Both the position numbers and the translations under genes were made by a program. This document shows, piece after piece, positions 1 to 64,000 of a stretch of DNA of 64,000 nt. The notes under the pieces were generated by a model that searched no databases, was not told where the DNA came from, and worked only from the letters and a program-made list of their open reading frames with translations. Location of the stretch: NCBI GenBank assembly GCA_937925685.1, contig CALAMI010000016.1:129001-193000 (forward strand), written 5' to 3'. Source of the stretch: Candidatus Binatia bacterium. GTDB taxonomy: Bacteria; Desulfobacterota; Binatia; HRBIN30. Every line of letters starts with the position of its first letter. Position 1 is the first letter of the stretch.

Positions 1-1091
1 ATAGCGCTTTCCTCAAGGCCTCAAAAACAACCATCCCCATTAAGGCGACAGGCAAGCATCGGCTTCAGGCAACAACGCCGATGGCAACACCCTAGTCCGT
101 GCGTCGCCCCCAAGATACTTACAGCTGCCCCCCACCACACTTAAGGAGGCGAAACTTAAGGAGGCGAAGGATGGCTCCTTTGTCGGCAAAGACGGCGAAC
201 CGCTTAACCCAGAAAGGAGCCCCTCGCCCCTTGCACCGAGTTCGCCCTCCCCACTCCGTTGCAAATCGAGGCTTATCGGTACATTGCCCGCTGCGTTGCC
301 GCGCACAACAAGGCACTATAAGGAAATCATCCTCGCCGACGTTCACTGGGCTTACGCTGCTCCTTCCAGGCCAAACCTCGCATGCGCTCGTCGTCACTTC
401 GTTCTCCCTAACGGGTCGTTTTACGCATCGGCGCGCGGTATCCTGCCTTATATCTCTTCGAGCCTCGGACATTTTCCCTCCGCCTCTTGAGGTGTGAGCT
501 CTTGGGGCAAACGAAGGCCGTGCTGCCGTTTCCGAAGCAGTGTTGCCTTTGAATCGGGATCCTTGCCCTAGGTTGCGGCGATCGACCGCACTTCCCTCTG
601 TTTGCACGTGTCGATCCGAGCAACCGATTCCGCCACCCCACCCTGCAGTGCCCCGCGTCTCGCGGGAAAATCAACAACCGGGGAATTGTCTGGAGCGTTG
701 CGCAAGCCATTTTCAAGGTCGGGAAACTCCGCGTCGGTCATTGTCAGGCGCGGCTCTTTCGCTTCGCGCCCCTTCACTTAAAGGACGACCGCGCAGGGGC
801 GCGCGCACCTCCTTAAACTCCCAGGCCACACCATCGCACGCTAAAATTCGCCGAACTGGTCGTTCGACGCCTGTCTCACTTAGTCAAGCGAGTCGGCCAT
901 TCCATCTTAAAATGGCGTTCAACGCTACACGGCTACCGCATGGAACATGGAGGGGTAAGACTTCGCTCTCGAACCTCCGTTGCACTCGGATTTGCTTCTG
1001 ACTTAAAACTTGTCGCTGCCCGGATCGTTCCGCAACGCCCGCCACTACCCAAGGTTCACCCTTCGGCTAGAGTGAAAAATACTTTCTGAAA
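1..1091. other. No recognisable gene
   Basis: The first 1.09 kb has only short overlapping open frames on both strands. None carries a conserved motif, a convincing ribosome-binding site or a protein-like sequence. The only structure seen is a 15-bp tandem duplication near 139-168. It may be intergenic DNA or the remains of a gene too decayed to read. Confidence 0.5.
139..168. repeat. 15-bp tandem duplication
   Basis: The unit acttaaggaggcgaa occurs twice head to tail (139-153 and 154-168). Each copy contains an AAGGAGG Shine-Dalgarno-like string, and an ATG follows at 171, but the frame it opens is not protein-like. A recent slippage duplication is the simplest reading. Confidence 0.8.
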
Positions 1092-2168
1092 ATGCGGCCA
1101 GACCCGGTGGAACTAAGTCATCTTCACCCCCTCCCTGAGGCGGTGGTAAAGTTTATCCTTCCTGCCCCACCCGAGCCGGGCTACCTGCGATTGCTTCGCA
1201 CCGGGGAGCTCGCCCGGCGCGTGTTATCAGCTCGTGAGGAGTTGCGCTCCTGCAAGGTGTGTCCGCGCCAGTGCTCCGTCGATCGACTACATGCCATGCC
1301 CACCGGAGGGCAGCTTAGCGAAACGCAGATGGAGCAACGCGGCGCTGCTCGACGGGTACCATCCTATGTTCCGAAAGGCGCCGCCTGCTTCACTGGACGT
1401 TGGGCTCGCGTGTCGTCTGCATTTGCGCATTTTGGCGAAGAGGATTGTTTGCGCGGTTGGAATGGCTCTGGCACCGTATTCTTCGCATTCTGCAACTTGC
1501 GCTGCGTGTTCTGCCAGAACTGGGACGTGAGCCAGGTCGGGGAGGGCACGGAATTACGGGCAGACGACCTTGCTTGCGTGCTCCTCGACCTACAGCGGCA
1601 AGGCTGCCACAACATCAATTTCGTCACTCCGGAACACGTTGTGCCGCAGGTGTTAGAAGCGGTGTTACTCGCGGCGGAGGCGGGTTTGCAGCTCCCCCTC
1701 GTGTACAACACCAGCGCTTACGATTCTTTGCAGAGCCTAGCTCTGCTCGAGGGGGTGATCGACATCTACATGCCAGATTTTAAATATGCCTCGCCGCTGC
1801 TCGCCAAACGTTACCTGAAAGCAGCAGACTACCCGGCGGTCGCTCGTCGGGCAATCTCTGAGATGCACCGCCAAGTTGGCCCACTTTGCTTTGACCGCAC
1901 TGGCATCGCGTGCCGCGGCCTTCTGGTAAGGCACTTGGTTATGCCCGGAGCCCGAGAGGACTCCGTCGAGATTCTTCGTTTCCTGGCGCAAGAGGTTTCC
2001 CAAGACACTTACGTCAACCTCATGGACCAGTATCGCCCAGCGGGCGCAGTCCTGAACGGGAACTATCCGGAGCTTTACACGAGTCGCCTTCAACGGCAAC
2101 GAGACGAACTCGAAATCATTGGTCGCTCCTTCGGTCTGTGGCGTTTCGACCAGCGTTGGCGTCGATAG
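1092..2168 (+). CDS. PflX-like radical SAM protein
   Basis: Radical SAM enzyme of the COG1313/PflX group, relatives of pyruvate formate-lyase activating enzymes whose true substrate is unknown. The 4Fe-4S site is CNLRCVFC (Cys134, Cys138, Cys141). The N-terminus carries the family Cys cluster CKVCPRQC (Cys54, 57, 61), and later family blocks include VYNTSAYD, DIYMPDFKY and NLMDQYRP. Between the Cys cluster and the GEEDCLRG block, residues about 66-93 look like an insertion relative to the family as I know it. The ATG at 1092 has no clear Shine-Dalgarno. It stands alone, convergent with the LLM gene 21 bp away. Confidence 0.88.
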   Translation: MRPDPVELSHLHPLPEAVVKFILPAPPEPGYLRLLRTGELARRVLSAREELRSCKVCPRQCSVDRLHAMPTGGQLSETQMEQRGAARRVPSYVPKGAACFTGRWARVSSAFAHFGEEDCLRGWNGSGTVFFAFCNLRCVFCQNWDVSQVGEGTELRADDLACVLLDLQRQGCHNINFVTPEHVVPQVLEAVLLAAEAGLQLPLVYNTSAYDSLQSLALLEGVIDIYMPDFKYASPLLAKRYLKAADYPAVARRAISEMHRQVGPLCFDRTGIACRGLLVRHLVMPGAREDSVEILRFLAQEVSQDTYVNLMDQYRPAGAVLNGNYPELYTSRLQRQRDELEIIGRSFGLWRFDQRWRR

Positions 2169-2189
2169 GGTTAAAAACCACGGCGGCCT

Positions 2190-3209
2190 TCAGGAGGAAA
2201 CAAGCTCCGCCATCAAACGCACCACGGACAAGTCGTGCGAGAGAACGAGGAGCATGGTCACCGCACTCTCCCGCCACGCCTGGAGACGATCACGGATGCG
2301 CTCCCTCGGCCCGACCAATGAGATTTCATCGGCAAACCGATTGGGTACCGCGGCCATAGCCTCCTCCCGTCTGCCGGCAAGGAACAACTCCTGAATTTTC
2401 TCCGCTTCGGCTTCGAATCCCATTCGAGCCATTAACTCTTTGTGAAAGTTGCGTTTTTGAGCACCCATTCCGCCAACGTAAAAACCCAACATGGCCTTTA
2501 CCGGGAGCAAAGCAGTGTCCACATCATCACCAACGTTCACGAAGACCAGCGGAGCGATGGCAAAGCCTGGCTTCGCGTGGCGGATTTGATCCGCGTACAC
2601 CTCAGGGCGATAAGGAGAGTAGTACAAGGGGAACCAGCCATCGCAAATTTCCACGGCTAGCGCGACATTTTTGGGGCCCTCAGCGCCTAACCAGATCGGC
2701 AGGTCCGCGCGCAGCGGATGCGTAATCGATCGCAATGGCTTACCTAACCCCCAAGATCCAGGTCCGGTGTAAGGTAGCGGGTAATGGGGGCCGGGACTGG
2801 TCACTGGCTCGTCGCGGCGCAGCACTTTACGGATAATGGCGATGTATTCGCGCGTCCTTGCCAGGGGCTTACCGAAAGGCTGGCCGTACCAGCCTTCGAC
2901 GACCTGTGGGCCCGACACCCCTAACCCCAAAATCACCCTACCACCAGACAGGTGGTCTAACGTTAGCGCAGCCATTGCCGTTGCCGTAGGCGTTCTGGCC
3001 GCCATTTGCGCGATGGCCGTGCCGAGACGGATTCGTTTTGTCTGCGCCCCGATCCAGGCTAGCGGGGTGAAAGCATCCGATCCCCACGCCTCGGCTGTAA
3101 AGACTGCCGAGTAACCAAGATGTTCCGCTTCTTTGGCAACTTCCACAAATCCTTGTGGTGGCTGCGCCCCCCAGTAACCCAGCTGCAACCCAAGTTCGAG
3201 TGATTTCAT
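2190..3209 (-). CDS. LLM class F420/FMN-dependent oxidoreductase
   Basis: Luciferase-like monooxygenase fold (TIM barrel) using F420 or FMN, close to the 5,10-methylene-H4MPT reductase-like group. It begins MKSLELGLQLGYWG, with the typical early strand, followed by TPLAWIGAQTKRIRLGT, LSGGRVILGLGVSGPQ and PIWLGAEGPKN. The frame is open 18 codons further upstream, but the ATG at 3209 fits the family start and has a GGTGG string just upstream. About 339 residues, normal for the family. It diverges from the YkuD gene, sharing an intergenic region of about 130 bp. The substrate cannot be told. Confidence 0.88.
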   Translation of the reverse strand: MKSLELGLQLGYWGAQPPQGFVEVAKEAEHLGYSAVFTAEAWGSDAFTPLAWIGAQTKRIRLGTAIAQMAARTPTATAMAALTLDHLSGGRVILGLGVSGPQVVEGWYGQPFGKPLARTREYIAIIRKVLRRDEPVTSPGPHYPLPYTGPGSWGLGKPLRSITHPLRADLPIWLGAEGPKNVALAVEICDGWFPLYYSPYRPEVYADQIRHAKPGFAIAPLVFVNVGDDVDTALLPVKAMLGFYVGGMGAQKRNFHKELMARMGFEAEAEKIQELFLAGRREEAMAAVPNRFADEISLVGPRERIRDRLQAWRESAVTMLLVLSHDLSVVRLMAELVSS

Positions 3210-3340
3210 CTTTTCCACCCAGCCTATTTTCCGCCCCATAGGCAAGCGGCGGCACTGAAGCAAATGCAGCGTTTACGAACTTTCGGTTGCTTCTGAACGC
3301 AAAGCTCGGCAGCATCAGACGTTGGAGGTGCAGAAGTCCT

Positions 3341-4900
3341 GTGGAGCGGAGAAGGCTTTTTCTCTCGAGGTCACGTATCGTACTAGCCGTGGCGCTAGCG
3401 GCGGCTTCACTGTGGGCACTCCCGCGAGCACGGGCGGACAACCATCACGCCTCGGTTAGCGAAATGCTCCTCGACTGGATGAATCTGGGCAGTGAGGAAT
3501 GGCTCCGCCGGGCTGAGGAAGAATATCGGCAAGGGAACCTGCGGGAGGCTGTCAAAGCTGCCGAGGAGGCTGTTCGCCTTCGTCCAGGTTCGGCTTACAC
3601 GCACCGACTTCTGGGTTATCTCTACGCTTCCCTCGGTCAAAATCGGGAGGCCCGCGCAGAGTTCGAGCGGGCGGCCATACTCGACCCCAAACTACGTATC
3701 AGTTTGGCAGACTTTTACCTCGCCCAGGCGTGGGCGGAGCTAGAGGCACAACTGCGCCGCGAGCCTAACGACCCGGAAATTGCCAGGCGCTTAAGAGCCG
3801 TGGCTGCGCTCGCGGAGTTAAACCCAGAACTAAAGAACTTGTTGCGCCCACCGGCCACTGCACCTGGCGCCAACCAAGTCGAGCTGATTCCTCCTTTAGT
3901 CTTGAGTGAACGGATCCCCTATGGCCTTGTCGTGGAGAAACGCTCACAAACCGCGCGGCTGTACCGCTGGACATCGCGTGGCATCGTTCTCGACCGAACC
4001 TACCCTGTCACCACGGGTCAAGCATCTGGTGAAAAGCAGCGCCGCGGTGACCTGCGGACTCCTGATGGAGTCTACACGGTGCAGGACCTCATCCCCGGCG
4101 AGAGCTTGCCGGAAATGTACGGGGCCTTTGCCCTGCCACTCGACTATCCAAATGCCTGGGACCGTATGCGCGGGCGAGACGGTTACGGCATTTGGATTCA
4201 CGGAAGCGACCGCCTCACCCAGCCCTTCCGGCCTCGAGAGACTCGCGGCTGCATCGTCATGCGCGAAGAGGACCTGCTTCACCTTGCTCATCTGGTGCAA
4301 CCACAACTAACTCCCATCGTCGTTGCCGAAGTGATCCCATACAAACCCTCACCGGAGTGGGAGCAGATGTTCGCCCCGCTGGCTTCCACGCCAGAGATGG
4401 GCAAGCTTCTCGGTGTCGCGATGGGCCCAGACTACGCTGTGGCAATCCGCTTGGACAACGAAGAGGTGATCTACACCTATCATGCTCGGGGTCAGCGCTT
4501 TAGGCTGGTGACCCGGGAACAGCGTCGGACGCTAACAGGCGAAGCCTGGACCGCCAAGTTAGTTAAAGTCCTTCCGCAAGATGTGGGCTCGCTGGAAAAG
4601 ATCGAGATCGAGAGCGCGGCCGCGCCTCCTCGCTTAATCATCCACACCAGTTCGCCTGCCCGCCCGCGGACCTTTCGGCAGGAATCCACGGATCGGTTTT
4701 ACCTAGATCTACCGGGAGTTCGGCCAGGGCCAGCACCGAAGACCATAAAGGGTGATGGAGCGTGGATTCGGCAGGTCAAGATCGGAGCGAGCCAAGCCGA
4801 TCCACCCGTTACCCGTGTGGTCGTCGACTTGTACCAACCCATTTCCTACCGGGTGACGACCAAGGGCAACGAGACGGTTGTTTCGCTCGTAAAGCCCTAA
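3341..4900 (+). CDS. TPR - L,D-transpeptidase (YkuD) - AMIN protein
   Basis: Exported peptidoglycan-active protein. From a GTG at 3341 (GGAGG at 3324-3328) it starts with a classic signal peptide ending ALPRARA, about residue 32. A TTG at 3287 would add 18 residues. Next come TPR-like helices (about 55-125), a YkuD domain (about 192-332) with IHGSDRL and TRGCIVM (catalytic His about 287, Cys about 304), and a C-terminal AMIN domain (about 427-519; RFYLDLPG, TRVVVDLYQP). YkuD enzymes form 3-3 cross-links or attach proteins to peptidoglycan; AMIN domains target proteins to septal or pole peptidoglycan. The residue before Gly-Cys is Arg rather than the usual His or Ser. The combination is unusual. 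Confidence 0.85.
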   Translation: MERRRLFLSRSRIVLAVALAAASLWALPRARADNHHASVSEMLLDWMNLGSEEWLRRAEEEYRQGNLREAVKAAEEAVRLRPGSAYTHRLLGYLYASLGQNREARAEFERAAILDPKLRISLADFYLAQAWAELEAQLRREPNDPEIARRLRAVAALAELNPELKNLLRPPATAPGANQVELIPPLVLSERIPYGLVVEKRSQTARLYRWTSRGIVLDRTYPVTTGQASGEKQRRGDLRTPDGVYTVQDLIPGESLPEMYGAFALPLDYPNAWDRMRGRDGYGIWIHGSDRLTQPFRPRETRGCIVMREEDLLHLAHLVQPQLTPIVVAEVIPYKPSPEWEQMFAPLASTPEMGKLLGVAMGPDYAVAIRLDNEEVIYTYHARGQRFRLVTREQRRTLTGEAWTAKLVKVLPQDVGSLEKIEIESAAAPPRLIIHTSSPARPRTFRQESTDRFYLDLPGVRPGPAPKTIKGDGAWIRQVKIGASQADPPVTRVVVDLYQPISYRVTTKGNETVVSLVKP

Positions 4901-5164
4901 GTGATCGTGTCGGGGTGGAGCCTCGATAGCTTCCCCCTCGGCCGAACGATTTCGGCCCTGCCCGTTCAATTTTGTGACTTGGCGACGATGTTCTGACCGT
5001 CAGACTCCCAGAGGACCACTAGCACACCTACCGGCTCGTTTATGGCACGGCGTTTGCCCGATCGCGCCCGAGTGGCATTGCAGCCGGGTCAAAACGCATT
5101 GGGAAGAACCGATCCTCGATCGTCGGGACCATAACACGAGCTGCGTTCAAAATGGCAAGTCGCC

Positions 5165-7438
5165 ATGCATTCAGAGGAAGGGGAGGCAGAGTTGGAGGGG
5201 GAAAAGCTAACACTGTCGCAGGAGTTGTTTCGGAACCGACTTCGCCTCGCGTTAATTTTGGTTGGCGGAGCGTTAGTGATTTTTGGTGTGGCTGAATGGT
5301 TTTTGAGCCGCTCTCAGCTCTGGTCTCTTTATGCTCTCAAATTGATCGAGCTTACTACCGTAGGAGCGGCACTGGCATTCATCTCCCACCCTAAGGCGCA
5401 ACATGTTTACGGGATCATCGCCCTCGTCGTCTTCTCTATTCTAAGCGTTACAGCCGCGACTGCCGGAGCCATTGTAGCCGACGGGGTAACTCCGGCGCTG
5501 GTACTCACGGTGATGGCCTTGGCCGCAGCCATCCTTCTGCCCTGGACTTGGCGCCACCAACTACTCGCCGTCACCGTAGGCGCGGCCGCTCTCATAACAC
5601 ACGCGCTCGCACTTCCTAGCCCCGATTGGTCGCAGCTCGGGTACGTGTACGTGACTACCGCAGTGGCATTCGTCGCGTCCCTATTCATTTCCCGTGAAGT
5701 TCAAGCCTATCGCACCACCCGTGAACGCGTCGAGGCTGAACTAAAGGCCGCCAGAGAGGCCGCCGAGGAAGCCAATGAGGCAAAGACACGGTTTCTTGCC
5801 AATATTTCACATGAAATCCGTACACCCCTCAACGGCATCATCGGCATGACCCAAATCGCCTTGGAAACCGATCTGAACGAGGAACAGCGAGAGTACCTCG
5901 AAATCGTGCGACTGTCGGCGGACACACTCCTCGCCTTAGTCAATGACATCCTCGATTTGTCGCGGATGGAAAGTGGCGATCTTCGCCTGCAAGAGATTCC
6001 CTTCTCTTTGCGAGAACGAGTCGGGGAACTCATGAAAGGTCTCGCCATCCGAGCACACCAGAAAGGCCTGGAGCTCGCCTGGCGTGCAGCCCCGGATGTA
6101 CCAGACGCGCTGTTGGGCGATCCCGCTCGGCTCCAACAAGTCTTGGCTAACCTGGTGGGAAACGCCATCAAGTTTACGGAAAAGGGCCTTGTTGTGTTGG
6201 AGATCGAGTGCCACAGCCCTCCCTCGGAGCAACTTGTGGTGCTCCACTTCGTAGTTCGGGACACCGGAGTGGGCATTACACCGGACCGTCAAGCCCACTT
6301 GTTCGAACCCTTCGAATCCGATGAACCCCCAACCGCACCCAAGCCCGGCGTGGGTCTTGGCTTAGCGATCGTCAAACGCCTGGTGGCGATGATGAATGGA
6401 ACGATTTGGTTCCAAAGCGAACCAGGCTACGGCAGTCATTTCCACTTTACCGCCCGCTTTCGGCCGACCACAGCGGTCAGCCCCATTGTACCGCGACAGC
6501 TTCCATTTCCAGCCAGCAGCCGCGTGCTCCTTGTGGAACCTCATCGAGCGACACGAAATGTGATCAGCGAACTGCTCACCAGTTGGGGCTTACGCGTCGC
6601 AGTGGCGCACACAGCCGCCGAGGCTCGAGTTCTCCTGGATCAAGGCGTAAAAGAAGGTAAAGTCTACAGCCTCATTTTTCTCAGTAGCCAGTTACCCGAT
6701 CAAGAAGGATTGGCTTTTGCCGAAAGCATCCTCTCGAGTCCGCGCTACGACGTGCCGCACATCGTGTTGCTCACGGATAGCACTGCCGTGGGTGATGCAG
6801 CCCGCGCTCGCGCGCTCGGACTGACCCCACCTCTTATCCGTCCCCCAAAGTACGAAGAACTCTTTCGTACGATCCTGAATGCCTTGAGCCCAAAGGAGCG
6901 CCCCGCCTCGCTCGTGCAACTCCTGCAGGAAGCTCGCAGTGCATATGGTGCTGGGCCCCGCCGGGGCGCACCCCGCGTCTTGCTCGCTGAAGACAACCCA
7001 ATGAACCAGCAATTGGTCAAGCGCCTGCTAGAGCCCCGGGGTTACGAGGTAGTGGCGGTGAACAACGGTGCTGAGGCCGTCGCCGCGATGCAAAAGAACG
7101 GCTTCGATTTGATCCTCATGGACCTTCAAATGCCTTTCATGGACGGGATCACCGCCACACAAGCCATCCGCGCCTTGGAGCCCGCTGATCGCCCCCGCGT
7201 GCCCATCTTGGCGCTCACTGCACACGTGCTTCCGAGTGATCAGGAACGTTGCCTCGCCGCTGGCATGGATGGCTATGTAACCAAGCCAATTCAGGCCCGT
7301 AGGCTGATCGAAACCGTCGAGGCGTTTCTTGCGTTCGGGTCCGATCGGTCTCCTGGGTCAGGAGGTGGGCCAACCCCCACATCCGGGGGGCCCCCGCCAT
7401 CGCAGCGGGGCCGGGCGCACTCTCCCCCGCGGTACTGA
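5165..7438 (+). CDS. Hybrid sensor histidine kinase/response regulator
   Basis: Membrane hybrid kinase of 757 residues. The N-terminus has five or six predicted membrane segments (about 26-176) with no recognisable sensor fold, then a coiled coil. HisKA contains [12 protein letters not shown] (His216), and the HATPase has [17 protein letters not shown] and [13 protein letters not shown] first receiver-like domain (about 455-575) lacks the acidic pocket ([12 protein letters not shown]) and looks unable to accept phosphate. The second receiver is intact ([22 protein letters not shown] with Asp about 652, LTAH, TKPI). The C-terminal 25 residues are Gly/Pro-rich. No partner regulator is adjacent, and the signal is unknown. 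Confidence 0.9.
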
Positions 7439-7478
7439 TCCGTGCTGGCCGGTGGGAGCGTAGTCGCTGCAATTAGGT

Positions 7479-8243
7479 TCAGCGCATGCCTCCGTCCACG
7501 CGGATGATGGCACCCGTTGTATAACTCGAGGCAGCCCCTGCCAAGTAAAGAGCGGTTCCTATGATCTCCCTCGGATGGGCAATTCGACGCAGGGCAATAT
7601 TTGTTTGGGCGTAAGTCGTCACCGCTTCGTGATCCCAGTGGCGACTGACGTCGGTTGCAAACGGACCAGCCTCGATTGCATTGACCCGCACCTTTGGGCC
7701 GAATGCTTGGGCTAAGGCCAAGGTCAATGTATTTAAACCGGCCTTTGCCGCGGCATAAGGGGCTTCCAGCGGCGTTGGACGCTCGGCAGCGACGCTCGTC
7801 ACATTTACGATCACCCCGCCATCGCCACGGGCCATGCGCGCACCAATCACACTGGCGAGGCGAAACGGCCCTTTGAGATTGACTGCAAGTACCTTATCGT
7901 ACAGCTCCTCACTGACCTCCTCGAGAGAGGGGTATAGAGGAGACATACCGGCGTTGTTGACCAGAATATCCACTCGGCCAAACTCACGGTAGGCGGTTTC
8001 AACAAGTCGATCCACTTCCTGCCAGTACCCTACGTGACATCCCACCGCTAACGCTCGCCGCCCCATAGCCTCGACTTGTTCCGCCACGCGAAGACAATTT
8101 TCTCGTTTGCGGCTGGCGATCACCACATCAGCGCCCACCTGAGCGAATGCCAGCACCATCTCACGCCCCAACCCACGGCTTCCGCCAGTAATCAGGGCAA
8201 CTTTCCCAGTCAGGTCGAACAGAGATTGAATCGACGCATCCAT
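7479..8243 (-). CDS. SDR family oxidoreductase
   Basis: Classical short-chain dehydrogenase/reductase of 254 residues, NAD(P)-dependent. It has TGGSRGLG (cofactor loop), LVNNAGMS, catalytic Ser in NVTSVAAE, Tyr/Lys in YAAAKAG, and the C-terminal DGGM close. The Arg of ASRKRE after beta-2 suggests NADP preference (inference). The ATG at 8243 is preceded by GGAGG with a 9-nt spacer. It is convergent with the kinase gene and divergent from cstA. Substrate unknown. Confidence 0.9.
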   Translation of the reverse strand: MDASIQSLFDLTGKVALITGGSRGLGREMVLAFAQVGADVVIASRKRENCLRVAEQVEAMGRRALAVGCHVGYWQEVDRLVETAYREFGRVDILVNNAGMSPLYPSLEEVSEELYDKVLAVNLKGPFRLASVIGARMARGDGGVIVNVTSVAAERPTPLEAPYAAAKAGLNTLTLALAQAFGPKVRVNAIEAGPFATDVSRHWDHEAVTTYAQTNIALRRIAHPREIIGTALYLAGAASSYTTGAIIRVDGGMR

Positions 8244-8502
8244 GCAACGACACCTCCGAGCAAAACTTTAATGGAAACGACTGGCTGCCTCGTGGAATTT
8301 CTTCCATTGCTCATGATACTAAGGAGGAAGCCGATGAGTCCACTGCGGCTTCGGCGCCCTGCGGATTACACGCGGGCGGGTAAGCCTGTGACGCCACCGG
8401 CTGGCAGCGTTGCATTGACGGCGTGCTGTTGGCACAAGCAACGAAAGGCTTTCTCGCCGTATGCACTCGCAGTCGAAAGCTATTGTTGCCATCGGAGGGG
8501 TC

Positions 8503-10542
8503 ATGCGATTGATCAAAGCCACCGCTTGGATCGCCGTCGCACTTATTGGAGCTTACGCCGTTGCCACGATTGCCTACTGGCGAGGGGAGACCGTGAACGC
8601 GGTTTGGTTTATCGTCGCCTCAGCTGCAGTGTACGTGATCGGCTACCGGTTTTACAGCGCCTTTCTCGCCGCGCGTGTGTTCGCTCTCGACGCCTGTCGG
8701 GTGACGCCTGCCGAGGCAATCAACGACGGGCGCGACTTCGTGCCGACGAATCGCTGGGTCGTTTTCGGGCATCACTTTGCGGCCATTGCTGGCCCGGGGC
8801 CGCTCATTGGCCCCACTTTGGCAGCGCAATTTGGCTACCTCCCGGGCACGCTGTGGATACTCGCGGGAGTTGTGCTTGGTGGGGCGGTGCAAGACTTTTG
8901 CGTTCTTTGCGGAAGCCTTCGCCGCGGAGGGCGATCTCTAGGCCAAATGGCGAAGGACGAACTCGGCCCTGTTGGGGGTTTTGCCGCGCTCGTCGGCGTG
9001 TTTTCCATCATGATCATTTTGATTGCTGTGCTCGCCTTGGTGGTGGTCAACGCTCTGCGCCACAGCCCATGGGGAACGTTTACCGTCGGGGCAACAATCC
9101 CGATTGCCATGCTGATGGGTGCGTACATGCGCTGGATCCGTCCGCACGACGTGCTCGGCGGTACGATTCTCGGTTTGGTGTTGTTGTTCTTCGCCCTCAT
9201 TGGCGGGCGCTGGGTCGACCAAAATCCGGTTCTCGCCCCCATGTTCACTCTCTCCGGTCCCCAACTGGCTTGGGCTATCATTTTTTATGGGTTCGCCGCT
9301 TCAGTGATACCGGTGTGGCTGCTCTTGGCACCTCGCGACTACCTGTCCACGTTTGTCAAACTCGGGACGGTATTTGCCTTGGCGGCGGGCATTCTCATCA
9401 TGCGCCCGGAAATCGAGCTTCCGGCGGTAACCCGTTTTGTCGATGGTACGGGGCCGATTTTCGCTGGCAAAGTGTTCCCGTTTTGCTTCATCACCATCGC
9501 TTGCGGTGCCATTTCTGGGTTTCACTCGTTGATCTCCTCAGGCACGACGCCGAAGCTTCTTCGCCGTGAGACTGATGCACCGATGATCGGTTATGGGTGC
9601 ATGCTGCTCGAGTCGTTCGTCGCTATTATGGCGATGATCGCTGCAGCCTCCTTAAAGCCGGGAGTATATTTCGCCATCAACAGCCCGGCAGGAGTGGTCG
9701 GTGCGGATCCCGCAACGGCTACCTCGACAATTACCTCGTGGGGCTTCCCGGTCACCGTCGCCGAAATGGAACAACTGGCACGCGACATCGGAGAACACAC
9801 AGTGTTTGCACGTACGGGCGGAGCCCCGAGTCTTGCTGTGGGGATGGCACATATCTTCGCAAACGCTCTCGGTAACACGGCTCTTGCCCTTTGGTACCAC
9901 TTTGCCATCATGTTCGAGGCGCTCTTTATCCTCACGACTCTGGACGCGGGCACGCGAGTAGGGCGGTTTATGCTGCAGGACCTCCTCGGTAACATCTGGC
10001 CCGCCTTAGGCCGCACGGCATGGTACCCGAGTGTTCTGCTCACTAGCACGGTGGTGGTAGCAGCCTGGGGGTACTTTTTGTATCAAGGCGTCGTCGATCC
10101 TCTTGGAGGGATCAACATTCTTTGGCCCCTGTTCGGCATTGCCAACCAATTGCTGGCCGCCATCGCCCTTCTCGTCGTCACCACCATCCTCGTGCGGGAG
10201 GGGAAAGCAAGATACAGTTGGGTCACTTTGATTCCTTTGGCATGGCTCCTTGTGGTCACGTTTACCGCCGGGTACCAGAAAATTTTCTCGCCAGACCCCT
10301 CCCTAGGCTTTCTCGCCCAAGCAAGCTTCTTGGAATTGCAACTCAGCAGTGGCGCAATTTCCGCAGAGAAGATTCGGGCAACCAAGGCTCAAATTTTCAA
10401 CCTCCGGCTCGATGCAGCGGTCACCGCCATGTTCTTGCTTCTTGTGGCCCTCATTTTTGTCGAGGCTGCGCGCGCCTGGTTCCGTGCACTTCAGGCACGC
10501 GGCGCCAACGCGGTGGCACCAGCGGCTGCGCCAGAAGTTTAA
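8503..10542 (+). CDS. cstA: Carbon starvation protein CstA family transporter
   Basis: Polytopic inner-membrane protein of the CstA family, which imports pyruvate or peptides under carbon limitation in enterobacteria. Family blocks visible are [29 protein letters not shown] (in overlapping pieces), [35 protein letters not shown] and [12 protein letters not shown]. About 679 residues, close to the usual 700. The ATG at 8503 has GGAGGGG immediately upstream; another ATG at 8461 would add 14 residues but has a poorer site. The small YbdD partner is not found downstream. A strong AAGGAGG-ATG (8321-8336) just upstream opens a different frame and is probably fortuitous. Confidence 0.92.
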
Positions 10543-10619
10543 TCCAGCAACTGCTCACTCAGGGGCTATGTTTGCCGGTCACAACTAGGGTTTCCCGAAC
10601 GGCATGCCGAGCCACCGAA

Positions 10620-11363
10620 TTAACGGAACCAAGGCGGGAGTTCGTCGGTGACCTCCTCGCGAGACGGGGGCGTGGTCGGATACGGCGTGACACGATCTGG
10701 AACCGGTTGCTCAACTTGTCCCGGCTGAGGTGTATACCGTACGATAGGTTGTCGGCTCTCAGCGTCCACGGTGCCCCGTGGTGAGGCTGTCGGCGTCCTC
10801 CTCACAGGCGTGGGCGTGTGCCAAAGGAGTGGGAAAGCTGGAACGCGAATGATAGGCGTCCGCGTGGGCGTGCTCTTCCCCGCTTTCTCCTCTGCACCGC
10901 TGCCAGCGTCCTTCACCGATCGGGGGCTCGTTGCTTTGGGCGAACCCTTAGCCGGAGTACCTTCGGCAGGTTGTGTTTCGGGTGCCGTCTCTCCGGAAAC
11001 GAACGCGCGGAATACAGCCTGACATTCCTTCGAGTTCCGAGCAAATGACAACTCCCGGAGCCACGCTGGTACTACCCCAAGCCGGGCTCGTGCCGCTGCT
11101 TCAATAACGGCGAGGTAATCGTCCGCGGCCGCAAGGGAGCGATCCACCCCCGGAGTTTCTCGGCCACCTGCCAGTAGGCCGGCACGTCGCACGCAAACAT
11201 CGAAGGCCTCTTGGAAAAGCTCGCGGTCACTTAATCGTGCCAGTTCTGCCGGGGTCTTGTTGTCCCGCTCGCTCTCCCAGCGTGCATCCGCCGCTTGCGC
11301 TACCATGCCCTCCGAAGCCGAGATCAGCACCGCAAGCCAAATCGCCCTCATGGAGTTGACCAT
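10620..11363 (-). CDS. Secreted hypothetical protein with Pro/Thr-rich tail
   Basis: Not recognised. It starts with a signal peptide (MRAIWLAVLISASEG at the internal Met13 form; cleavage near AQAADA). A helical region of about 100 residues with two cysteines follows, then a low-complexity Pro/Thr/Ser tail (TPTRTP, TPTPVRRTPTASP) of the kind that spans the cell wall or links domains. ATGs at 11363 and 11351 are both possible. It lies downstream of clpA on the same strand but behind a hairpin, and is convergent with cstA. Confidence 0.6.
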   Translation of the reverse strand: MVNSMRAIWLAVLISASEGMVAQAADARWESERDNKTPAELARLSDRELFQEAFDVCVRRAGLLAGGRETPGVDRSLAAADDYLAVIEAAARARLGVVPAWLRELSFARNSKECQAVFRAFVSGETAPETQPAEGTPAKGSPKATSPRSVKDAGSGAEEKAGKSTPTRTPIIRVPAFPLLWHTPTPVRRTPTASPRGTVDAESRQPIVRYTPQPGQVEQPVPDRVTPYPTTPPSREEVTDELPPWFR

Positions 11364-11475
11364 GGCTAGAGGGTAAGCAGGTTGCAACGGGCCGATACCG
11401 AGATTTTCTGAGGGCCAGCAGAACCAAGGCCTCGGTGCATTTTAAATTGCGACCGCGGAAACACACCTTCAGCTT

Positions 11476-11503
11476 TCTAAAGCGGGGACAAGGCGTCCCG
11501 CTT
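11476..11503 (-). terminator. Hairpin downstream of clpA
   Basis: TAAAGCGGG (11476-11484) pairs perfectly with CCCGCTTTA (11495-11503) over a 10-nt loop; an alternative register pairs GGGAC with GTCCC and bulges one G. It sits 46 bp past the clpA stop. There is no long T-tract on the minus strand, so termination is plausible but not certain. Confidence 0.45.
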
Positions 11504-11548
11504 TAACAAGGCTATTTGCCCATCATGGGCCGTTTTCCCAGCGGGCTT

Positions 11549-13852
11549 TCACTCCATGTCAGCAGCGCCTACTGGCCGGGTTTCGCATAAAGGCTCGTAG
11601 CGGAACACCAACGAACCGTTCCAGGCATCAACCTCAACACGGCCTCCTTGCTGGAGCCGGCCAAACAGAATTTCGTCGGCCAACACTCGCTTTATTTCCG
11701 CCTGAATGAGTCGGGCCATAGGGCGCGCACCAAAGGTGCGGTCGTAACCTTTTTCAGCCAAGTACTTTCGAGCTGCCGGGGTAATTTGCAAAAACACCCG
11801 GCGCTCGTTGAGCTGAGCATCGAGCTGGGCGATGAACTTATCGACCACGCGCTCGATGACCTCAGGCGCGAGTGGCTTGAAGTGAATGACGGCATCCAAG
11901 CGGTTGCGGAACTCAGGGCTAAACAGGCGCTCGAGCGCTTCCTGAGCCTTGTGCTCATTACTCCGGCCACCGAAACCAATCGGCGTCGCAGCCATTTCCT
12001 GAGCACCAGCGTTTGTGGTCATGATCAAAATGACGTTGCGAAAGTCCGCCTTGCGGCCGTTATTGTCTGTCAACGTTGCATGGTCCATGACCTGCAGCAA
12101 AATATTGAACAAGTTCGGGTGGGCCTTCTCGATTTCGTCTAGCAACAAGACCGCGTGTGGCGATTTGCGAATTGCGTCGGTTAGCAAGCCGCCTTGGTCA
12201 AATCCTACGTACCCAGGAGGCGCGCCAATGAGTCTCGACACCGTATGGGCTTCCATGTACTCGCTCATGTCGAACCGGATGAACTCGACTCCCAGGGTAG
12301 AGGCAAGTTGCTTGGCAACCTCCGTTTTTCCCACGCCGGTGGGCCCAGCAAACAAGAAACAGCCTACCGGTTTTTCTGGCTGGCCCAAACCCGCGCGAGC
12401 AAGTTTAATGGCAGACGCAAGGGTGTGAATCGCTTCGTCTTGCCCAAACACGGAGAGCTTCAGGTCGCGTTCCAATGTTTGCAGACGTTCTCGGTCCGAC
12501 AGCGACACCGATCGTGGGGGGATTTTGGCCATCTGGGCGACGATTTGTTCCACGTCCTTGACTCGCACGACCCGGCGCCGCTGATTCGGCCCGCCCTCGG
12601 ACTGAAGCTTGGCTCCCGCTTCGTCGATCACGTCGAGCGCCTTATCCGGCAAATGGCGGTCGTTAATGTAGCGAGCAGCCAACTCTACGGCGGCCTTCAA
12701 TGCACCCCGTGTGTAAGTCACGCTGTGGTGCCGCTCGTAATACTTCTTCAATCCACGAACGATTTCCAAGGTCTCTTCGACGCTTGGTTCAGCAATCTCG
12801 ATCTTTTGGAAACGCCGTGCGAGGGCTCGGTCCCGTTCGAAGTAGTTCTTGTAGTCCTGGTACGTGGTGGCGCCAATGCAACGGAGTTCGCCGGCCTGCA
12901 ATGCCGGCTTGAGGATGTTCGACGCATCGAGCGAGCCGCCACTTGCCGCACCCGCGCCCACTACGGTATGAATTTCGTCAATAAAGAGAACTGCATTGTT
13001 TTGTTTTCGTAACGCGGCAAGGACCCCTTTCAGCCGCTGCTCGAAGTCCCCGCGAAAACGGGTCCCGGCCAACAAGGCACCCATGTCCAGGGCATAAATC
13101 TTTGCATTTTGCAGGGAACGAGGGACCTTGCCCTGGTGAATCATCAAAGCAAGCCCCTCCGCAAGTGCCGTTTTGCCCACCCCGGGTTCGCCGACAAATA
13201 CCGGATTATTCTTCCTACGCCTGCACAGAACGTGCGCGGTTCGGGCAAGTTCCCGCTCCCTACCAATAATGGGGTCGATCTTTCCGGCCGCTGCCTTGGC
13301 TACCAACTCCGTTGTAAATAGTGCCAACGGGTCACGGCCCCGGCGGGGTTCGCCCTCGAACTCTTGGTCCTCGTCCTCGTCGTCGCCGCTGGGGATGCGC
13401 AAGAAGCTATCGTCCCCGATTTTGGAGACTCCATGGGAAATGTAATTGAGCACATCGAGTCGGGTAATCCCTTGTTGCTCCATGAAATAGGCGGCATGAG
13501 AGTCGGGTTCCCGAAAGATGGCGACTAAAACGTTCCGCGCTTGGATTTCTTCCTTGCCAGCCGACTGCACGTGAGCCGCCGCTCGCTGCAACACCCGCTG
13601 AAACCCTGTCGTTTGCTGCGGCTGAACCGGCAGACCCTCGGGGATGCGCTCCAGGTGGCGGTCGAAAAAACCTTCCAAGGCGCGTTTGAGTGCATCGACA
13701 TCGCCCCCACAATGCCGAATGATGTCGATGATGTCTTCGTCATGTAACAGGGCATAGAGAAGGTGCTCGATGCACACGAATTCGTGACGCCGGCGACGCG
13801 CTTCATTGAATGCCAGCGCTAGCGATATCTCCAATTCTCTACTGATGCGCAT
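11549..13852 (-). CDS. clpA: ATP-dependent Clp protease ATP-binding subunit ClpA
   Basis: AAA+ unfoldase that feeds substrates to ClpP; 767 residues, normal for ClpA. It has an N-domain that docks ClpS (about 1-145), AAA-1 with Walker [14 protein letters not shown] and Walker [12 protein letters not shown]-2 with [12 protein letters not shown] and [12 protein letters not shown], and the ClpP-docking IGF loop (ATPIGFGG). The ATG at 13852 has GAGGAGG inside the end of clpS, and the genes are 3 bp apart, indicating translational coupling. No clpP lies in the window. Confidence 0.97.
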
Positions 13853-13855
13853 CGT

Positions 13856-14182
13856 TTACGCCTCCTCGATACTACAGCGTAGCGGGTACTCGTGTTGCCG
13901 TGCCAGTACTTCAACCTGCGCAACCCGGGTTTCTGCGACCTCGCGCGGGTAAACTCCGGCAACACCGACGCCGTTGTGATGAACGTGCAGCATGATGCGC
14001 ACCGCCTCGGCCTCGGAGCGGTGGAAGACTGTCATGAGAATGTAGACGACGAACTCCATGGTCGTGTAATCGTCGTTATGCAGCAGCACCTTAAACAACT
14101 TCGGTTGCTGAACCTTTCGCCGGGTTTTGGTTTTCGGGACCGTGGAGACTTCTTCTTCCCAGTCAGGTCGCCGCTCACCCAT
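13856..14182 (-). CDS. clpS: ATP-dependent Clp protease adaptor ClpS
   Basis: N-recognin adaptor delivering N-degron substrates to ClpA; 108 residues. The family core is clear: KVLLHNDDYTTMEFVVYIL (substrate pocket and ClpA-binding loop), then AEAVRIMLHVHHNGVGVAG, YPREVAETRV and the C-terminal PLRCSIEEA. It is followed directly by clpA, the conserved arrangement. Confidence 0.97.
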   Translation of the reverse strand: MGERRPDWEEEVSTVPKTKTRRKVQQPKLFKVLLHNDDYTTMEFVVYILMTVFHRSEAEAVRIMLHVHHNGVGVAGVYPREVAETRVAQVEVLARQHEYPLRCSIEEA

Positions 14183-14277
14183 GATCCACTAATTAGCACT
14201 GACCACGCAGTGAACAACCAATTTCGCCCGCTTCTTGAGCTGGGCGTGTCCGCCACGAGGATCTGAGCCCTACACCC

Positions 14278-15498
14278 TCAGCGTCGCCGTAGTGCATGCA
14301 CCAACGCCTCGATGTCTTCCGGTGCGTTGTAAAAGTGGATACCAACGTGCAAGCAGCCCTCGCGGTGATTGATGGCAACGTGTTTTTGGTGTAGCTGATG
14401 CATCCACGCCTCTGCGCTCTCCCCTTCGGGAGGCTGTAGCAACACAATGCCCGAACGCTGGTGCTCCCCAAGTGGGCTTCTGACCATCCACCCACAATGT
14501 TCCAGCTCGGAAACGAGGTAGGTGACAAGCGCTTGGATGTGAGCGGCGATCCGGCCGATGCCCAAATCAGCCAGCCACGTCACGGATGCTTCCAAGGCCG
14601 CAATACCGGGTAAGTTCCTAGTTCCCTCCTCAAAACAGCGCGCGCTGGTTGCAATTTCGGTGTCGTAGGACGTGATGGGAGCCAACGGTTCCCCAGGCGT
14701 CATTAGGCTTGCACTGCCGACGTGCAGCACACGCATCTGCGGCCGCACCTGCCGAGCAATGTAGCAAATCCCGATGCCGGGTGGACCGAGCAGCCACTTC
14801 TGCGATCCGGCCGCGGCGACGTCAATTGCCAGGCTGCGTGCTCGGAAAGGGAGGGCACCCCATCCCTGCACGGCATCGCAGACAACCCACGCTCCGCGCT
14901 CGCGTGCTAGCTCGCCTAGAGCCTTTAAGTCGTGACGAAAGCCATTGTGAAACTCCACCCAACTCACAACCAACCCCCGCGTTCGCTGCCTCCAAGCTTT
15001 GCGGAAATCTTCCACGGTAGGTCCTGGCGCACGAAAGCGGACCCAGCGGGCGTGCAACCCCAAGGGTTGCCGAATCAAGAAGGGCAACACGGTAGCGGGG
15101 TGACTGCCGGGAACCAGTAACACCTCATCACCCGGACTCCACGGGAGGCTCTCGGCGGCCCAAATCAAACCTTCGGTTGTGTTGCGGGAAAAAGCAATTT
15201 CATCTGCATCAGCACCTAGAAACTCCGCGACACGCTGCCTGGTACGTTCTACGAGCTCGTCCGCGTGGAAGATCTCGAAGGCGATACCATCAAGCGCTAA
15301 CCGCCGGAACACGGCCATTGCAGCCCGACGTGCGCGCCGGGGTAACAGCCCCATCCCGTTCGACGCCAAGTACACGTAGCGTTCGAGAGCAGGAAACTCC
15401 GCACGAATTTCGAAGAGTTCTCGAGAATCGAAAGGCTGCTCCGCCACGCTCCGCCAGTTTGCTGACTGTTTTACGACCCCAGCATTGTCCACAGCCAC
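14278..15498 (-). CDS. Aminotransferase class V-fold PLP enzyme
   Basis: PLP enzyme of the class V (NifS/selenocysteine lyase/isopenicillin N epimerase-like) fold, 406 residues. The PLP-binding Asp208 is in CDAVQGWGALPF and the Schiff-base Lys234 in AGSQKWLLGPPG; RNTTEGL (about 105) is the phosphate cup. It lacks an obvious flexible-loop catalytic Cys, so desulfurase activity is less likely than lyase, epimerase or aminotransferase activity (inference). GTG start. It follows the SDR by 26 bp and is probably co-transcribed with glnS and the SDR. Confidence 0.85.
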   Translation of the reverse strand: MAVDNAGVVKQSANWRSVAEQPFDSRELFEIRAEFPALERYVYLASNGMGLLPRRARRAAMAVFRRLALDGIAFEIFHADELVERTRQRVAEFLGADADEIAFSRNTTEGLIWAAESLPWSPGDEVLLVPGSHPATVLPFLIRQPLGLHARWVRFRAPGPTVEDFRKAWRQRTRGLVVSWVEFHNGFRHDLKALGELARERGAWVVCDAVQGWGALPFRARSLAIDVAAAGSQKWLLGPPGIGICYIARQVRPQMRVLHVGSASLMTPGEPLAPITSYDTEIATSARCFEEGTRNLPGIAALEASVTWLADLGIGRIAAHIQALVTYLVSELEHCGWMVRSPLGEHQRSGIVLLQPPEGESAEAWMHQLHQKHVAINHREGCLHVGIHFYNAPEDIEALVHALRRR

Positions 15499-15524
15499 GC
15501 CCTTGCGGAAGCCGATTTGCTAGC

Positions 15525-16277
15525 TCAAACCGGCAAGGCCACGAGGGCTCCACCATCGACTACCAACGTATGGCCTGTGACCCAGTTGGCGGCGTCTGAC
15601 GCCAAATAAAGAGCGGCCCAAGCAACATCCTCCGGGCACCCGAGTCTTTTCAACGGATACCGCTCCGCCACAATGTCTCCCCGCCCCTCGTCCCACAAAA
15701 GCCGCGCAAAATCCGTTTTCACGATTCCAGGGGCGATGGCATTGACACGCACTTTCGGGCCAAGCTCGGCAGCCAGTTGGCGGGTCATGTGAATCAGGGC
15801 AGCCTTCGTTACATTGTACACGCCAATCAGCGGGCTGGTTTGCAGTCCACCAATAGATGACACGTTCAACACCACTCCGCCGTGCTCTGCCATCCAGTAA
15901 CGCCAGGCGAGCTGCGTCCAAACGAGCGGTCCCCGGATATTGACTTGCACCGTTTTATCAAAGCGCGGTAAGTCGACCTCCACGAGCGGCCCAGCGTAAG
16001 GGTTAGTAGCGGCATTGTTCACGAGGACGTTCAAAGCTCCAAACCGCTCAATCGTTAGTTTGACACAAGCTTCCGCTTGCTCTGGATCTCCTGCGTTCGC
16101 GGCACAATACGCCACCTCCGGGCCGATCTCCTGTGCCGCGTGCACGAGTTCATCGGCCTTCCGCGCAGAGATCATCACCTTCGCGCCAGCGTCGCGAAAC
16201 ACTCTGGCAATGGCTTTCCCGATTCCTCGAGATCCACCGGTAACCAGTACAACCTTTCCGTCGAGTCTAAGTTCCAT
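15525..16277 (-). CDS. SDR family oxidoreductase
   Basis: Short-chain dehydrogenase/reductase of about 250 residues with TGGSRGIG, VLVNNAATNPYAG, NVSSIGGL, YNVTKAAL and a C-terminal VVDGGAL. This pattern is close to RhlG/DHRS4-like SDRs of GC-rich bacteria. The ATG at 16277 follows GAGG with good spacing; a GTG one codon earlier is possible. It is 9 bp from glnS and 26 bp from the aminotransferase, suggesting an operon of unclear logic. Substrate unknown. Confidence 0.9.
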   Translation of the reverse strand: MELRLDGKVVLVTGGSRGIGKAIARVFRDAGAKVMISARKADELVHAAQEIGPEVAYCAANAGDPEQAEACVKLTIERFGALNVLVNNAATNPYAGPLVEVDLPRFDKTVQVNIRGPLVWTQLAWRYWMAEHGGVVLNVSSIGGLQTSPLIGVYNVTKAALIHMTRQLAAELGPKVRVNAIAPGIVKTDFARLLWDEGRGDIVAERYPLKRLGCPEDVAWAALYLASDAANWVTGHTLVVDGGALVALPV

Positions 16278-16286
16278 CACCCCACC

Positions 16287-18011
16287 TCAATCGACCAAAC
16301 CACGCTGTTCCAACCGCGCCCAGGTATCCTTGAGGGTCACCGTACGGTTCAACACCAGCTTCCCCATCGGCTCGGAATCAGGATCCACACAAAAATATCC
16401 CAAGCGCTCGAGCTGAAACCGTTCGCCCGGTTTCACCCTGCCTAAATTTGGCTCCATCCAGGCATTCGCCACGACTTCGAGGGAATGGGGATTGAGAAAG
16501 CTCTTGTAATCCACCCCTTCTTTCTCTGCGGTGGGATTCTCAACCGTAAAGAGGCGGTCATAGAGTCTAACCTCCGCTGGGATCGCATGTGCTACCGATA
16601 CCCAGTGCAAGGTGGCTTTCACTTTTCGACCATCGGGGGTGTCACCCCCGCGGGTAGCCGGGTCGTACGTACAGCGGAGTTCGACGACCTCGCCATTGCG
16701 GTTTCTCACGACATCACGGCACGTGATGAGGTAGCCGTAACGCAAGCGCACTTCTCGGCCGGGGGCTAGCCGGAAAAATTTCTTCGGAGGATTCTCGCGG
16801 AAGTCATCGGCCTCGATCCAAAGTTCACGGGAGAAAGGCACCTGACGCGTGCCTGCCGAAGGATCCTCGGGATTGTTAATAGCTTCCATTTCCTCGACGA
16901 GGTCAGGGGGGTAGTTCTCGATCACCACCTTGAGTGGGCGCAACACCCCCATAAAGCGGGCAGCGCGGCGATTGAGATCTTCACGGATACAGTGTTCCAA
17001 CAGCGCGATGTCGACCACGGAATCTCGCTTGGCAACGCCAATGCGACGGCAGAACTCGCGAATTGCTTCGGGAGGAACCCCACGCCGCCGCATGCCCGCC
17101 AGAGTAGGAAGCCTAGGATCGTCCCAACCGCGGACATATCCGCCTTCGACCAATTCGACCAGCTTGCGCTTGCTCAGCACGGTATAACTCAGATTGAGGC
17201 GAGCAAACTCGATTTGCTGGGGGTGGTGAGGCGTCTCCAACGTGTCGAGGATCCAGTCGTACAACGGCCGGTGATCCTCGAATTCGAGCGTACACAGGGA
17301 ATGAGTAATGCCCTCGATCATGTCGGAAAGGGCATGGGCGAAGTCGTACATTGGGTAAATGCACCACTTCGTTCCCGTGCGATGGTGGGGAACGTGTTTG
17401 ATGCGATAGAGCACGGGGTCACGTAGATTCAAATTCGGGGAGGCCATATCGATTTTCGCCCGCAAAACGCACTCGCCTTCTCGAAACTTACCCTGGCGCA
17501 TATCCTCAAAGAGGCGTAAGTTCTCCTCAATACTGCGATTCCGATACGGGCTTTCCCGACCCGGCTCGGTCAGAGTTCCTCGATATTGCCGGATCTCTTC
17601 CGTGCTCAAGTGACACACGTACGCTTTCCCGCGGCGAATGAGTTCGACGGCAAATCCATAAAGTTGGTCGAAATAATCCGAGGCGAAAAACAATTTATCG
17701 CCCCAGTCATATCCAAGCCAACGAACGTCTTCCAAGATCGCTTCGACGTATTCCTTGTCTTCTTTCTCTGGGTTCGTGTCATCGAATCGCATGTGGCAGA
17801 CGCCGTTAAATTCTTGTGCAACACCAAAGTTCAGACAGATTGACTTGGCGTGCCCGATGTGGAGGTAACCGTTGGGCTCCGGCGGGAAGCGGGTAATCAC
17901 CCGCCCCCCGTTTTTGCCAAGGCGAACATCCTCCGCGATGATGTCTCGAATGAAGTCACGCGAAGCGGTCGTCTCCTCCGACGACGTCGTGGCTTTCACC
18001 TGCTCGTTCAT
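16287..18011 (-). CDS. glnS: Glutamine--tRNA ligase
   Basis: Class I synthetase charging tRNA-Gln directly; 574 residues from the ATG at 18011. The frame is open 57 codons further, but the upstream part is not GlnRS-like and would overlap the divergent promoter region. Signatures are [16 protein letters not shown] (HIGH box), [11 protein letters not shown], the KMSKS equivalent VLSKRKL, and a complete anticodon-binding beta-barrel (about 350-560). There is no N-terminal YqeY domain. Having GlnRS is consistent with a lineage not wholly dependent on the GatCAB amidotransferase route for Gln. Confidence 0.97.
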
Positions 18012-18105
18012 GGCGAAATGCTCATAGGGAGGAGCACCGCGCCGGTCAACGCCAATCACCGTCCCTCTTCCCCTTGCATGGATTCTCTGGCTAGGGATCC
18101 GGAGA

Positions 18106-18867
18106 ATGATGAGCACTGTGCGGACTGAAGATGTGGAAGCCGTGAGGATCCTCATGCTCGACCGACCGCCGGCCAACGCCATGGAGGAGACATTGCTGAC
18201 CGATCTTCAACATGCCTTGGCCGACGCCAAGTCGGACCCTCGGGTGCGGGCGATCGTTTTGACCGGCTCAGGCTCTTTTTTCAGCGCTGGCTTTGATTTC
18301 CGCGCACCTCGGAGAGACGAAACTCGAGCGGCTGCCTTTTACCAACTGTATCGTGATGCGCATGTAGCACTTCTGTCTTTCCCCAAGCCTACCGTCGCCT
18401 GGGTGCAAGGCCACGCCATCGCTGGAGGTTTGGTCTTGGCTTTGGCGTGCGACTACCGCCTCGGTGTGCTGGGCAGCTATCAGGTTGGCCTGAACGAGGT
18501 TGCGGTTGGCGCCGCCTATCCTCGTGCTGCCTTGGAAATTGTTCGTTTGAGGCTCCCACACGCACGAGCTGCGGAACTCATGTTAGGAGCGGCCCTTTAC
18601 CCATGTTCCCATGCGGTACGTTTGGGAGTGGTGGATGAACTGCTACCTCCGGACACAGCCCGTCAAACGATCTTACGGCGCGCTGGACGACTCGGAGCTT
18701 ACCCGGCTGAAGCATACGCCCATACTAAACAAGCTCTAATCGCCCCTGCCCTGCTCGCGATCCTCGCGGAGACCGAGGAAGAGGCTCGGGCTACGCGTGC
18801 TGTTTGGCAGTCGCCAGAGGGACGGGCTGCTCGTCACCGTCAGCGTGAACGGCTCGTCTCTCGTTAG
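18106..18867 (+). CDS. Enoyl-CoA hydratase/isomerase family protein
   Basis: Crotonase-fold protein, 253 residues. The CoA/oxyanion segments are SFFSAGFDF and [19 protein letters not shown]. In the region of the first catalytic Glu it reads [17 protein letters not shown], like delta3-delta2 enoyl-CoA isomerases (GLNEVxxG) rather than true hydratases; the second hydratase Glu falls in AAELMLG. Isomerase activity is the better guess. It diverges from glnS, 94 bp between starts; two ATG codons are in tandem at 18106 and 18109. Confidence 0.85.
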
Positions 18868-18883
18868 AAGAGCCCTAAGCTCC

Positions 18884-20944
18884 TCATCTCTCCGGTTCGA
18901 CTGCGTCAAGAACGATATTCGCCGGCACCTCCTCCCACACACGCCTGGTTCCGGTCACCGGCCACAACACCTCTACCCGTGCAACTCGATCAACTGCTCC
19001 AAGACCGAAGTGCGCAACCAATTCGTTGTGGCCCAGGTAGTTGCTCCCACCGTCGATTTCCCGCACCAGCGGTCGGGCGTCTCCGTGACGCCATACTTTG
19101 ACTCGCGCACCAATGCCGGTGCGGTTAGAGCGGATGCCGCTGACCTTCACTTTAAGCCAGGAGCCGGCGCAACCACACTCGTTGCGGTACAGCGCAGGGC
19201 GATCTGCATTGTTGGCCACGAACAAATCCTGACACCCGTCCCCATCGTAGTCCCACACCACGACGGCACGGCCCTGACGCTCATCTGCTAATCCCCATGA
19301 CCGGGCCACTTCCCGCATCGTTCCTCCAATGTTTTCCCAGACACGAAGCGGGTCACGTTCGTAATCGTCTTCCAGTTCTCCTAAGCCGATGGAATCTAAG
19401 ATCGGGAAGTGTGCTCCATTGGCTACGACTAGATCGAGGTCTCCGTCGTTGTCCGGATCCCAAAACGCAGCTCCCCATCCCCATCCCGCGTCGCGCACCC
19501 CGTAGGCATCGGTCATGTCCACGAATCTACGACCACCCAGGTTACGGAACAAACGGTTCCCTGTCGTTCCCCAAAAACATCCTTCTCGGCCCTGGCAGCG
19601 GCCGAGAGGGTCCCAAATGGAGCTAACGAACCAGTCGAGCAATCCATCTCCGTCCACGTCCCCCACCGCGGAACCCATGCCGTTTTCATCGGTGCCAACG
19701 TCTGCGGCTTGGGTGCCGTCGAGAAAAGTTCCATCGCCGCGATTCCAAAACAGCCGACTGGTGCCGAAGTCCGCCGCTACAGCGAGGTCGGGCCATCCAT
19801 CGTCGTCGAAGTCTACAAAACGAGAAGCGAAAGAGAACCCAAATCCCAAGTCCTCTCGCAGTGGCGGAATCGTGTCGAGCGCCACCCCGGCACTTGCCGT
19901 GACATCTTCGAAGTAACCGGATCGACGCGGCCCTAGATTGCGAAGCAAGCGTGCGTGCGAGGGTGCGCTTCGACGGTTATAAGCGCGCGGTCGCCATTCG
20001 GTAACGTGGATGTCGAGAAACCCATCACGGTCGTAGTCTCCGAATGCCACGCTAAAACCGTAGTGCGGTTCGTCTGTCGCCACCGCTGCCCCTCTAACGA
20101 CTGCTTCTTCGGTAAAGCGGCCGCTGCCGTCGTTCAGGAACAAAAAGTGTCGACGCTGATCCGGTCCGAGTGCGGTCGCGTACAAATCGAGATCTCCGTC
20201 ATTGTCGATGTCACCCCAAGCAATCCCGTTCACGCGTGCATCCGGGAAATGGAGGCCGGCAGTTTGCGAGACCTCCATGAACGTGCCGTCACCACGGTTG
20301 CGGAACAGCAATAGCGATGGCTGGTCGATTCTCGTGACTGCCAGGTCGACCAACCCATCGCCGTCGAAATCAGCCGGAGCGGCTCCCCCTGCGAAAAAGA
20401 ACTGCTCGTAGGCTGGAGGCTGCGAGGGCGGCACATAATGTACATACTCGATGCCCGCCTCAGACGTCACATCTCGGAAGCACAATGTCGGAGGCTCGAC
20501 CCTGGGCGAGCTCGTTGCAGTCGGCATGAGGGTAGGAGTCGACGTTGGACTTTGGCGGGTTGGAGGCGGGGAAGGTGTAAAGGTGTTTTCGCCACGAGCG
20601 GTTGGAGAACACGACACGTCGGAGCTCGGGGTTGGGTCGACAGAGCAGCCGTGCAAGGCAGCCCGAACGGCTTGAAGGATTTCCTCAATGGTGACGTACC
20701 CGTCGCGGTTCGTATCTCCTGCCTCGCACATGCTTACAGGCTCCAACGTCAGTGCGATGCGTACCGCGAGAACCACCTCGTCTACGGTGACGCTCCCGCT
20801 AGTGTCGCAGTCACCCGGGCAAGCAATCACTGCCGATGCACTCACCCACGCTGCCTGCAGCGAAACAACCGAAGCGGCAATACTCCAACGCGTGCGCAGT
20901 ACGATGGAGTGCACCCAACCCCGGCAACGGGCGGCAAAGTGCAT
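18884..20944 (-). CDS. Secreted dockerin-like / FG-GAP repeat / UnbV-ASPIC protein
   Basis: Large exported protein, about 686 residues from the ATG at 20944. After a signal peptide comes a Cys-flanked pair of dockerin-type EF-hands (CDTSGSVTVDEVV, GDTNRDGYVTIEEIL), then a Ser/Thr/Pro-rich linker. At least seven FG-GAP/VCBS-type calcium-binding blades follow (for example DFDGDGLVDLAV, DIDNDGDLDLYA, DPDNDGDLDLVVANG, DYDGDGCQDLFVANN), and a C-terminal UnbV/ASPIC domain ends in YLGHNELVAHFGLG. This is the CRTAC1-like layout: an extracellular beta-propeller of unknown ligand. A cohesin-like protein is encoded at 42.3-43.3 kb. Confidence 0.88.
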   Translation of the reverse strand: MHFAARCRGWVHSIVLRTRWSIAASVVSLQAAWVSASAVIACPGDCDTSGSVTVDEVVLAVRIALTLEPVSMCEAGDTNRDGYVTIEEILQAVRAALHGCSVDPTPSSDVSCSPTARGENTFTPSPPPTRQSPTSTPTLMPTATSSPRVEPPTLCFRDVTSEAGIEYVHYVPPSQPPAYEQFFFAGGAAPADFDGDGLVDLAVTRIDQPSLLLFRNRGDGTFMEVSQTAGLHFPDARVNGIAWGDIDNDGDLDLYATALGPDQRRHFLFLNDGSGRFTEEAVVRGAAVATDEPHYGFSVAFGDYDRDGFLDIHVTEWRPRAYNRRSAPSHARLLRNLGPRRSGYFEDVTASAGVALDTIPPLREDLGFGFSFASRFVDFDDDGWPDLAVAADFGTSRLFWNRGDGTFLDGTQAADVGTDENGMGSAVGDVDGDGLLDWFVSSIWDPLGRCQGREGCFWGTTGNRLFRNLGGRRFVDMTDAYGVRDAGWGWGAAFWDPDNDGDLDLVVANGAHFPILDSIGLGELEDDYERDPLRVWENIGGTMREVARSWGLADERQGRAVVVWDYDGDGCQDLFVANNADRPALYRNECGCAGSWLKVKVSGIRSNRTGIGARVKVWRHGDARPLVREIDGGSNYLGHNELVAHFGLGAVDRVARVEVLWPVTGTRRVWEEVPANIVLDAVEPER

Positions 20945-21101
20945 AACTGCAAACTTACTCCGCCTACCGTGCCATTGTCCACACTTGAGGGCAGCCCTAG
21001 TGGATTGTCGTTCCGGACCACCCCTCACCGACTAGGCACAAGGGGCCAAGCCCACGTCCAAACGGCACGACGACGAAGTCGACGGTTCAGGCGTCGTCCC
21101 A

Positions 21102-21581
21102 TCAATACGAGGGGATCACCTGGTAAACCCAATGCCCAAATGGAGCAGGACGGGCATCGGGTCGTTTTCGAATGTTGTAATACTGAATACTGGCCTGGAG
21201 ATGATTTCGCACCTCCTCTCGGCTCCGCCGAGGGACTCCATGCGGCCGTTCTTGCATGAAATCCAAGAAGTAGTTCGTATACAAATATGCCGCCCACCCG
21301 GGCGAAACTTCTCCGGTGGCCGCACGCTCTGACAAAAGCAGGTAGTAGTCCCACAACTCCGGAATCAATTGAGGGGGGGCGCTCGGGAGCAGGAGCACTT
21401 GGTGAACAGTACGAATCGTTTCGTGCGCTACAGTCGAGGCCGGCGGGGTGGCCAGATCGGCTGGCGGCTCGCGCCAGCGCCCCGCCGGTAATGGCGTTGG
21501 GTTCGCGAGCGCACTGCAGGCTGCGCCCCCGATAAGTAACCAAACAGTGCACCGCCTCCGTGCAACCAGTAGGCGCCTCAT
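21102..21581 (-). CDS. Secreted hypothetical protein
   Basis: Not recognised. 159 residues with an Arg-rich n-region and hydrophobic core (TVWLLIGGAACSALA), so exported; the Cys is not in a good lipobox. The mature part is short, rich in Tyr and aromatic residues (LWDYYLLL, AAYLYTNYFLDF, QYYNIRKRP). It lies upstream of the FG-GAP gene on the same strand, 157 bp away. A longer open frame overlaps it in another register but has no signal peptide or protein-like composition. Confidence 0.55.
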   Translation of the reverse strand: MRRLLVARRRCTVWLLIGGAACSALANPTPLPAGRWREPPADLATPPASTVAHETIRTVHQVLLLPSAPPQLIPELWDYYLLLSERAATGEVSPGWAAYLYTNYFLDFMQERPHGVPRRSREEVRNHLQASIQYYNIRKRPDARPAPFGHWVYQVIPSY

Positions 21582-21733
21582 TCACGCCTGTTAACACTAG
21601 GAGTGCGTCGTTCGTCAATACGCTAGCAACGGCAATGAAATGGGGCGGCAAGCGGTGCACCTGCCCGCCTGCCGCCCGGACATCTTGCCATCAACCGGCT
21701 AAATCAGCCGTCTTAGAAAAAATCCGACAAGGT

Positions 21734-22900
21734 TCAGTGGCCCAGCTTGTATAGCTCGATCGCGTTGCCCGCACAAATGGTGTGCCGCTCTTCTTCCGGC
21801 ACTCCTGCAAACATTTCGTTGACCAGCTTACGCGTGTACGGCCAATCGCAAATGTGATGGGGATAATCGGTGGACCACATCATGTTCTTGATCCCCACCG
21901 CGTGCCGATTGCGCACGCCGTAAAAATCCTGCACGAAAGTTACCAACCAGTTCCGCCGAAAATACTCGCTGGGGAGCAGCTCTAACTCCACTTTCGCCCA
22001 AACACGATTACGAAAATAACGGTCGTCAAGCTGTTCCAAGAAAAACGGCACCCACCCTGCGCCAGCCTCCACAGAGATAAACTTTAAGCGCGGGAATCGA
22101 TCGAAGAGGCCAGACAAGATTGTTTCGGCAATGATGTTCGGCATAGTATCCAAACCAGCGCAAGCGTAACCGACAATGGTTTTGGCTCCGGTACTGATCA
22201 ACCCCTGCCCCTCCATCATCCCAGTACTCACCGGTGCTTTGCCGCTCTGCTTCGAGGCTACGCCCAGGTGAATACTCACGGGCATTTGCAACTTTTCTGC
22301 TTCGGCCCAAAAGGCGTTGTCGTCCACCGTCAGCGCCGGCGCACCGCTTGGCCAGCTCGACAAAATGACACCTTTCAGCCCCAGCTCTTTTGCCCGACGC
22401 ATTTCAGCGATCATTTCCTCCACCCCTAAGTTCGGCATTTGCGCAAGGCCAATGAGCCGACTTGGGTCTGCTGCCATGAACTCTTTTGCCATCCAGTTGT
22501 TGTACGCTTGAATACCCGCCTTGTGGAATTCTGGATCGTCGTCCAGCATGAAGTGGCGCATCGTTCTCTGAGAAGGGTACAGAACCTCAGCATCCACCCC
22601 GTCGATCTTTTGTTCTTTGATACGCTCCGGAGCGAGAAATGCGCCTCGATTGACCTTATCGTAACGTGCGCCAGTCCATTTGAACTGATCGTAAGTTCTA
22701 CCTGGGTAGGTCGTCACCAGGCCGAGCGGAACTGGCGGCGTACCTGGCCGATATTGCCAAGCATCTCCCCCTTCCGAGTCCTTCACCAATTTTGGAGCCT
22801 TGGGCAGGAATTCTCGGGGCAGCCACTTCTCCCATAGGTCCGGGGGCTCGACAATGTGAGAATCCGCCGAAATGAACTCGTACCTTCTTCGTGTCTCCAT
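21734..22900 (-). CDS. Amidohydrolase family (TIM-barrel) protein
   Basis: Amidohydrolase-2 / ACMS decarboxylase-like metal-dependent hydrolase or decarboxylase, 388 residues. N-terminal DSHIVEPPDLWEKW is the typical variant of the metal motif; further ligands are in PVSIHLGV, in FISVEAGAGWVPFFLEQLDDRY and in STDYPHHICDWPYTR. Close relatives occur beside aromatic, terpenoid or steroid catabolic genes, but the substrate is unknown. The ATG at 22900 has GGAGGGAAGG upstream. Divergent from the Crp-family regulator with 101 bp between starts, so it is a candidate target. Confidence 0.88.
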   Translation of the reverse strand: METRRRYEFISADSHIVEPPDLWEKWLPREFLPKAPKLVKDSEGGDAWQYRPGTPPVPLGLVTTYPGRTYDQFKWTGARYDKVNRGAFLAPERIKEQKIDGVDAEVLYPSQRTMRHFMLDDDPEFHKAGIQAYNNWMAKEFMAADPSRLIGLAQMPNLGVEEMIAEMRRAKELGLKGVILSSWPSGAPALTVDDNAFWAEAEKLQMPVSIHLGVASKQSGKAPVSTGMMEGQGLISTGAKTIVGYACAGLDTMPNIIAETILSGLFDRFPRLKFISVEAGAGWVPFFLEQLDDRYFRNRVWAKVELELLPSEYFRRNWLVTFVQDFYGVRNRHAVGIKNMMWSTDYPHHICDWPYTRKLVNEMFAGVPEEERHTICAGNAIELYKLGH

Positions 22901-22993
22901 TTTCCTTCCCTCCTTTCCCGGTCGACCTTTCGGCGCCGGTCTCCTTGTTGCCTTCTTCAGCTAGCTCCTTTAGGAAAGACACAGCCGAAGGTC

Positions 22994-23009
22994 TGTGACC
23001 AATGTCACA
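22994..23009. promoter_or_regulatory. CRP/FNR-type palindrome
   Basis: TGTGACCAATGTCACA matches the CRP consensus TGTGA-N6-TCACA exactly, with arms extended to TGTGAC/GTCACA around CAAT. It overlaps the start codon (ATG at 23002) of the Crp-family regulator and lies in the divergent region with the amidohydrolase gene. A protein bound here would block initiation of the regulator, suggesting negative autoregulation; an effect on the amidohydrolase promoter is also possible. Confidence 0.65.
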
Positions 23010-23721
23010 AACGTTGCTGGACGCCGTCAGCCCTGCGGTGCGGGAGAGTTGGACGAACACCTGGGCATTACCCCCTTCTGCGATCGAGCGCCTTCTGGCA
23101 GGAGCCGTGCTTCGCGCCTATCCCCCCTGCAGCTCCATCCTGCCGCAGGGCAGTTCGCGGAACACGGTGTTTTTCCTACTCGAAGGCGAAGTAAGCGTTT
23201 CGGTGTATCTTCCGGATGGCCGAAGAGTCCTTTGCGCTCTCTACCAACCAGGCACGATTTTTGGCTTCCCCCTTTTCGGGCCCAATCGACCGCGTTGGAG
23301 TTCAGCGGACGCCTTCACAAAAGCAACTCTCGCTTTGGTGCCGCGGGCGCACTTTGAACGAGTGATTCAAACACTACCTTCTGCCGTCGTCGCCGAGTTT
23401 TTCAATCGCTTGCTCATTCGCCAGGCGCGGTTTGCCATGCGCCTTCTGCACTGCATGGTTCTCGACCTGCCAGGCCGCCTGGCCCTCGTGCTCCTCGAGC
23501 TCGGCGATGCCTTTGGTCGTTACACGCCCCATGGCCAGTGGATCGCGCTTCCGCTTACACACGAACACTTAGCGGAAATGGTCGGCGCCTCGAGGGAGCG
23601 GGTGAGCAAGGCGATGGCAGAATTCGCTCACTTGGGTTGGATTCGTTATCGGCGGCGCTCAATCACGATCTTAAAACCCGAGGCCCTCCAACGTGCGGCA
23701 AAGCCTCCAAGCGGCTACTGA
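23002..23721 (+). CDS. Crp/Fnr family transcriptional regulator
   Basis: 239-residue regulator. An N-terminal cyclic-nucleotide-binding-like beta-roll (about 25-135; ILPQGSSRNTVFFLLEGEVS, GTIFGF) and dimerisation helix are followed by a C-terminal HTH_CRP winged helix with LPLTHEHLAEMVGASRERVSKAM cut over about 182-205. No FNR-type N-terminal Cys cluster is present. The usual cAMP-binding R-S/T pair is not clear (PRWSSADAF), so the effector may differ. The recognition helix ASRERVSKA resembles CRP, in keeping with the palindrome over its own start codon. Confidence 0.9.
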   Translation: MSQTLLDAVSPAVRESWTNTWALPPSAIERLLAGAVLRAYPPCSSILPQGSSRNTVFFLLEGEVSVSVYLPDGRRVLCALYQPGTIFGFPLFGPNRPRWSSADAFTKATLALVPRAHFERVIQTLPSAVVAEFFNRLLIRQARFAMRLLHCMVLDLPGRLALVLLELGDAFGRYTPHGQWIALPLTHEHLAEMVGASRERVSKAMAEFAHLGWIRYRRRSITILKPEALQRAAKPPSGY

Positions 23722-23806
23722 CCTCAAGCCGGGATGACCGACTCAGGCGCGACAGGGACAGCGCGAGCGGGCGTTCCTGGAGGAGCGCCTTCCTTGCAAG
23801 CGTTAG

Positions 23807-25495
23807 TTACGGCATCAGGTCGGTGCGACGCGGGGCTAACCGTCTAGCCACAGTCATCCACTCAGCCATTGCCGAAAAAAGCCCGTTACCCTCCGGACCC
23901 TCGTCGTACGCCACCAGCACATCGAGGTGAACGTAACGGTCCATTAACATAGTGTGAAAGCCCGCAGGCACCGCATCCCGTGCTACGCCGCTGCGTAACC
24001 GTGGAGCGAGAGAATCGCGATAGGGTCGCAACCGTTCCAAGTTGGAAAGCAGCCCCCGACTGCCTCCGACCGCAAAAATGGGCACATCCACCCGTGCGTT
24101 TTCCGTTGCGGCCAGGCCGTATCGCTGCAGCCTCCAGTCATTCGAGCGGGTAATGTTCAAACCGCTCGCGATCCCAACATCTAAAGTCAACCGAGCGGGG
24201 AAATACCACTCTATGAAATTGCTCGGACCTCCAAATAACAGCCTTGCAAACGTCTCCAATCGCACCGGGTCAACTCGCGCGGGGTCATCCGCAGCTGTGT
24301 CTTGCCAGAAGTACGTGGCCGTCGGATCGAGGGGAGCAAGCAAGTTTCCCACGGCACCCAACAGTTGGCCGAGCAAGCCCGCATTGGGGTTAGCACCAAT
24401 CCTCCCCCCGGTTGCGCTCCCGATCGAGACCCTGGCAAAGGCTAGTGGCTGAAAGTCGTTGTCGAAACCGAAGCCGAGTGCTGCACGATTCGTCGCTGGC
24501 GGAATTTCCCTCGAGCCAAACAGCAAGGAGAAAAAGTTACGATACAAGTCGGCGTCAGGCGACAGCCGTTCCGCCTGACCAAACTCTTTCGAGGCACGCA
24601 TGCCGAGGATTTCGGCGGTGACAAACAGGTCGGTCGATACAAATGGTTCGAGCGAGCTCACGGGGTTGCTAGTACGCAACGTCTGTAGACTCGAACGAGT
24701 CAAGCCGCTTCCTATCCCGCTAGTCTCGTATGCCTGCTGAGTGGGAGGAGCGGCCCCTACGTTTGGAGCCCCTTCGAGCAAGATCAGGCCCGAAAGTAGT
24801 TCGAAGCCGGCATATTGCCCGAAATCCCAAGCTGCAAATATGGGAACAATGGAGGCTCCGAGCGAATGACCAGCGAGGAACAACGCCGCACGGGGATAGC
24901 GGTGCCAGGCTTCGCGAACGAGCGCATGCAGGTCCTCGATATGGACTTTCAATCCCCATTCCGACAAGAAACGCAGTTGCTCAGGACGCAAAAAGCCTTG
25001 GAATCGCTGCCCCTGAACCTCTGCACCTTCGAAATAATATGCCTTGGCGAGGTCTGGATTTCGCTCCTTCTCCGCGAGGTCGAGGCCATGGTGGTCTTCG
25101 AGGGCATTCGAGCGGCGATCGATCGCCCAAACCACCGTTCGACCACTCGTACGGGCGATAAGGCGACGGGCAAGATAATCGAAATCGTTCGCGCCACCTA
25201 GAAACCCAGGCATGCACAGCACGACTTGATCAATTTCTTCACTCCCACGCCCTCGGTCCCGATAAACCAAAGCCCGGGCAAAGTTCAGTTCGGCGGGAGT
25301 ATCGACGTTAGCAAGCGGATTCGGCTCTGGGACGCTGCCGGGGACGACAATAAGTTCGGGAACGATCGGTGCAGGCTCCGACACGACACCCTCGCCATCA
25401 TCCCCACAACCTGAAGCCACCACGATCAGCACCCAAAACATTACCGCTGCAACGATCCGACCATGCTCTTCATGTTTTCTCACCGTGCTTCCCAC
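23807..25495 (-). CDS. Lipoprotein with alpha/beta-hydrolase domain
   Basis: Putative outer-membrane or periplasmic lipase/esterase, about 562 residues from a GTG at 25495 that has GAGGGG six bases upstream; ATGs at 25528 and 25537 are alternatives. The N-terminus is a lipoprotein signal ending VVASGC, followed by an acidic linker. The hydrolase core has VVLCMPGFLGGANDFDYL (oxyanion region) and nucleophile elbow LFLAGHSLGASIV. A C-terminal HLDVL is a possible catalytic His site. It resembles the lipoprotein hydrolase at 38.4 kb only in general design. Convergent with the Crp-like gene. Confidence 0.75.
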   Translation of the reverse strand: MGSTVRKHEEHGRIVAAVMFWVLIVVASGCGDDGEGVVSEPAPIVPELIVVPGSVPEPNPLANVDTPAELNFARALVYRDRGRGSEEIDQVVLCMPGFLGGANDFDYLARRLIARTSGRTVVWAIDRRSNALEDHHGLDLAEKERNPDLAKAYYFEGAEVQGQRFQGFLRPEQLRFLSEWGLKVHIEDLHALVREAWHRYPRAALFLAGHSLGASIVPIFAAWDFGQYAGFELLSGLILLEGAPNVGAAPPTQQAYETSGIGSGLTRSSLQTLRTSNPVSSLEPFVSTDLFVTAEILGMRASKEFGQAERLSPDADLYRNFFSLLFGSREIPPATNRAALGFGFDNDFQPLAFARVSIGSATGGRIGANPNAGLLGQLLGAVGNLLAPLDPTATYFWQDTAADDPARVDPVRLETFARLLFGGPSNFIEWYFPARLTLDVGIASGLNITRSNDWRLQRYGLAATENARVDVPIFAVGGSRGLLSNLERLRPYRDSLAPRLRSGVARDAVPAGFHTMLMDRYVHLDVLVAYDEGPEGNGLFSAMAEWMTVARRLAPRRTDLMP

Positions 25496-25646
25496 CTTTT
25501 GCCCCTCGTTGACGTCACACCACCTCATATGCCTCATGATCGAGTCAGAAAAAAGCGGAGGGGAGCGGAGCCCACGCTATGGTACCGAGCACCAGGCTCG
25601 GCTGGCAAGCTTCCCAGCGAAACTACCAGAGTTTTCGCGTCTGCTT

Positions 25647-25859
25647 CTAGACGTGGGGGCTAGCGTTCGGTGGCCGCAATCCCCGATACAGATTAGCCCG
25701 CTCCTCACGTAACTCAGCGAGCCGCCGCTCCGCATCGCGCACCATCCGAGGCCTATAATTGAGCAGATAGTAAGCGCCAATGATGACAGCAATCAGAGCT
25801 AGCCCGTGATCAGGGTGCATCTGTAAATATGCCAACACCGTGCGAACAACCTCGTCCAT
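25647..25859 (-). CDS. Small membrane protein (70 aa)
   Basis: Not recognised. A short N-terminal helix is followed by one membrane segment (LALIAVIIGAYYLLNY) and a charged amphipathic helix (VRDAERRLAELREERANLYRGL), a common design for small inner-membrane proteins. The ATG at 25859 is preceded by GGAGGG at ideal distance, which supports translation. Divergent from the LysM-YkuD gene (74 bp). Confidence 0.6.
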   Translation of the reverse strand: MDEVVRTVLAYLQMHPDHGLALIAVIIGAYYLLNYRPRMVRDAERRLAELREERANLYRGLRPPNASPHV

Positions 25860-25933
25860 GAACCCTCCGGGACTGACGCGTCATACAAGCAGCGAAAATT
25901 GTGCCTGCTTGTGTCACCCTGCGCTGTTGAATA

Positions 25934-27037
25934 GTGGCAAACTTTGTGTCTACTGGGTGCCGCAAACTGACAATTTTTGTCTGCCATTTCGTTGCCATTT
26001 TTTCTCCGTGCTATGCGCTTTGCAATCTTTCTTCTTTGAACCGCGCGCAGTTCACCGCTTCTCGAACTGGGCCAACGTATTTGGCCCAGCAGGATGACGT
26101 CCGCCTGAAAGTCGATGACGGCATGCACACGCGGCAAGCACCAGAAAGCGTCATCCAAAAGAGGCCGCCCATTTATGCCCTGATTGTCGGCCAGGAAACG
26201 GTCCACCGAATTGCCCCTGGAGAGACAGCCGCTGCGTTGGCCCGGAAGTACAATGCTTCTTTGCACTCTATTCTCCGGCGCAACCGCATACTTGACCCAC
26301 GACGCTTGCAGATTGGCCAACAACTGATCGTGTCCAATCGACACATTGTGCCCACCCCGTTTGACACCGGCTTGGTCGTCGACCTTCCGCTTTTACGGCT
26401 GCATTGGGTTCAAAACGGCCAGCTGGTCGACTCCTTTCCCATTGCGGCAGGCCGTCCTGCGTGGGAAACTCCGTCGGGGATCTACCGTGTGGTAGCTCGG
26501 CGGCGCGATCCCACCTGGTACGTGCCCCCATCCATCCAGCGCGAAATGCGGGCAGCCGGCTTGCCGGTGCGTAGCCGGGTGCCGCCTGGACCTGATAACC
26601 CGCTTGGAAAATACTGGATTCAGCTCTCCGCTCCTGGCATTGGCCTTCACGGCACCAACGCTCCCTGGAGCGTAGGGCGCTACGCCACACATGGTTGCAT
26701 TCGCCTTCACGACGAGCACATCGAACGGCTTTTCCGGGAGGTTCCTGACGACACCCCGGTGGCCATCGTAGAGGAACCAGTTCGCCTGGCTCGGGCCAGT
26801 GACGGCCGGGTTTTCCTCGAAGTGTTTGATCGACCCGGAGTTTGGACACTCTCCCGGCTCAAGGAAGTGGTGGACCAAAGCGGGTTGACCCCGCTTGTAT
26901 CCTGGCCTGCCGCCGCTGCGGCGCTGTCCGGGCGCTGGGCTACTGCGACCGACATCACCCTAACACGGCCTCCCCAGCAACCCGGATCACAAGTCGCGCC
27001 AGCTCCCTCGAATCCTTCAACCCAAACGGCGCAATAG
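25934..27037 (+). CDS. LysM-containing L,D-transpeptidase
   Basis: ErfK/YbiS-type enzyme making peptidoglycan 3-3 cross-links or anchoring lipoproteins. Signal-like segment at 11-30, LysM domain (about 89-134: HRIAPGETAAALARKYN, LQIGQQLIVS), and YkuD domain (about 146-278) with catalytic motifs GLHGTNAPWS (His239) and ATHGCIRLH (Cys255). The C-terminal 90 residues end in a Pro/Thr/Gln-rich tail. The GTG start has no clear ribosome-binding site, so the exact N-terminus is uncertain. Its last 21 bp overlap the convergent secernin-like gene. Confidence 0.9.
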   Translation: MANFVSTGCRKLTIFVCHFVAIFSPCYALCNLSSLNRAQFTASRTGPTYLAQQDDVRLKVDDGMHTRQAPESVIQKRPPIYALIVGQETVHRIAPGETAAALARKYNASLHSILRRNRILDPRRLQIGQQLIVSNRHIVPTPFDTGLVVDLPLLRLHWVQNGQLVDSFPIAAGRPAWETPSGIYRVVARRRDPTWYVPPSIQREMRAAGLPVRSRVPPGPDNPLGKYWIQLSAPGIGLHGTNAPWSVGRYATHGCIRLHDEHIERLFREVPDDTPVAIVEEPVRLARASDGRVFLEVFDRPGVWTLSRLKEVVDQSGLTPLVSWPAAAAALSGRWATATDITLTRPPQQPGSQVAPAPSNPSTQTAQ

Positions 27038-28288
27038 ATCGTCGATTACCTCGAGAGCCTCTGTAGTCGCCGCCTCAACGAACGCCTGTCGCTCTGCTGT
27101 CCCTTGATGGACCACTTTATAAGCTTCCTCGGCCAATGCCTTCTCCACGGAGTCTAATGCGGACCGAACAAATGGGAGGAATGCGTTCCAGTCGCGCTCC
27201 ACGCACTCGAGTAACCGCCGGGCCCTCCACCACGCCGAGTCCGCGGTATAATTTTCACCGCCCCGCGTGAGCACCTCTGGTAAAACAACGTCGAGGAACA
27301 ACGGCAGGTACACTCCCACGCATGGGGATCCTAAACACGCCCAGTAAATCGCGCGACTCGGGTTTTCCGGTATCTCTGCGACAATGCTAGCTGTCGTCGT
27401 TCCCACCGGGTCTGCATGCATGCAAACAGAAAAGAACTCCGGGTCGGCAGGGCTTAACCCCGCCCGGGGATCGATCCGGCCATAATGGTCGCGCATCCAA
27501 CTGCGTAAGTGGGACGGGCCGATGTTCCCCTTTGAACGTTCCAGCAAACCACAGGTGCGAGCATGGCGGGCCGACGAGATCACTCCAGGCACAGAAATGG
27601 TGTCACGATAGGCGGCGGCAAAGTTGAACCGCGCTGGGCTCTCACCAACCCACCAACCTCGTTCGACGGCAAATTCCATGGTGTCGGGCCCAAGCTCGTC
27701 CCAATCGCTTTCGATACTGAGGTGATTGGAGAGACTTGCGACATCGGAAACGCGCCGCACCGCCCAGTGGCGACCAGAGGTTTCCCACACGAACGCTTCG
27801 CGGGCATCGGCTACGAGGAAAGAGTTGTGGTAAGGCCAATCCTTGTCAGCAAAGCCGGAACCACCTTGTCCAAACGCCGCCAACAATTCGCTCATGACCC
27901 GCACTGCGTCTTGAGCATTGCAGGAGCGCTCCAGGCCCAAACGCACAAGATCCATTCCAAGAAGTCCTGAAGAAGCGACAGGCTCTTTCGTAAACACCGT
28001 GTGGTTGCCGATCACCACGCCATGTTCATTCATGCCATGCTCGAAACCCCAACACCAATATGGCTTCGACCCTATGACGCGATACGTACGCTCCACCTGG
28101 GGGATCACCACATAGGTACAGCGTACCTCTCTGCCCACACCATGATCACAACGAGGGACATCGGAAAGCGGCTGGCACTCCAGTGCCGGACGATCACTGT
28201 TTTTCGCGAATAGGGTGGCACCGGTCGCGGTAACCGGCGCCAAGGCCACAAGCGAATCGCAACTCAGGGGAGCAATGAGCGAGCGCAT
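27017..28288 (-). CDS. Secernin-like C69 family peptidase
   Basis: N-terminal-nucleophile hydrolase of the C69/secernin family, 423 residues. The start region MRSLIAPLSCDSLVALAP places the presumed nucleophile Cys at position 10, so removal of a short propeptide would be needed to free it. TLFAKNSDRPALECQPL is the conserved family block, with further matches in WCWGFEHGMNEHGVVIGN and AFVWETSGRHWAVR. Relatives are dipeptidases or acylases; activity here is not determined. GGAGGAGGC directly precedes the ATG. Confidence 0.85.
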   Translation of the reverse strand: MRSLIAPLSCDSLVALAPVTATGATLFAKNSDRPALECQPLSDVPRCDHGVGREVRCTYVVIPQVERTYRVIGSKPYWCWGFEHGMNEHGVVIGNHTVFTKEPVASSGLLGMDLVRLGLERSCNAQDAVRVMSELLAAFGQGGSGFADKDWPYHNSFLVADAREAFVWETSGRHWAVRRVSDVASLSNHLSIESDWDELGPDTMEFAVERGWWVGESPARFNFAAAYRDTISVPGVISSARHARTCGLLERSKGNIGPSHLRSWMRDHYGRIDPRAGLSPADPEFFSVCMHADPVGTTTASIVAEIPENPSRAIYWACLGSPCVGVYLPLFLDVVLPEVLTRGGENYTADSAWWRARRLLECVERDWNAFLPFVRSALDSVEKALAEEAYKVVHQGTAERQAFVEAATTEALEVIDDLLRRLG

Positions 28289-28419
28289 GCCTCCTCCATA
28301 GCTGGGTCAAGACAGCAGGGAAACACTTTTACCGCAGGCAAACGCCGGCGGGGTGCTCGACTGTCACTTGCCACAGGTGCAATGAGTAAACCCAAAGCGA
28401 CCGAGAGGAGGTCAGCGCT

Positions 28420-29205
28420 GTGCACCCGTACGAGACGTTGCGCGTGGAGCATCGCGGCTCCACCGGGATTGTGAAGTTGCATCGGCCCGAACGATTGAAC
28501 GCATGGACCCCGGTAATGGGCAAGGAGCTCGTTCACGCACTGCGTACGCTCGATGGCGACGCCAACATCCGAGTGGTCGTGCTTGTCGGGGAGGGGCGAG
28601 CCTTTTGCTCTGGAGCTGATCTCGACTTCTTCCGGAGCCAATGGGAAAAAGGCGAGAGGGAAGGCGGGGTTACGCGGAGTGAGGAGTTCCCCTTACTCAT
28701 GCGGCATCTCCGCAAACCCTCGATTGCTGCCTTGCACGGCTACGCGCTTGGGATCGGTGCCACGATGGCTCTTCTTTGCGATTTGCGCATCGCGAGTCGA
28801 GAAACGAAAATAGGCTTTTTGTTTGCCCGCCTTGGCCTGATGGCAGAGCTTGGTTCCACGTACATTTTGCCCCGGCTCGTTGGCCTCGCCCGAGCCAGCG
28901 AGCTTCTGTTTACGGGAAAAATGTACAGCGCCGAACAGTGTGCAGCATGGGGTCTGATCAACCAGGTTGTCGCAGAAGGCAAAGTCCTCGAGACTGCACT
29001 GCAGCTTGCCGAGGAGATTTCTGAATGTGCGCCCCTTTCACTGCAACTCACCCGGCAAGCACTGTACGATGGTTTGGAAAATTCGTTTCCTGGGCAACTG
29101 CGAGTCGAATCCTTGGCGTTGCATTACCTTTACTCGACATCCGATCATGCCGAAGCATTGCAAGCTCTTCGCGATCAACGGCCACCGCGATTCACGGGCC
29201 GCTAG
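28420..29205 (+). CDS. Enoyl-CoA hydratase/isomerase family protein
   Basis: Crotonase-fold protein, 261 residues, GTG start with AGGAGGT nine bases upstream. RAFCSGADLDFF and GYALGIGATMALLCDLRIAS form the oxyanion hole. The active-site stretch FLFARLGLMAELGSTYILPRLVG resembles PaaG-type isomerases (Asp or Glu in this loop, Gly-Ser-Thr after it) rather than hydratases, whose PEI Glu is absent; Glu in ASELLFTG is kept. Isomerase or another crotonase reaction is likely. Confidence 0.88.
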   Translation: MHPYETLRVEHRGSTGIVKLHRPERLNAWTPVMGKELVHALRTLDGDANIRVVVLVGEGRAFCSGADLDFFRSQWEKGEREGGVTRSEEFPLLMRHLRKPSIAALHGYALGIGATMALLCDLRIASRETKIGFLFARLGLMAELGSTYILPRLVGLARASELLFTGKMYSAEQCAAWGLINQVVAEGKVLETALQLAEEISECAPLSLQLTRQALYDGLENSFPGQLRVESLALHYLYSTSDHAEALQALRDQRPPRFTGR

Positions 29206-29252
29206 CCGACAAAGCGTCCTGCGGCTTTCCATCGCAGTCCACTCATCCTTGT

Positions 29253-30092
29253 TCAAACAACCTTCGAAGATTGACGGGGCATTGTGCCCAGTCTGCCGGC
29301 CACGAGGGCAGCGTCCTGAGCCTCGATCTTCGAGAGTTTGGAGTTAGGCTGCTGGTAGCTCCCGCGATAAGCCCGCCAGGCTATGGCCAAAGTGCCAGCA
29401 CCCATCACCAGGCAATCACGGAAGAGCCGGAGAGAGGTTTTGCGATCTCGGTAAGCCACCGACACCGCAACTTCGGTTACCGGGATCCCCAGTGCACGGG
29501 CGGCCAACAACAATTCTATATCGAACAAATACCGCAGCGAACGGACCCGCTGGCAAAGCTCTATACCCACGGAGCGTTGGAAAGCCTTGAGCCCGCATTG
29601 CGTGTCGGTGATTGCAAGCGGCAAGCTCAGGCGCACTAAACGGTTGAACGCGATACCGATGAGATGCCGCCGAGCCGCATAATTGAGTGCGCCCATGTTG
29701 ACCAGCATGGCAGAGCCAGGCAGCCGCCGAGAACCGATCACAAATGGAGCTCCCTGCAGCACCGGCTCGATTACCGCCCGGTAGCTCCCCGGTAAGAATG
29801 GGCCATCAGCATCGGTAAAACAAACCGTCGGAAACGTTGCTTGCGCGACACCGCGGTACACAGCCCAACCTTTGCCCCGGTTACATGCCCCGCGCAGCAG
29901 ACGAATACTCGGCACCTGCGACACGACTTCACTCGTAGCGTCGCTGCTGCCGTCGTCCACAACAACAATTTCCAACGGTAAGCCGAGGCCAAAAAGCTCC
30001 GACTGAACTTTTTGTATCGTCTCACAGATTTCAGCCGCCGCGTTATAGGCTGGAATGACCACGGAAATTCCAGACTCCCCGACCTGGGCCAT
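29253..30092 (-). CDS. GT2 glycosyltransferase, DPM1/ALG5-like
   Basis: Inverting GT-A glycosyltransferase, about 279 residues from the ATG at 30092 (the frame is open 96 codons further, but the added part is not GT-like). SVVIPAYNA, VVVDDGSSDAT and the FTDADGPF metal motif are clear; IGSRRLPGSAMLVN and DTQCGLKAFQR match the polyprenyl-phosphate glucose/mannose synthase group. It probably loads a sugar on undecaprenyl phosphate for cell-envelope glycans (inference). It follows the PPIase gene. Confidence 0.88.
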   Translation of the reverse strand: MAQVGESGISVVIPAYNAAAEICETIQKVQSELFGLGLPLEIVVVDDGSSDATSEVVSQVPSIRLLRGACNRGKGWAVYRGVAQATFPTVCFTDADGPFLPGSYRAVIEPVLQGAPFVIGSRRLPGSAMLVNMGALNYAARRHLIGIAFNRLVRLSLPLAITDTQCGLKAFQRSVGIELCQRVRSLRYLFDIELLLAARALGIPVTEVAVSVAYRDRKTSLRLFRDCLVMGAGTLAIAWRAYRGSYQQPNSKLSKIEAQDAALVAGRLGTMPRQSSKVV

Positions 30093-30213
30093 GGAATGGT
30101 TTTTTCCCTCTAGGGCGAACTTCTTGCCACGGGTCAGCCAGCACCGCAAGCAAGACGTTGCCCAGCACCCTGGCAGCAGCCCCGTGATTGATCGGCCGAG
30201 TGAAACACCTCTT

Positions 30214-31170
30214 CTACGGGAAAACAATTTCTGCTTGTTGTCGCAATCGCGACAGGAGCGCGTCACGTAAGCGCTGGCGTTCGCGCTTGCGCAGAACGGC
30301 TTCGATTTTCGGTCGCGCTTCATCCAGAGGAATGACTCCGGCAGGCCGCCGGGCGGTAACGAAAAACAAGTGGATCCCATCCTCCCGTCGTAAGGGTTCC
30401 GAAACTTGTCCGGGGGCTAGAGCAAACACGATGTTTTCCACGGGTGGATCGAGGTCTCCGCGAGCCACCCACCCAAGGTCCATTCCACTGTCGCTGTCAC
30501 CGGTCGAACTTAGGCCCTCCCGGTCTACCCCCCTTGCCAACCAGCCTCGCCGGATCGCGGTTGCCTTGCGCTCTGCCTCTGACCATGCCCGCTTCGTGCC
30601 ACCCAGTACCGGCACCACGGTGTGCCGTAACCGCAGCTGGTCCGGGTGGTGGAACTGGTCGCGATTTTTATCGTAAAATTCTTCCACCTCTCGGGGATCC
30701 ACCTGCACTTCGCGCCATACTATTGTTTCTAAAAACCTCTGGACCACCAAGGCCCGCTCGGTATCGTTTCGCACATCGTCCAAGGTCCAACCCCGCTCAG
30801 CGAGCGCACGCTGCCACGCGCTTTGTTCGCCAAACTTTTTCTGCGTTCGTTGCAACTCCTTCTCGACGTCTTCACCATCGACCGCCACGCCCACGCGCTT
30901 GGCTTCTTGATACAGCAACTCGAAATCGACCAACGACTCGAGCGCAGATTGTTCCCACTCTTTTCTCCGGGCTTCACGCTCCGCTTCTCCTCGTACGGCA
31001 GCAATCCCCAGAACGATTTCCTCCAGCGCCTTGCGTGGAATGGGAGTCCCGTTCACCAAAGCCGCTGCATCGGGAGGCACTTGCCCCCACGTGGGCAGCG
31101 CCCCGACGACTACCCCGACAAGCCCCCCAAGAACCGCCCTGCTGAGATTGGGAACCGACCGTCGACCCAT
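30214..31170 (-). CDS. Peptidylprolyl isomerase, SurA/PrsA-like
   Basis: Periplasmic parvulin-type foldase, 318 residues from the ATG at 31170. Signal peptide to about GALPTWG, then a SurA-N-like chaperone domain (VNGTPIPRKALEEIV, FELLYQEAKRVGV) and a PpiC rotamase domain (LRLRHTVVPV, GMDLGWVARGDLDPP, VSEPLRREDGIHLFFV). Likely helps outer-membrane protein folding. Divergent from the DoxX gene. Confidence 0.88.
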   Translation of the reverse strand: MGRRSVPNLSRAVLGGLVGVVVGALPTWGQVPPDAAALVNGTPIPRKALEEIVLGIAAVRGEAEREARRKEWEQSALESLVDFELLYQEAKRVGVAVDGEDVEKELQRTQKKFGEQSAWQRALAERGWTLDDVRNDTERALVVQRFLETIVWREVQVDPREVEEFYDKNRDQFHHPDQLRLRHTVVPVLGGTKRAWSEAERKATAIRRGWLARGVDREGLSSTGDSDSGMDLGWVARGDLDPPVENIVFALAPGQVSEPLRREDGIHLFFVTARRPAGVIPLDEARPKIEAVLRKRERQRLRDALLSRLRQQAEIVFP

Positions 31171-31315
31171 TCGCTGTCCTGAAGAAACGCCCTTACCGAA
31201 GACCGTTGGAACGCGCAAATCGTGGCCTCACGTCTTTGAAGCGGCGTTTGTTGAAAAGCAGCCCCAATACTGGCAAAGTGCGGCCACTGCGGATGCGATG
31301 GAACGGAGGTGGCTC

Positions 31316-31720
31316 ATGGCACTTGTTGAGCTGGCGGGACGGCTTTGTCTAGCCACGATCTTCCTGGTTTCCGGCCTCGGAAAGGTCCCTAACTTCGCCC
31401 GCGTCGCCGAAGACATGGCCCGACACCATGTGCCCCTTCCGGAAGCCGCGCTGATCGCAACGATCTTGATCGAAATCTTAGGCGGGCTCTTGATCGCAAT
31501 TGGCCTCCGTACGCGCATGGCAGCAAGCATTGTTGCCTTGTGGCTTGCAGTGGTAACGGTTGTTTATCACACGAGTTTGGTCGTGCCACAAAATCAGGAC
31601 CAGACGATCCAGTTTTTGAAAAACCTCGCCATCATTGGCGGCCTTCTCGTTGTCGTCACCCACGGCGCGGGAACGATCAGCGTGGACGCCAGGCCGCGTC
31701 GCACTCGGTTGGAAGTTTAG
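31316..31720 (+). CDS. DoxX family membrane protein
   Basis: Four-helix membrane protein of 134 residues. The ATG at 31316 has a perfect GGAGG seven bases upstream; an earlier in-frame ATG at 31298 is less likely. ELAGRLCLATIFLVSGLGKV is the DoxX/YphA signature at the N-terminus, and three more hydrophobic helices follow (EAALIATILIEILGGLLIA, IVALWLAVVTVVYH, LKNLAIIGGLLVVV). Members are linked to redox or thiosulfate metabolism, but function here is unknown. Confidence 0.85.
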   Translation: MALVELAGRLCLATIFLVSGLGKVPNFARVAEDMARHHVPLPEAALIATILIEILGGLLIAIGLRTRMAASIVALWLAVVTVVYHTSLVVPQNQDQTIQFLKNLAIIGGLLVVVTHGAGTISVDARPRRTRLEV

Positions 31721-32179
31721 CCCCTCGTCGTTCAGAAGAGCAGGACGTTCGAAATTTCTCAGTTCGCACCTTACGTGGCTCTGAACCGTTGGACGACGTG
31801 GGTCGCTGACCGGGCGTAGTGTGGGCCTCCACTCCCCCAAGTGTCATTCTCCCTCTGGGCATTACGGATCGGTCCGAGGCTTTTTGTCACCTGCCGAGAC
31901 CGCCCCCACAGCTTTGCTGGGGCAGAAACCTCCCCCGCGCGCGCACGGGGTAGAGAAGCCTCGTACGCGCCAACTCCGGTAAAACATCAGCACCGGCTGT
32001 AACCCGCCTGCTGACTCCTCTCTCCAAAATCTTCCCTTAACTGGGAGGCCGGGTACACAACGCCTTACTCTCTTAGCACTCGCTCATAAGCGACGATGGC
32101 GTCGATGAGGTGCACCCCGGGGCGGTTCCCGCACACAACTTGCAATCCTCTCCGCTCCTGCCTAATCGGCCATCAGAAG
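31721..32179. other. Long intergenic region before aguB
   Basis: About 460 bp without a credible gene. It contains C- and G-rich tracts and an imperfect hairpin around 31911-31923 (CCCCACAGC against GCTGGGG). The aguB frame is open from 32096, but the family start is at 32180. No tRNA or known riboswitch shape was recognised. Confidence 0.45.
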
Positions 32180-33073
32180 ATGGGCACGTCAACACGCAGC
32201 CAGGGCTTGCGCGCCGCGTTGGTACAATTGCGTTGCACTCAAGAGCCCACAGAAAATCTTCGCCGCGCCGTGGAGCGCGTTCGCCAAGCGGCCGACCACG
32301 GTGCTCAGGTGGTTTGTCTCCCGGAACTTTTCCGCACCACCTACTTTTGCCAAAGGGAAGCTCCTGAACTGTTCGACTTAGCCGAACCAGTGCCTGGACC
32401 CACTACCGACGCATTGGCCCGCGCGGCTGCCGCCGCTCATGTTGCCGTGATTGGTTCGGTCTTCGAGCGCCGGGCAGCAGGGGTTTATCACAACACGGCT
32501 GTGGTAGTGGCGGCGGATGGGACCTTAATTGGTGTGTACCGCAAGCTTCACATCCCGCACGACCCACTGTACTTCGAGAAATATTACTTTACCCCCGGTG
32601 ACCTTGGCGTGCGCGTGTTTCCTCTAGCGGGCTGGCACGTGAGCGTGCTCGTCTGCTGGGATCAATGGTTTCCCGAAGCTGCACGACTTGCGGCACTTGC
32701 CGGGGCAGAGATTCTTTTTTACCCGACTGCCATCGGTTGGCATCCAGCGGAGAAAGCGGGACAGGGTGAGCTGCAATACGATGCTTGGCTCACGGTTCAG
32801 CGGGCGCACGCGATCGCCAACGGCATTTATGTCGCCGCCTGCAACCGCGTCGGCGTGGAAGATCGACTCGAATTTTGGGGTGGGTCGTTCGCCACCGATC
32901 CATTCGGCCGCGTGCTCGCTCGAGCTACTCACGAAGAAGAGGATCTCGTATTGTTCACTTGCGACCGGCAGCTCATCGAAGAGACGCGTCGCCACTGGCC
33001 TTTTTTGCGCGATCGCCGAATCGACGCATACAGTAACCTTCTAAAACGCTGGATCGACACCGAAACGCTGTAA
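32180..33073 (+). CDS. aguB: N-carbamoylputrescine amidase
   Basis: Nitrilase-superfamily hydrolase converting N-carbamoylputrescine to putrescine, CO2 and ammonia. The Glu-Lys-Cys triad is visible as CLPELF (Glu49), YRKLHIPHDP (Lys122) and LVCWDQWFPEAAR (Cys159), the last being diagnostic for the AguB subgroup. 297 residues from the ATG at 32180. Its stop codon abuts the aguA start with no spacer, so the two enzymes are made together as the last two steps from agmatine to putrescine. Confidence 0.95.
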   Translation: MGTSTRSQGLRAALVQLRCTQEPTENLRRAVERVRQAADHGAQVVCLPELFRTTYFCQREAPELFDLAEPVPGPTTDALARAAAAAHVAVIGSVFERRAAGVYHNTAVVVAADGTLIGVYRKLHIPHDPLYFEKYYFTPGDLGVRVFPLAGWHVSVLVCWDQWFPEAARLAALAGAEILFYPTAIGWHPAEKAGQGELQYDAWLTVQRAHAIANGIYVAACNRVGVEDRLEFWGGSFATDPFGRVLARATHEEEDLVLFTCDRQLIEETRRHWPFLRDRRIDAYSNLLKRWIDTETL

Positions 33074-34126
33074 ATGCCGCAACTTCTTTCCACCGAACCA
33101 GCCCGCCTAGGGTATACAATGCCTGCGGAATGGGAGCCTCACGAAGCGACATGGCTCGCTTGGCCCCATAAAGAGGAGTCTTGGCCTGGCTTGTTCGAGG
33201 CAATTCCCTATGTTTGGGGCGAAATTGTCCGCGCCCTAGTGCCTTCTGAAGAGGTACGGATCCTGGTCGCTAACGAGGAGATGGAACATCTCGCGCGTGG
33301 TGTGCTTCGGCAGGCAAGCATACCGGTCGAACGCGTACGGTTTTTTCACGTCCCCACCGACGATGCTTGGATACGCGACCATGGGCCCATTTTCCTCTTG
33401 AATCGCGCGGATCGGAGACTGGCCATTGCCGACTGGGAGTACAATGCATGGGGTGGCAAATACTCCCCCTGGGCGCAGGACAATGCGGTACCGCAACGCA
33501 TCGCAGAAATTTTCGATCTGCCGGTTGCCCGGCCAGGGATGGTGCTCGAAGGCGGCTCTATCGACGTCAATGGCAGAGGAACTTTGCTCACCACCGAGTC
33601 ATGCCTACTCAATCCCAACCGCAACCCAGACCTGACACGTGCGGCGATCGAGCAAAAGCTGCGGAACTACTTAGGGGCACACCACATTTTATGGCTGGGT
33701 GAAGGCATTGTTGGAGACGACACTGACGGGCACGTTGACGACATCGCTCGCTTTGTCGCTCCTCGGCGGGTGGTGGCCGTGGTTACCGAAGACCGAAGCT
33801 CCCCCGATTACGCCGCACTGGCCGATAACTTCGAGCGCCTGCAGTACATGCGCGATCAAGACGGCCACCCCTTGGAGGTCGTCCCCCTTCCCCTCCCAGA
33901 CCCCGTGTTCCATGAAGGACAACAGTTGCCAGCCAGTTATGCAAACTTTTACATCGCCAACGGTGCGGTGTTGGTGCCCATTTTTGGCGTGCGCCAAGAC
34001 CAGGAAGCTCTCTCTCTCCTGCAAACATTATTTCCCACCCGCCGCGTGGTCGGCATCCACTGCAGAGAACTGATCTGGGGTTTGGGCGCGATCCACTGCG
34101 TGACCCAACAGCAACCTCGGCTGTAA
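33074..34126 (+). CDS. aguA: Agmatine deiminase
   Basis: Guanidino-modifying enzyme hydrolysing agmatine to N-carbamoylputrescine, 350 residues. Conserved blocks: MPAEWEPHEATWLAWPH at the N-terminus, DDAWIRDHGPIFL, VLEGGSIDVNG, DDTDGHVDDIARF (catalytic His region) and GLGAIHCVTQQQP (catalytic Cys near residue 343). It starts at the base after the aguB stop. No arginine decarboxylase is present in the window to make agmatine. Confidence 0.96.
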   Translation: MPQLLSTEPARLGYTMPAEWEPHEATWLAWPHKEESWPGLFEAIPYVWGEIVRALVPSEEVRILVANEEMEHLARGVLRQASIPVERVRFFHVPTDDAWIRDHGPIFLLNRADRRLAIADWEYNAWGGKYSPWAQDNAVPQRIAEIFDLPVARPGMVLEGGSIDVNGRGTLLTTESCLLNPNRNPDLTRAAIEQKLRNYLGAHHILWLGEGIVGDDTDGHVDDIARFVAPRRVVAVVTEDRSSPDYAALADNFERLQYMRDQDGHPLEVVPLPLPDPVFHEGQQLPASYANFYIANGAVLVPIFGVRQDQEALSLLQTLFPTRRVVGIHCRELIWGLGAIHCVTQQQPRL

Positions 34127-34134
34127 CCACCGGC

Positions 34135-34767
34135 TCATCTCCAGCGATAGTCACTCGAAAACGGTTGCTCGGTAAGCCCCGCCACCTTGGTCACGAAGAT
34201 TCTCTGGGCACCTGTTGCCAGAAGCGCTTTTACCGCGCTCGGTACGGGCATGGGCCGGTCCGCGAAAAACAAAACTGCCACCTCGAGTTCGAAAGCTCCA
34301 TCCCTAGGCCGCACCTCGGTCTCGGGAACCGGCAACGCAACCTCCACGACCTGCCCAGCGAGCAGACCCTGATTCGGGGCCAGCAGACGCCACTGGTCGG
34401 CCCCTCCTACTGGCCTGATTGCTACCACACCGGTTGCTGCTGTGCTCTGCGGTGTACCTTCAACTTCCAGTGCCATACGCAGCACACATCCACGGCCATC
34501 CGCAAGACACTGCAGCGAAATGTCGGATGCCGCACGAACAAACACCTCCGTAGCCGGCCCTGCCGGCACCTCTGCCGCTAGAGGACAGATTACTTGCCCG
34601 GTGTCCACGAGAGAGACACACCTCTGCTCGCTGAGTGCCGTGGTGATCGCGGCCTTTTCGAGGGCCTGCAGGTCAAAGCCACTCGATCCACTCCCCCCGC
34701 CACAACCCAATCCCAGGGCGCTCGCCATGATGAAGTAGACCACTGTCCTCGAAATGAGCCCAGCCAT
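34135..34767 (-). CDS. Hypothetical lipoprotein
   Basis: Not recognised. 210 residues with a lipoprotein signal peptide (lipobox LGLGC, followed by a Gly/Ser linker). The rest looks like a beta-rich domain with two Cys pairs (RCVSLVDTGQVIC, LQCLADGRGCVL) that could form disulfides. GAGG precedes the ATG. It begins 10 bp after the XRE-type gene and is probably co-expressed with it. Convergent with aguA (8 bp). Confidence 0.7.
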   Translation of the reverse strand: MAGLISRTVVYFIMASALGLGCGGGSGSSGFDLQALEKAAITTALSEQRCVSLVDTGQVICPLAAEVPAGPATEVFVRAASDISLQCLADGRGCVLRMALEVEGTPQSTAATGVVAIRPVGGADQWRLLAPNQGLLAGQVVEVALPVPETEVRPRDGAFELEVAVLFFADRPMPVPSAVKALLATGAQRIFVTKVAGLTEQPFSSDYRWR

Positions 34768-34777
34768 TGTCGTGTCC

Positions 34778-35599
34778 TCACATCGTTGTGGCTGCTACCA
34801 AGACGTTCAAGAACCGCGTTGTGGCCGATTGATCCGCCGCGAACTCCTGTGCAAGCTCACGTAGGAAAGTATCTAGGCGGCGCCGAAACTCCGGGAGCTG
34901 TTCTGCTTCAATATGGAGAAAATGATTGCGAAGGTAAGTTCCCGTGTTCGCCTCCTCCAAGGCTATTTTATCCAGCAGTGCTTTGACGAAGAGGGCACAG
35001 AACTCCATGGCCAAAGCAACCTTCTCATCGCGTCCCTGAGCCACATAATGGCGTTCCCTCCGCCGCACACGGCCACGTTGCACCTCCACGATTCCCCGAT
35101 CGCGGAGTAACGCTTCCACCTGTTCACCAACAGACGAGTGTTTTTCACCACGATGCTTGGACCGATTCCCTCTCGTCCCTTCCCCCTCGAAACTGCGGCG
35201 CCATTCCCTCAAGGAAATCCAACTACCGTCGTCGGGCAGTGCCGCCATCGCCTGACTCATGCGCACGGCAAGCTCCGCATCGGTGATTCCCTCCACCGCC
35301 CGTGGGGCCGCAAGCACTCTGCGCAACTCCTTGCCGAACGCATGCAGCATGCGGTCACGCCAAAGGAGAGTAAGTAACGCGTGAGGGTCTTCGTTGCGAA
35401 TTGCCGCAAGCCGCCGGACCAGCGATTCGCTCGGAAAGCGCTTGCCGTTTTCGATGTAACTAAGCATCACCGGATCGATCGCCCCACCAAGGACCTCGCG
35501 GGCGAAACGGCGTACGGTGTACTCTCGCCCCATGAGTACGCGGGTTTCGTAAAACACGTCCTTGATTTGCCGCAAGCTGCGCTCTCGCTTGACCCGCAT
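34778..35599 (-). CDS. XRE-like DNA-binding protein
   Basis: 273 residues. The N-terminal 70 residues match a Cro/C1-type helix-turn-helix (TVRRFAREVLG, DPVMLSYIENGKRFPSESL). The middle is charged and linker-like (about 140-165), with a possible winged-helix (SVGEQVEALLRDRGIVEV). The C-terminus is a helical region (about 190-273) that could dimerise or bind an effector. The target is unknown; its location directly upstream of a lipoprotein gene suggests shared regulation. Confidence 0.7.
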   Translation of the reverse strand: MRVKRERSLRQIKDVFYETRVLMGREYTVRRFAREVLGGAIDPVMLSYIENGKRFPSESLVRRLAAIRNEDPHALLTLLWRDRMLHAFGKELRRVLAAPRAVEGITDAELAVRMSQAMAALPDDGSWISLREWRRSFEGEGTRGNRSKHRGEKHSSVGEQVEALLRDRGIVEVQRGRVRRRERHYVAQGRDEKVALAMEFCALFVKALLDKIALEEANTGTYLRNHFLHIEAEQLPEFRRRLDTFLRELAQEFAADQSATTRFLNVLVAATTM

Positions 35600-35681
35600 G
35601 GCTACACGCCGGGAACGGAATCAGGCCTTATGTAAACAACTTTTGTTTGGCAATGCAACCGCAGTTCAGCGCAGGAGTAGC

Positions 35682-36629
35682 TTACGCGACCTCTACTCCG
35701 GCTCGCTCCGGGACGCGGCGGCAGCCACCACCATCTCCTTCCCGCCGCCAGGCGGCGCGAGCCTGCGGGAAGTAACGAATCTGGGGAGGCAACCACGGAA
35801 GCAGAAGCGCAGTGGCAGCCACTAGAGAGCGGAAGGCGTACTCGTGTCTCCAAGACCAGTGAAATCCATAGCGAGTCCGCAATTCCTCGGGCAGCAAGCC
35901 GATGGACAACAGCCGTGCGGGAGGCATCACCCCTCTGAGCCAAAGGGGATGCTCGGGTTGTAAAATTGCCTGCGCAATATCGCGACTTTGGCCACTCACT
36001 GCAAGTTTCTGCCCGGCGAGCATGCCTCGGAAGTACGTCTGGAAGTCGCCCCACGTCGCCGGAATACTCTCCTGCGGGATCCCGAGCACCCGCGCGATCA
36101 CTTTCGATTCTTCGTAATACCGTTTAATTTCCTCGGGCGTCAGCGGGCGTACGAACATCTCGAACACCCGTTGAGCGGTATCGACCAGCGTAGCGTGAAC
36201 CCAAAGCATCAGCGCGGGGTCAGAGGCGCTGTAGGGAGTACCCGCGCGGAAGGGCATAGCTTGGAGCGACAACCTTCCCCGCACTCGCTGGTGACGCCGC
36301 TCGATCTCTCTTACGGCTTTAATGGCAGCCCACGCGGGGGCAAAGGTGATGGTCAACATGAGGTCCAGAGTGCGGTGCAGTCTGTCGAGTGGCCGGTCGC
36401 GAAAGTTGCTATGCTCTGCCACTCCGGCAGCAATCAAAGGGTGGGCGACCTGCAGGAGCAAGGCACACCCACCCCCGGCAAGAAGCACCGACTCTCGGTT
36501 CACTTCCCAGGTTACAGTGCCCGGACCAAGTAAACTGCGGTCGAGGAAAAGATCGCGTCTACCCAACGCGTAGCGCAGCCGCTCCCGGTCCTTCTGCGAC
36601 ACCTTGGACTTCGGATCGCTAATTGACAC
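35682..36629 (-). CDS. Oxygenase MpaB/DUF2236 family protein
   Basis: Member of the MpaB-like (latex-clearing protein, DUF2236) haem oxygenase family, 315 residues. Family marks: WEVNRESVLLAGGGCALLLQVAHPLIAAGVAEHS (in parts, about 41-74), RLHRTLDLMLTITFA, and LMLWVHATLVDTAQRVFE holding the likely haem-ligand His. Members oxidise polyisoprenoids or terpenoid side chains; the substrate here is not known. GTG start with GGAGGAGG upstream. Confidence 0.85.
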   Translation of the reverse strand: MSISDPKSKVSQKDRERLRYALGRRDLFLDRSLLGPGTVTWEVNRESVLLAGGGCALLLQVAHPLIAAGVAEHSNFRDRPLDRLHRTLDLMLTITFAPAWAAIKAVREIERRHQRVRGRLSLQAMPFRAGTPYSASDPALMLWVHATLVDTAQRVFEMFVRPLTPEEIKRYYEESKVIARVLGIPQESIPATWGDFQTYFRGMLAGQKLAVSGQSRDIAQAILQPEHPLWLRGVMPPARLLSIGLLPEELRTRYGFHWSWRHEYAFRSLVAATALLLPWLPPQIRYFPQARAAWRREGDGGGCRRVPERAGVEVA

Positions 36630-36925
36630 CTTCTCACCTCCTCCTCACGGCTTCCCCTAATCCAATCACCATCGCCTTGTCTACTCGAAACATGCAACTG
36701 TGAGCGGAGCTTCGCAGCCGGAGCCGCCGCCAAAATGACTCACCTGACCGACAGGGACGTTACCGATCCTGCGGCCGAGCGCCTCAGGGAAGTCCTATTT
36801 AGTAGGGGCGTTTATCTGGCGGATGCGCCATAGCGTTCTTGCAAGCCCGCGTGCCGCCTTGCTAGCCAGTGCCCTTTAAGCCTGAAGCAACTATGCGCCG
36901 GGGCGGGCGCTAATTAAGCGTTTCC

Positions 36926-37780
36926 ATGACCAAGGTGGAGCACGAGCAAATAGAGATGGTGGCGATCGATGCGGCACGTGCAGCCGGGGAATGCATCCGG
37001 AACGCCTGGGCCGAAGCTCGCCAAGTCGAGTACAAAGGACCGGTGGACTTAGTCACCGAGACAGACAGGGAAGCCGAGACCCTCATCGTTTCACAGATTC
37101 GAACGGCCTTCCCATCCCACACCCTGGTTGCCGAGGAGGCATCCGCCACTGCGGTTCTCCGAGCCCCATTGCCTGGCGAGCCAGCGTGGTATGTTGACCC
37201 GCTCGATGGAACAGTCAATTTTGTCCACGGTATTCCCCATTTTGCCGTCTCGATCGCCTTTGGATACGGCACTCGCATCGAGGTGGGGGTGGTTTACGAT
37301 CCCATGCGCGAGGAGCTGTTCTTTGCGCGTCGTGGGGCGGGTGCATTTCTGAACGAAGAGAAAATCTCCGTATCGAGGACCAACTCGATTCATCGCGCTC
37401 TTTTTGCCACAGGTTTTCCTTACGACCGGCAACAGCATGCAGACTACTACATCGCTTTTTTGGGCGATTTCGTTGCTTCCGCACAGGACGTTCGTCGTTT
37501 TGGATCGGCTGCGCTCGACTTATGCTGGGTTGCTGCGGGGCGTTACGATGGCTTCTGGGAGTGGCGCCTACACCCATGGGACATGGCAGCCGGCAGTTTA
37601 ATCGTGGGGGAGGCGGGCGGCATGGTTAGCACGTTCCGAGGCTTGCCACTCGATCTCTACGGCGACCAGATCGTCGCCACGAACCTGGCATTGCATGCCC
37701 AAACGTGTATTCGCTTGATCAACCGCCTCGAGGCTTCGGAAGATCAGCTTTCTTCGAAACCTGATCACCACTCACCCTGA
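36926..37780 (+). CDS. Inositol monophosphatase family protein
   Basis: Mg2+-dependent phosphatase of the SuhB/IMPase family, 284 residues. Metal ligands are in LVAEEAS (Glu70) and WYVDPLDGTVNFVHG (Asp91, Asp94), and the distal Asp in HPWDMAAGSLIVGEAGG. Likely acts on myo-inositol-1-phosphate or a related phosphoester. The last 62 bp overlap the 3' end of the convergent PNPOx-fold gene; the tail after RLINRLE is variable in the family, so both stops are plausible. Confidence 0.92.
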   Translation: MTKVEHEQIEMVAIDAARAAGECIRNAWAEARQVEYKGPVDLVTETDREAETLIVSQIRTAFPSHTLVAEEASATAVLRAPLPGEPAWYVDPLDGTVNFVHGIPHFAVSIAFGYGTRIEVGVVYDPMREELFFARRGAGAFLNEEKISVSRTNSIHRALFATGFPYDRQQHADYYIAFLGDFVASAQDVRRFGSAALDLCWVAAGRYDGFWEWRLHPWDMAAGSLIVGEAGGMVSTFRGLPLDLYGDQIVATNLALHAQTCIRLINRLEASEDQLSSKPDHHSP

Positions 37781-38339
37781 GTAACCCCTGGACCTCCGAG
37801 TCGAAGGCTCTCAATCCTGGCAGCCCATCGATACTCCGAACGTTATGGCGGAACTGATAATTCCGCAAGCCGTCGCTGCCCTTGCGCTCTGCCCAATCGA
37901 TGAGCTCCCGCCGCTGGCCGATGAAGCGGTACAAGGGCACCCCGTACCCGCAAGACTGCAATACTCGCTCAATGCGCACGCGAACGACCGCACGTGCCCC
38001 TGGCAGCGGCGGAAAGCATTTGCTGAGGTCGGCAAACTCGGGGTCGCCTGGTTCCAACACCTCTCCTCGACCATATAACCTCACGATCTTCGGAGCCCCT
38101 TCGAACGCACAAAACATCAAGGTGATGCGGCCATTTTCTCTCAAGTGGGCGATTGTCTCCACACCACTACCTGTGAGGTCGAGGTAGGCAATGGTTTCCT
38201 CGTCCAACACCCGCAGAGAATCTAAACCTTTGGGTGAAACATTCACGTGTCCGTCCCGTCTTGAGGGTGCGGTGGCGACGAAGAATACGTGCTGCCCCAA
38301 GATGAATTTTTGGACCTCCTCACTGATCTTGGCCGCCAC
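37719..38339 (-). CDS. PNPOx-fold flavin/F420 oxidoreductase family protein
   Basis: Split-barrel pyridoxamine-5'-phosphate-oxidase-like protein, 206 residues from a GTG at 38339 that has AAGGA seven bases upstream; an open frame continues to a TTG at 38414. Typical stretch: FFVATAPSRRDGHVNVSPKGL and AYLDLTGSGVETIAHLRENGRITLMFCAF (given in overlapping parts), then YGRGEVLEP. Binds FMN or F420 (inference). It follows the lipoprotein hydrolase gene by 40 bp and overlaps the IMPase gene tail to tail. Confidence 0.85.
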   Translation of the reverse strand: MAAKISEEVQKFILGQHVFFVATAPSRRDGHVNVSPKGLDSLRVLDEETIAYLDLTGSGVETIAHLRENGRITLMFCAFEGAPKIVRLYGRGEVLEPGDPEFADLSKCFPPLPGARAVVRVRIERVLQSCGYGVPLYRFIGQRRELIDWAERKGSDGLRNYQFRHNVRSIDGLPGLRAFDSEVQGLLRVSGDQVSKKADLPKPRGG

Positions 38340-38379
38340 TGACAAATCCTTCCGAAAAGAAACCACCTCAGGAAAGCGA

Positions 38380-40569
38380 TCACCGTGCCGACATCTCAAA
38401 CCAAACCGGCTCAACCTGAGGCAGGCCCTCTAGGTCAATGACCGCACCCGGGCTAGCATCTGGGATATACCTTCCATCAGTGAGAAGAAAGGCGAACGCT
38501 TGCCGGAGCGCTTCGGGCACATCCCCGGTAACCCCATGGCCGCTGAACTCACCTCGACCGTAATCGGTCATGACGAAACGCCAGATTCCGCTGCAGCCAG
38601 CAGCGCTCAAGCAGCCGCGAGTAAGATTCAAGTCCGGCAGCTGCATGGCAAGGGCAAGGTCCTCGGTCGTGCGGTTCGGTACAATCGGGTCGATGATACC
38701 CTCGTGCATCAAAATGCGTTTCGGAGGCGCCCCCGGCAGGCGACGCTGCGGGGCGATTACATAAGGTGCGTAGTTGATCGGATCTCCCGGGTCTAATGCC
38801 CATTGGGCCGTTTGTTGGAACCGGTGCAAAAACGGCGCAAAATAAGGGCTATCGGGCGTAATGCCGATGAAAATGCCGATCAAGGGCTCGATTAGTTGTC
38901 GGATTTCTCGTGAGGCAAGAATGTTCGGCAAGCCCCCGCCTGGTACGCTCAACATTCCAACGAGCACTTTCGACTCAACGGCCAAGAACATCGTTCCCAT
39001 GATGCCACCTAAGGAACCACCCAAGTAGTGGATGCGCCGGGGGTCGACTTGATCGAAGGGAGCAATCCCTGCGGCATGGGCAGTCTCAATCATGCGCGCC
39101 AGCTGCAAAAAATCAGCAATGGTTTGACGGAAATACTCTCTCGTGGTCGCAATGTCCTGGAGATTGAAGAAGTTGACCACGCTTCCTCTTCGGCCATGCT
39201 GCAGGGCCGAAATGGCGATTCCCACGAGAGGCAAATTTAAATTGGTACGAGCGATTTGCGTTACGTCACGCCCAGAACCACCCAGCCCGTGCCCAAAGAT
39301 CACCACCGGGTAGCCACTCGGGGGGCGTTCTGCTTTAGGCAACACCATATAAAAATCCACTTTGTTGGCGGTTGGCGTTACCTCCCCAGAAATTTTTGCT
39401 GGATCGAAAGCACCATTGGGTCGTTCACGAAAATCAAACGAGTCAAAGTAGCCGACAGCCACAGCAGAAACGTTCGGGGTGTTGCGGCTGCCCAACAAAG
39501 TCGCATAGCCCTCGCTACCCTCGGGAAAGATCCCAGTTTCCAGGTTGCCGAGTGGGCGGTCTAGCACGGGCAAGGGGGGGCCCAACTCGCCGCTGTCGAG
39601 GCGCTGACGAATGCGTACCAAGTCATCGACGGTGCTTTGAGTCGTAAAGAGATCCGTCAGTAAAAGGCGTTCGCGAGGAAGCGCGTAGCGTTGCTCCAAA
39701 AACTCCCAAACCCTCACTAGGCGCTCTCGCCACTCCAGTGTGGCAGAGTCCAGATTTGCCCCTGCCACGAGCCGACGAAAATCGTCGCTCGCCTGCACTT
39801 GAAAGCCTTGCCCATCGGTGAGTTCGTCCGTAACGATCAGCGCGTAGGTTGTCTTTGGCTCGAGAGGAATGACGGGCGCAATTTCCACCGCCATGTCTGG
39901 CGCATAAAACGAAGCGGTGACACTTACGGGTGCTTCGTCCAGAGCGTGGTACTTCAGTAACCAAATGCCGCGAGGGTACGCCCCAGTATCGACGACTACG
40001 GGGCGATCGAAGAGGACACGGATCGGGGCGAAGGTGGAAAAACCATCCAAGGCCCGCAGTTGCCGAGATACTTCCGTGGCGTAAGCTCGCGCGGCGTCAA
40101 ACGCACGACTGTCGGGCAGCGGCATCGCTAGGTAAGAGGCAGGCACTTCTGGCCTTCCGTCCGAGCCAAGCAACCGATCGCTCGGGAACGGATTCAGTGG
40201 ACTCCTGGCATCCAGCGAAAACAACAAGCGTGCGGGCCTGATCGTGGTGGCCGTCGCAGTCTGGGTCGGAGAAGCCGTCTGGGTAAACGTGGCTGTCGAT
40301 GTCGCTGTAGCTGTCGAGGTTGCCGGCGGCGGCGGTGTTCCGCTCGGGCTCAAGGTGGCAGTCGATGATGCTGTGGGCGTTGCAACTTCGGCCAAGGTAC
40401 GTGTAGGGGAGGCTGTAGGTGGAGGCAGCGCGGGCGTCATCGTGGGAGTGGTTGTTGTTTCGGCTGACGAACCGATTTCGTTGCTTCCGCAACTTGCGAC
40501 GATGAAAAGCAGCCAGGCGGCAAGCAGGGTGCGACCATGCCCACTTTGGGGAAAGTTTTTCCTTGACAT
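38380..40569 (-). CDS. Large lipoprotein with alpha/beta-hydrolase domain
   Basis: 729 residues. Lipoprotein signal (LLFIVASC), then a low-complexity Thr/Pro/Ala/Ser linker (about 35-108) built from TAT/TPT-like units, a probable O-glycosylation or wall-spanning zone. The C-terminal 600 residues resemble bacterial Pla-1/cef-type extracellular lipases: beta-rich N-part, then VVIFGHGLGGSGRDV (oxyanion), nucleophile elbow HYLGGSLGGIMGT, and GHGVTGD with the probable catalytic His. Likely surface-exposed esterase or lipase. Confidence 0.8.
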   Translation of the reverse strand: MSRKNFPQSGHGRTLLAAWLLFIVASCGSNEIGSSAETTTTPTMTPALPPPTASPTRTLAEVATPTASSTATLSPSGTPPPPATSTATATSTATFTQTASPTQTATATTIRPARLLFSLDARSPLNPFPSDRLLGSDGRPEVPASYLAMPLPDSRAFDAARAYATEVSRQLRALDGFSTFAPIRVLFDRPVVVDTGAYPRGIWLLKYHALDEAPVSVTASFYAPDMAVEIAPVIPLEPKTTYALIVTDELTDGQGFQVQASDDFRRLVAGANLDSATLEWRERLVRVWEFLEQRYALPRERLLLTDLFTTQSTVDDLVRIRQRLDSGELGPPLPVLDRPLGNLETGIFPEGSEGYATLLGSRNTPNVSAVAVGYFDSFDFRERPNGAFDPAKISGEVTPTANKVDFYMVLPKAERPPSGYPVVIFGHGLGGSGRDVTQIARTNLNLPLVGIAISALQHGRRGSVVNFFNLQDIATTREYFRQTIADFLQLARMIETAHAAGIAPFDQVDPRRIHYLGGSLGGIMGTMFLAVESKVLVGMLSVPGGGLPNILASREIRQLIEPLIGIFIGITPDSPYFAPFLHRFQQTAQWALDPGDPINYAPYVIAPQRRLPGAPPKRILMHEGIIDPIVPNRTTEDLALAMQLPDLNLTRGCLSAAGCSGIWRFVMTDYGRGEFSGHGVTGDVPEALRQAFAFLLTDGRYIPDASPGAVIDLEGLPQVEPVWFEMSAR

Positions 40570-40602
40570 GACGCTGCCCGCTACTCGGTCCGAGTTAGTT
40601 AA

Positions 40603-41205
40603 TCAAGTAGAAGCCTCATATCGGTTAATTCGGGCTCCAACCGCCCACCCGCCGAGTTCCACACCACCGGGGCGAAGATCGACCAACAAGCGCTGTCCCG
40701 CAGGATCGGAAACCACCACCGAGTTCCAGTCCACTTCGCAGCTCTGGCGTGCGCGCCCGACGATGCGGCACTCGCAACAAAAAGGCTCCCCACTTCTGCA
40801 GGCACGGGGCGAGCGTCCGTCCAGTGGACCAGCGGCGCGCGCAAACGTCCAGGGGACGGGATGCTACTCGCAAAAACCGAACGGCCTGTTTCCCGGTCGA
40901 TCTGGCACTTTGGGCCGTCCGCCGTCACCATTTGCGCGGGCGAGCACGCCGGATCGCAAAGGAGGTCCGCCTGCAAACCGGCAACCTTGCCATTTTATCG
41001 CTCCAGTGTGAGGCACACCAGAACGATGTCGTTCCGCTGGTCTACTGCCGCCCAGTCGCTTCCCACGGGCGCCGTCCGCTGTTGCTCCCCGACTTCATCT
41101 CCAACGGCTCCACGACGGAGCCACCGAGGATTGGCGTCGCTACCGCAGCTGCAAAAAAATAAAGGCGCTCAACGACGCAACTTTCATCTTTCTCGTCGTC
41201 GCCAT
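40603..41205 (-). pseudogene. Decayed cohesin-domain-like secreted protein
   Basis: Stitching minus-strand frames gives a secreted protein like the intact gene at 42.3-43.3 kb. It begins MATTRKMKVASLSAFIF at 41205, must change frame near the T7 run at 41153-41159, and meets an in-frame TAA at 40995-40997. It continues KVAGLQADLLCDPACSP, CQIDRETGRSVF, and changes frame again at a T5 run (40779-40783) to read LFCCECRIVGRARQSCEV, VVVSDPAGQRLLVDL, ending at 40603. The paralogue has VSGLQVDLYWDSSCLS, NPETGRSTF, LFCCQFRV and LSDRQGQRLPF at matching places. One stop plus at least two shifts argue against a sequencing slip alone. Confidence 0.8.
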
Positions 41206-41426
41206 GACGAGGCACCTTTGGTATCTTTTCTACATCACCCTATCACATAAAAACAGCAAACATCCCTTGGCCACTGGGATGACTTCAACGGTTTCCTCAT
41301 GGGTGGAAGAACAAACGGCCACGCCCAGGCACCGTGTACCGCAAACTGGAGCCACAACTCAAGGCTAATGGAAGCGGGCTTACGTCACCAAGGCCACATT
41401 CCCTCGGGAACAAGCTGGCATCTCGC

Positions 41427-42266
41427 TTAAGCGCCGATGACCTTGGTGTAGCGATCGAGCAACGGGAGCACCTTGTCTCGGTTCGCCGCAGGCAAGCCGA
41501 AAATCACTCGGTCCACACGGGCTGCCCGAAAAGCGTCGATCACCTTCGGGTCGGCAGGGGCCGAGAACACGCTGACCGAGATCGTTTTTGGATCGCGACC
41601 CTTTTCCTCCGCGATGCGACGCAGCTGCTCAATTTGAGAAATCACTGCCGTACCAGCGACCCCGAGAGGAAGCCAGCCATCGCAATAATCCACTACGCGA
41701 TGCAACACCTGCCTCGAATGCCCTCCAAGCAAGATTGGAGGATAAGGCTTCTGCACTGGCTTCGGCCACGACCAAATGGGGTCGAAGTTCACGAACTCAC
41801 CGTGGAATTCGGGCTCTTCTTCCGTCCAAATTCGTTTCAGGGCAGCAACTTGCTCACGGAGTTTTTTCCACCGAGTACGGAATTCAGTGCCGTGATTGGC
41901 CATTTCTTCCACGTTCCAACCGCCGCCGATGCCGAAAATAAACCGGCCACCAGACAAAAAGTCGAGCGAGGCAACTTCTTTTGCCAAAGTGATGGTGTCG
42001 CGCTGGATGACGAGGCAAATCCCGGTGCCCACCTTGAGCCGACGGGTGACGGCCGCGGCCATTGCCAGCGCGACAAACGGGTCGTGCGTGTGCCAGTAAT
42101 CCTGAGGCAGCTCTCCCCCACCTGGCCAAGGGGTCTGACGGCTTGTCGGAATGTGAGTGTGCTCGGGGAAAAAAAGCGATTCGAAGCCGCGAACCTCCGC
42201 TTCGCGTGCGAGTTCGTCGGGCCGAATCGCGTAGTCGGTGGAAAATAACATGAGACCGTAATTCAT
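41427..42266 (-). CDS. LLM class F420-dependent oxidoreductase
   Basis: Luciferase-like TIM-barrel oxidoreductase, 279 residues. The ATG at 42266 has GAGGAG at good distance and gives the family start MNYGLMLFSTDY. FPEHTHIPTSRQTP, GGGWNVEEMANHGTEF and PPILLGGHSRQVL match the Rv2161c/F420-dependent subgroup TIGR03619 as I know it. It is a different subfamily from the LLM gene at 2.2 kb. Substrate unknown. 59 bp downstream of the cohesin-like gene. Confidence 0.9.
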   Translation of the reverse strand: MNYGLMLFSTDYAIRPDELAREAEVRGFESLFFPEHTHIPTSRQTPWPGGGELPQDYWHTHDPFVALAMAAAVTRRLKVGTGICLVIQRDTITLAKEVASLDFLSGGRFIFGIGGGWNVEEMANHGTEFRTRWKKLREQVAALKRIWTEEEPEFHGEFVNFDPIWSWPKPVQKPYPPILLGGHSRQVLHRVVDYCDGWLPLGVAGTAVISQIEQLRRIAEEKGRDPKTISVSVFSAPADPKVIDAFRAARVDRVIFGLPAANRDKVLPLLDRYTKVIGA

Positions 42267-42325
42267 TGCCAATCTCCTCTGCCCTTTTGCTGACAGGAGA
42301 GGCGCTTGTCGACCCGCTCCTCTTC

Positions 42326-43339
42326 TCAACGTGGCGTGGGACTCTTACGTGCCTTCGGCTTCTTTTGGGGTGTTCGGGCCGCGGTCGCTGCTGTAGGTGT
42401 TCCTACTGGCGGGCTTTTTTTCATCTCGGGCGTTGTCGTCCCCACTTTGTCGGGCTTCTTCTCCGGGGTTGCCTGGTCCAGTCTTGTCGGTGCCGCCGTC
42501 GGCTTGGTTATCTCTGGCGTCGCTGCCGGGGTGGGCGCGAGGGTAGCCTCGGGCGTCGCCACCACCGCCTCAGGGGTCGAAACGCTTTCCTCACCACCTC
42601 CCGCTGGAGCGCCTTGCGCAGGAGGGGGGACCATCGGAGCGGGAGCAACAGCCGGAGCGGGTGGCGCACCTGCGGGAGCACCTCCACGAACAGGCGCGGC
42701 TGGTGCTATCGCAGGCCCACCTTCTCCCGGAGCCCCCGTGCCGCCTGTGGTTGCGCCACCAGTGCTGCCACCCTGCACCGCCCCAGGAGCCATCACGCCA
42801 CCCGGGCCCATACCTCCCGAACCCAGCCCCCGCTCATCGCTGCCGCGGGCCACAGTGATGCTCCCTCCAACCGCTGTGAAAGGAAGCCGCTGCCCTTGCC
42901 GATCCGAAAGAACAATGTTCGAGGGGGTCACCCCACAAGTTCGGCCTTCGGCCGCCGCAGAAACACGGAATTGACAGCAAAAGAGCTGGCTTACAGTCGG
43001 CGGCATAGGTGAGGGGTCGCTCAAATTCACCATGAGTGCACGCATCCGGTCACTGCCTAGCACCCGCGTTTGAAAGGTGGATCGGCCCGTTTCGGGATTC
43101 ATCACACAGGCAGCCTGATCACCCGAAGACCGATCGACCGAAAGGCAAGAGGAATCCCAGTAAAGATCGACTTGCAACCCAGACACGGTCCCATCGTTCT
43201 GGTCCAAGTACACACAAACATCCGGAGTATCTCCTGGCAACGCCTTTGCGCCCTGCACGCGTACCGTCAGACCCCATGCCGCCGCCTGCGTACCAACAAG
43301 GAGGGCCAGCATCGAGAAGGATAACAAGGATCTTTTCAT
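42326..43339 (-). CDS. Cohesin-like secreted protein with low-complexity tail
   Basis: 337 residues. Signal peptide (MKRSLLSFSMLALLVGTQAAAWG), then one cohesin-type beta-sandwich (about 24-165) with GDTPDVCVYL, VSGLQVDLYWDSSCL, FCCQFRV and a C-terminal GGSITV strand. It carries several Cys not found in cellulosomal cohesins. The second half is Gly/Ala/Pro-rich, then Thr/Pro/Lys-rich, ending KKPKARKSPTPR; this basic tail could bind the cell surface. A dockerin-like module is encoded at 20.7 kb. Its broken paralogue lies 1.1 kb away. Confidence 0.8.
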   Translation of the reverse strand: MKRSLLSFSMLALLVGTQAAAWGLTVRVQGAKALPGDTPDVCVYLDQNDGTVSGLQVDLYWDSSCLSVDRSSGDQAACVMNPETGRSTFQTRVLGSDRMRALMVNLSDPSPMPPTVSQLFCCQFRVSAAAEGRTCGVTPSNIVLSDRQGQRLPFTAVGGSITVARGSDERGLGSGGMGPGGVMAPGAVQGGSTGGATTGGTGAPGEGGPAIAPAAPVRGGAPAGAPPAPAVAPAPMVPPPAQGAPAGGGEESVSTPEAVVATPEATLAPTPAATPEITKPTAAPTRLDQATPEKKPDKVGTTTPEMKKSPPVGTPTAATAARTPQKKPKARKSPTPR

Positions 43340-43422
43340 TCTAGACTCCTCATGAACCTATGTAACCTGCCTAAAAGAACACGCTGTCACGATCTCGAGG
43401 TGTACTCGATACGAGCTTGGCG

Positions 43423-44517
43423 TCAAAGCTCACTGTAGCGGAACAAACGCATCCCAATGCCGAAGGACAGGCCTCCATAAGCGAGCAAAATGGCCAGCTT
43501 CGGCGCCACCTCGAGCAACGTGCGGTCGCGCAGCATAACGTCATGAATGGCAAACATCGACCACGTCGTCATCAGGCCATGGGCGATCGTCTGCATCCAC
43601 TTCGGCTGCTCGTAAAAAGGCCACCAGCACCCACCCAGCGCTGCCAAAATAAACACGGCAGAGAGCCCAACTGGGATGATCTGCTCTCGCGTGCGAGCAA
43701 TCGCAGCAATGATCATGCTAAAGCAAGCCATAGCAAACACGATGCACGTGGCGACCACAACCATAGCCACGGGCGACCTTCCTAAGCTCAAGCCGTACAC
43801 CCAATGTCCAAAGCCGAGCAAGATGAGGAGCTGAACGGTCCCGACAATCAACCGCGCCGCCAACTTGCCCCCGAGAATCGTGAAGTGGGAAACAGGGGCC
43901 ACAGCGAGACGGCGCGTCGTTCCCCACACCTCCTCGTCCCGCAGCCCAAAGGCGACGCTAAAAATCAGGCTCAGCAAGACAAACATCACGCTAAAGCCCG
44001 GGATGTTCTGTTCCAAAGAGGTAAACTTCAGCCTCCTCCCCGTGAGGCTGCGTTCTTCCAAAGTCAGTAGCTCTTCCTCGAAAGGATCCCCTAAAGAGGC
44101 AGCCTCCCGGTCGGCCAGCAGAAAAATCACGCGAATCGCTTGCAGTTCCGCCCACTGCGCTGGGTCAGTCAGAAGTTCGATCTTGCTCGCTTTGTTTGTC
44201 AGGTAGCGCTTGCTCAAACCCGCGGGGAGCACGAGCATTGCTGGCGCCTTATTTTCCACGGCAACCAGTCGCTCGGCGGTGGCCCGGTCGACCACTCGAA
44301 CATCGAGGTGCTCGCGAAACACCTTGATCAAGGCATTCGCGACCGGCCCTTCATCTTCGTTGACGATGGGGAACAAAATGCTTTGTGTGCCAATTTCTGA
44401 TTGCGTCTCGGCCACGACCAAAATGATGATGATCGGGACGACGACAAGCGAGGCCAAGGCAGAACGGTCGCGCGCAATCAGCCGCAAGTCTTTGAGCATC
44501 ACCCGCAACAGCTTCAC
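43423..44517 (-). CDS. ABC-2 type transporter permease
   Basis: Inner-membrane permease of the YhhJ/ABC-2 exporter family, 364 residues. One N-terminal membrane helix (LASLVVVPIIIILVV), a large periplasmic domain (about 40-175), then five helices, with the ABC-2 block GLRDEEVWGTTRRLAVAPVS between. The GTG start overlaps the MlaC stop (GTGA), so translation is coupled. With the ATPase at 45.1 kb it forms an exporter; the divergent TolC would supply the outer-membrane exit. Confidence 0.9.
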   Translation of the reverse strand: MKLLRVMLKDLRLIARDRSALASLVVVPIIIILVVAETQSEIGTQSILFPIVNEDEGPVANALIKVFREHLDVRVVDRATAERLVAVENKAPAMLVLPAGLSKRYLTNKASKIELLTDPAQWAELQAIRVIFLLADREAASLGDPFEEELLTLEERSLTGRRLKFTSLEQNIPGFSVMFVLLSLIFSVAFGLRDEEVWGTTRRLAVAPVSHFTILGGKLAARLIVGTVQLLILLGFGHWVYGLSLGRSPVAMVVVATCIVFAMACFSMIIAAIARTREQIIPVGLSAVFILAALGGCWWPFYEQPKWMQTIAHGLMTTWSMFAIHDVMLRDRTLLEVAPKLAILLAYGGLSFGIGMRLFRYSEL

Positions 44518-45116
44518 AGTTCGTCCTCGCTCTCCGCTCCGCCAGTACCGTACTTTCGCCGCATGCGCGCCAACAATTCTGCCGGGCTTTCCTTTTCTAA
44601 CAGTCGAGCCAACTGGCGACGGAAGTTAGCCGTAAGACTGAGATCTTCAATTTGAATATCGGTGGCAAGCCATTGCCCATTAGCTAATTCCATTCGGTAG
44701 GTGACCGCAAACTCGTCTCGCGGTGTCACGATCTTAGTTTCCACTCGGGCCCGCGATCCGTTCACTTCCTCACCGACGTAAACAAAGTCGGGTCTTTCGA
44801 ATAGCAAGAGCTTCTGCACGTAAGTACGCTGAAACAGTTCCCGAAAGAGCTCAAGAAACTCTTGCCGCTGCGGTGGCGAAAACTTCTCCCAGGACGGACC
44901 AAGGGCTTCGCGTCCCATGCGGTTGGTGTCTAAAAATCCTTTCAGTAATTGCGACAAATCGGCCAACTTTTCGTTGTGCATCTTCGGGCTATCGACAATG
45001 CGGCGCGCCTCCTCCAAGACCTCTCGCGTTCTTTGGAGGGGAGAGGATACGGCCACAGCCCAGCTCGCCGACATTCCCAGGGCAAGCGCAAGGGCACTTC
45101 CGGTCAAGCACCGCAT
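44514..45116 (-). CDS. MlaC/Ttg2D-family periplasmic protein
   Basis: About 200 residues from the ATG at 45116, with a signal peptide ending SASWAVA. MlaC-family features: DLSQLLKGFLDTNRMGREALG, WEKFSPPQRQEFLELFRELFQRTYVQ (parts), YRMELANGQWLATDIQIEDLSL. MlaC proteins carry phospholipids between membranes. Here the gene is locked between an ABC ATPase (TGATG overlap) and an ABC-2 permease (GTGA overlap), not beside MCE-type MlaD/MlaE genes. An open frame runs 59 codons upstream inside the ATPase gene and is a shadow. Confidence 0.88.
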   Translation of the reverse strand: MRCLTGSALALALGMSASWAVAVSSPLQRTREVLEEARRIVDSPKMHNEKLADLSQLLKGFLDTNRMGREALGPSWEKFSPPQRQEFLELFRELFQRTYVQKLLLFERPDFVYVGEEVNGSRARVETKIVTPRDEFAVTYRMELANGQWLATDIQIEDLSLTANFRRQLARLLEKESPAELLARMRRKYGTGGAESEDEL

Positions 45117-46138
45117 CAATCGCGCAACTCCTTGCCCGTCAACTGCAAGAACAGGTTTTCCAAACTCAAGGGGGCGATCTCGATCGTGACCTGGTCCGCA
45201 TAGCGCGCCAGGCGGCCGTGCAGCGGCGTAAGTGCGTGCACCGCTCGGCTCACGAACAGCCGGGCTCCACTGTCGAAATGTTCGACCCGGCACACACCCG
45301 GAATCTCGTGCAACGACTTCCAGTCAAAACTCGGGGGAAGGCCACGAACATCGATGACTTCGGAGCATCCAGCATTCGTCAGCAACTGCATCAACGGCCC
45401 CATGGCGATGATTTTTCCTTCGTCCATGATGCCAATGCGATCGCACAGCCGCTCTGCCTCTTCCATGTAGTGCGTCGTGTAAAGGAGGGCGGTACCGTTA
45501 TCCCGCAATGTCCGCACGATCGAGAAGATTTTCTCTCGCGAATGCGGGTCAACGCCAACCGTGGGCTCGTCCAGTAGAACCAACTTGGGTTCGTGCACTA
45601 GGCTCACCGCTAGGTTTAGCCGGCGCTTCATGCCCCCGGAAAATTCTTCGACCGGCTCGTTCTGCCGGTTCTCCAAGCCAACTAGTTCCAACAGTTCTTC
45701 GACCCGTTGGTCGAGCTTTTCCCTAGGCACGCCGTACATGCGACCAAAAAACTTGATGTTCTCCCGGGCCGTTAGTTGTGGGTAGAGCGAAATATCCTGA
45801 GGAACGAGCCCGATCAGCTCGCGGACCCGCTTGGTCTCCTTTTGCACAGAGTGACCAAAAACCCAGGCGTCTCCTGCAGTGGGGCGAAGCTGTGTCGCAA
45901 TCATGGATATCGTGGTCGTCTTGCCGGCACCGTTCGGCCCGAGGAGACCGAACACTTCGCCTTCCGTAATTTCGAAACTCAAATCTTGCACGGCAACGAC
46001 GCGGCCGTACGCCTTGCGTAATCCATTGACCCGCAAAGCCACTCTACGATCTAAACGAGGCACGGCCGACGTGGGGCAAGAACGCACCGAAGGTCCGGCA
46101 GAGGAAACCGCCTCGAGAACGTTACTACCGATTCCCAT
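45116..46138 (-). CDS. ABC transporter ATP-binding protein
   Basis: ABC-2 exporter ATPase (CcmA/DrrA-like), 340 residues. Walker A GLLGPNGAGKTTT, Q-loop LVPQDISLYPQL, signature EFSGGMKRR, Walker B LVLLDEPTVGVDP, H-loop TTHYMEEAERL. A C-terminal extension of about 70 residues follows, common in drug or lipid exporters. First gene of the three-gene operon; divergent from the TolC gene with 55 bp between starts. Confidence 0.94.
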   Translation of the reverse strand: MGIGSNVLEAVSSAGPSVRSCPTSAVPRLDRRVALRVNGLRKAYGRVVAVQDLSFEITEGEVFGLLGPNGAGKTTTISMIATQLRPTAGDAWVFGHSVQKETKRVRELIGLVPQDISLYPQLTARENIKFFGRMYGVPREKLDQRVEELLELVGLENRQNEPVEEFSGGMKRRLNLAVSLVHEPKLVLLDEPTVGVDPHSREKIFSIVRTLRDNGTALLYTTHYMEEAERLCDRIGIMDEGKIIAMGPLMQLLTNAGCSEVIDVRGLPPSFDWKSLHEIPGVCRVEHFDSGARLFVSRAVHALTPLHGRLARYADQVTIEIAPLSLENLFLQLTGKELRD

Positions 46139-46193
46139 TGTTTCCCCAAATCGAGAATGGTTGAAGCAGAATCCCTCCTAGGAGAAAAGGGCT

Positions 46194-47657
46194 ATGCAAC
46201 CAAAGACGCAGCAATGCCAAACTCAGAACCGTCCCGCAAACACAATCGTTAGCTCGCCGGCCCATTTCCCTCACCAAACTCGCGTTGTCGGGCCGAGCCG
46301 ACCACTAAAGTTTTTGGCCTCGTTTACTGCTCTCCTATTTCCGCTCGCAAATCCAGTGTGCGCGCAGATCCCCCCGCTTACGCTGGCGGACTGTATCCGC
46401 TCAGCCCTCCAGTGTGATCCCGACTTGCAGGCGGCTTCCGCAGAAATCGCAGCGGCCCGGGCTCGTCTGAAACAAGCCGAAGCTAGCCGCTGGGGTGAAG
46501 CCACGTACCGGCAGGTTCTCGGTTTCGTCCCCGCCGCAACCGGAGACATTCTCGACCCACCGAAACAAAACCGAAACGCGGTGTTTCGTGACCTGGGCCC
46601 ATTTACCCAGCTCGAGGTCATGGTGCACTTACCGCTGTGGACCTTCGGCAAGCTTCGAGCTGCTCTCGAAGCGGCAGCGGAAGGCCTCGCCGCTCAACAG
46701 GCGGAGAGCGAGGTAAAGCGGGCGGAGACGGTGTTGACCGTGAAACGCCTTTATTACGGATCCCTTCTCGCCGACCAGCTAGCCAGCGTTCTAGACGAAA
46801 TGCTGGGCAACATGGACAAAGCCATCCGCAAAGTCCAACAACGTTTGGCTAGCGGCTCTACCACCGTCACGGAATTGGACCTCCTCAAGCTGCAAGCCGG
46901 GCGGGCCAAGCTGGCCCGAGGTGTTGGCGATATCCATGCTTCGGCCACCCTCACGCGCAAGGCCCTCGCTCGTGCCATTGGCAAGAACTTAACTGCAGAG
47001 CTCCAGCTCGCGGAGCGCAAACTCGAACCGGTCAGCTTACAACTTGCTTCCGTCGAATCGTACATCGACGAAGCCCTGCGTACGCGGCCCGAGGCCGCGC
47101 AACTCGAGCACGGCCTGGCCGCACAAGCCGCAAAGGTAGAAATGGAAAAGGCCGAGCTTTACCCGACGTTTTTCCTCAGCACTGGTCTCCAATACGCGCT
47201 TGCTCCGAACCGAACAACACAGCGCAACCCCTTTGCCGCCGAGGACTTCAATTACAGCCGGCCAGTCGGCGTGTTAGGAATTCACTGGGACATCGACTTC
47301 TGGCGGAAACGGGCCAAGGTAGCCGAAGCCGAAGCGGCTTTGGCTAAACTCCAGGCGCAACAGCGGGGGGCTATTACTGGTTTGCAGCTCGAAGTCCACC
47401 GCGCGTACGAACAAGTGTTGCAGGCGCAGCAGGCCATGCAAACTGCTGCCGAGGGCCGTAAGGCGGGCCGTGGGTTACTCGTGGCTACAGTGAGTAATTT
47501 CGACCTCGGGATTGGCGAGGCTGAAGAGCTGTTCAAGGCGCTGGGCGTGTACACGGAAGCCAGCACCGATTACTTGCGCGCGGTCCACGATTACAACGTG
47601 GCGGTTGCTGAACTATCGCGCACCGTTGGGAGGGAACTGCTACCTTTAGAATACTGA
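46194..47657 (+). CDS. TolC family outer membrane channel protein
   Basis: 487 residues with a signal peptide ending PVCAQ (about 57-58). Two outer-membrane efflux protein repeats of coiled helices: LADCIRSALQCDPDLQAASAEIAAARARLKQAEA (in parts) at the start and LQLEVHRAYEQVLQAQQAM in the second half, plus FTQLEVMVHLPLW beta strands. AGGAG lies nine bases before the ATG. Divergent from the ABC-MlaC-permease operon, so probably its outer-membrane partner. Confidence 0.92.
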   Translation: MQPKTQQCQTQNRPANTIVSSPAHFPHQTRVVGPSRPLKFLASFTALLFPLANPVCAQIPPLTLADCIRSALQCDPDLQAASAEIAAARARLKQAEASRWGEATYRQVLGFVPAATGDILDPPKQNRNAVFRDLGPFTQLEVMVHLPLWTFGKLRAALEAAAEGLAAQQAESEVKRAETVLTVKRLYYGSLLADQLASVLDEMLGNMDKAIRKVQQRLASGSTTVTELDLLKLQAGRAKLARGVGDIHASATLTRKALARAIGKNLTAELQLAERKLEPVSLQLASVESYIDEALRTRPEAAQLEHGLAAQAAKVEMEKAELYPTFFLSTGLQYALAPNRTTQRNPFAAEDFNYSRPVGVLGIHWDIDFWRKRAKVAEAEAALAKLQAQQRGAITGLQLEVHRAYEQVLQAQQAMQTAAEGRKAGRGLLVATVSNFDLGIGEAEELFKALGVYTEASTDYLRAVHDYNVAVAELSRTVGRELLPLEY

Positions 47658-47847
47658 GGTGTGCAAGCGGCTGTCAGTCAAAAAAGAGAGCCGGTCAGTT
47701 GTCCGTTCCAGGCAGCGGCCAGGCCACCGAGACTTCGGCGTTGGGCTGCACCGGTACAGTCGGATGCTGACGCTCCCCGGAACCAAACCTTTGGGGGGCC
47801 GAGGTGCATTGCCGGCGGTGTTCCGCTAGGCAATGGTTGAGGCTTTC

Positions 47848-48612
47848 ATGAGGACCGTCGATGTCCTGTGTTGTATCGTTTCCGTGGTCGCGGTGGCCTG
47901 CGCAGGCTGTGCATGGCTGAGATCAGGGGACGAGCGCGGCGCAACGTTGCGCCGAAGGGAGGTACTAGAGGAACGCAGCCGCCTGACACCGTTGGACAAC
48001 GACGAACCCATTCATGCGGCAACACCTGAGCTCGAAGAAGAGCCTACCAGCACCGAATCCACGAGCAGCGCGACGACTCCGCCGCCCTCTGGTAACATCG
48101 GGCTAACCGAAACCGCCCGTGGCGAGGGCGCCTCGCACGGGTCACTGGCACCGATCTCGTCCGAGCACGGCCCGGTCGCGGTCGCTCCCATCGACGAGTC
48201 TGTGGCTCCACTCTTAGGCCCGAATACCCCGCCCCACGTTGCCGCTGCTTTGCGATGCGTCGAGCAAGGACGCATTTTACTTTTTCAAGGCCGCGCCGAG
48301 GCAGCAAGGGAGTGGTTCGAACGCGCACTCACCCTCGACGGAAATAATTTCTACGCGTACTATTTTCTCGCCCGTACCGCGCTTCACTCCGGCCGCCTCG
48401 ACCAGGCAGAGGGATTTCTGACACGCGCTTCAACCCTCTCGAATCAGGCCAGTAGCATTTGGCGAAGTCGTGTGTTGTCCCTTCACGGCGAGGTTTTGGA
48501 GGGCGTGGGACGATTTCCCGAAGCCCGTCAGGCATACCGCGACGCTGCTATGCTCGACCCCAACAACACGCAAGCTCGCTCCGGGCTGGCAAGGCTGAAT
48601 GAGGCACAGTAA
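47848..48612 (+). CDS. TPR-containing lipoprotein
   Basis: About 254 residues from the ATG at 47848 (GAGG five bases upstream; an ATG at 47833 also fits). Lipoprotein signal ends VACAGC. A long acidic Ser/Thr/Pro-rich linker (about 45-120) leads to three TPR-like units (about 130-250: EQGRILLFQGRAEAAREWF, YYFLARTALHSGRLDQAE, LEGVGRFPEARQAYRDA). A scaffold function is probable. It precedes tsaD by 23 bp. Confidence 0.8.
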   Translation: MRTVDVLCCIVSVVAVACAGCAWLRSGDERGATLRRREVLEERSRLTPLDNDEPIHAATPELEEEPTSTESTSSATTPPPSGNIGLTETARGEGASHGSLAPISSEHGPVAVAPIDESVAPLLGPNTPPHVAAALRCVEQGRILLFQGRAEAAREWFERALTLDGNNFYAYYFLARTALHSGRLDQAEGFLTRASTLSNQASSIWRSRVLSLHGEVLEGVGRFPEARQAYRDAAMLDPNNTQARSGLARLNEAQ

Positions 48613-48635
48613 GTTTTAAGTTCACGTTTTCTGCA

Positions 48636-49640
48636 ATGAGGATACTGGCAATCGAGAGTTCCTGCGACGACACGTCCACGGCGGTGCTTGACCACGGCAT
48701 CGTTCGCGCCAATGTCGTGCTCTCGCAGGATGAGGTTCACCGCCCTTACGGAGGCGTCGTGCCTGAGTTGGCTTCGCGGTCGCACATGCGGGCGATTTTG
48801 CCTCTCATCGATGCCGCACTGGAAAGAGCCAATACGACGCTCGAGGAAATCGACGCGGTGGTCGCAACGCAGGGGCCAGGCTTAGTCGGTTCTCTCCTCG
48901 TCGGTCTCAACACAGCGAAGGCTATCGCCTTTGCTAGGAGCGTCCCTTTTCTCGGAATCAATCATTTAGAGGGGCACTTGTTATCCCCCTTGATCGAGAC
49001 GAGCCTGCCATTCCCTTACGTAGGGCTCGTCGTCAGCGGCGGTCACACGAGTCTTTACTTGGCGCAGGATTACGGACGTTACACGCATCTTGGCAGCACG
49101 CGCGACGACGCCGCTGGCGAAGCGTTCGATAAGGTCGCCAAGCTCATGGGGCTCGGTTTTCCGGGTGGCAAACTGATCGACGACCTGGCACGCAAAGGCA
49201 ACCCTCGAGCCATTACCTTCCCTCGTGCCCGCTTGAAAAATCCTGGCAATGGAGGCCGCTTCGATTTCAGCTTCAGTGGGATCAAGACGGCGGTAGCCTT
49301 ATGGCTCGAGGAACATCCCTTGGATAGTGACTCGGCACGAGCGGACTTGGCGGCAAGCTTTCAGGAGGCTGTGGTCGACATGCTGTTAGAGACCAGCTTC
49401 GCTGCCCTGGAAGTCTTCGATTGCCCTCGCCTGGCCATTGCCGGTGGCGTTTCCGCAAATTCGCGCCTGCGTGCACGTGCCACTGCCTTAGGCAGGGAAC
49501 GCAACGTCGAAGTCGTGATTCCCCCTTTTGGGTACTGTACCGACAACGCGGCCATGATCGGTTATGCGGGGTGGCAGCGTCTGCTTCGCGGGGAACGGCA
49601 CGATTTGGATGTCAATGCCTTCGCGGATCTGCCGCTTTGA
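48636..49640 (+). CDS. tsaD: tRNA N6-threonylcarbamoyltransferase TsaD
   Basis: Kae1/TsaD catalytic subunit transferring threonylcarbamoyl to A37 of ANN-decoding tRNAs; 334 residues. N-terminal LAIESSCDDTSTAVLD, metal-binding His in ASRSHMRAILPLIDAAL, VSGGHTSL, STRDDAAGEAFDKVAK and IAGGVSANSRLRA are all family hallmarks. TsaB, TsaC and TsaE are not in the window. rsmA begins 26 bp before its stop in another frame. Confidence 0.97.
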   Translation: MRILAIESSCDDTSTAVLDHGIVRANVVLSQDEVHRPYGGVVPELASRSHMRAILPLIDAALERANTTLEEIDAVVATQGPGLVGSLLVGLNTAKAIAFARSVPFLGINHLEGHLLSPLIETSLPFPYVGLVVSGGHTSLYLAQDYGRYTHLGSTRDDAAGEAFDKVAKLMGLGFPGGKLIDDLARKGNPRAITFPRARLKNPGNGGRFDFSFSGIKTAVALWLEEHPLDSDSARADLAASFQEAVVDMLLETSFAALEVFDCPRLAIAGGVSANSRLRARATALGRERNVEVVIPPFGYCTDNAAMIGYAGWQRLLRGERHDLDVNAFADLPL

Positions 49641-50541
49641 CGAAGACCACTCCGCTCAGGCGAGAGCGGAAAAGGGTAAGCGGGTCGTCTCCGCGCACGC
49701 CTCCGCGGTCCTCGGGGGGATCAGCATCCGCGAGACCTTAACCGATCTCGGCTATCGTCCCCGCAAAGCACTCGGCCAACACTTCCTCGCTCAGCCCTCG
49801 ATTGCGGAGCGCATGGCCGAGCTTGCCAACGTAGCCGGAAAGCGTGCCGTAGAAGTCGGGCCGGGTTTAGGCGTGCTCACCCAGTTTTTGCTCAATGCCG
49901 ACAAACTGTGGCTGATAGAAATCGACCCCACACTGGGGGCTCGATTGAGCAAGGTGCTATGCACCTCTACCCATGTGCGGATCTGGATCACCGACGCACT
50001 GACCGTGCCTTGGTCGACCTTTGTGCCAGAGGTTGCGCCGGTGAGTTTAGTCGGGAACCTTCCGTACAACATCGCAACTGCATTGTTAGAACGTTGGCTC
50101 GAAGTTCCATACGGAATCGAAAAGATCGTAGTCATGGTGCAAGAGGAAGTAGCCGACCGACTACGGGCGCATCCAGGATCGCGGCACTATTCCGCCTTAT
50201 CCGTGCTCACCCAAGCTGTGAGTCGCGTTCACAAGGGTTTTCGCGTGGCCCCGGGCGCATTCGTTCCCCCACCTAAAGTACAGTCCCAAGTGATCGTCCT
50301 CGAGCCCGACCCGCTGCTGCGGCAACGTGTGGCGGACTTTCGCTGCTTCCGCAAAGTCGTACGCACGCTGTTTCAGCAACGCCGAAAGCAGCTCCGCAAT
50401 AGCCTGGCGCAGCTCACTTCGAAACCGGCCGAAGTTCTGGCGGCGGCCTCGGTGAACGCACACGCTCGCCCACAGGACCTGACGGTAGAAGACTTTTTCA
50501 GACTGACAAACGCCCTCTCCACTTATGCCCGAGTTACCTGA
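49615..50541 (+). CDS. rsmA: 16S rRNA dimethyltransferase RsmA (KsgA)
   Basis: Dimethylates A1518 and A1519 of 16S rRNA. SAM motif VEVGPGLGVLTQFLL, catalytic NLPYNIATALL, and KALGQHFLAQPSIAERM at the RNA-binding start. No other in-frame start lies between 49615 and the domain, so the ATG at 49615, overlapping tsaD by 26 bp, is preferred; this gives a 35-residue leader before the conserved core. Its 3' end overlaps mutM by 17 bp. Confidence 0.95.
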   Translation: MPSRICRFDEDHSAQARAEKGKRVVSAHASAVLGGISIRETLTDLGYRPRKALGQHFLAQPSIAERMAELANVAGKRAVEVGPGLGVLTQFLLNADKLWLIEIDPTLGARLSKVLCTSTHVRIWITDALTVPWSTFVPEVAPVSLVGNLPYNIATALLERWLEVPYGIEKIVVMVQEEVADRLRAHPGSRHYSALSVLTQAVSRVHKGFRVAPGAFVPPPKVQSQVIVLEPDPLLRQRVADFRCFRKVVRTLFQQRRKQLRNSLAQLTSKPAEVLAAASVNAHARPQDLTVEDFFRLTNALSTYARVT

Positions 50542-51334
50542 AGTCGAAACCATTCGGCGTAGCCTCATGCCCTGTATCGGGGCCACGATTTCAGCGGTGG
50601 ATGTCTGGCAGCGGCACTTACGCCGGCCGCTTGACCCAAACGCTCTGCGTTCCCTCGCGGGCCAAAGGATCGATTGTCTCTCGCGTCAAGGGAAGTATCT
50701 CATCTTTGCGCTTTCCAATGAGCAGGTTCTTCTCGTGCACTTTGGTATGAGCGGCACGCTGAGGATCGCGGCAGCGGAGGCGGTAAAGAAAGACCACGAT
50801 CACCTGCAAATCGTGCTTGCGGACGGGCGGCGGTTGGTCCTGAACGACCCCCGTCGCTTTGGATTGGTTTGGGCTGGTAGGTTACACGACGCGAAGGAAA
50901 TCGACCGTCTCGGTCCCGACGCGCTTTCCGATGACTTCACCCCGGAGCACCTTCACCACGCATTACGGCGCTCTGGCCGCGCCATAAGGAACGTGCTGCT
51001 GGACCAACGTGTGGTCGCTGGTGTGGGGAACATTTACGCGAATGAAGCTTTGTTTCTGGCCGGTCTTCGACCAGGGCGGCGCGCCCAACGGCTAAAGCGC
51101 TCCGATGCCACACGCCTGTACGAGGCTTTGCGGACCACGTTAAACGAGGCGATTGCCGCCGGGGGGAGTTCGATTGCTGACTTCCATGACGGCAATGGTC
51201 AGCTTGGGTATTTTCAGCTTCGCTTCCGCGTGTACGACCGCGAAGGACAGCCGTGCGTCGCGTGCGGGCAGCTGATCCAGCGGGTCCTCTTGACCGGCCG
51301 TTCCAGTTTCTTCTGCCCTCGCTGCCAACGCTGA
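50525..51334 (+). CDS. mutM: Formamidopyrimidine-DNA glycosylase
   Basis: Bifunctional glycosylase/AP lyase excising 8-oxoguanine. N-terminal MPELPEVETIRR provides catalytic Pro2 and Glu3; the H2TH region has DQRVVAGVGNIYANEALF; the C-terminal zinc finger is CVACGQLIQR...FFCPRCQR. 269 residues, full length. It overlaps rsmA by 17 bp and closes the tsaD-rsmA-mutM run. Confidence 0.97.
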   Translation: MPELPEVETIRRSLMPCIGATISAVDVWQRHLRRPLDPNALRSLAGQRIDCLSRQGKYLIFALSNEQVLLVHFGMSGTLRIAAAEAVKKDHDHLQIVLADGRRLVLNDPRRFGLVWAGRLHDAKEIDRLGPDALSDDFTPEHLHHALRRSGRAIRNVLLDQRVVAGVGNIYANEALFLAGLRPGRRAQRLKRSDATRLYEALRTTLNEAIAAGGSSIADFHDGNGQLGYFQLRFRVYDREGQPCVACGQLIQRVLLTGRSSFFCPRCQR

Positions 51335-51405
51335 GCGGATGGTGCCCTAGTGTCGCCGTGGTTGGTCCAACGAGGAAACTTCTCGAAATAACAGGCTCAA
51401 ACTCC

Positions 51406-51861
51406 TCAACGCACGACCAGCACAGCGCAGCGGGCGTGCCGAATCACCCGTTCAGCCACGCTGCCCATCAGCAAGTGCTTTAGACCCGTATGGCCGTGGG
51501 TGGCGATGACGATGAGGTCCACCCCTTCCTCGTTGGCGATTCGAATAATCTCATCGACCGGGGCACCTTGTCCGATCACGACCCGATGACGCACTTTGGC
51601 ATACGGCTCATTACGGGGCACACGTTCTTCTAAGGCTGCGCGGGCGTCCTCTTGGGCACGCGCAAGAACGTCCGGGCTCAACAGCTCCCCCGGGTAGTAT
51701 TGCGCATACAGGGGGTTCGGCACGATCAAGGGCTCGATGACATGACACAAAATCACCTCCGCATCATGATCTGCGGCCATACGAAATGCGTGGCCGATGG
51801 CGCGGTCACCAGCCTCAGAAAAGTCCGTAGTCACCAAGATCCGTTGAAATCGCTCGAGCAT
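51406..51861 (-). CDS. Universal stress protein (UspA family)
   Basis: 151 residues of the ATP-binding UspA type: ILVTTDFSEAGDRAIGHAF at the N-terminus, VDLIVIATHGHTG, and the ATP-loop GSVAERVIRHARCAVLVV matching G-2x-G-9x-G(S/T). Function is usually in stress endurance. It ends the long minus-strand run, 15 bp after the SDR gene, and converges with mutM. Confidence 0.92.
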   Translation of the reverse strand: MLERFQRILVTTDFSEAGDRAIGHAFRMAADHDAEVILCHVIEPLIVPNPLYAQYYPGELLSPDVLARAQEDARAALEERVPRNEPYAKVRHRVVIGQGAPVDEIIRIANEEGVDLIVIATHGHTGLKHLLMGSVAERVIRHARCAVLVVR

Positions 51862-51876
51862 GAACGAGCAGCCCTT

Positions 51877-52662
51877 TCAGCCCAGCATGATCATGCCGCC
51901 ATCAACGACGAGCACTTGCCCAGTCATCATGTCGCTATCCGAAGAAGCCAAGAAGACGGCCGTTCCGGTGAGGTCCTCAGGGTTCAGCGGTTTCTTCAAG
52001 GCTGTGTACATGACCAACATATCGATCATCTCCGCTGGAACGACAGACTTTGTCGCCTCCGTGAGTGTCACACCGGGTGCGATCGCGTTCACATTGATGC
52101 CCCACGGCCCAAGTGAGCCGGCAAAGTACTTTGTGAGGCCGTTCACACCCATCTTTGCCACGCTGTAATGAAATGGTGGAGAGGGCTTGTCCGGATCGGT
52201 CGTGTCCACCAGTCCGACGTTTCCCATGTAAGCTGCGGTGGAGGATTGATTGATGATCTTCCCCCGCCGCTGCCGCTTCATGTAGGGCTCGACCGCACGA
52301 GTCATCAGCCAGACACCGGTCAAGTTCACCGAAAGGATGCGGTTGAAGTATGCCAAAGAGGCGTCCTCACGATCGAGCCCGTAGAAAATTGCAGCGTTGT
52401 TGAGCAAGATATCGATGCTCCCGTATTTTTCGAAGGTTTGCGCCGCGGTGGCCCGCACGCTGTCCTCGCTCGAGACGTCGGTCTGCAGGAACCACGCCTC
52501 GGCTCCGGTGGCGCGAATTTCGTCTTCTGTTCGTCTCCCCCACTCCGGGTTGATCTCCGCGATGACGACCTTCGCTCCCTCTTCCGCGAAGCGTCGCGCG
52601 TAGGCTCTTCCAATTCCCTGCCCCGCCCCGGTAATGATCGCCACTTTGTCCCGAAGCCGCAT
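51877..52662 (-). CDS. SDR family oxidoreductase
   Basis: Classical SDR, 261 residues. TGAGQGIG, LLNNAAIFYG, NQSSTAAYMG, catalytic Tyr/Lys in YSVAKMGVNGL and C-terminal DGGMIML. The ATG at 52662 follows GGGGAGGAAG with ideal spacing. It is 18 bp downstream of the P450 gene and likely oxidises or reduces an intermediate of the same pathway (inference). Confidence 0.9.
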   Translation of the reverse strand: MRLRDKVAIITGAGQGIGRAYARRFAEEGAKVVIAEINPEWGRRTEDEIRATGAEAWFLQTDVSSEDSVRATAAQTFEKYGSIDILLNNAAIFYGLDREDASLAYFNRILSVNLTGVWLMTRAVEPYMKRQRRGKIINQSSTAAYMGNVGLVDTTDPDKPSPPFHYSVAKMGVNGLTKYFAGSLGPWGINVNAIAPGVTLTEATKSVVPAEMIDMLVMYTALKKPLNPEDLTGTAVFLASSDSDMMTGQVLVVDGGMIMLG

Positions 52663-52680
52663 GGACAACTTCCTCCCCTT

Positions 52681-53880
52681 TTATACCCCAGCCATCATCG
52701 GCAAATGTGCATACCCACGCACGTTCGCCGAGTGCACCCGCTGCGAACGAGCAAAATCGATCTGGTAATTCGGCATGATTCGCAGGATTTCTTCCAACGA
52801 TACTCTCCCTTCTAAACGCGCCAACGAGGCTCCCAAGCAAAAGTGCGTGCCGACGCCAAAAGCCAAATGAGCCACGGGCGTTCGAAATGCATCGAACTCT
52901 CCTGCTCGAGCGATTGCAGATTCATCCCGATTGGCAGAACCGATCAGCAGCATGACGCGAGCGCCTCGAGGAATGGTCCTACCATGCAACCCCACATCCC
53001 GTGTCGCCAGCCGTGCCAGAGCTTGAGTCGAGGGTTCGAACCGAAGAACCTCTTCGATCGCATCGGCAATGCGGCTTGGTTCGCCGACCAAACGCCTACG
53101 CTGCTCCGGGTAGCGGTAGAGCAAGGCCACCGCATTCCCCAACATCTTCGTCGTCGTCTCATTCCCGGCAATGATCAACAAGTAACAAAACCCGAGCACC
53201 TCCTCACGGGAAAGCCGATCGCCTTCGACTTCCGCTTCGACCAAGGCGCTCACCAAGTCAGAGCCCGGCTGCCGGCATCGCTGCTCGACCGTATCGGCAA
53301 AGTAACGAACCAAGTTCCCAGCCGCCTCAATACCGGCTGGAGTCACCCGAGGATCATTAGGTTCGCGGTGCAACACCAAGTCCGACCAAGCCCGCAACAT
53401 TTCATGATCGCTGTCGGGCACTCCTAACAAGGAAGCGATCACGGCCATGGGTAGCTTCCCGGAAAAGTCGTCGATGAAGTCAAAGTCTTGCTGCTCCACC
53501 AGGGGGCGAAGCAAGGTCTGCGCTAGCTGTCGCACCCGAGGTTCCAATTCGGCCACTCGACGAGGGGTGAAGGCAGCACTGATGATCCGCCGCAATTTCG
53601 TTTGCCGCGGCGGATCCATCGCGATGATCATCGGCGGGGCTTTGCCGCTCCCCTCCAGGGCCACGCCTCCTTGCGAAGAGAACGTCTCCCAATCTTGCAT
53701 GGCATCGCGCACATCTTGGTATCGGGAAAGCGCATAGAAGTTTCGCTCTGCGTTGTAATACACGGGAGCTTCCGCGCGCAGCCGCGCGTACGTCGGGTAA
53801 GGATCCTCGTGAATGTGGTAGCTGTAGGGATCGTACACCAGCGGGCCCGCCATCGCTTCCCATTCCTTCGGCCGGGGCAT
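52681..53880 (-). CDS. Cytochrome P450
   Basis: Soluble bacterial class I P450, 399 residues. Haem thiolate FGVGTHFCLGASLARLE (Cys348), I-helix LIIAGNETTTKML, K-helix EEVLRFEPS and the TFSSQG/PPRQTKLRR region near the start. It resembles the CYP125/142/102-like hydroxylases of lipid or terpene oxidation only in general; the subfamily cannot be fixed by eye. It needs a ferredoxin/reductase from elsewhere. In one run with the SDR, DUF35 and thiolase genes. Confidence 0.93.
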   Translation of the reverse strand: MPRPKEWEAMAGPLVYDPYSYHIHEDPYPTYARLRAEAPVYYNAERNFYALSRYQDVRDAMQDWETFSSQGGVALEGSGKAPPMIIAMDPPRQTKLRRIISAAFTPRRVAELEPRVRQLAQTLLRPLVEQQDFDFIDDFSGKLPMAVIASLLGVPDSDHEMLRAWSDLVLHREPNDPRVTPAGIEAAGNLVRYFADTVEQRCRQPGSDLVSALVEAEVEGDRLSREEVLGFCYLLIIAGNETTTKMLGNAVALLYRYPEQRRRLVGEPSRIADAIEEVLRFEPSTQALARLATRDVGLHGRTIPRGARVMLLIGSANRDESAIARAGEFDAFRTPVAHLAFGVGTHFCLGASLARLEGRVSLEEILRIMPNYQIDFARSQRVHSANVRGYAHLPMMAGV

Positions 53881-53913
53881 ACCTGCTTTCTCGCTAGCTA
53901 GGCAAGAGCCATA

Positions 53914-54360
53914 TTAACGTCCGCTCGTCTCCAGCATCCATCGGGGCAGATACACGTCGTCGACCCGCTGGAACACCACCCGCACGGGTGCGCCGATCTG
54001 TAAACGATCGAGCTTGGTGCGATGGAACGGTTCCTCAGGCGACTCCACCAAGTTGCCCACAAAGCGAATTGTGGGATCTTCTGCCGTAGCCACGACCACT
54101 ACGTTATACGGCGCCACCGCTTCGTAGGCCGGAAGCAGCGGCGGGTGTGCTATGACATAGGACCAGATCGTGCCGCGTCCCGACAACGGCTGCCAGCGGT
54201 GGCGGAGCGAGCGGCAACGATAACACATTGGCCTCGGGGGAAAACGTCGCTGACCACAATCGACGCAAGTTTGTACAACTAACTGCCCCTGCGCCGCAGC
54301 CTGCCAAAAAGGGGCGCTGTCGGGATCCTCTACGTCCGGCAATAGAAACTGCTCCTCCAT
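53914..54360 (-). CDS. Zn-ribbon OB-fold (DUF35) protein
   Basis: 148 residues. N-terminal rubredoxin-type zinc ribbon CVDCGQRRFPPRPMCYRC, then an OB-fold (GRGTIWSYVIAHPPL, YNVVVVATAEDPTIRFVGNL). DUF35 proteins form complexes with thiolase-like partners, as ChsH2 with Ltp2 in steroid side-chain degradation. The ATG overlaps the thiolase stop (TGATG), which supports a stoichiometric complex. Confidence 0.93.
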   Translation of the reverse strand: MEEQFLLPDVEDPDSAPFWQAAAQGQLVVQTCVDCGQRRFPPRPMCYRCRSLRHRWQPLSGRGTIWSYVIAHPPLLPAYEAVAPYNVVVVATAEDPTIRFVGNLVESPEEPFHRTKLDRLQIGAPVRVVFQRVDDVYLPRWMLETSGR

Positions 54361-55514
54361 CAAGCCCTCCGCAACAACAAGGCACTCGTGGGCACTCCCT
54401 CGCCACTCGTCACCAAGCAGCACGGCGCGCCGGGAACTTGACAGGTCGAGGTACCCCGCATCTGCCGCACCCCTTCTAGAATCAGGTTAAAGCCGTGCAC
54501 GTATGCCTCGGAGAGTCCCCCTCCCGAGGTGTTGATCGGCAAGCGCCCATCCGGCCATTCCAACGCTCCGGCCTCGGTGAATGGCCCGGCCTCACCCCGA
54601 GCACAAAACCCATACCCCTCTAATGAAAGCAGGATGAGAGGGGTAAAAGCATCGTAAATTTGCGCGACGCGAACGTCGGCTGCTTTGAAGTCGCTTTTCG
54701 CCCAAAGGAGCTGGGCGCACTCCCAAGCTGGACCCCGCAGCGGATCCTCACAAAAGTAATTCGTCATCGGCTGGCATTGCGGCGGGATGCTTTGCGCAAA
54801 GGAGTGAATGTACACAGGAGGCTGTTTTCCGTCGCGAGCACGCTCTGCACTGGTAACCACGACGGCAAGTGCGCCATCGGTCTCGAGGCAGTTGTCGTAC
54901 AAGCAAAGGGGCTCGCTGATCCAGCGGGAAGCCATGTACTGCTCGCGGGTCAGCGGCCGGTCGAAAAACGTGGCAAAGGGATTACGGTTGGCATGCTTTC
55001 GACACGCGAGGGCCACGTTGGCCAAGTGATCCCGTGTCGCCCCGTATTCGTACATGTACCGCCGGGTGAGCATGGCAATCTCGTCCACTGGGCGCAAAAG
55101 CCCAAATGGTCGGGTCCATTGCACCGAGCCACTTACCCGAGCGGCTACATTCGCCCACGGCCGGCTGGCCTTCGCCGCACGTTTCCGAGCCCGCCAGCCC
55201 ACGGCCACACGACACTGGCCCGTGGCCACTGCCATAGCCGCGTGACCCACTGTGGCACAGCCGGCACCCCCTCCATATCCGACCTCCCCGAAGTAAGTGA
55301 TCGGACCTAAGCCTAAGTTGCGTGCGACCTCTACCTCACGGCCGTTCTCCATAGAGAACATCACCAAGCCATCGACCTCTCGTGGGGCGATACCAGCATC
55401 ATCAAGGGCAGCGGCAATCGCCTGACAAGCCAAGGACAATTCTGTGTCGGGCAAACCCTTGCCAAAGGCAGTTTGGCCAATTCCCACAATGGCAGTCCGA
55501 TCCTTGATCTCCAT
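54360..55514 (-). CDS. Thiolase family / SCP-x-like acyl-CoA aldolase
   Basis: 384 residues from the ATG at 55514 (a GTG four codons earlier is possible). TAIVGIGQTAFGK start, GGAGCATVGHAAMAVATGQ, QIYDAFTPLILLSLEGYGFC and GGGLSEAYVHGFN match the SCP-x/Ltp thiolase branch. In Ltp2-type members the reaction is a retro-aldol cleavage of a hydroxyacyl-CoA using Tyr residues; YDAF and EAYVHG are the equivalent positions. Its translational coupling to DUF35 favours that role over biosynthetic thiolysis (inference). Confidence 0.88.
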   Translation of the reverse strand: MEIKDRTAIVGIGQTAFGKGLPDTELSLACQAIAAALDDAGIAPREVDGLVMFSMENGREVEVARNLGLGPITYFGEVGYGGGAGCATVGHAAMAVATGQCRVAVGWRARKRAAKASRPWANVAARVSGSVQWTRPFGLLRPVDEIAMLTRRYMYEYGATRDHLANVALACRKHANRNPFATFFDRPLTREQYMASRWISEPLCLYDNCLETDGALAVVVTSAERARDGKQPPVYIHSFAQSIPPQCQPMTNYFCEDPLRGPAWECAQLLWAKSDFKAADVRVAQIYDAFTPLILLSLEGYGFCARGEAGPFTEAGALEWPDGRLPINTSGGGLSEAYVHGFNLILEGVRQMRGTSTCQVPGAPCCLVTSGEGVPTSALLLRRA

Positions 55515-55824
55515 TGCCACCGTCACCTGCGCGAAGCAGCTAGCACGATGCTGCTACTCTGGCGAGGCGCCACTTTATGGCCCGAGCCCGGCTGCTTCGT
55601 AGGGAGAATTGCCGCGGCCTGAGTGCCTTCCGACGGATGGGTCATCCGCGTGGTGTCCTCCGTGGAGAGAAAGGAAACGGGTCACTGCACACGCCATGAC
55701 CAGGGCTACCACAGGCCTGCACCTGGGCGCTGGCGGGAACCGATCCGTCACGGCCAGAGCTTTGTCCTCATGGGAAAGTCTGGGGTGCCTCTCGCGTGCA
55801 AGAGGCACGCTATGTTTTTGGATT
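55515..55824. other. Intergenic region upstream of thiolase
   Basis: About 310 bp between the thiolase start and the end of the decayed beta-hydroxylase gene. No protein-like frame, RNA gene or strong hairpin was recognised. It may hold the promoter for the thiolase-DUF35-P450-SDR genes. Confidence 0.4.
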
Positions 55825-56624
55825 TCAACCCAAGCGTAGTGTGCCTGTGCGGGGCCAAGCCCTAAACAACAAGTACATCCAAAATGGCAGGCTGCTCGGC
55901 TGGTGCAACACAGCCGTGGCGCGACGCGGCAAGCGCCTAAGCGCAGGGACGCGAGCCTGCAGGTACAGAAGCGCCACGTTGCTGAGAATGCGGGCGCAGC
56001 TCCATTTGGTGCCGACACCGTACTCGGGTTTGACGACGTCGCGCATAAGGATGACACGCGACTTGTCGGTGAAATTCCACACGTGATGGCGCCGCCCATC
56101 ATTGAACACGAGAACTTCCCCTCCACCCAGCCTCACCGCTCCCCCTCGACTTTGATCCCACAAAGATCTGGAGGCCCCGGCACAATCAAGCCAAAGTGAG
56201 CGCGGTCAAACAGGTTGGTGTCCCCGTGGTGTTCGGGCAACTCCGCTCGAGGCTCGAGGGCACTACGAAGGGAGGCGCTCACCAGGTCCGAAACCGAGGC
56301 AAGCACGGCGGCAGTACGTGCGAACGCCCGGAGTGCAGGCCAGTACGCGCGTCGTGCAGTCACCAGCTGGATTCCTCACCACCCGCAGATTTCGACCCGA
56401 TCGGGCACGAACTGCTCGTCTAAGGCTCCGCCGCGATGCAGATACGCTTCCAGCTCAGCGCGAATCCGCGGATACGCACGGCGCAAGATCGTTGTCCAGG
56501 ACAACGCTTCCGCATCATAGAAGCAAGGAGTCTTGCCCGCGTAATTCCCGTGAACGCGAAAATAGAGCGGCTCGGGTACCTTGCGAACTCAATCACGTAG
56601 CGGAGTCGGCTCGATTCGCGTCAT
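55825..56624 (-). pseudogene. Decayed aspartyl/asparaginyl beta-hydroxylase family gene
   Basis: Reading one minus-strand frame from ATG 56624 gives EPTPLRD, TGA (56589-56591), then VRKVPEPLYFRVHGNY, CFYDAEALSW, RVEICGW, a second TGA (56376-56378), then YWPALRAFARTAAVLASV, LEPRAELPEHHGDTN and HFGLIVPG. Near 56133-56145 a one-base shift is needed (GGG to GG) before GGGEVLVFNDGRRHHVWN, TDKSRVILMRDVVKPEYG and a hydrophobic C-terminus ending at 55825. The Fe(II) His ligands (PEHHGD, HHVWN) and 2OG-binding Arg (SRVIL) are recognisable, so the family is clear, but the gene has two stops and a shift. Confidence 0.8.
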
Positions 56625-56718
56625 CGTCACCCGACTACGACTATTCCACAAAATCGCCCGCTTTTTACCGCATTAGTCGTCGACACGTAAGTCCACGGGA
56701 AGCACGCGAATCGGGGTT

Positions 56719-57488
56719 TTAACCAGGCACACGGAAACGAACTTCGTAAAACCCGCCCTCCAACACCCAACGGACTTCGGGCTCTATTCCATATCTCTGC
56801 AAGAGGGCGATTGGAGGATTGAAGCCGAACAACGGATTTGCCCGCTGGAGCAGCCATCCCCACAGAGTCCCGCGTAAGCTGGGTTCGACGCCTTCGTCGA
56901 GCAGCACGACCCAACCACCAGGTCGAGTCACCCGTAAAATTTCTTCGAGAGCACGTTCGGGGAATGCGAGCTGACTCGAAGCACCGAAGTGAATCACCGC
57001 ATCGAACGTTCCGCTCAGGTAGGGCAGTCGATAAGCGTTCGCCTGCTGTAAGCGTACATTTTGCCAACCAGCGTGGTTGACCAACCGGAGTGTGTGCGCC
57101 GAGCTATAGCTAGACAAGTCGAACGCTGCGACCCACCGGCCGCTCCCACTCACTGCCTTAGTCCCGAGAGGTTTCCCCCACAGACAGTGCAGTGATCCAA
57201 AACCAGATCCCCCGCACCGAGAGGTAGGCTCTGCAACCATCGTTGCCGTTCGCGAGGTAGCCAGGTGCATGCAGCAACGCTCATTTTCAAGACGACCCAA
57301 GGGTGGCGCCGCATCTCGCGACCCCGCGCCCGGATCGACGGTTCCCACGCTGCGTACAAGCCCAGCGGCAACGAAGGGACCCCTCGAGTGAACGGGTAAA
57401 CGTCGTGGCACGAGCGGCAGCGCGGGTTGGTATCCCCGTCTACGACTTCCTGCCAACAGCGCGGACAGGCAACACTTGCGATACGCAT
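56719..57488 (-). pseudogene. Frameshifted class I SAM methyltransferase with N-terminal zinc ribbon
   Basis: From the ATG at 57488 (GAGGGGTGG upstream) the frame reads ACPRCWQEVVDGDTNPRC and CRSCHDVYPFTRGVPSL, a Trm112-like zinc ribbon, up to LVLDHCTVCGGNLSGLRQ and a stop at 57150. The other frame continues AVSGSGRWVAAFDLS, RLPYLSGTFDAVIHFGA, EEILRVTRPGGWVVLLDEG and ends at 56719. A single missing base in an AGGGCA-like string near 57155-57162 joins them. The SAM loop LDHCTVCGG is off the usual LDxGCGxG. Probably inactive, unless the shift is an assembly error. Confidence 0.75.
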
Positions 57489-57537
57489 CCACCCCTCGCA
57501 TTTCGAGCCCGTTGTCGGGACAAGATCGAGGCAGCAG

Positions 57538-58956
57538 TCACGACCTCGCTTCAGCAGCGTCGAAAATTCGGTTCAATCCGTTCAGCGCCGCTACTCGATA
57601 AGCCTCCGCCATCGTCGGGTAGTTGAACGTCGTGTTGACGAAGTAACGCAAGCTATTGGCTGCACCTTTTTGGGAGATGATTGCCTGTCCGATATGAACG
57701 ATTTCCGCTGCTTGATCGCCGAAGCAATGAATCCCGAGTAGTTCCAGTGTCTCCCTGTGGAACAACAGCTTCAGCATACCCACCGTCTGACCGGTGATCT
57801 GCCCTCGGGCAAGGCTGCGAAAGAATGCATGTCCCACTTCGTAGGGCACCTTGGCCGCGGTCAGTTCACGCTCCGTCTTTCCGACCGAGCTAATCTCTGG
57901 AATGGTATATATGCCGGTCGGAATCCATTCGATCAAATGCTCGCAGTGACCATACAGCCAGTGGGCGACAGCGAATCGCCCTTGATCGTAAGCAGCGCTC
58001 GCCAACGCTGGGAACCCTACCACATCGCCGACAGCATAAATATGGGGTACAACCGTTTGGTATTTCTCGTTCACCGGGATGTTGCCTCGAGAATCCACCT
58101 GAATACCCAAGGCTTCCAAACCAAGGCCGTCGGTATTCCCCGTGCGCCCATTGGCCCAAAGTAAAATGTCGGTCTTGAGCTTCTTTCCCGACTTGAGGTG
58201 CAAAACCACCCCGTCGTTCTGTCCCTCCACCCGCTCGTATTCCTCATTGTGGCGGATCAAAGCGCCCTGTTCCCGCAAATGGTAAGCCAGCGCATCAATG
58301 ATCTCATCGTCCAAGAACTCGAGAAGCTTGCTTCGCGTATTCACTAAATTCAGTTTTACGCCGAGGTTGCGAAAGATGGATGCGTACTCGCAGCCCACCA
58401 CCCCGGCTCCATAGATCGTTACCGACTGGGGCATTTCCTGCAGGCCGAGTATGGTCTGCGCATCGAAGATTCTCGGGTGAGAAAAATCCACATCCGGGGG
58501 ACGGTAAGGCCGGGAGCCCACCGCAATCACGAATGCCTTAGCGACAAGTCGCTCCCGCGCCCCGCGTTCGCCTTCGATTTCTACGGTGTGAGCGTCAACG
58601 AATCGTGCGCTTCCTTGCACGACCCGCACGTGATTGCGCTCGTAAAATGACTCCCGCAATGCCACCTGTTTTTGAATCGCTTCCTGTGCCGACCGCAACA
58701 GTTGGGGAAAGGTGACGCGTGGCGGCTTGAAACCGAGATTGCGCCAAAGCGGGCTCGAGCTGCATTCCATCCACTGCCGCACCGCGTACCGCAAGGCCTT
58801 GCTTGGAATCGTGCTCCAGTGCGTGCAACTGCCCCCGACCGCGCGATACCTCTCAACCACGGCGACGCGCCTACCTGCTTTGGCTGCACGCATTGCCGCG
58901 CCTTCGCCGCCAGGTCCACTGCCGATGACGCAAAGGTCTACACGTTCCTCCGCCAT
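57538..58956 (-). CDS. sthA: Soluble (Si-specific) NAD(P)+ transhydrogenase
   Basis: FAD-dependent pyridine nucleotide-disulfide oxidoreductase family, 472 residues. [16 protein letters not shown] binds FAD; the redox pair is replaced, [16 protein letters not shown] (Cys44, Thr49), which is the SthA hallmark. [15 protein letters not shown] binds the nucleotide, and [12 protein letters not shown] the FAD ribityl. Transfers hydride between NADPH and NAD+. Its position among fatty-acyl and oxygenase genes suggests balancing of NADPH/NADH in catabolism. Confidence 0.93.
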
Positions 58957-58978
58957 GCACGCGCCTTAGCGAGAAACC

Positions 58979-59791
58979 TCAATGAGTGTCCCAAACCAGT
59001 CGCCCGCTGCTTGGCTCCTCGTCGAGCAAGAACATGGGGCAACGTTTTTCGATGTGACCGATCAAGCCATTGTACACACTGTATCCCACGAGTTCACGGA
59101 GTCTCCGGCTAAACCTGCAAGCCGTCTCGCGGGGGATACCCAACTGCTGGTTTTCTTGCTGCCGGATAAATCCTGCACAGTAGTTCATCGCAATGCCAAT
59201 CCGGCGCTCGCAGCTACGGTTTGCCCCGCCGCCATGCCACAAACTACCGTGCCATACCAACACACTGCCCTTGGGCATTTCGGCGGCGATCATGTCGTAC
59301 TGTTCTCCGATCACGGGGTGGCTATCGAAGCGGTGAGACCCAGGAACGAGGCGAGTAGCTCCATTTTCCCCTGTGAAGTCAGTCAAAGCCCACATGGTGT
59401 TACAGACAACCGGCAGGTGGGGTCGTGGGATGGGGATCAATTGATCATCCGCGTGAACTGGTTGCGCACGCTCGCCCGGGCAAATAGCAACGGACGACAA
59501 CGAAGACACAAGACAGCCCGTGTCGAGCACCCGTTCTACTAAAGGCAGTACATTTTCGTGCACCGGTATGCACTCATACAACGCGCCGTGCGCGAGCAAG
59601 TTATAAATGCGCACGGTTTTCGTGCCCTCGAACAGGTTTTTCGCTGGTTTGATGTTGTGCTCCCTTTCGAGGCGGTAAAGATCAGCAACGAGCGCGTCGA
59701 TCAGTTCTGGCTCGATCACGCGCTCGAGAATCGTGTACCCGTCCTGCTTGATCTGTCGCACATGTACCCGAAGCTGCTCCTCGGTCAGCAT
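58979..59791 (-). CDS. Phytanoyl-CoA dioxygenase (PhyH) family protein
   Basis: Fe(II)/2-oxoglutarate dioxygenase of 270 residues; the ATG at 59791 has AAGGAGG at ideal distance. Fe ligands PVHADDQ (His113, Asp115) and LWHGGGANRS (His186), with Arg192 as 2OG ligand; GATRLVPGSHRF is the typical PhyH block. Could alpha-hydroxylate a branched acyl-CoA, fitting its neighbours, but PhyH proteins have many substrates. 22 bp upstream of sthA. Confidence 0.9.
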   Translation of the reverse strand: MLTEEQLRVHVRQIKQDGYTILERVIEPELIDALVADLYRLEREHNIKPAKNLFEGTKTVRIYNLLAHGALYECIPVHENVLPLVERVLDTGCLVSSLSSVAICPGERAQPVHADDQLIPIPRPHLPVVCNTMWALTDFTGENGATRLVPGSHRFDSHPVIGEQYDMIAAEMPKGSVLVWHGSLWHGGGANRSCERRIGIAMNYCAGFIRQQENQQLGIPRETACRFSRRLRELVGYSVYNGLIGHIEKRCPMFLLDEEPSSGRLVWDTH

Positions 59792-59838
59792 AGCATCCTC
59801 CTTCGAGGTCCTAACAGGTGAGCTCAATGCTCAGAAGC

Positions 59839-59958
59839 TTATTTCTTCATCTCCATCTCCACACCACAGCACTTTAGGGTGCCGGAGCCACCTTTGGTCA
59901 CGATGACTTGCGCACCGCACTTGGAGCACTGGTACATTTTCCCGATTTGATTGGTCAT
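59839..59958 (-). CDS. Desulforedoxin-like mini iron protein (39 aa)
   Basis: Complete 39-residue protein beginning MTNQIGKMYQCSKCG, with CSKC at 11-14 and KCCG at 29-32. CxxC followed by CC is the desulforedoxin pattern, which binds one Fe in a rubredoxin-like FeS4 site as a homodimer. GGAGGAGGCG stands directly before the ATG at 59958. It lies between a crotonase-like and the PhyH gene. A paralogue sits at 63191-63337. An electron-transfer or iron-delivery role is inferred. Confidence 0.85.
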   Translation of the reverse strand: MTNQIGKMYQCSKCGAQVIVTKGGSGTLKCCGVEMEMKK

Positions 59959-60002
59959 CGCCTCCTCCGAAAACTTCAACTCCCATTTGGAATCACAGTT
60001 CC

Positions 60003-60764
60003 TCAACGCCCGCGAAAACGTGCCACCGTTTTCTGGCGAAACGCTTCGACTCCCGAGCGCCAATCTGTGGTCGTTTGCAACAAGACATAAAGGTCCTCTT
60101 CTAAACGCATTCCTTGGTTCAAGGTGGTATCTAGCCCTTGGAGAACTGCTTCTTTCGCGTAACCCAATGCAATGGGGGCCCGTTGCGTCAAAAGGTGGGC
60201 GTAGTGCTTCGCCTGCCGACTCAGAGTTCGCCGGGGATATATTCCATTGATCAATCCCCAACGCAGCGCTTCGCGCGCCGACACCCGGCGGCCCGTCCAA
60301 AGCATATCCAAAGCCCGCATCCGCCCCACCAGACGCGGCAACCGCTGTGTCGCACCGTTTCGCGGAAAACGCCCCAGCGCAATTTGGGGCAAGGCAAAGT
60401 GGGTCCGTTCGGAGGCAAACCTCAAATCGCACGCCAAAGCCAACTCGAGCCCCTCGGCGACAGCAGCACCGTCAACAACCGCAATGACGGGGCAGCTCAC
60501 TTGCGCCAGTGCCTCGATTGACCGAAGCCGCCACGGCTCACTCTCTCCCACAGCAATCCCAAGGCAAAACGGAGGTCTCCCTGAGCGAAGCAGAGCCACA
60601 CGGACGGAATCGTCGAAGGCGATCTCCTCGATCGCGCGGCAAAGTTGGGAATCGCCCGTGGCGTCAATGTAGCCTTTGGTGGTCTCGTGATGAACGGTCA
60701 GAATGGCAATCGGTCCCTTGCGCTCGATTTCCACTGGCCAAAGCTTAGTGGCTTTGTGCTTCAT
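60003..60764 (-). CDS. Crotonase-like protein lacking the hydratase Glu
   Basis: Enoyl-CoA hydratase/isomerase fold, 253 residues from the ATG at 60764. The oxyanion segments are PPFCLGIAVG and AAVAEGLELALACDLRFA. The usual PEI-x-LG-PGxGGTQRL segment reads LPQIALGRFPRNGATQRL: the first catalytic Glu is Gln, the Gly-rich loop is altered, and the second Glu is Asp (RALDMLWTG). It is unlikely to be a normal hydratase. Lies between the acyl-CoA ligase and a mini desulforedoxin gene, all on one strand. Confidence 0.85.
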   Translation of the reverse strand: MKHKATKLWPVEIERKGPIAILTVHHETTKGYIDATGDSQLCRAIEEIAFDDSVRVALLRSGRPPFCLGIAVGESEPWRLRSIEALAQVSCPVIAVVDGAAVAEGLELALACDLRFASERTHFALPQIALGRFPRNGATQRLPRLVGRMRALDMLWTGRRVSAREALRWGLINGIYPRRTLSRQAKHYAHLLTQRAPIALGYAKEAVLQGLDTTLNQGMRLEEDLYVLLQTTTDWRSGVEAFRQKTVARFRGR

Positions 60765-60823
60765 TCCGCTCGCTTGCCGTTCTGTGCCATTTGCCGCACC
60801 GCTCCGCGCATGCGTATCGTCCC

Positions 60824-62404
60824 TCAACCTGCAGAGCTGGCCGAGCTGACCTCGCCCCGTTCCCACCGCTCGCGGAGTTCTCGCCGCAGCACCTTACCGA
60901 GCGGATTTTTGGGCAACTCGGGGACGAAGTAGACAAAGTCCGGCTTCTTGAAGCTGGCCAACCGCTGTCGGCAAAACTCGATGAGTTCCTCACCGGTTAC
61001 CTCGCTGCCATGTCGGCGCACGACAAATGCGGCCACTCGTTGTCCCCATTCGATGTCGGGGACGCCGATAACCGCAACATCCTCCACCCCGGGATGCGAG
61101 AACAACGTGCTTTCCACCTCAGCCGGAGCGATGTTTTCCCCGCCGCGGATAATCATGTCGTCCTTGCGCCCAGCCAAAAAAATGTAGCCCTCTTCGTCGA
61201 TCCAACCCATGTCCCGCGTTGGCAACCAACCACCAGGCCGCAGAGGCGACTCAATACCCGCCCTCGTTCGGTACCCTTTCATCACCCGCGGGGTGCGCAC
61301 CCAAAGCTCGCCAACCTCGCCGCGCGGCAGCTCTCGTCCGTCCTCGTCGACAACGATGACCTCCACGTCGGGCAGGGGCCTCCCGATGGATCGCAAGCGG
61401 CGCAGCTTAATCTCGTCGAGCGCGGGAACGCCGCGGAGCCGGTGGTCTTCAGGACCAAGGATGGTCAGAGTAGATGTAGTTTCCGTTTGACCAAAGGCGT
61501 TGACGAACTCGACCGCTGCGGGAAAGGCCTCGATGGCTCGGCGGATCACGGGAAACGGCATCGGCGCTCCTCCATAAGAAAGGGTTCGTAAGCTGGACAA
61601 GTCACGGTGGGCGAAATCGGGGTGGTCGAGGATCTGCTTGAGCATCGTCGGGACAACGAACGCATGGGTAACTCGCTCGCGCTCCACCGCTTCAAGCCAG
61701 GTTGCTGCTTCGAACTGGGGAAGCAAAATCATCCGCCGGCCAGTCCATACATTGCTCATGATGCTCGTGGCACCAGCGATATGGTACAGCGGAACGCAAA
61801 CCAGGGCCGTCCCCCGCGGTGACCCATCGGCCAGTTCCACGTTGCTGGTCACGTAGTGGGTAAAGTCACCGTGCGTGAGTAGCACCGCTTTCGGTTCCGC
61901 CGTGGTACCGCTGGTGTACATGAAAATTGCCGTGTCCTCGTCGTCCACGGCCACCGGTTCGTCAAGCACGCCGTTGCTCAGAAGATCCTCGTAATGGAAC
62001 TCGGAAGAGCCCCTCAGCCCCAAAGCCACGACCTTAAGCTCCTTCTCCAATTCTGGCAGCAAGCTCTTCACGGTTGTCAGGTAACGCTCGCCCACGGCGA
62101 GTACGCGAACCCCGGCACTGGCAATCATAAACCGCAGTTCCGGAAGCTTGGCACGGTAGTTTAGGGGTAAGAAGACCCCGCCCACGAATACCGTGGCATA
62201 GTACATGGCCACGTAGCGATCGGAGTTCGTATCCAGTACCGCCACGCAGTCCCCTGACCCCACACCGAGCCATCGTAAACCGCCGGCTAACCGTCGCACT
62301 TCATTCCATAGCTCGCCATACGACCACGTGCGGTTCTGAAACCGCAGGATCTCGTTTTCCGCAAACAGCGAGGCCGGAATCGATAGAAAATTTGTCGCAT
62401 TCAT
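60824..62404 (-). CDS. AMP-dependent acyl-CoA synthetase (ANL family)
   Basis: Adenylate-forming ligase, 526 residues; the ATG at 62404 overlaps the crotonase stop (ATGA). P-loop MYTSGTTAEPKAVLLTH, YGGAPMP, GQTETTSTL, TRDMGWIDEEGYIFLAGR, IIRGGENIAPAEVE and catalytic Lys in PKNPLGKVLRREL are intact. Activates a carboxylic acid as the acyl-CoA; chain type unclear. Coupled to the upstream crotonase and followed by another, so a beta-oxidation-type segment is likely. Confidence 0.93.
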   Translation of the reverse strand: MNATNFLSIPASLFAENEILRFQNRTWSYGELWNEVRRLAGGLRWLGVGSGDCVAVLDTNSDRYVAMYYATVFVGGVFLPLNYRAKLPELRFMIASAGVRVLAVGERYLTTVKSLLPELEKELKVVALGLRGSSEFHYEDLLSNGVLDEPVAVDDEDTAIFMYTSGTTAEPKAVLLTHGDFTHYVTSNVELADGSPRGTALVCVPLYHIAGATSIMSNVWTGRRMILLPQFEAATWLEAVERERVTHAFVVPTMLKQILDHPDFAHRDLSSLRTLSYGGAPMPFPVIRRAIEAFPAAVEFVNAFGQTETTSTLTILGPEDHRLRGVPALDEIKLRRLRSIGRPLPDVEVIVVDEDGRELPRGEVGELWVRTPRVMKGYRTRAGIESPLRPGGWLPTRDMGWIDEEGYIFLAGRKDDMIIRGGENIAPAEVESTLFSHPGVEDVAVIGVPDIEWGQRVAAFVVRRHGSEVTGEELIEFCRQRLASFKKPDFVYFVPELPKNPLGKVLRRELRERWERGEVSSASSAG

Positions 62405-63183
62405 ACCCCCGCCCTCTCCTCCAGTTGGCGTCGGTCCTCCTTTGCAGCCGCTACACCCGCACGTTGCGCGAGTTTGTGTTCCAGCCAAAGCGCCGAACAA
62501 AGGGCACGTTCTAGCCCTTCCCACACGGCTCGTTTGCTCAACACGAGCAGATTTGGATCCAACGTTGCAAGATGAGTAGCCATCCTCAAGGTCGTTTTTT
62601 CCAGTTGCGCACGCGGAACGACTTTCACCGCCAAGCCCCAGTCGACAGCCTCTCTTGGTGTAATCCAGCGACCGCTCCACAGAACTTCCAGGGCGCGGGC
62701 AGCACCGGCCAAACGCGCCATTGTTTGAGTGCCTCCTACCCCTGGTATGGTGCCTAGACCCGTCTCCGGGAACCGTAACTTGGCATCGTCGCTCACGACA
62801 CAAAGATCGCAGAGCAACGCAAATTCCAGCCCTCCCCCAAGGGCGAATCCATGCACTCCCGCAATCAACGGTTTCGGCAGGCTAGCTATGATTCCGGCCA
62901 CGTCTCGGCGCCACCTCGCAGCACGAGCCGCAACCGGACCGGCCGCCGTACCAAATTCCGTTAGATCGCCACCGGAGCAAAACGAGGGACCGTTGCCAAG
63001 CAGCACAGCCACCCTGACCTCCGGGTCGTCACGTACGGCGGCCAAGGCTTCGTACAAAGAGTCCCGCATTGCCATGTTGTACGCGTTGTGCACCTCAGGC
63101 CGATTAAAGCGCACCACCGCAACGTGGCCGCGCTTCTCGTACATAAGAGGTGGAGACAACTTCTCCGCCTCTCTGCGCAGCAT
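62401..63183 (-). CDS. Enoyl-CoA hydratase
   Basis: 260 residues with the complete hydratase signature: SFCSGGDLTEF and GFALGGGLEFALLCDL oxyanion hole, FPETGLGTIPGVGGTQTM with the first catalytic Glu, ARALEVLWSG with the second. Probably a working enoyl-CoA hydratase. GAGG precedes the ATG at 63183; it starts 7 bp after the mini desulforedoxin gene and overlaps the ligase by 4 bp. Confidence 0.93.
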   Translation of the reverse strand: MLRREAEKLSPPLMYEKRGHVAVVRFNRPEVHNAYNMAMRDSLYEALAAVRDDPEVRVAVLLGNGPSFCSGGDLTEFGTAAGPVAARAARWRRDVAGIIASLPKPLIAGVHGFALGGGLEFALLCDLCVVSDDAKLRFPETGLGTIPGVGGTQTMARLAGAARALEVLWSGRWITPREAVDWGLAVKVVPRAQLEKTTLRMATHLATLDPNLLVLSKRAVWEGLERALCSALWLEHKLAQRAGVAAAKEDRRQLEERAGV

Positions 63184-63190
63184 CGTATCC

Positions 63191-63337
63191 TCAGTCGCTG
63201 GACGGAACTGGCTTCGCTTCCTTCACCTGCAACTCGGATCCACAGCACTCGATCGTTCCGGGCCCAGGCTTGGTACAGAGAATCTCTGTGCCGCATTGTG
63301 CACAGACGTACCGTTTCCCCAACAATGTCGCCATCAT
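63191..63337 (-). CDS. Desulforedoxin-like mini iron protein (48 aa)
   Basis: 48-residue protein beginning MMATLLGKRYVCAQCG; CAQC and ECCG repeat the CxxC...CC desulforedoxin pattern of the gene at 59839-59958, with the same spacing and flanking residues (GxGT between the pairs). An extra Cys (ILCTK) lies between. AAGGAG precedes the ATG at 63337. It starts 29 bp after the ygfZ-like gene and runs straight into the hydratase gene. Confidence 0.85.
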   Translation of the reverse strand: MMATLLGKRYVCAQCGTEILCTKPGPGTIECCGSELQVKEAKPVPSSD

Positions 63338-63366
63338 CGTTTCTCCTTTCACTCGAAGCGAAAAAC

Positions 63367-64000
63367 TCAACCAAGGCCAACAGGCACTTGCAAGAACGGG
63401 AACCGCGCTACCTCGATCACTGCTTTTGTTTGCTGCCACCGGGCTTCGAGCACCGTGCCAAATTCCCAAGCCTCACGCCGCACGTACGCAAACCCGATGG
63501 CACGTTGCAACGCCGGAGACCAGACCGCGCTCGTGACCAGGCCCACTTCGCGCTTGTCCGAAAAGAGCTTTGCGCCCGGCTGTGGCGGGGCTCCCTCGCG
63601 ACAAACAAATCCCCTACGCCGACGCTGCACCTGGCCACGGGCCGCTATTCGCTCCACCACCTCTTGTCCCAAGTAGCAGCCCTTGCCGTAAGAGATTGCC
63701 TGTTCGATCTCTGCTTCGGCAATCAAGGTGGACTCGTCCATATCGCGCCCCACTAGCGGAAGTCCAGCTTCTATCCTCAACACGTCGAGGGCAAGCCAAC
63801 CCACAGGCTTCGCCCCACGTTGCGTGGCTTGCTGCCAAAGAAGCTGCAAAGTTTGCGGCCGACCCCAAAATATCCAGCCCTGTTCTCCTGTGTGGGTAAC
63901 AGCGCAAACCCGAAGACGATGGCCGTCGATCCAAAGCTCTTCGTGGGCACCCCAGGGCATGCGGCTCACGCTATTCCCCAGCCAATCGGCAACCAGTGTT
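63367..64000 (-). CDS. Folate-binding YgfZ/GcvT-like protein (partial)
   Basis: The 5' end lies beyond the window: the frame stays open to 64000 (TLVADWLGNS precedes the first internal start), so at least 210 residues are present. The signature KGCYLGQEVVER is the YgfZ motif that binds tetrahydrofolate, and ALDVLRIEAGLPLVGRDMD is the GcvT-family C-terminal block. YgfZ supports repair or assembly of certain Fe-S enzymes, in keeping with neighbouring iron proteins. The stop codon is at 63367. Confidence 0.88.
   Translation of the reverse strand, partial: TLVADWLGNSVSRMPWGAHEELWIDGHRLRVCAVTHTGEQGWIFWGRPQTLQLLWQQATQRGAKPVGWLALDVLRIEAGLPLVGRDMDESTLIAEAEIEQAISYGKGCYLGQEVVERIAARGQVQRRRRGFVCREGAPPQPGAKLFSDKREVGLVTSAVWSPALQRAIGFAYVRREAWEFGTVLEARWQQTKAVIEVARFPFLQVPVGLG

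Follow-up and report, generated by a model that had tools for sequence, protein, structure and literature searches.

Stand-alone desulforedoxins are usually taken to be electron carriers, and to our knowledge their physiological role has had no clear assignment since their discovery. Desulforedoxin of Desulfovibrio gigas (1dxg; PF06397) resembles the two small proteins considered here, Dfx1 and Dfx2, in being a stand-alone protein of the 36-47 aa class with a CxxC-x15-CC motif and the same fold. Unlike it, Dfx1 and Dfx2 are two distinct paralogues that occur as a pair tied to acyl-CoA enzymes; Dfx2 adds an extra cysteine and a conserved 10-residue C-terminal tail, and fused, cysteine-poor versions exist. 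The Dfx proteins are also homologous to the N-terminal domain of desulfoferrodoxin (superoxide reductase) but lack its catalytic domain: they stop at 39 and 47 aa, and the dfx_rbo comparison (26.9 versus 146.9 bits) agrees that the C-terminal SOR domain is absent.

Other described systems share single features with the locus. LysW, an amino-group carrier, is likewise a tiny metal-ribbon protein, and its C-terminal end is acidic and conserved. PaaF and PaaG (4fzw) are a pair of crotonases that share a solved entry; each chain matches our models of the crotonases Ech1 and Ech2, but a Dfx-like subunit is absent there. The DUF35/PhlB proteins, zinc-ribbon OB-fold subunits of thiolase-type complexes (PMC2954200, PMC6392133), are accessory proteins in operons with acyl-CoA enzymes, and in PpATase the N-terminal tail of PhlB is buried in the complex (PMC6392133). 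The Dfx proteins differ in fold class and in their partners, which are crotonases and an acid-activating enzyme; at 39-47 aa they have no OB-fold domain and no match to the DUF35 profile. In the literature that we searched, we found no description of the Dfx pair or of its module, and nothing linking desulforedoxin with enoyl-CoA hydratase or with Binatota.

Results

We analysed a stretch of 64,000 nucleotides (the window) from a Candidatus Binatia genome close to Bacterium HR30. The two small genes lie in a run that extends downstream to an SthA-like gene and upstream to a GcvT/YgfZ-like gene (Table 1). A preliminary description of this DNA had reported two desulforedoxin-like reading frames with a shared motif and strong ribosome-binding sites, one 44 bp after a crotonase gene (Ech1 to Dfx1) and the other 7 bp before a hydratase gene (Dfx2 to Ech2). 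Its coordinates, motif and spacings are all correct; both reading frames lie on the minus strand, and each Dfx gene is preceded by a Shine-Dalgarno sequence (GGAGGAGGCG-ATG and AAAGGAGAAACG-ATG).

Table 1. Genes of the run containing Dfx1 and Dfx2, in window coordinates
Feature	Position	Strand	Evidence
SthA-like NAD(P) transhydrogenase, lineage-specific passenger	57538..58956	-	PRK05249, 709 bits
PhyH-family dioxygenase, lineage-specific passenger	58979..59791	-	
Dfx1, 39 aa, desulforedoxin-like, CxxC-x15-CC	59839..59958	-	PF06397; PDB profile match; Shine-Dalgarno; low pN/pS
Ech1, crotonase, Gln for second catalytic Glu (LPQ)	60003..60764	-	Gln in nearly all aligned orthologues
Lig, AMP-forming acyl-CoA ligase (ANL superfamily)	60824..62404	-	AMP-binding and AMP-binding_C
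Ech2, crotonase, hydratase type	62401..63183	-	Pfam ECH_1; both catalytic Glu positions kept (GGGLE, PET)
Dfx2, 47/48 aa, desulforedoxin-like, fifth Cys (Cys20), tail KEAKPVPSSD	63191..63337	-	Tail; predicted model
GcvT/YgfZ-like gene, runs past window end	63367..64000	-	GCV_T domains; TIGR03317 YgfZ above cut-off

Dfx1 translates as MTNQIGKMYQCSKCGAQVIVTKGGSGTLKCCGVEMEMKK and Dfx2 as MMATLLGKRYVCAQCGTEILCTKPGPGTIECCGSELQVKEAKPVPSSD; comparison with relatives suggests that Dfx2 starts at 63334, giving 47 aa. The spacing of the four cysteines is identical to that of D. gigas desulforedoxin in both. Dfx1 and Dfx2 are genuine genes, and the purifying selection on them is strong, with a pN of 0.04-0.09 and a pS of 0.73-0.88 across the genus; because pN is so far below pS and a separate cysteine-type Dfx2 is found in 76 of 145 Binatia genomes, these reading frames are not products of chance. 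The search against desulforedoxin HMMs proposed in the preliminary description succeeded for one protein only, with Dfx1 passing PF06397 (33.7 bits, cut-off 23) and the Dfx2 of the window falling short at 18.4 bits; several Dfx2 proteins of relatives do reach the cut-off. A profile search matched Dfx1 to PDB desulforedoxin with an E-value of 2e-5. For Dfx2 the predicted structure (mean pLDDT 80.6) points to the same fold: its best structural match is desulforedoxin 1dxg, with an rmsd of 0.8 A and a TM by target of 0.90, and for this chain of 47 aa the Foldseek E-value is 0.017.

The most conserved segment of Dfx2 is its C-terminal tail, KEAKPLPSSD, which is shared across phyla and ends exactly at the stop codon. 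Cys20 is invariant across 31 Dfx2 rows. The four metal-site cysteines are conserved in most carriers, and four Dfx2 proteins show a change from CC to CH. Dfx1 is basic (net charge +4), Dfx2 is neutral, and one fused form is acidic (net -5).

Among the larger genes, Lig has feruloyl and fatty acyl-CoA synthetases as its closest solved structures, and nearly all aligned Ech1 orthologues carry glutamine at the second catalytic glutamate position. PhyH and SthA are local passengers. Counting the window, no more than four of the sampled relatives have PhyH at the locus. Apart from the window, just two sampled members of family f1 have it intact; the other operons read lack it, and in HR30 it is broken or replaced even though the following gene shows 94% identity. 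SthA adjoins the operon in the window and, beyond it, in just three of the f1 relatives sampled. The GcvT/YgfZ-like gene is a conserved neighbour within Binatia only; this restriction, together with its assignment to YgfZ by TIGR03317, led us to reject DMSP demethylation by a DmdA-like GcvT. A steroid C/D-ring pathway (IpdAB/EchA20/IpdC), considered for loci where crotonases neighbour a CoA-transferase and an NMO gene, was likewise rejected, as the NMO is FabK-like and the transferase SCOT-like; the transferase of locus L149 scores 161-164 bits to SCOT chains (3-oxoacid type) versus 43 to 6coj, and is not of IpdAB type.

The conserved core of the locus consists of Ech1, Ech2, an acid-activating enzyme, Dfx1 and Dfx2, contains no oxygenase, and reaches well beyond this genome. 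We found the Dfx pair together with orthologous Ech1-Ech2 and a ligase or other acid-activating enzyme in Binatia, in other lineages of the phylum and in Dehalococcoidia. The preliminary description had raised the possibility of an undescribed accessory protein and had made its case depend on co-occurrence with crotonase, ligase or oxygenase genes in relatives; tabulating the neighbours bears it out for crotonases and ligase, because the pair tracks Ech1-Ech2 and the activating enzyme. In Binatia the conserved order is GcvT-Dfx2-(amidohydrolase)-Ech2-Lig-Ech1-Dfx1. Non-Binatia lineages of the phylum have a tight five-gene operon, Ech1-Ech2-Lig-Dfx1-Dfx2, whose gaps, measured at four loci, span -4 to 100 bp, and in L141 and L149 CoA-transferase A/B genes take the place of the ligase (Ech1-Ech2-CoA-transferase A/B-Dfx1-Dfx2), with similar reading frames in L132. 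The carriers known here are almost exclusively metagenome-assembled genomes.

Across 395 genomes, 17 had both the pair and the crotonases, 1 and 2 had a single partner and 375 had neither (outside Binatia 8, 1 and 1, and 369, respectively); these counts are descriptive, ignoring kinship among genomes. The counts from a phylum-wide search for Ech2 are approximate, as no more than a few candidates were scored in each genome. Within families f22, f24, f25 and f30 the joint presence is sporadic. One genome that seemingly has Ech2 only (G202) carries QPKPLPSSD and a stop codon directly after the ligase stop (L214), which looks like what is left of a Dfx pair after its deletion; in another (G190) the contig ends just after Dfx1. 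Because of this remnant and this contig end, the exceptions are in part artefactual. The Dfx pair of Dehalococcoidia lies away from the module, at the end of a pyr operon beside pyrimidine and folE genes, and part of the linkage is therefore in trans only. Adjacent Ech1-Ech2 is still present in most of these genomes; an Ech1 match was missing in 2 of the 20 tested.

A single fused protein of about 100 aa combines Dfx1 and Dfx2 in 18 of the 145 Binatia genomes, with one such fusion per genome. These fusions have lost both four-cysteine sites while keeping LGKRY and the C-terminal KEAKPLPSSD; the tail and fold are therefore more strongly conserved than the metal site. They are often still beside the ligase and crotonases. 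In L152 the fusion lies between GcvT and Ech2, in the place of Dfx2, and no further Dfx gene was found in that genome. In families f10, f13 and f7 the ligase adjoins the fused gene in nearly all loci read, with the crotonases mostly flanking, and in f4, f9 and f11 it has for the most part relocated to sites outside the module. Cys20 is kept in the f10 and f13 fusions despite the loss of the metal site, and is lost in those of f4, f9 and f11.

Discussion

Co-inheritance with the enzymes, and fusions without metal-binding cysteines, argue that the Dfx pair probably consists of helper subunits and not of electron carriers. We give about even chances to a structural or docking role, in which Dfx1 and Dfx2 would form a scaffold heterodimer for a module of two crotonases and an acid-activating enzyme. 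The gene pairing and the fusions suggest that two desulforedoxin-fold subunits most likely pair as a heterodimer. Their module would comprise Ech1, Ech2 and an AMP-forming ligase, a 3-oxoacid-type CoA-transferase or a CaiB-type CoA-transferase. The four-cysteine site, holding zinc or iron, would stabilise the tiny fold and be dispensable; the functional parts would be a conserved face (LGKRY, E17, L19, K22, G24) and the Dfx2 tail. By analogy with the zinc-ribbon subunits PhlB/DUF35 in thiolase complexes, face and tail probably dock into a partner, and the Dfx proteins may bind the crotonases or the ligase. The relocated fusions of f4, f9 and f11, the linkage in trans in Dehalococcoidia and the two genomes there that lack an Ech1 match count against this reading.

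The same tail can be read in another way. If Dfx2, or the fusion, were a LysW-like carrier, the substrate would sit covalently on the tail and be shown to the ligase and crotonases, which we consider unlikely, as we do the attachment of an acyl or amino substrate at Ser45/Ser46 or the C-terminal Asp. A tail that ends at the stop codon and outlasts the cysteines would suit a carrier, as would an acid-activating enzyme among the usual partners and a weak zinc-ribbon similarity to LysW; however, the Zn_ribbon_LysW model scores far below its cut-off (14.9 and 12.4 versus 27 bits), the operons read showed no ATP-grasp LysX-like ligase, and the partners belong to CoA-dependent families, for which a protein carrier is unnecessary. 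Most carriers keep the cysteine sites, so the metal is of importance in the majority of species, where a redox role would be possible. A redox or metal sensor, whose FeS4/Zn site and Cys20 would sense the redox state and control the acyl-CoA enzymes, could explain these cysteines and the retention of Cys20 in fusions that lack the metal site; the loss of Cys20 from other fusions counts against it, the change from CC to CH suits structural metal better than redox iron, and we judge it unlikely as well.

The preliminary description also suggested a supply of electrons or iron to the oxygenases, with the desulforedoxin fold and the PhyH gene adjoining Dfx1 in its favour. The cysteine-poor fusions of 18 genomes, which have lost both metal sites, largely refute this, and with PhyH confined to certain lineages and, in HR30, broken or replaced, and a conserved set that lacks oxygenases, we regard a supply to PhyH or to other oxygenases as very unlikely. 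Small regulatory zinc ribbons that bind nucleic acid and control the operon are hardly probable either: nucleic-acid binding is frequent among zinc ribbons and Dfx1 is basic, but Dfx2 is not, one fusion is acidic, and the Dehalococcoidia pair is not beside the module. That placement at the end of a pyr operon, apparently vertically inherited, would fit passengers whose neighbourhood is kept by common descent alone; joint sporadic presence in four families, varied gene orders and activating enzymes, co-occurrence in trans and a divergent module that still keeps the link leave little room for it.

Conclusions

We describe a paired desulforedoxin-fold family which, at roughly even confidence, provides metal-optional docking or carrier subunits of crotonase/acid-activation complexes with KEAKPLPSSD as the working part. 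This two-gene version of desulforedoxin is passed on together with a defined set of enzymes, and since natural cysteine-poor fusions separate the metal from fold and tail, its role is directly testable. The pair draws attention to an acyl-CoA module, so far uncharacterised, in Binatia, in further lineages of their phylum and in Dehalococcoidia, and shows that small zinc-ribbon reading frames near crotonases, easily overlooked in annotation, can be true parts of a system. If this reading is correct, stand-alone desulforedoxin-like proteins, here in a previously undescribed family, would gain a functional setting outside electron transfer.

The locus and its genes

Two desulforedoxin-like mini-genes, Dfx1 and Dfx2, had been called from the sequence alone and are present as described. 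They lie on the minus strand in the run GcvT/YgfZ-like, Dfx2, Ech2, Lig, Ech1, Dfx1, PhyH, SthA, where Ech1 and Ech2 are crotonases and Lig is an AMP-forming acyl-CoA ligase, and both have strong Shine-Dalgarno sequences. Comparison of the window with three near relatives gave a pN of 0.04-0.18 for Dfx1 and Dfx2 against a nearly saturated pS of 0.61-0.96. The window genome is a 3.7-Mb draft, Bacterium HR30 (G002) is a relative of the same genus, and among the remaining named relatives many are MAGs of Candidatus Binatia/Binatota. Binatia DNA (cf. G032:C1, G051:C180) is contained in two MAG records (L097, L100) that bear the title Klebsiella pneumoniae, and these public labels are apparently wrong.

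Genes, spacings and loci discussed in the text
Feature	Position, spacing or loci	Strand	Source
Dfx1	59839-59958	-	window
Dfx2	63191-63337	-	window
GcvT/YgfZ-like to Dfx2	29-32 bp	-	window
Dfx2 to Ech2	7 bp	-	window
Ech2/Lig	4-bp overlap	-	window
Lig to Ech1	59 bp	-	window
Ech1 to Dfx1	44 bp	-	window
Dfx1 to PhyH	47 bp	-	window
PhyH to SthA	22 bp	-	window
Fusion, ligase and crotonases	L161, L162, L205, L206, L208, L209		f10/f13/f7 loci
Fusion and ligase	L204		f10/f13/f7 loci
Amidohydro_3 protein	7236-8828		L040 (and equivalents)
PhyH pieces	7823-8537		L033 (HR30)
HGD-D subunits and CaiB-type CoA-transferase	10319-14130		L166
FabK/nitronate-monooxygenase-like flavoprotein	7456-8427; 5788-6744; 6191-7201		L165; L171; L219
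PHP_C-domain protein	7061-7657; 8907-9449; 346-915		L199; L200; L201
FPQPKPLPSSD*	6771-6805		L214 (G202)

Fold and conserved residues

Dfx1 is a member of PF06397 (33.7 bits); a PDB search with its profile hits D. gigas desulforedoxin (E 2e-5), and the cysteine spacing of the two is identical. The window's Dfx2, at 18.4 bits, misses the PF06397 cut-off. Its AlphaFold model (mean pLDDT 80.6) has desulforedoxin 1dxg as its top structural match (0.8 A, TM 0.90 by target, Foldseek E 0.017), and desulfoferrodoxins rank after it. Unlike Dfx1, Dfx2 carries one further cysteine, its fifth, and extends into a C-terminal tail. Across 31 Dfx2 sequences, drawn from Binatia, Dehalococcoidia and further MAGs, the invariant residues are L5 G6 K7 R8 Y9, Cys11, Cys14, Leu19, Cys20, Gly24, Cys30, Pro44, Ser45 and Asp47. 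Ech2 keeps both catalytic glutamates and Gln replaces the second in nearly all Ech1 orthologues, a difference that suggests two different crotonase activities.

Conservation of the gene unit

The recurrent Binatia order is GcvT, Dfx2, (Amidohydro_3), Ech2, Lig, Ech1, Dfx1. The amidohydrolase, of ~520 aa, separates Dfx2 from Ech2 in most of the Binatia operons read and is absent from the operon of the window and its closest relatives. PhyH and SthA fall outside the conserved unit, because the window's family is the only one to have them beside the operon. The HR30 PhyH is in two separate pieces, only ~40% identical, next to an SthA that is 94% identical, and appears to be broken, replaced or fast-evolving.

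Outside Binatia, five loci of the same phylum (L165-L168, L219) hold a compact Ech1-Ech2-Lig-Dfx1-Dfx2 operon, with gaps of -4 to 100 bp in four of them. A 3-oxoacid-type CoA-transferase A/B pair takes the place of the ligase at L141 and L149, with similar ORFs at L132, and a CaiB-type transferase belongs to the cluster at L164, L166, L170 and, by its sequence, L109. Genes for two subunits of the 2-hydroxyacyl-CoA dehydratase type (HGD-D) stand ahead of the L166 operon together with one for a CaiB-type CoA-transferase, a possible clue to the substrate. A FabK/nitronate-monooxygenase-like flavoprotein recurs next to the five-gene module.

The Dfx1 and Dfx2 genes of Dehalococcoidia sit side by side where a pyrimidine operon ends, with folE as their neighbor. 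Most genomes with the pair there have an adjacent Ech1-Ech2 elsewhere, followed in several cases by a CoA-transferase pair or ligase; 2 of the 20 genomes tested had no Ech1 match. In some genomes reached through Chloroflexi-type loci, a short PHP_C-domain protein separates Ech1 from Ech2.

Co-occurrence

Ech2 model scores over 395 phylum genomes were bimodal (19 at 329 bits or more, one at 282, the others at most 249). Dfx2 and Ech2 models were found together in 17 genomes, Dfx only in 1, Ech2 only in 2 and neither in 375 (Fisher p 1e-26), and outside Binatia in 8, 1, 1 and 369 (p 8e-15), p-values that are descriptive in that they ignore relatedness, use thresholds chosen post hoc from the scores and cover few candidates per genome. 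Joint sporadic presence is the stronger argument: in families f22, f24, f25 and f30, single genomes have Dfx2 and Ech2, and sampled relatives have neither. Among the exceptions, G021 carries the fused Dfx form, and G202 has FPQPKPLPSSD* directly behind the ligase stop codon, apparently a tail remnant from a Dfx1-Dfx2 pair since deleted, or else a join made in assembly.

Fusions and loss of the cysteine sites

A separate cysteine-type Dfx2 occurs in 76 of the 145 Binatia genomes; 18 instead encode one protein of ~97-103 aa that joins a Dfx1-like to a Dfx2-like half. Profile comparison matches the C-terminal half to Dfx2 (99.5% probability) and the N-terminal half to Dfx1 (97.6%), the latter half being weak in f10/f13 fusions when compared alone. 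At L152 (G012) the fused gene stands in the place of Dfx2, with GcvT on one side and Ech2 on the other, and a search of that genome found no other Dfx gene. In families f10, f13 and f7 it adjoins a more distant ligase, and crotonases flank most loci read, L207 lacking this arrangement; for f4, f9 and f11, the majority of genomes have the fused gene displaced from the module. Since gene fusion is a classic sign of partner proteins, it is natural to infer that Dfx1 and Dfx2 form a heterodimer.

The fusions lack both four-cysteine sites (those of f10/f13 retain two isolated cysteines in the N-terminal half) and keep LGKRY, E, L, K, G and the tail KEAKPLPSSD, a few with single substitutions. With both sites lost, metal binding, and hence electron transfer, would not be the conserved function; replacement of CC by CH in four Dfx2 proteins (L142, L145, L148, L165) points in this direction too. 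The preliminary description had proposed either a supply of electrons or iron to oxygenases or an undescribed accessory protein. The cysteine loss in 18 fusions argues against the supply role, and linkage, co-occurrence and fusion favor the accessory protein.

The most interesting rival, that the conserved tail serves as a carrier, we consider unlikely. As an accessory, the Dfx pair would instead use its tail and LGKRY face to dock onto the crotonases or the acid-activating enzyme. This would be the counterpart of the zinc-ribbon subunits PhlB (PMC6392133) and DUF35 (PMC2954200), which dock in thiolase-type complexes.
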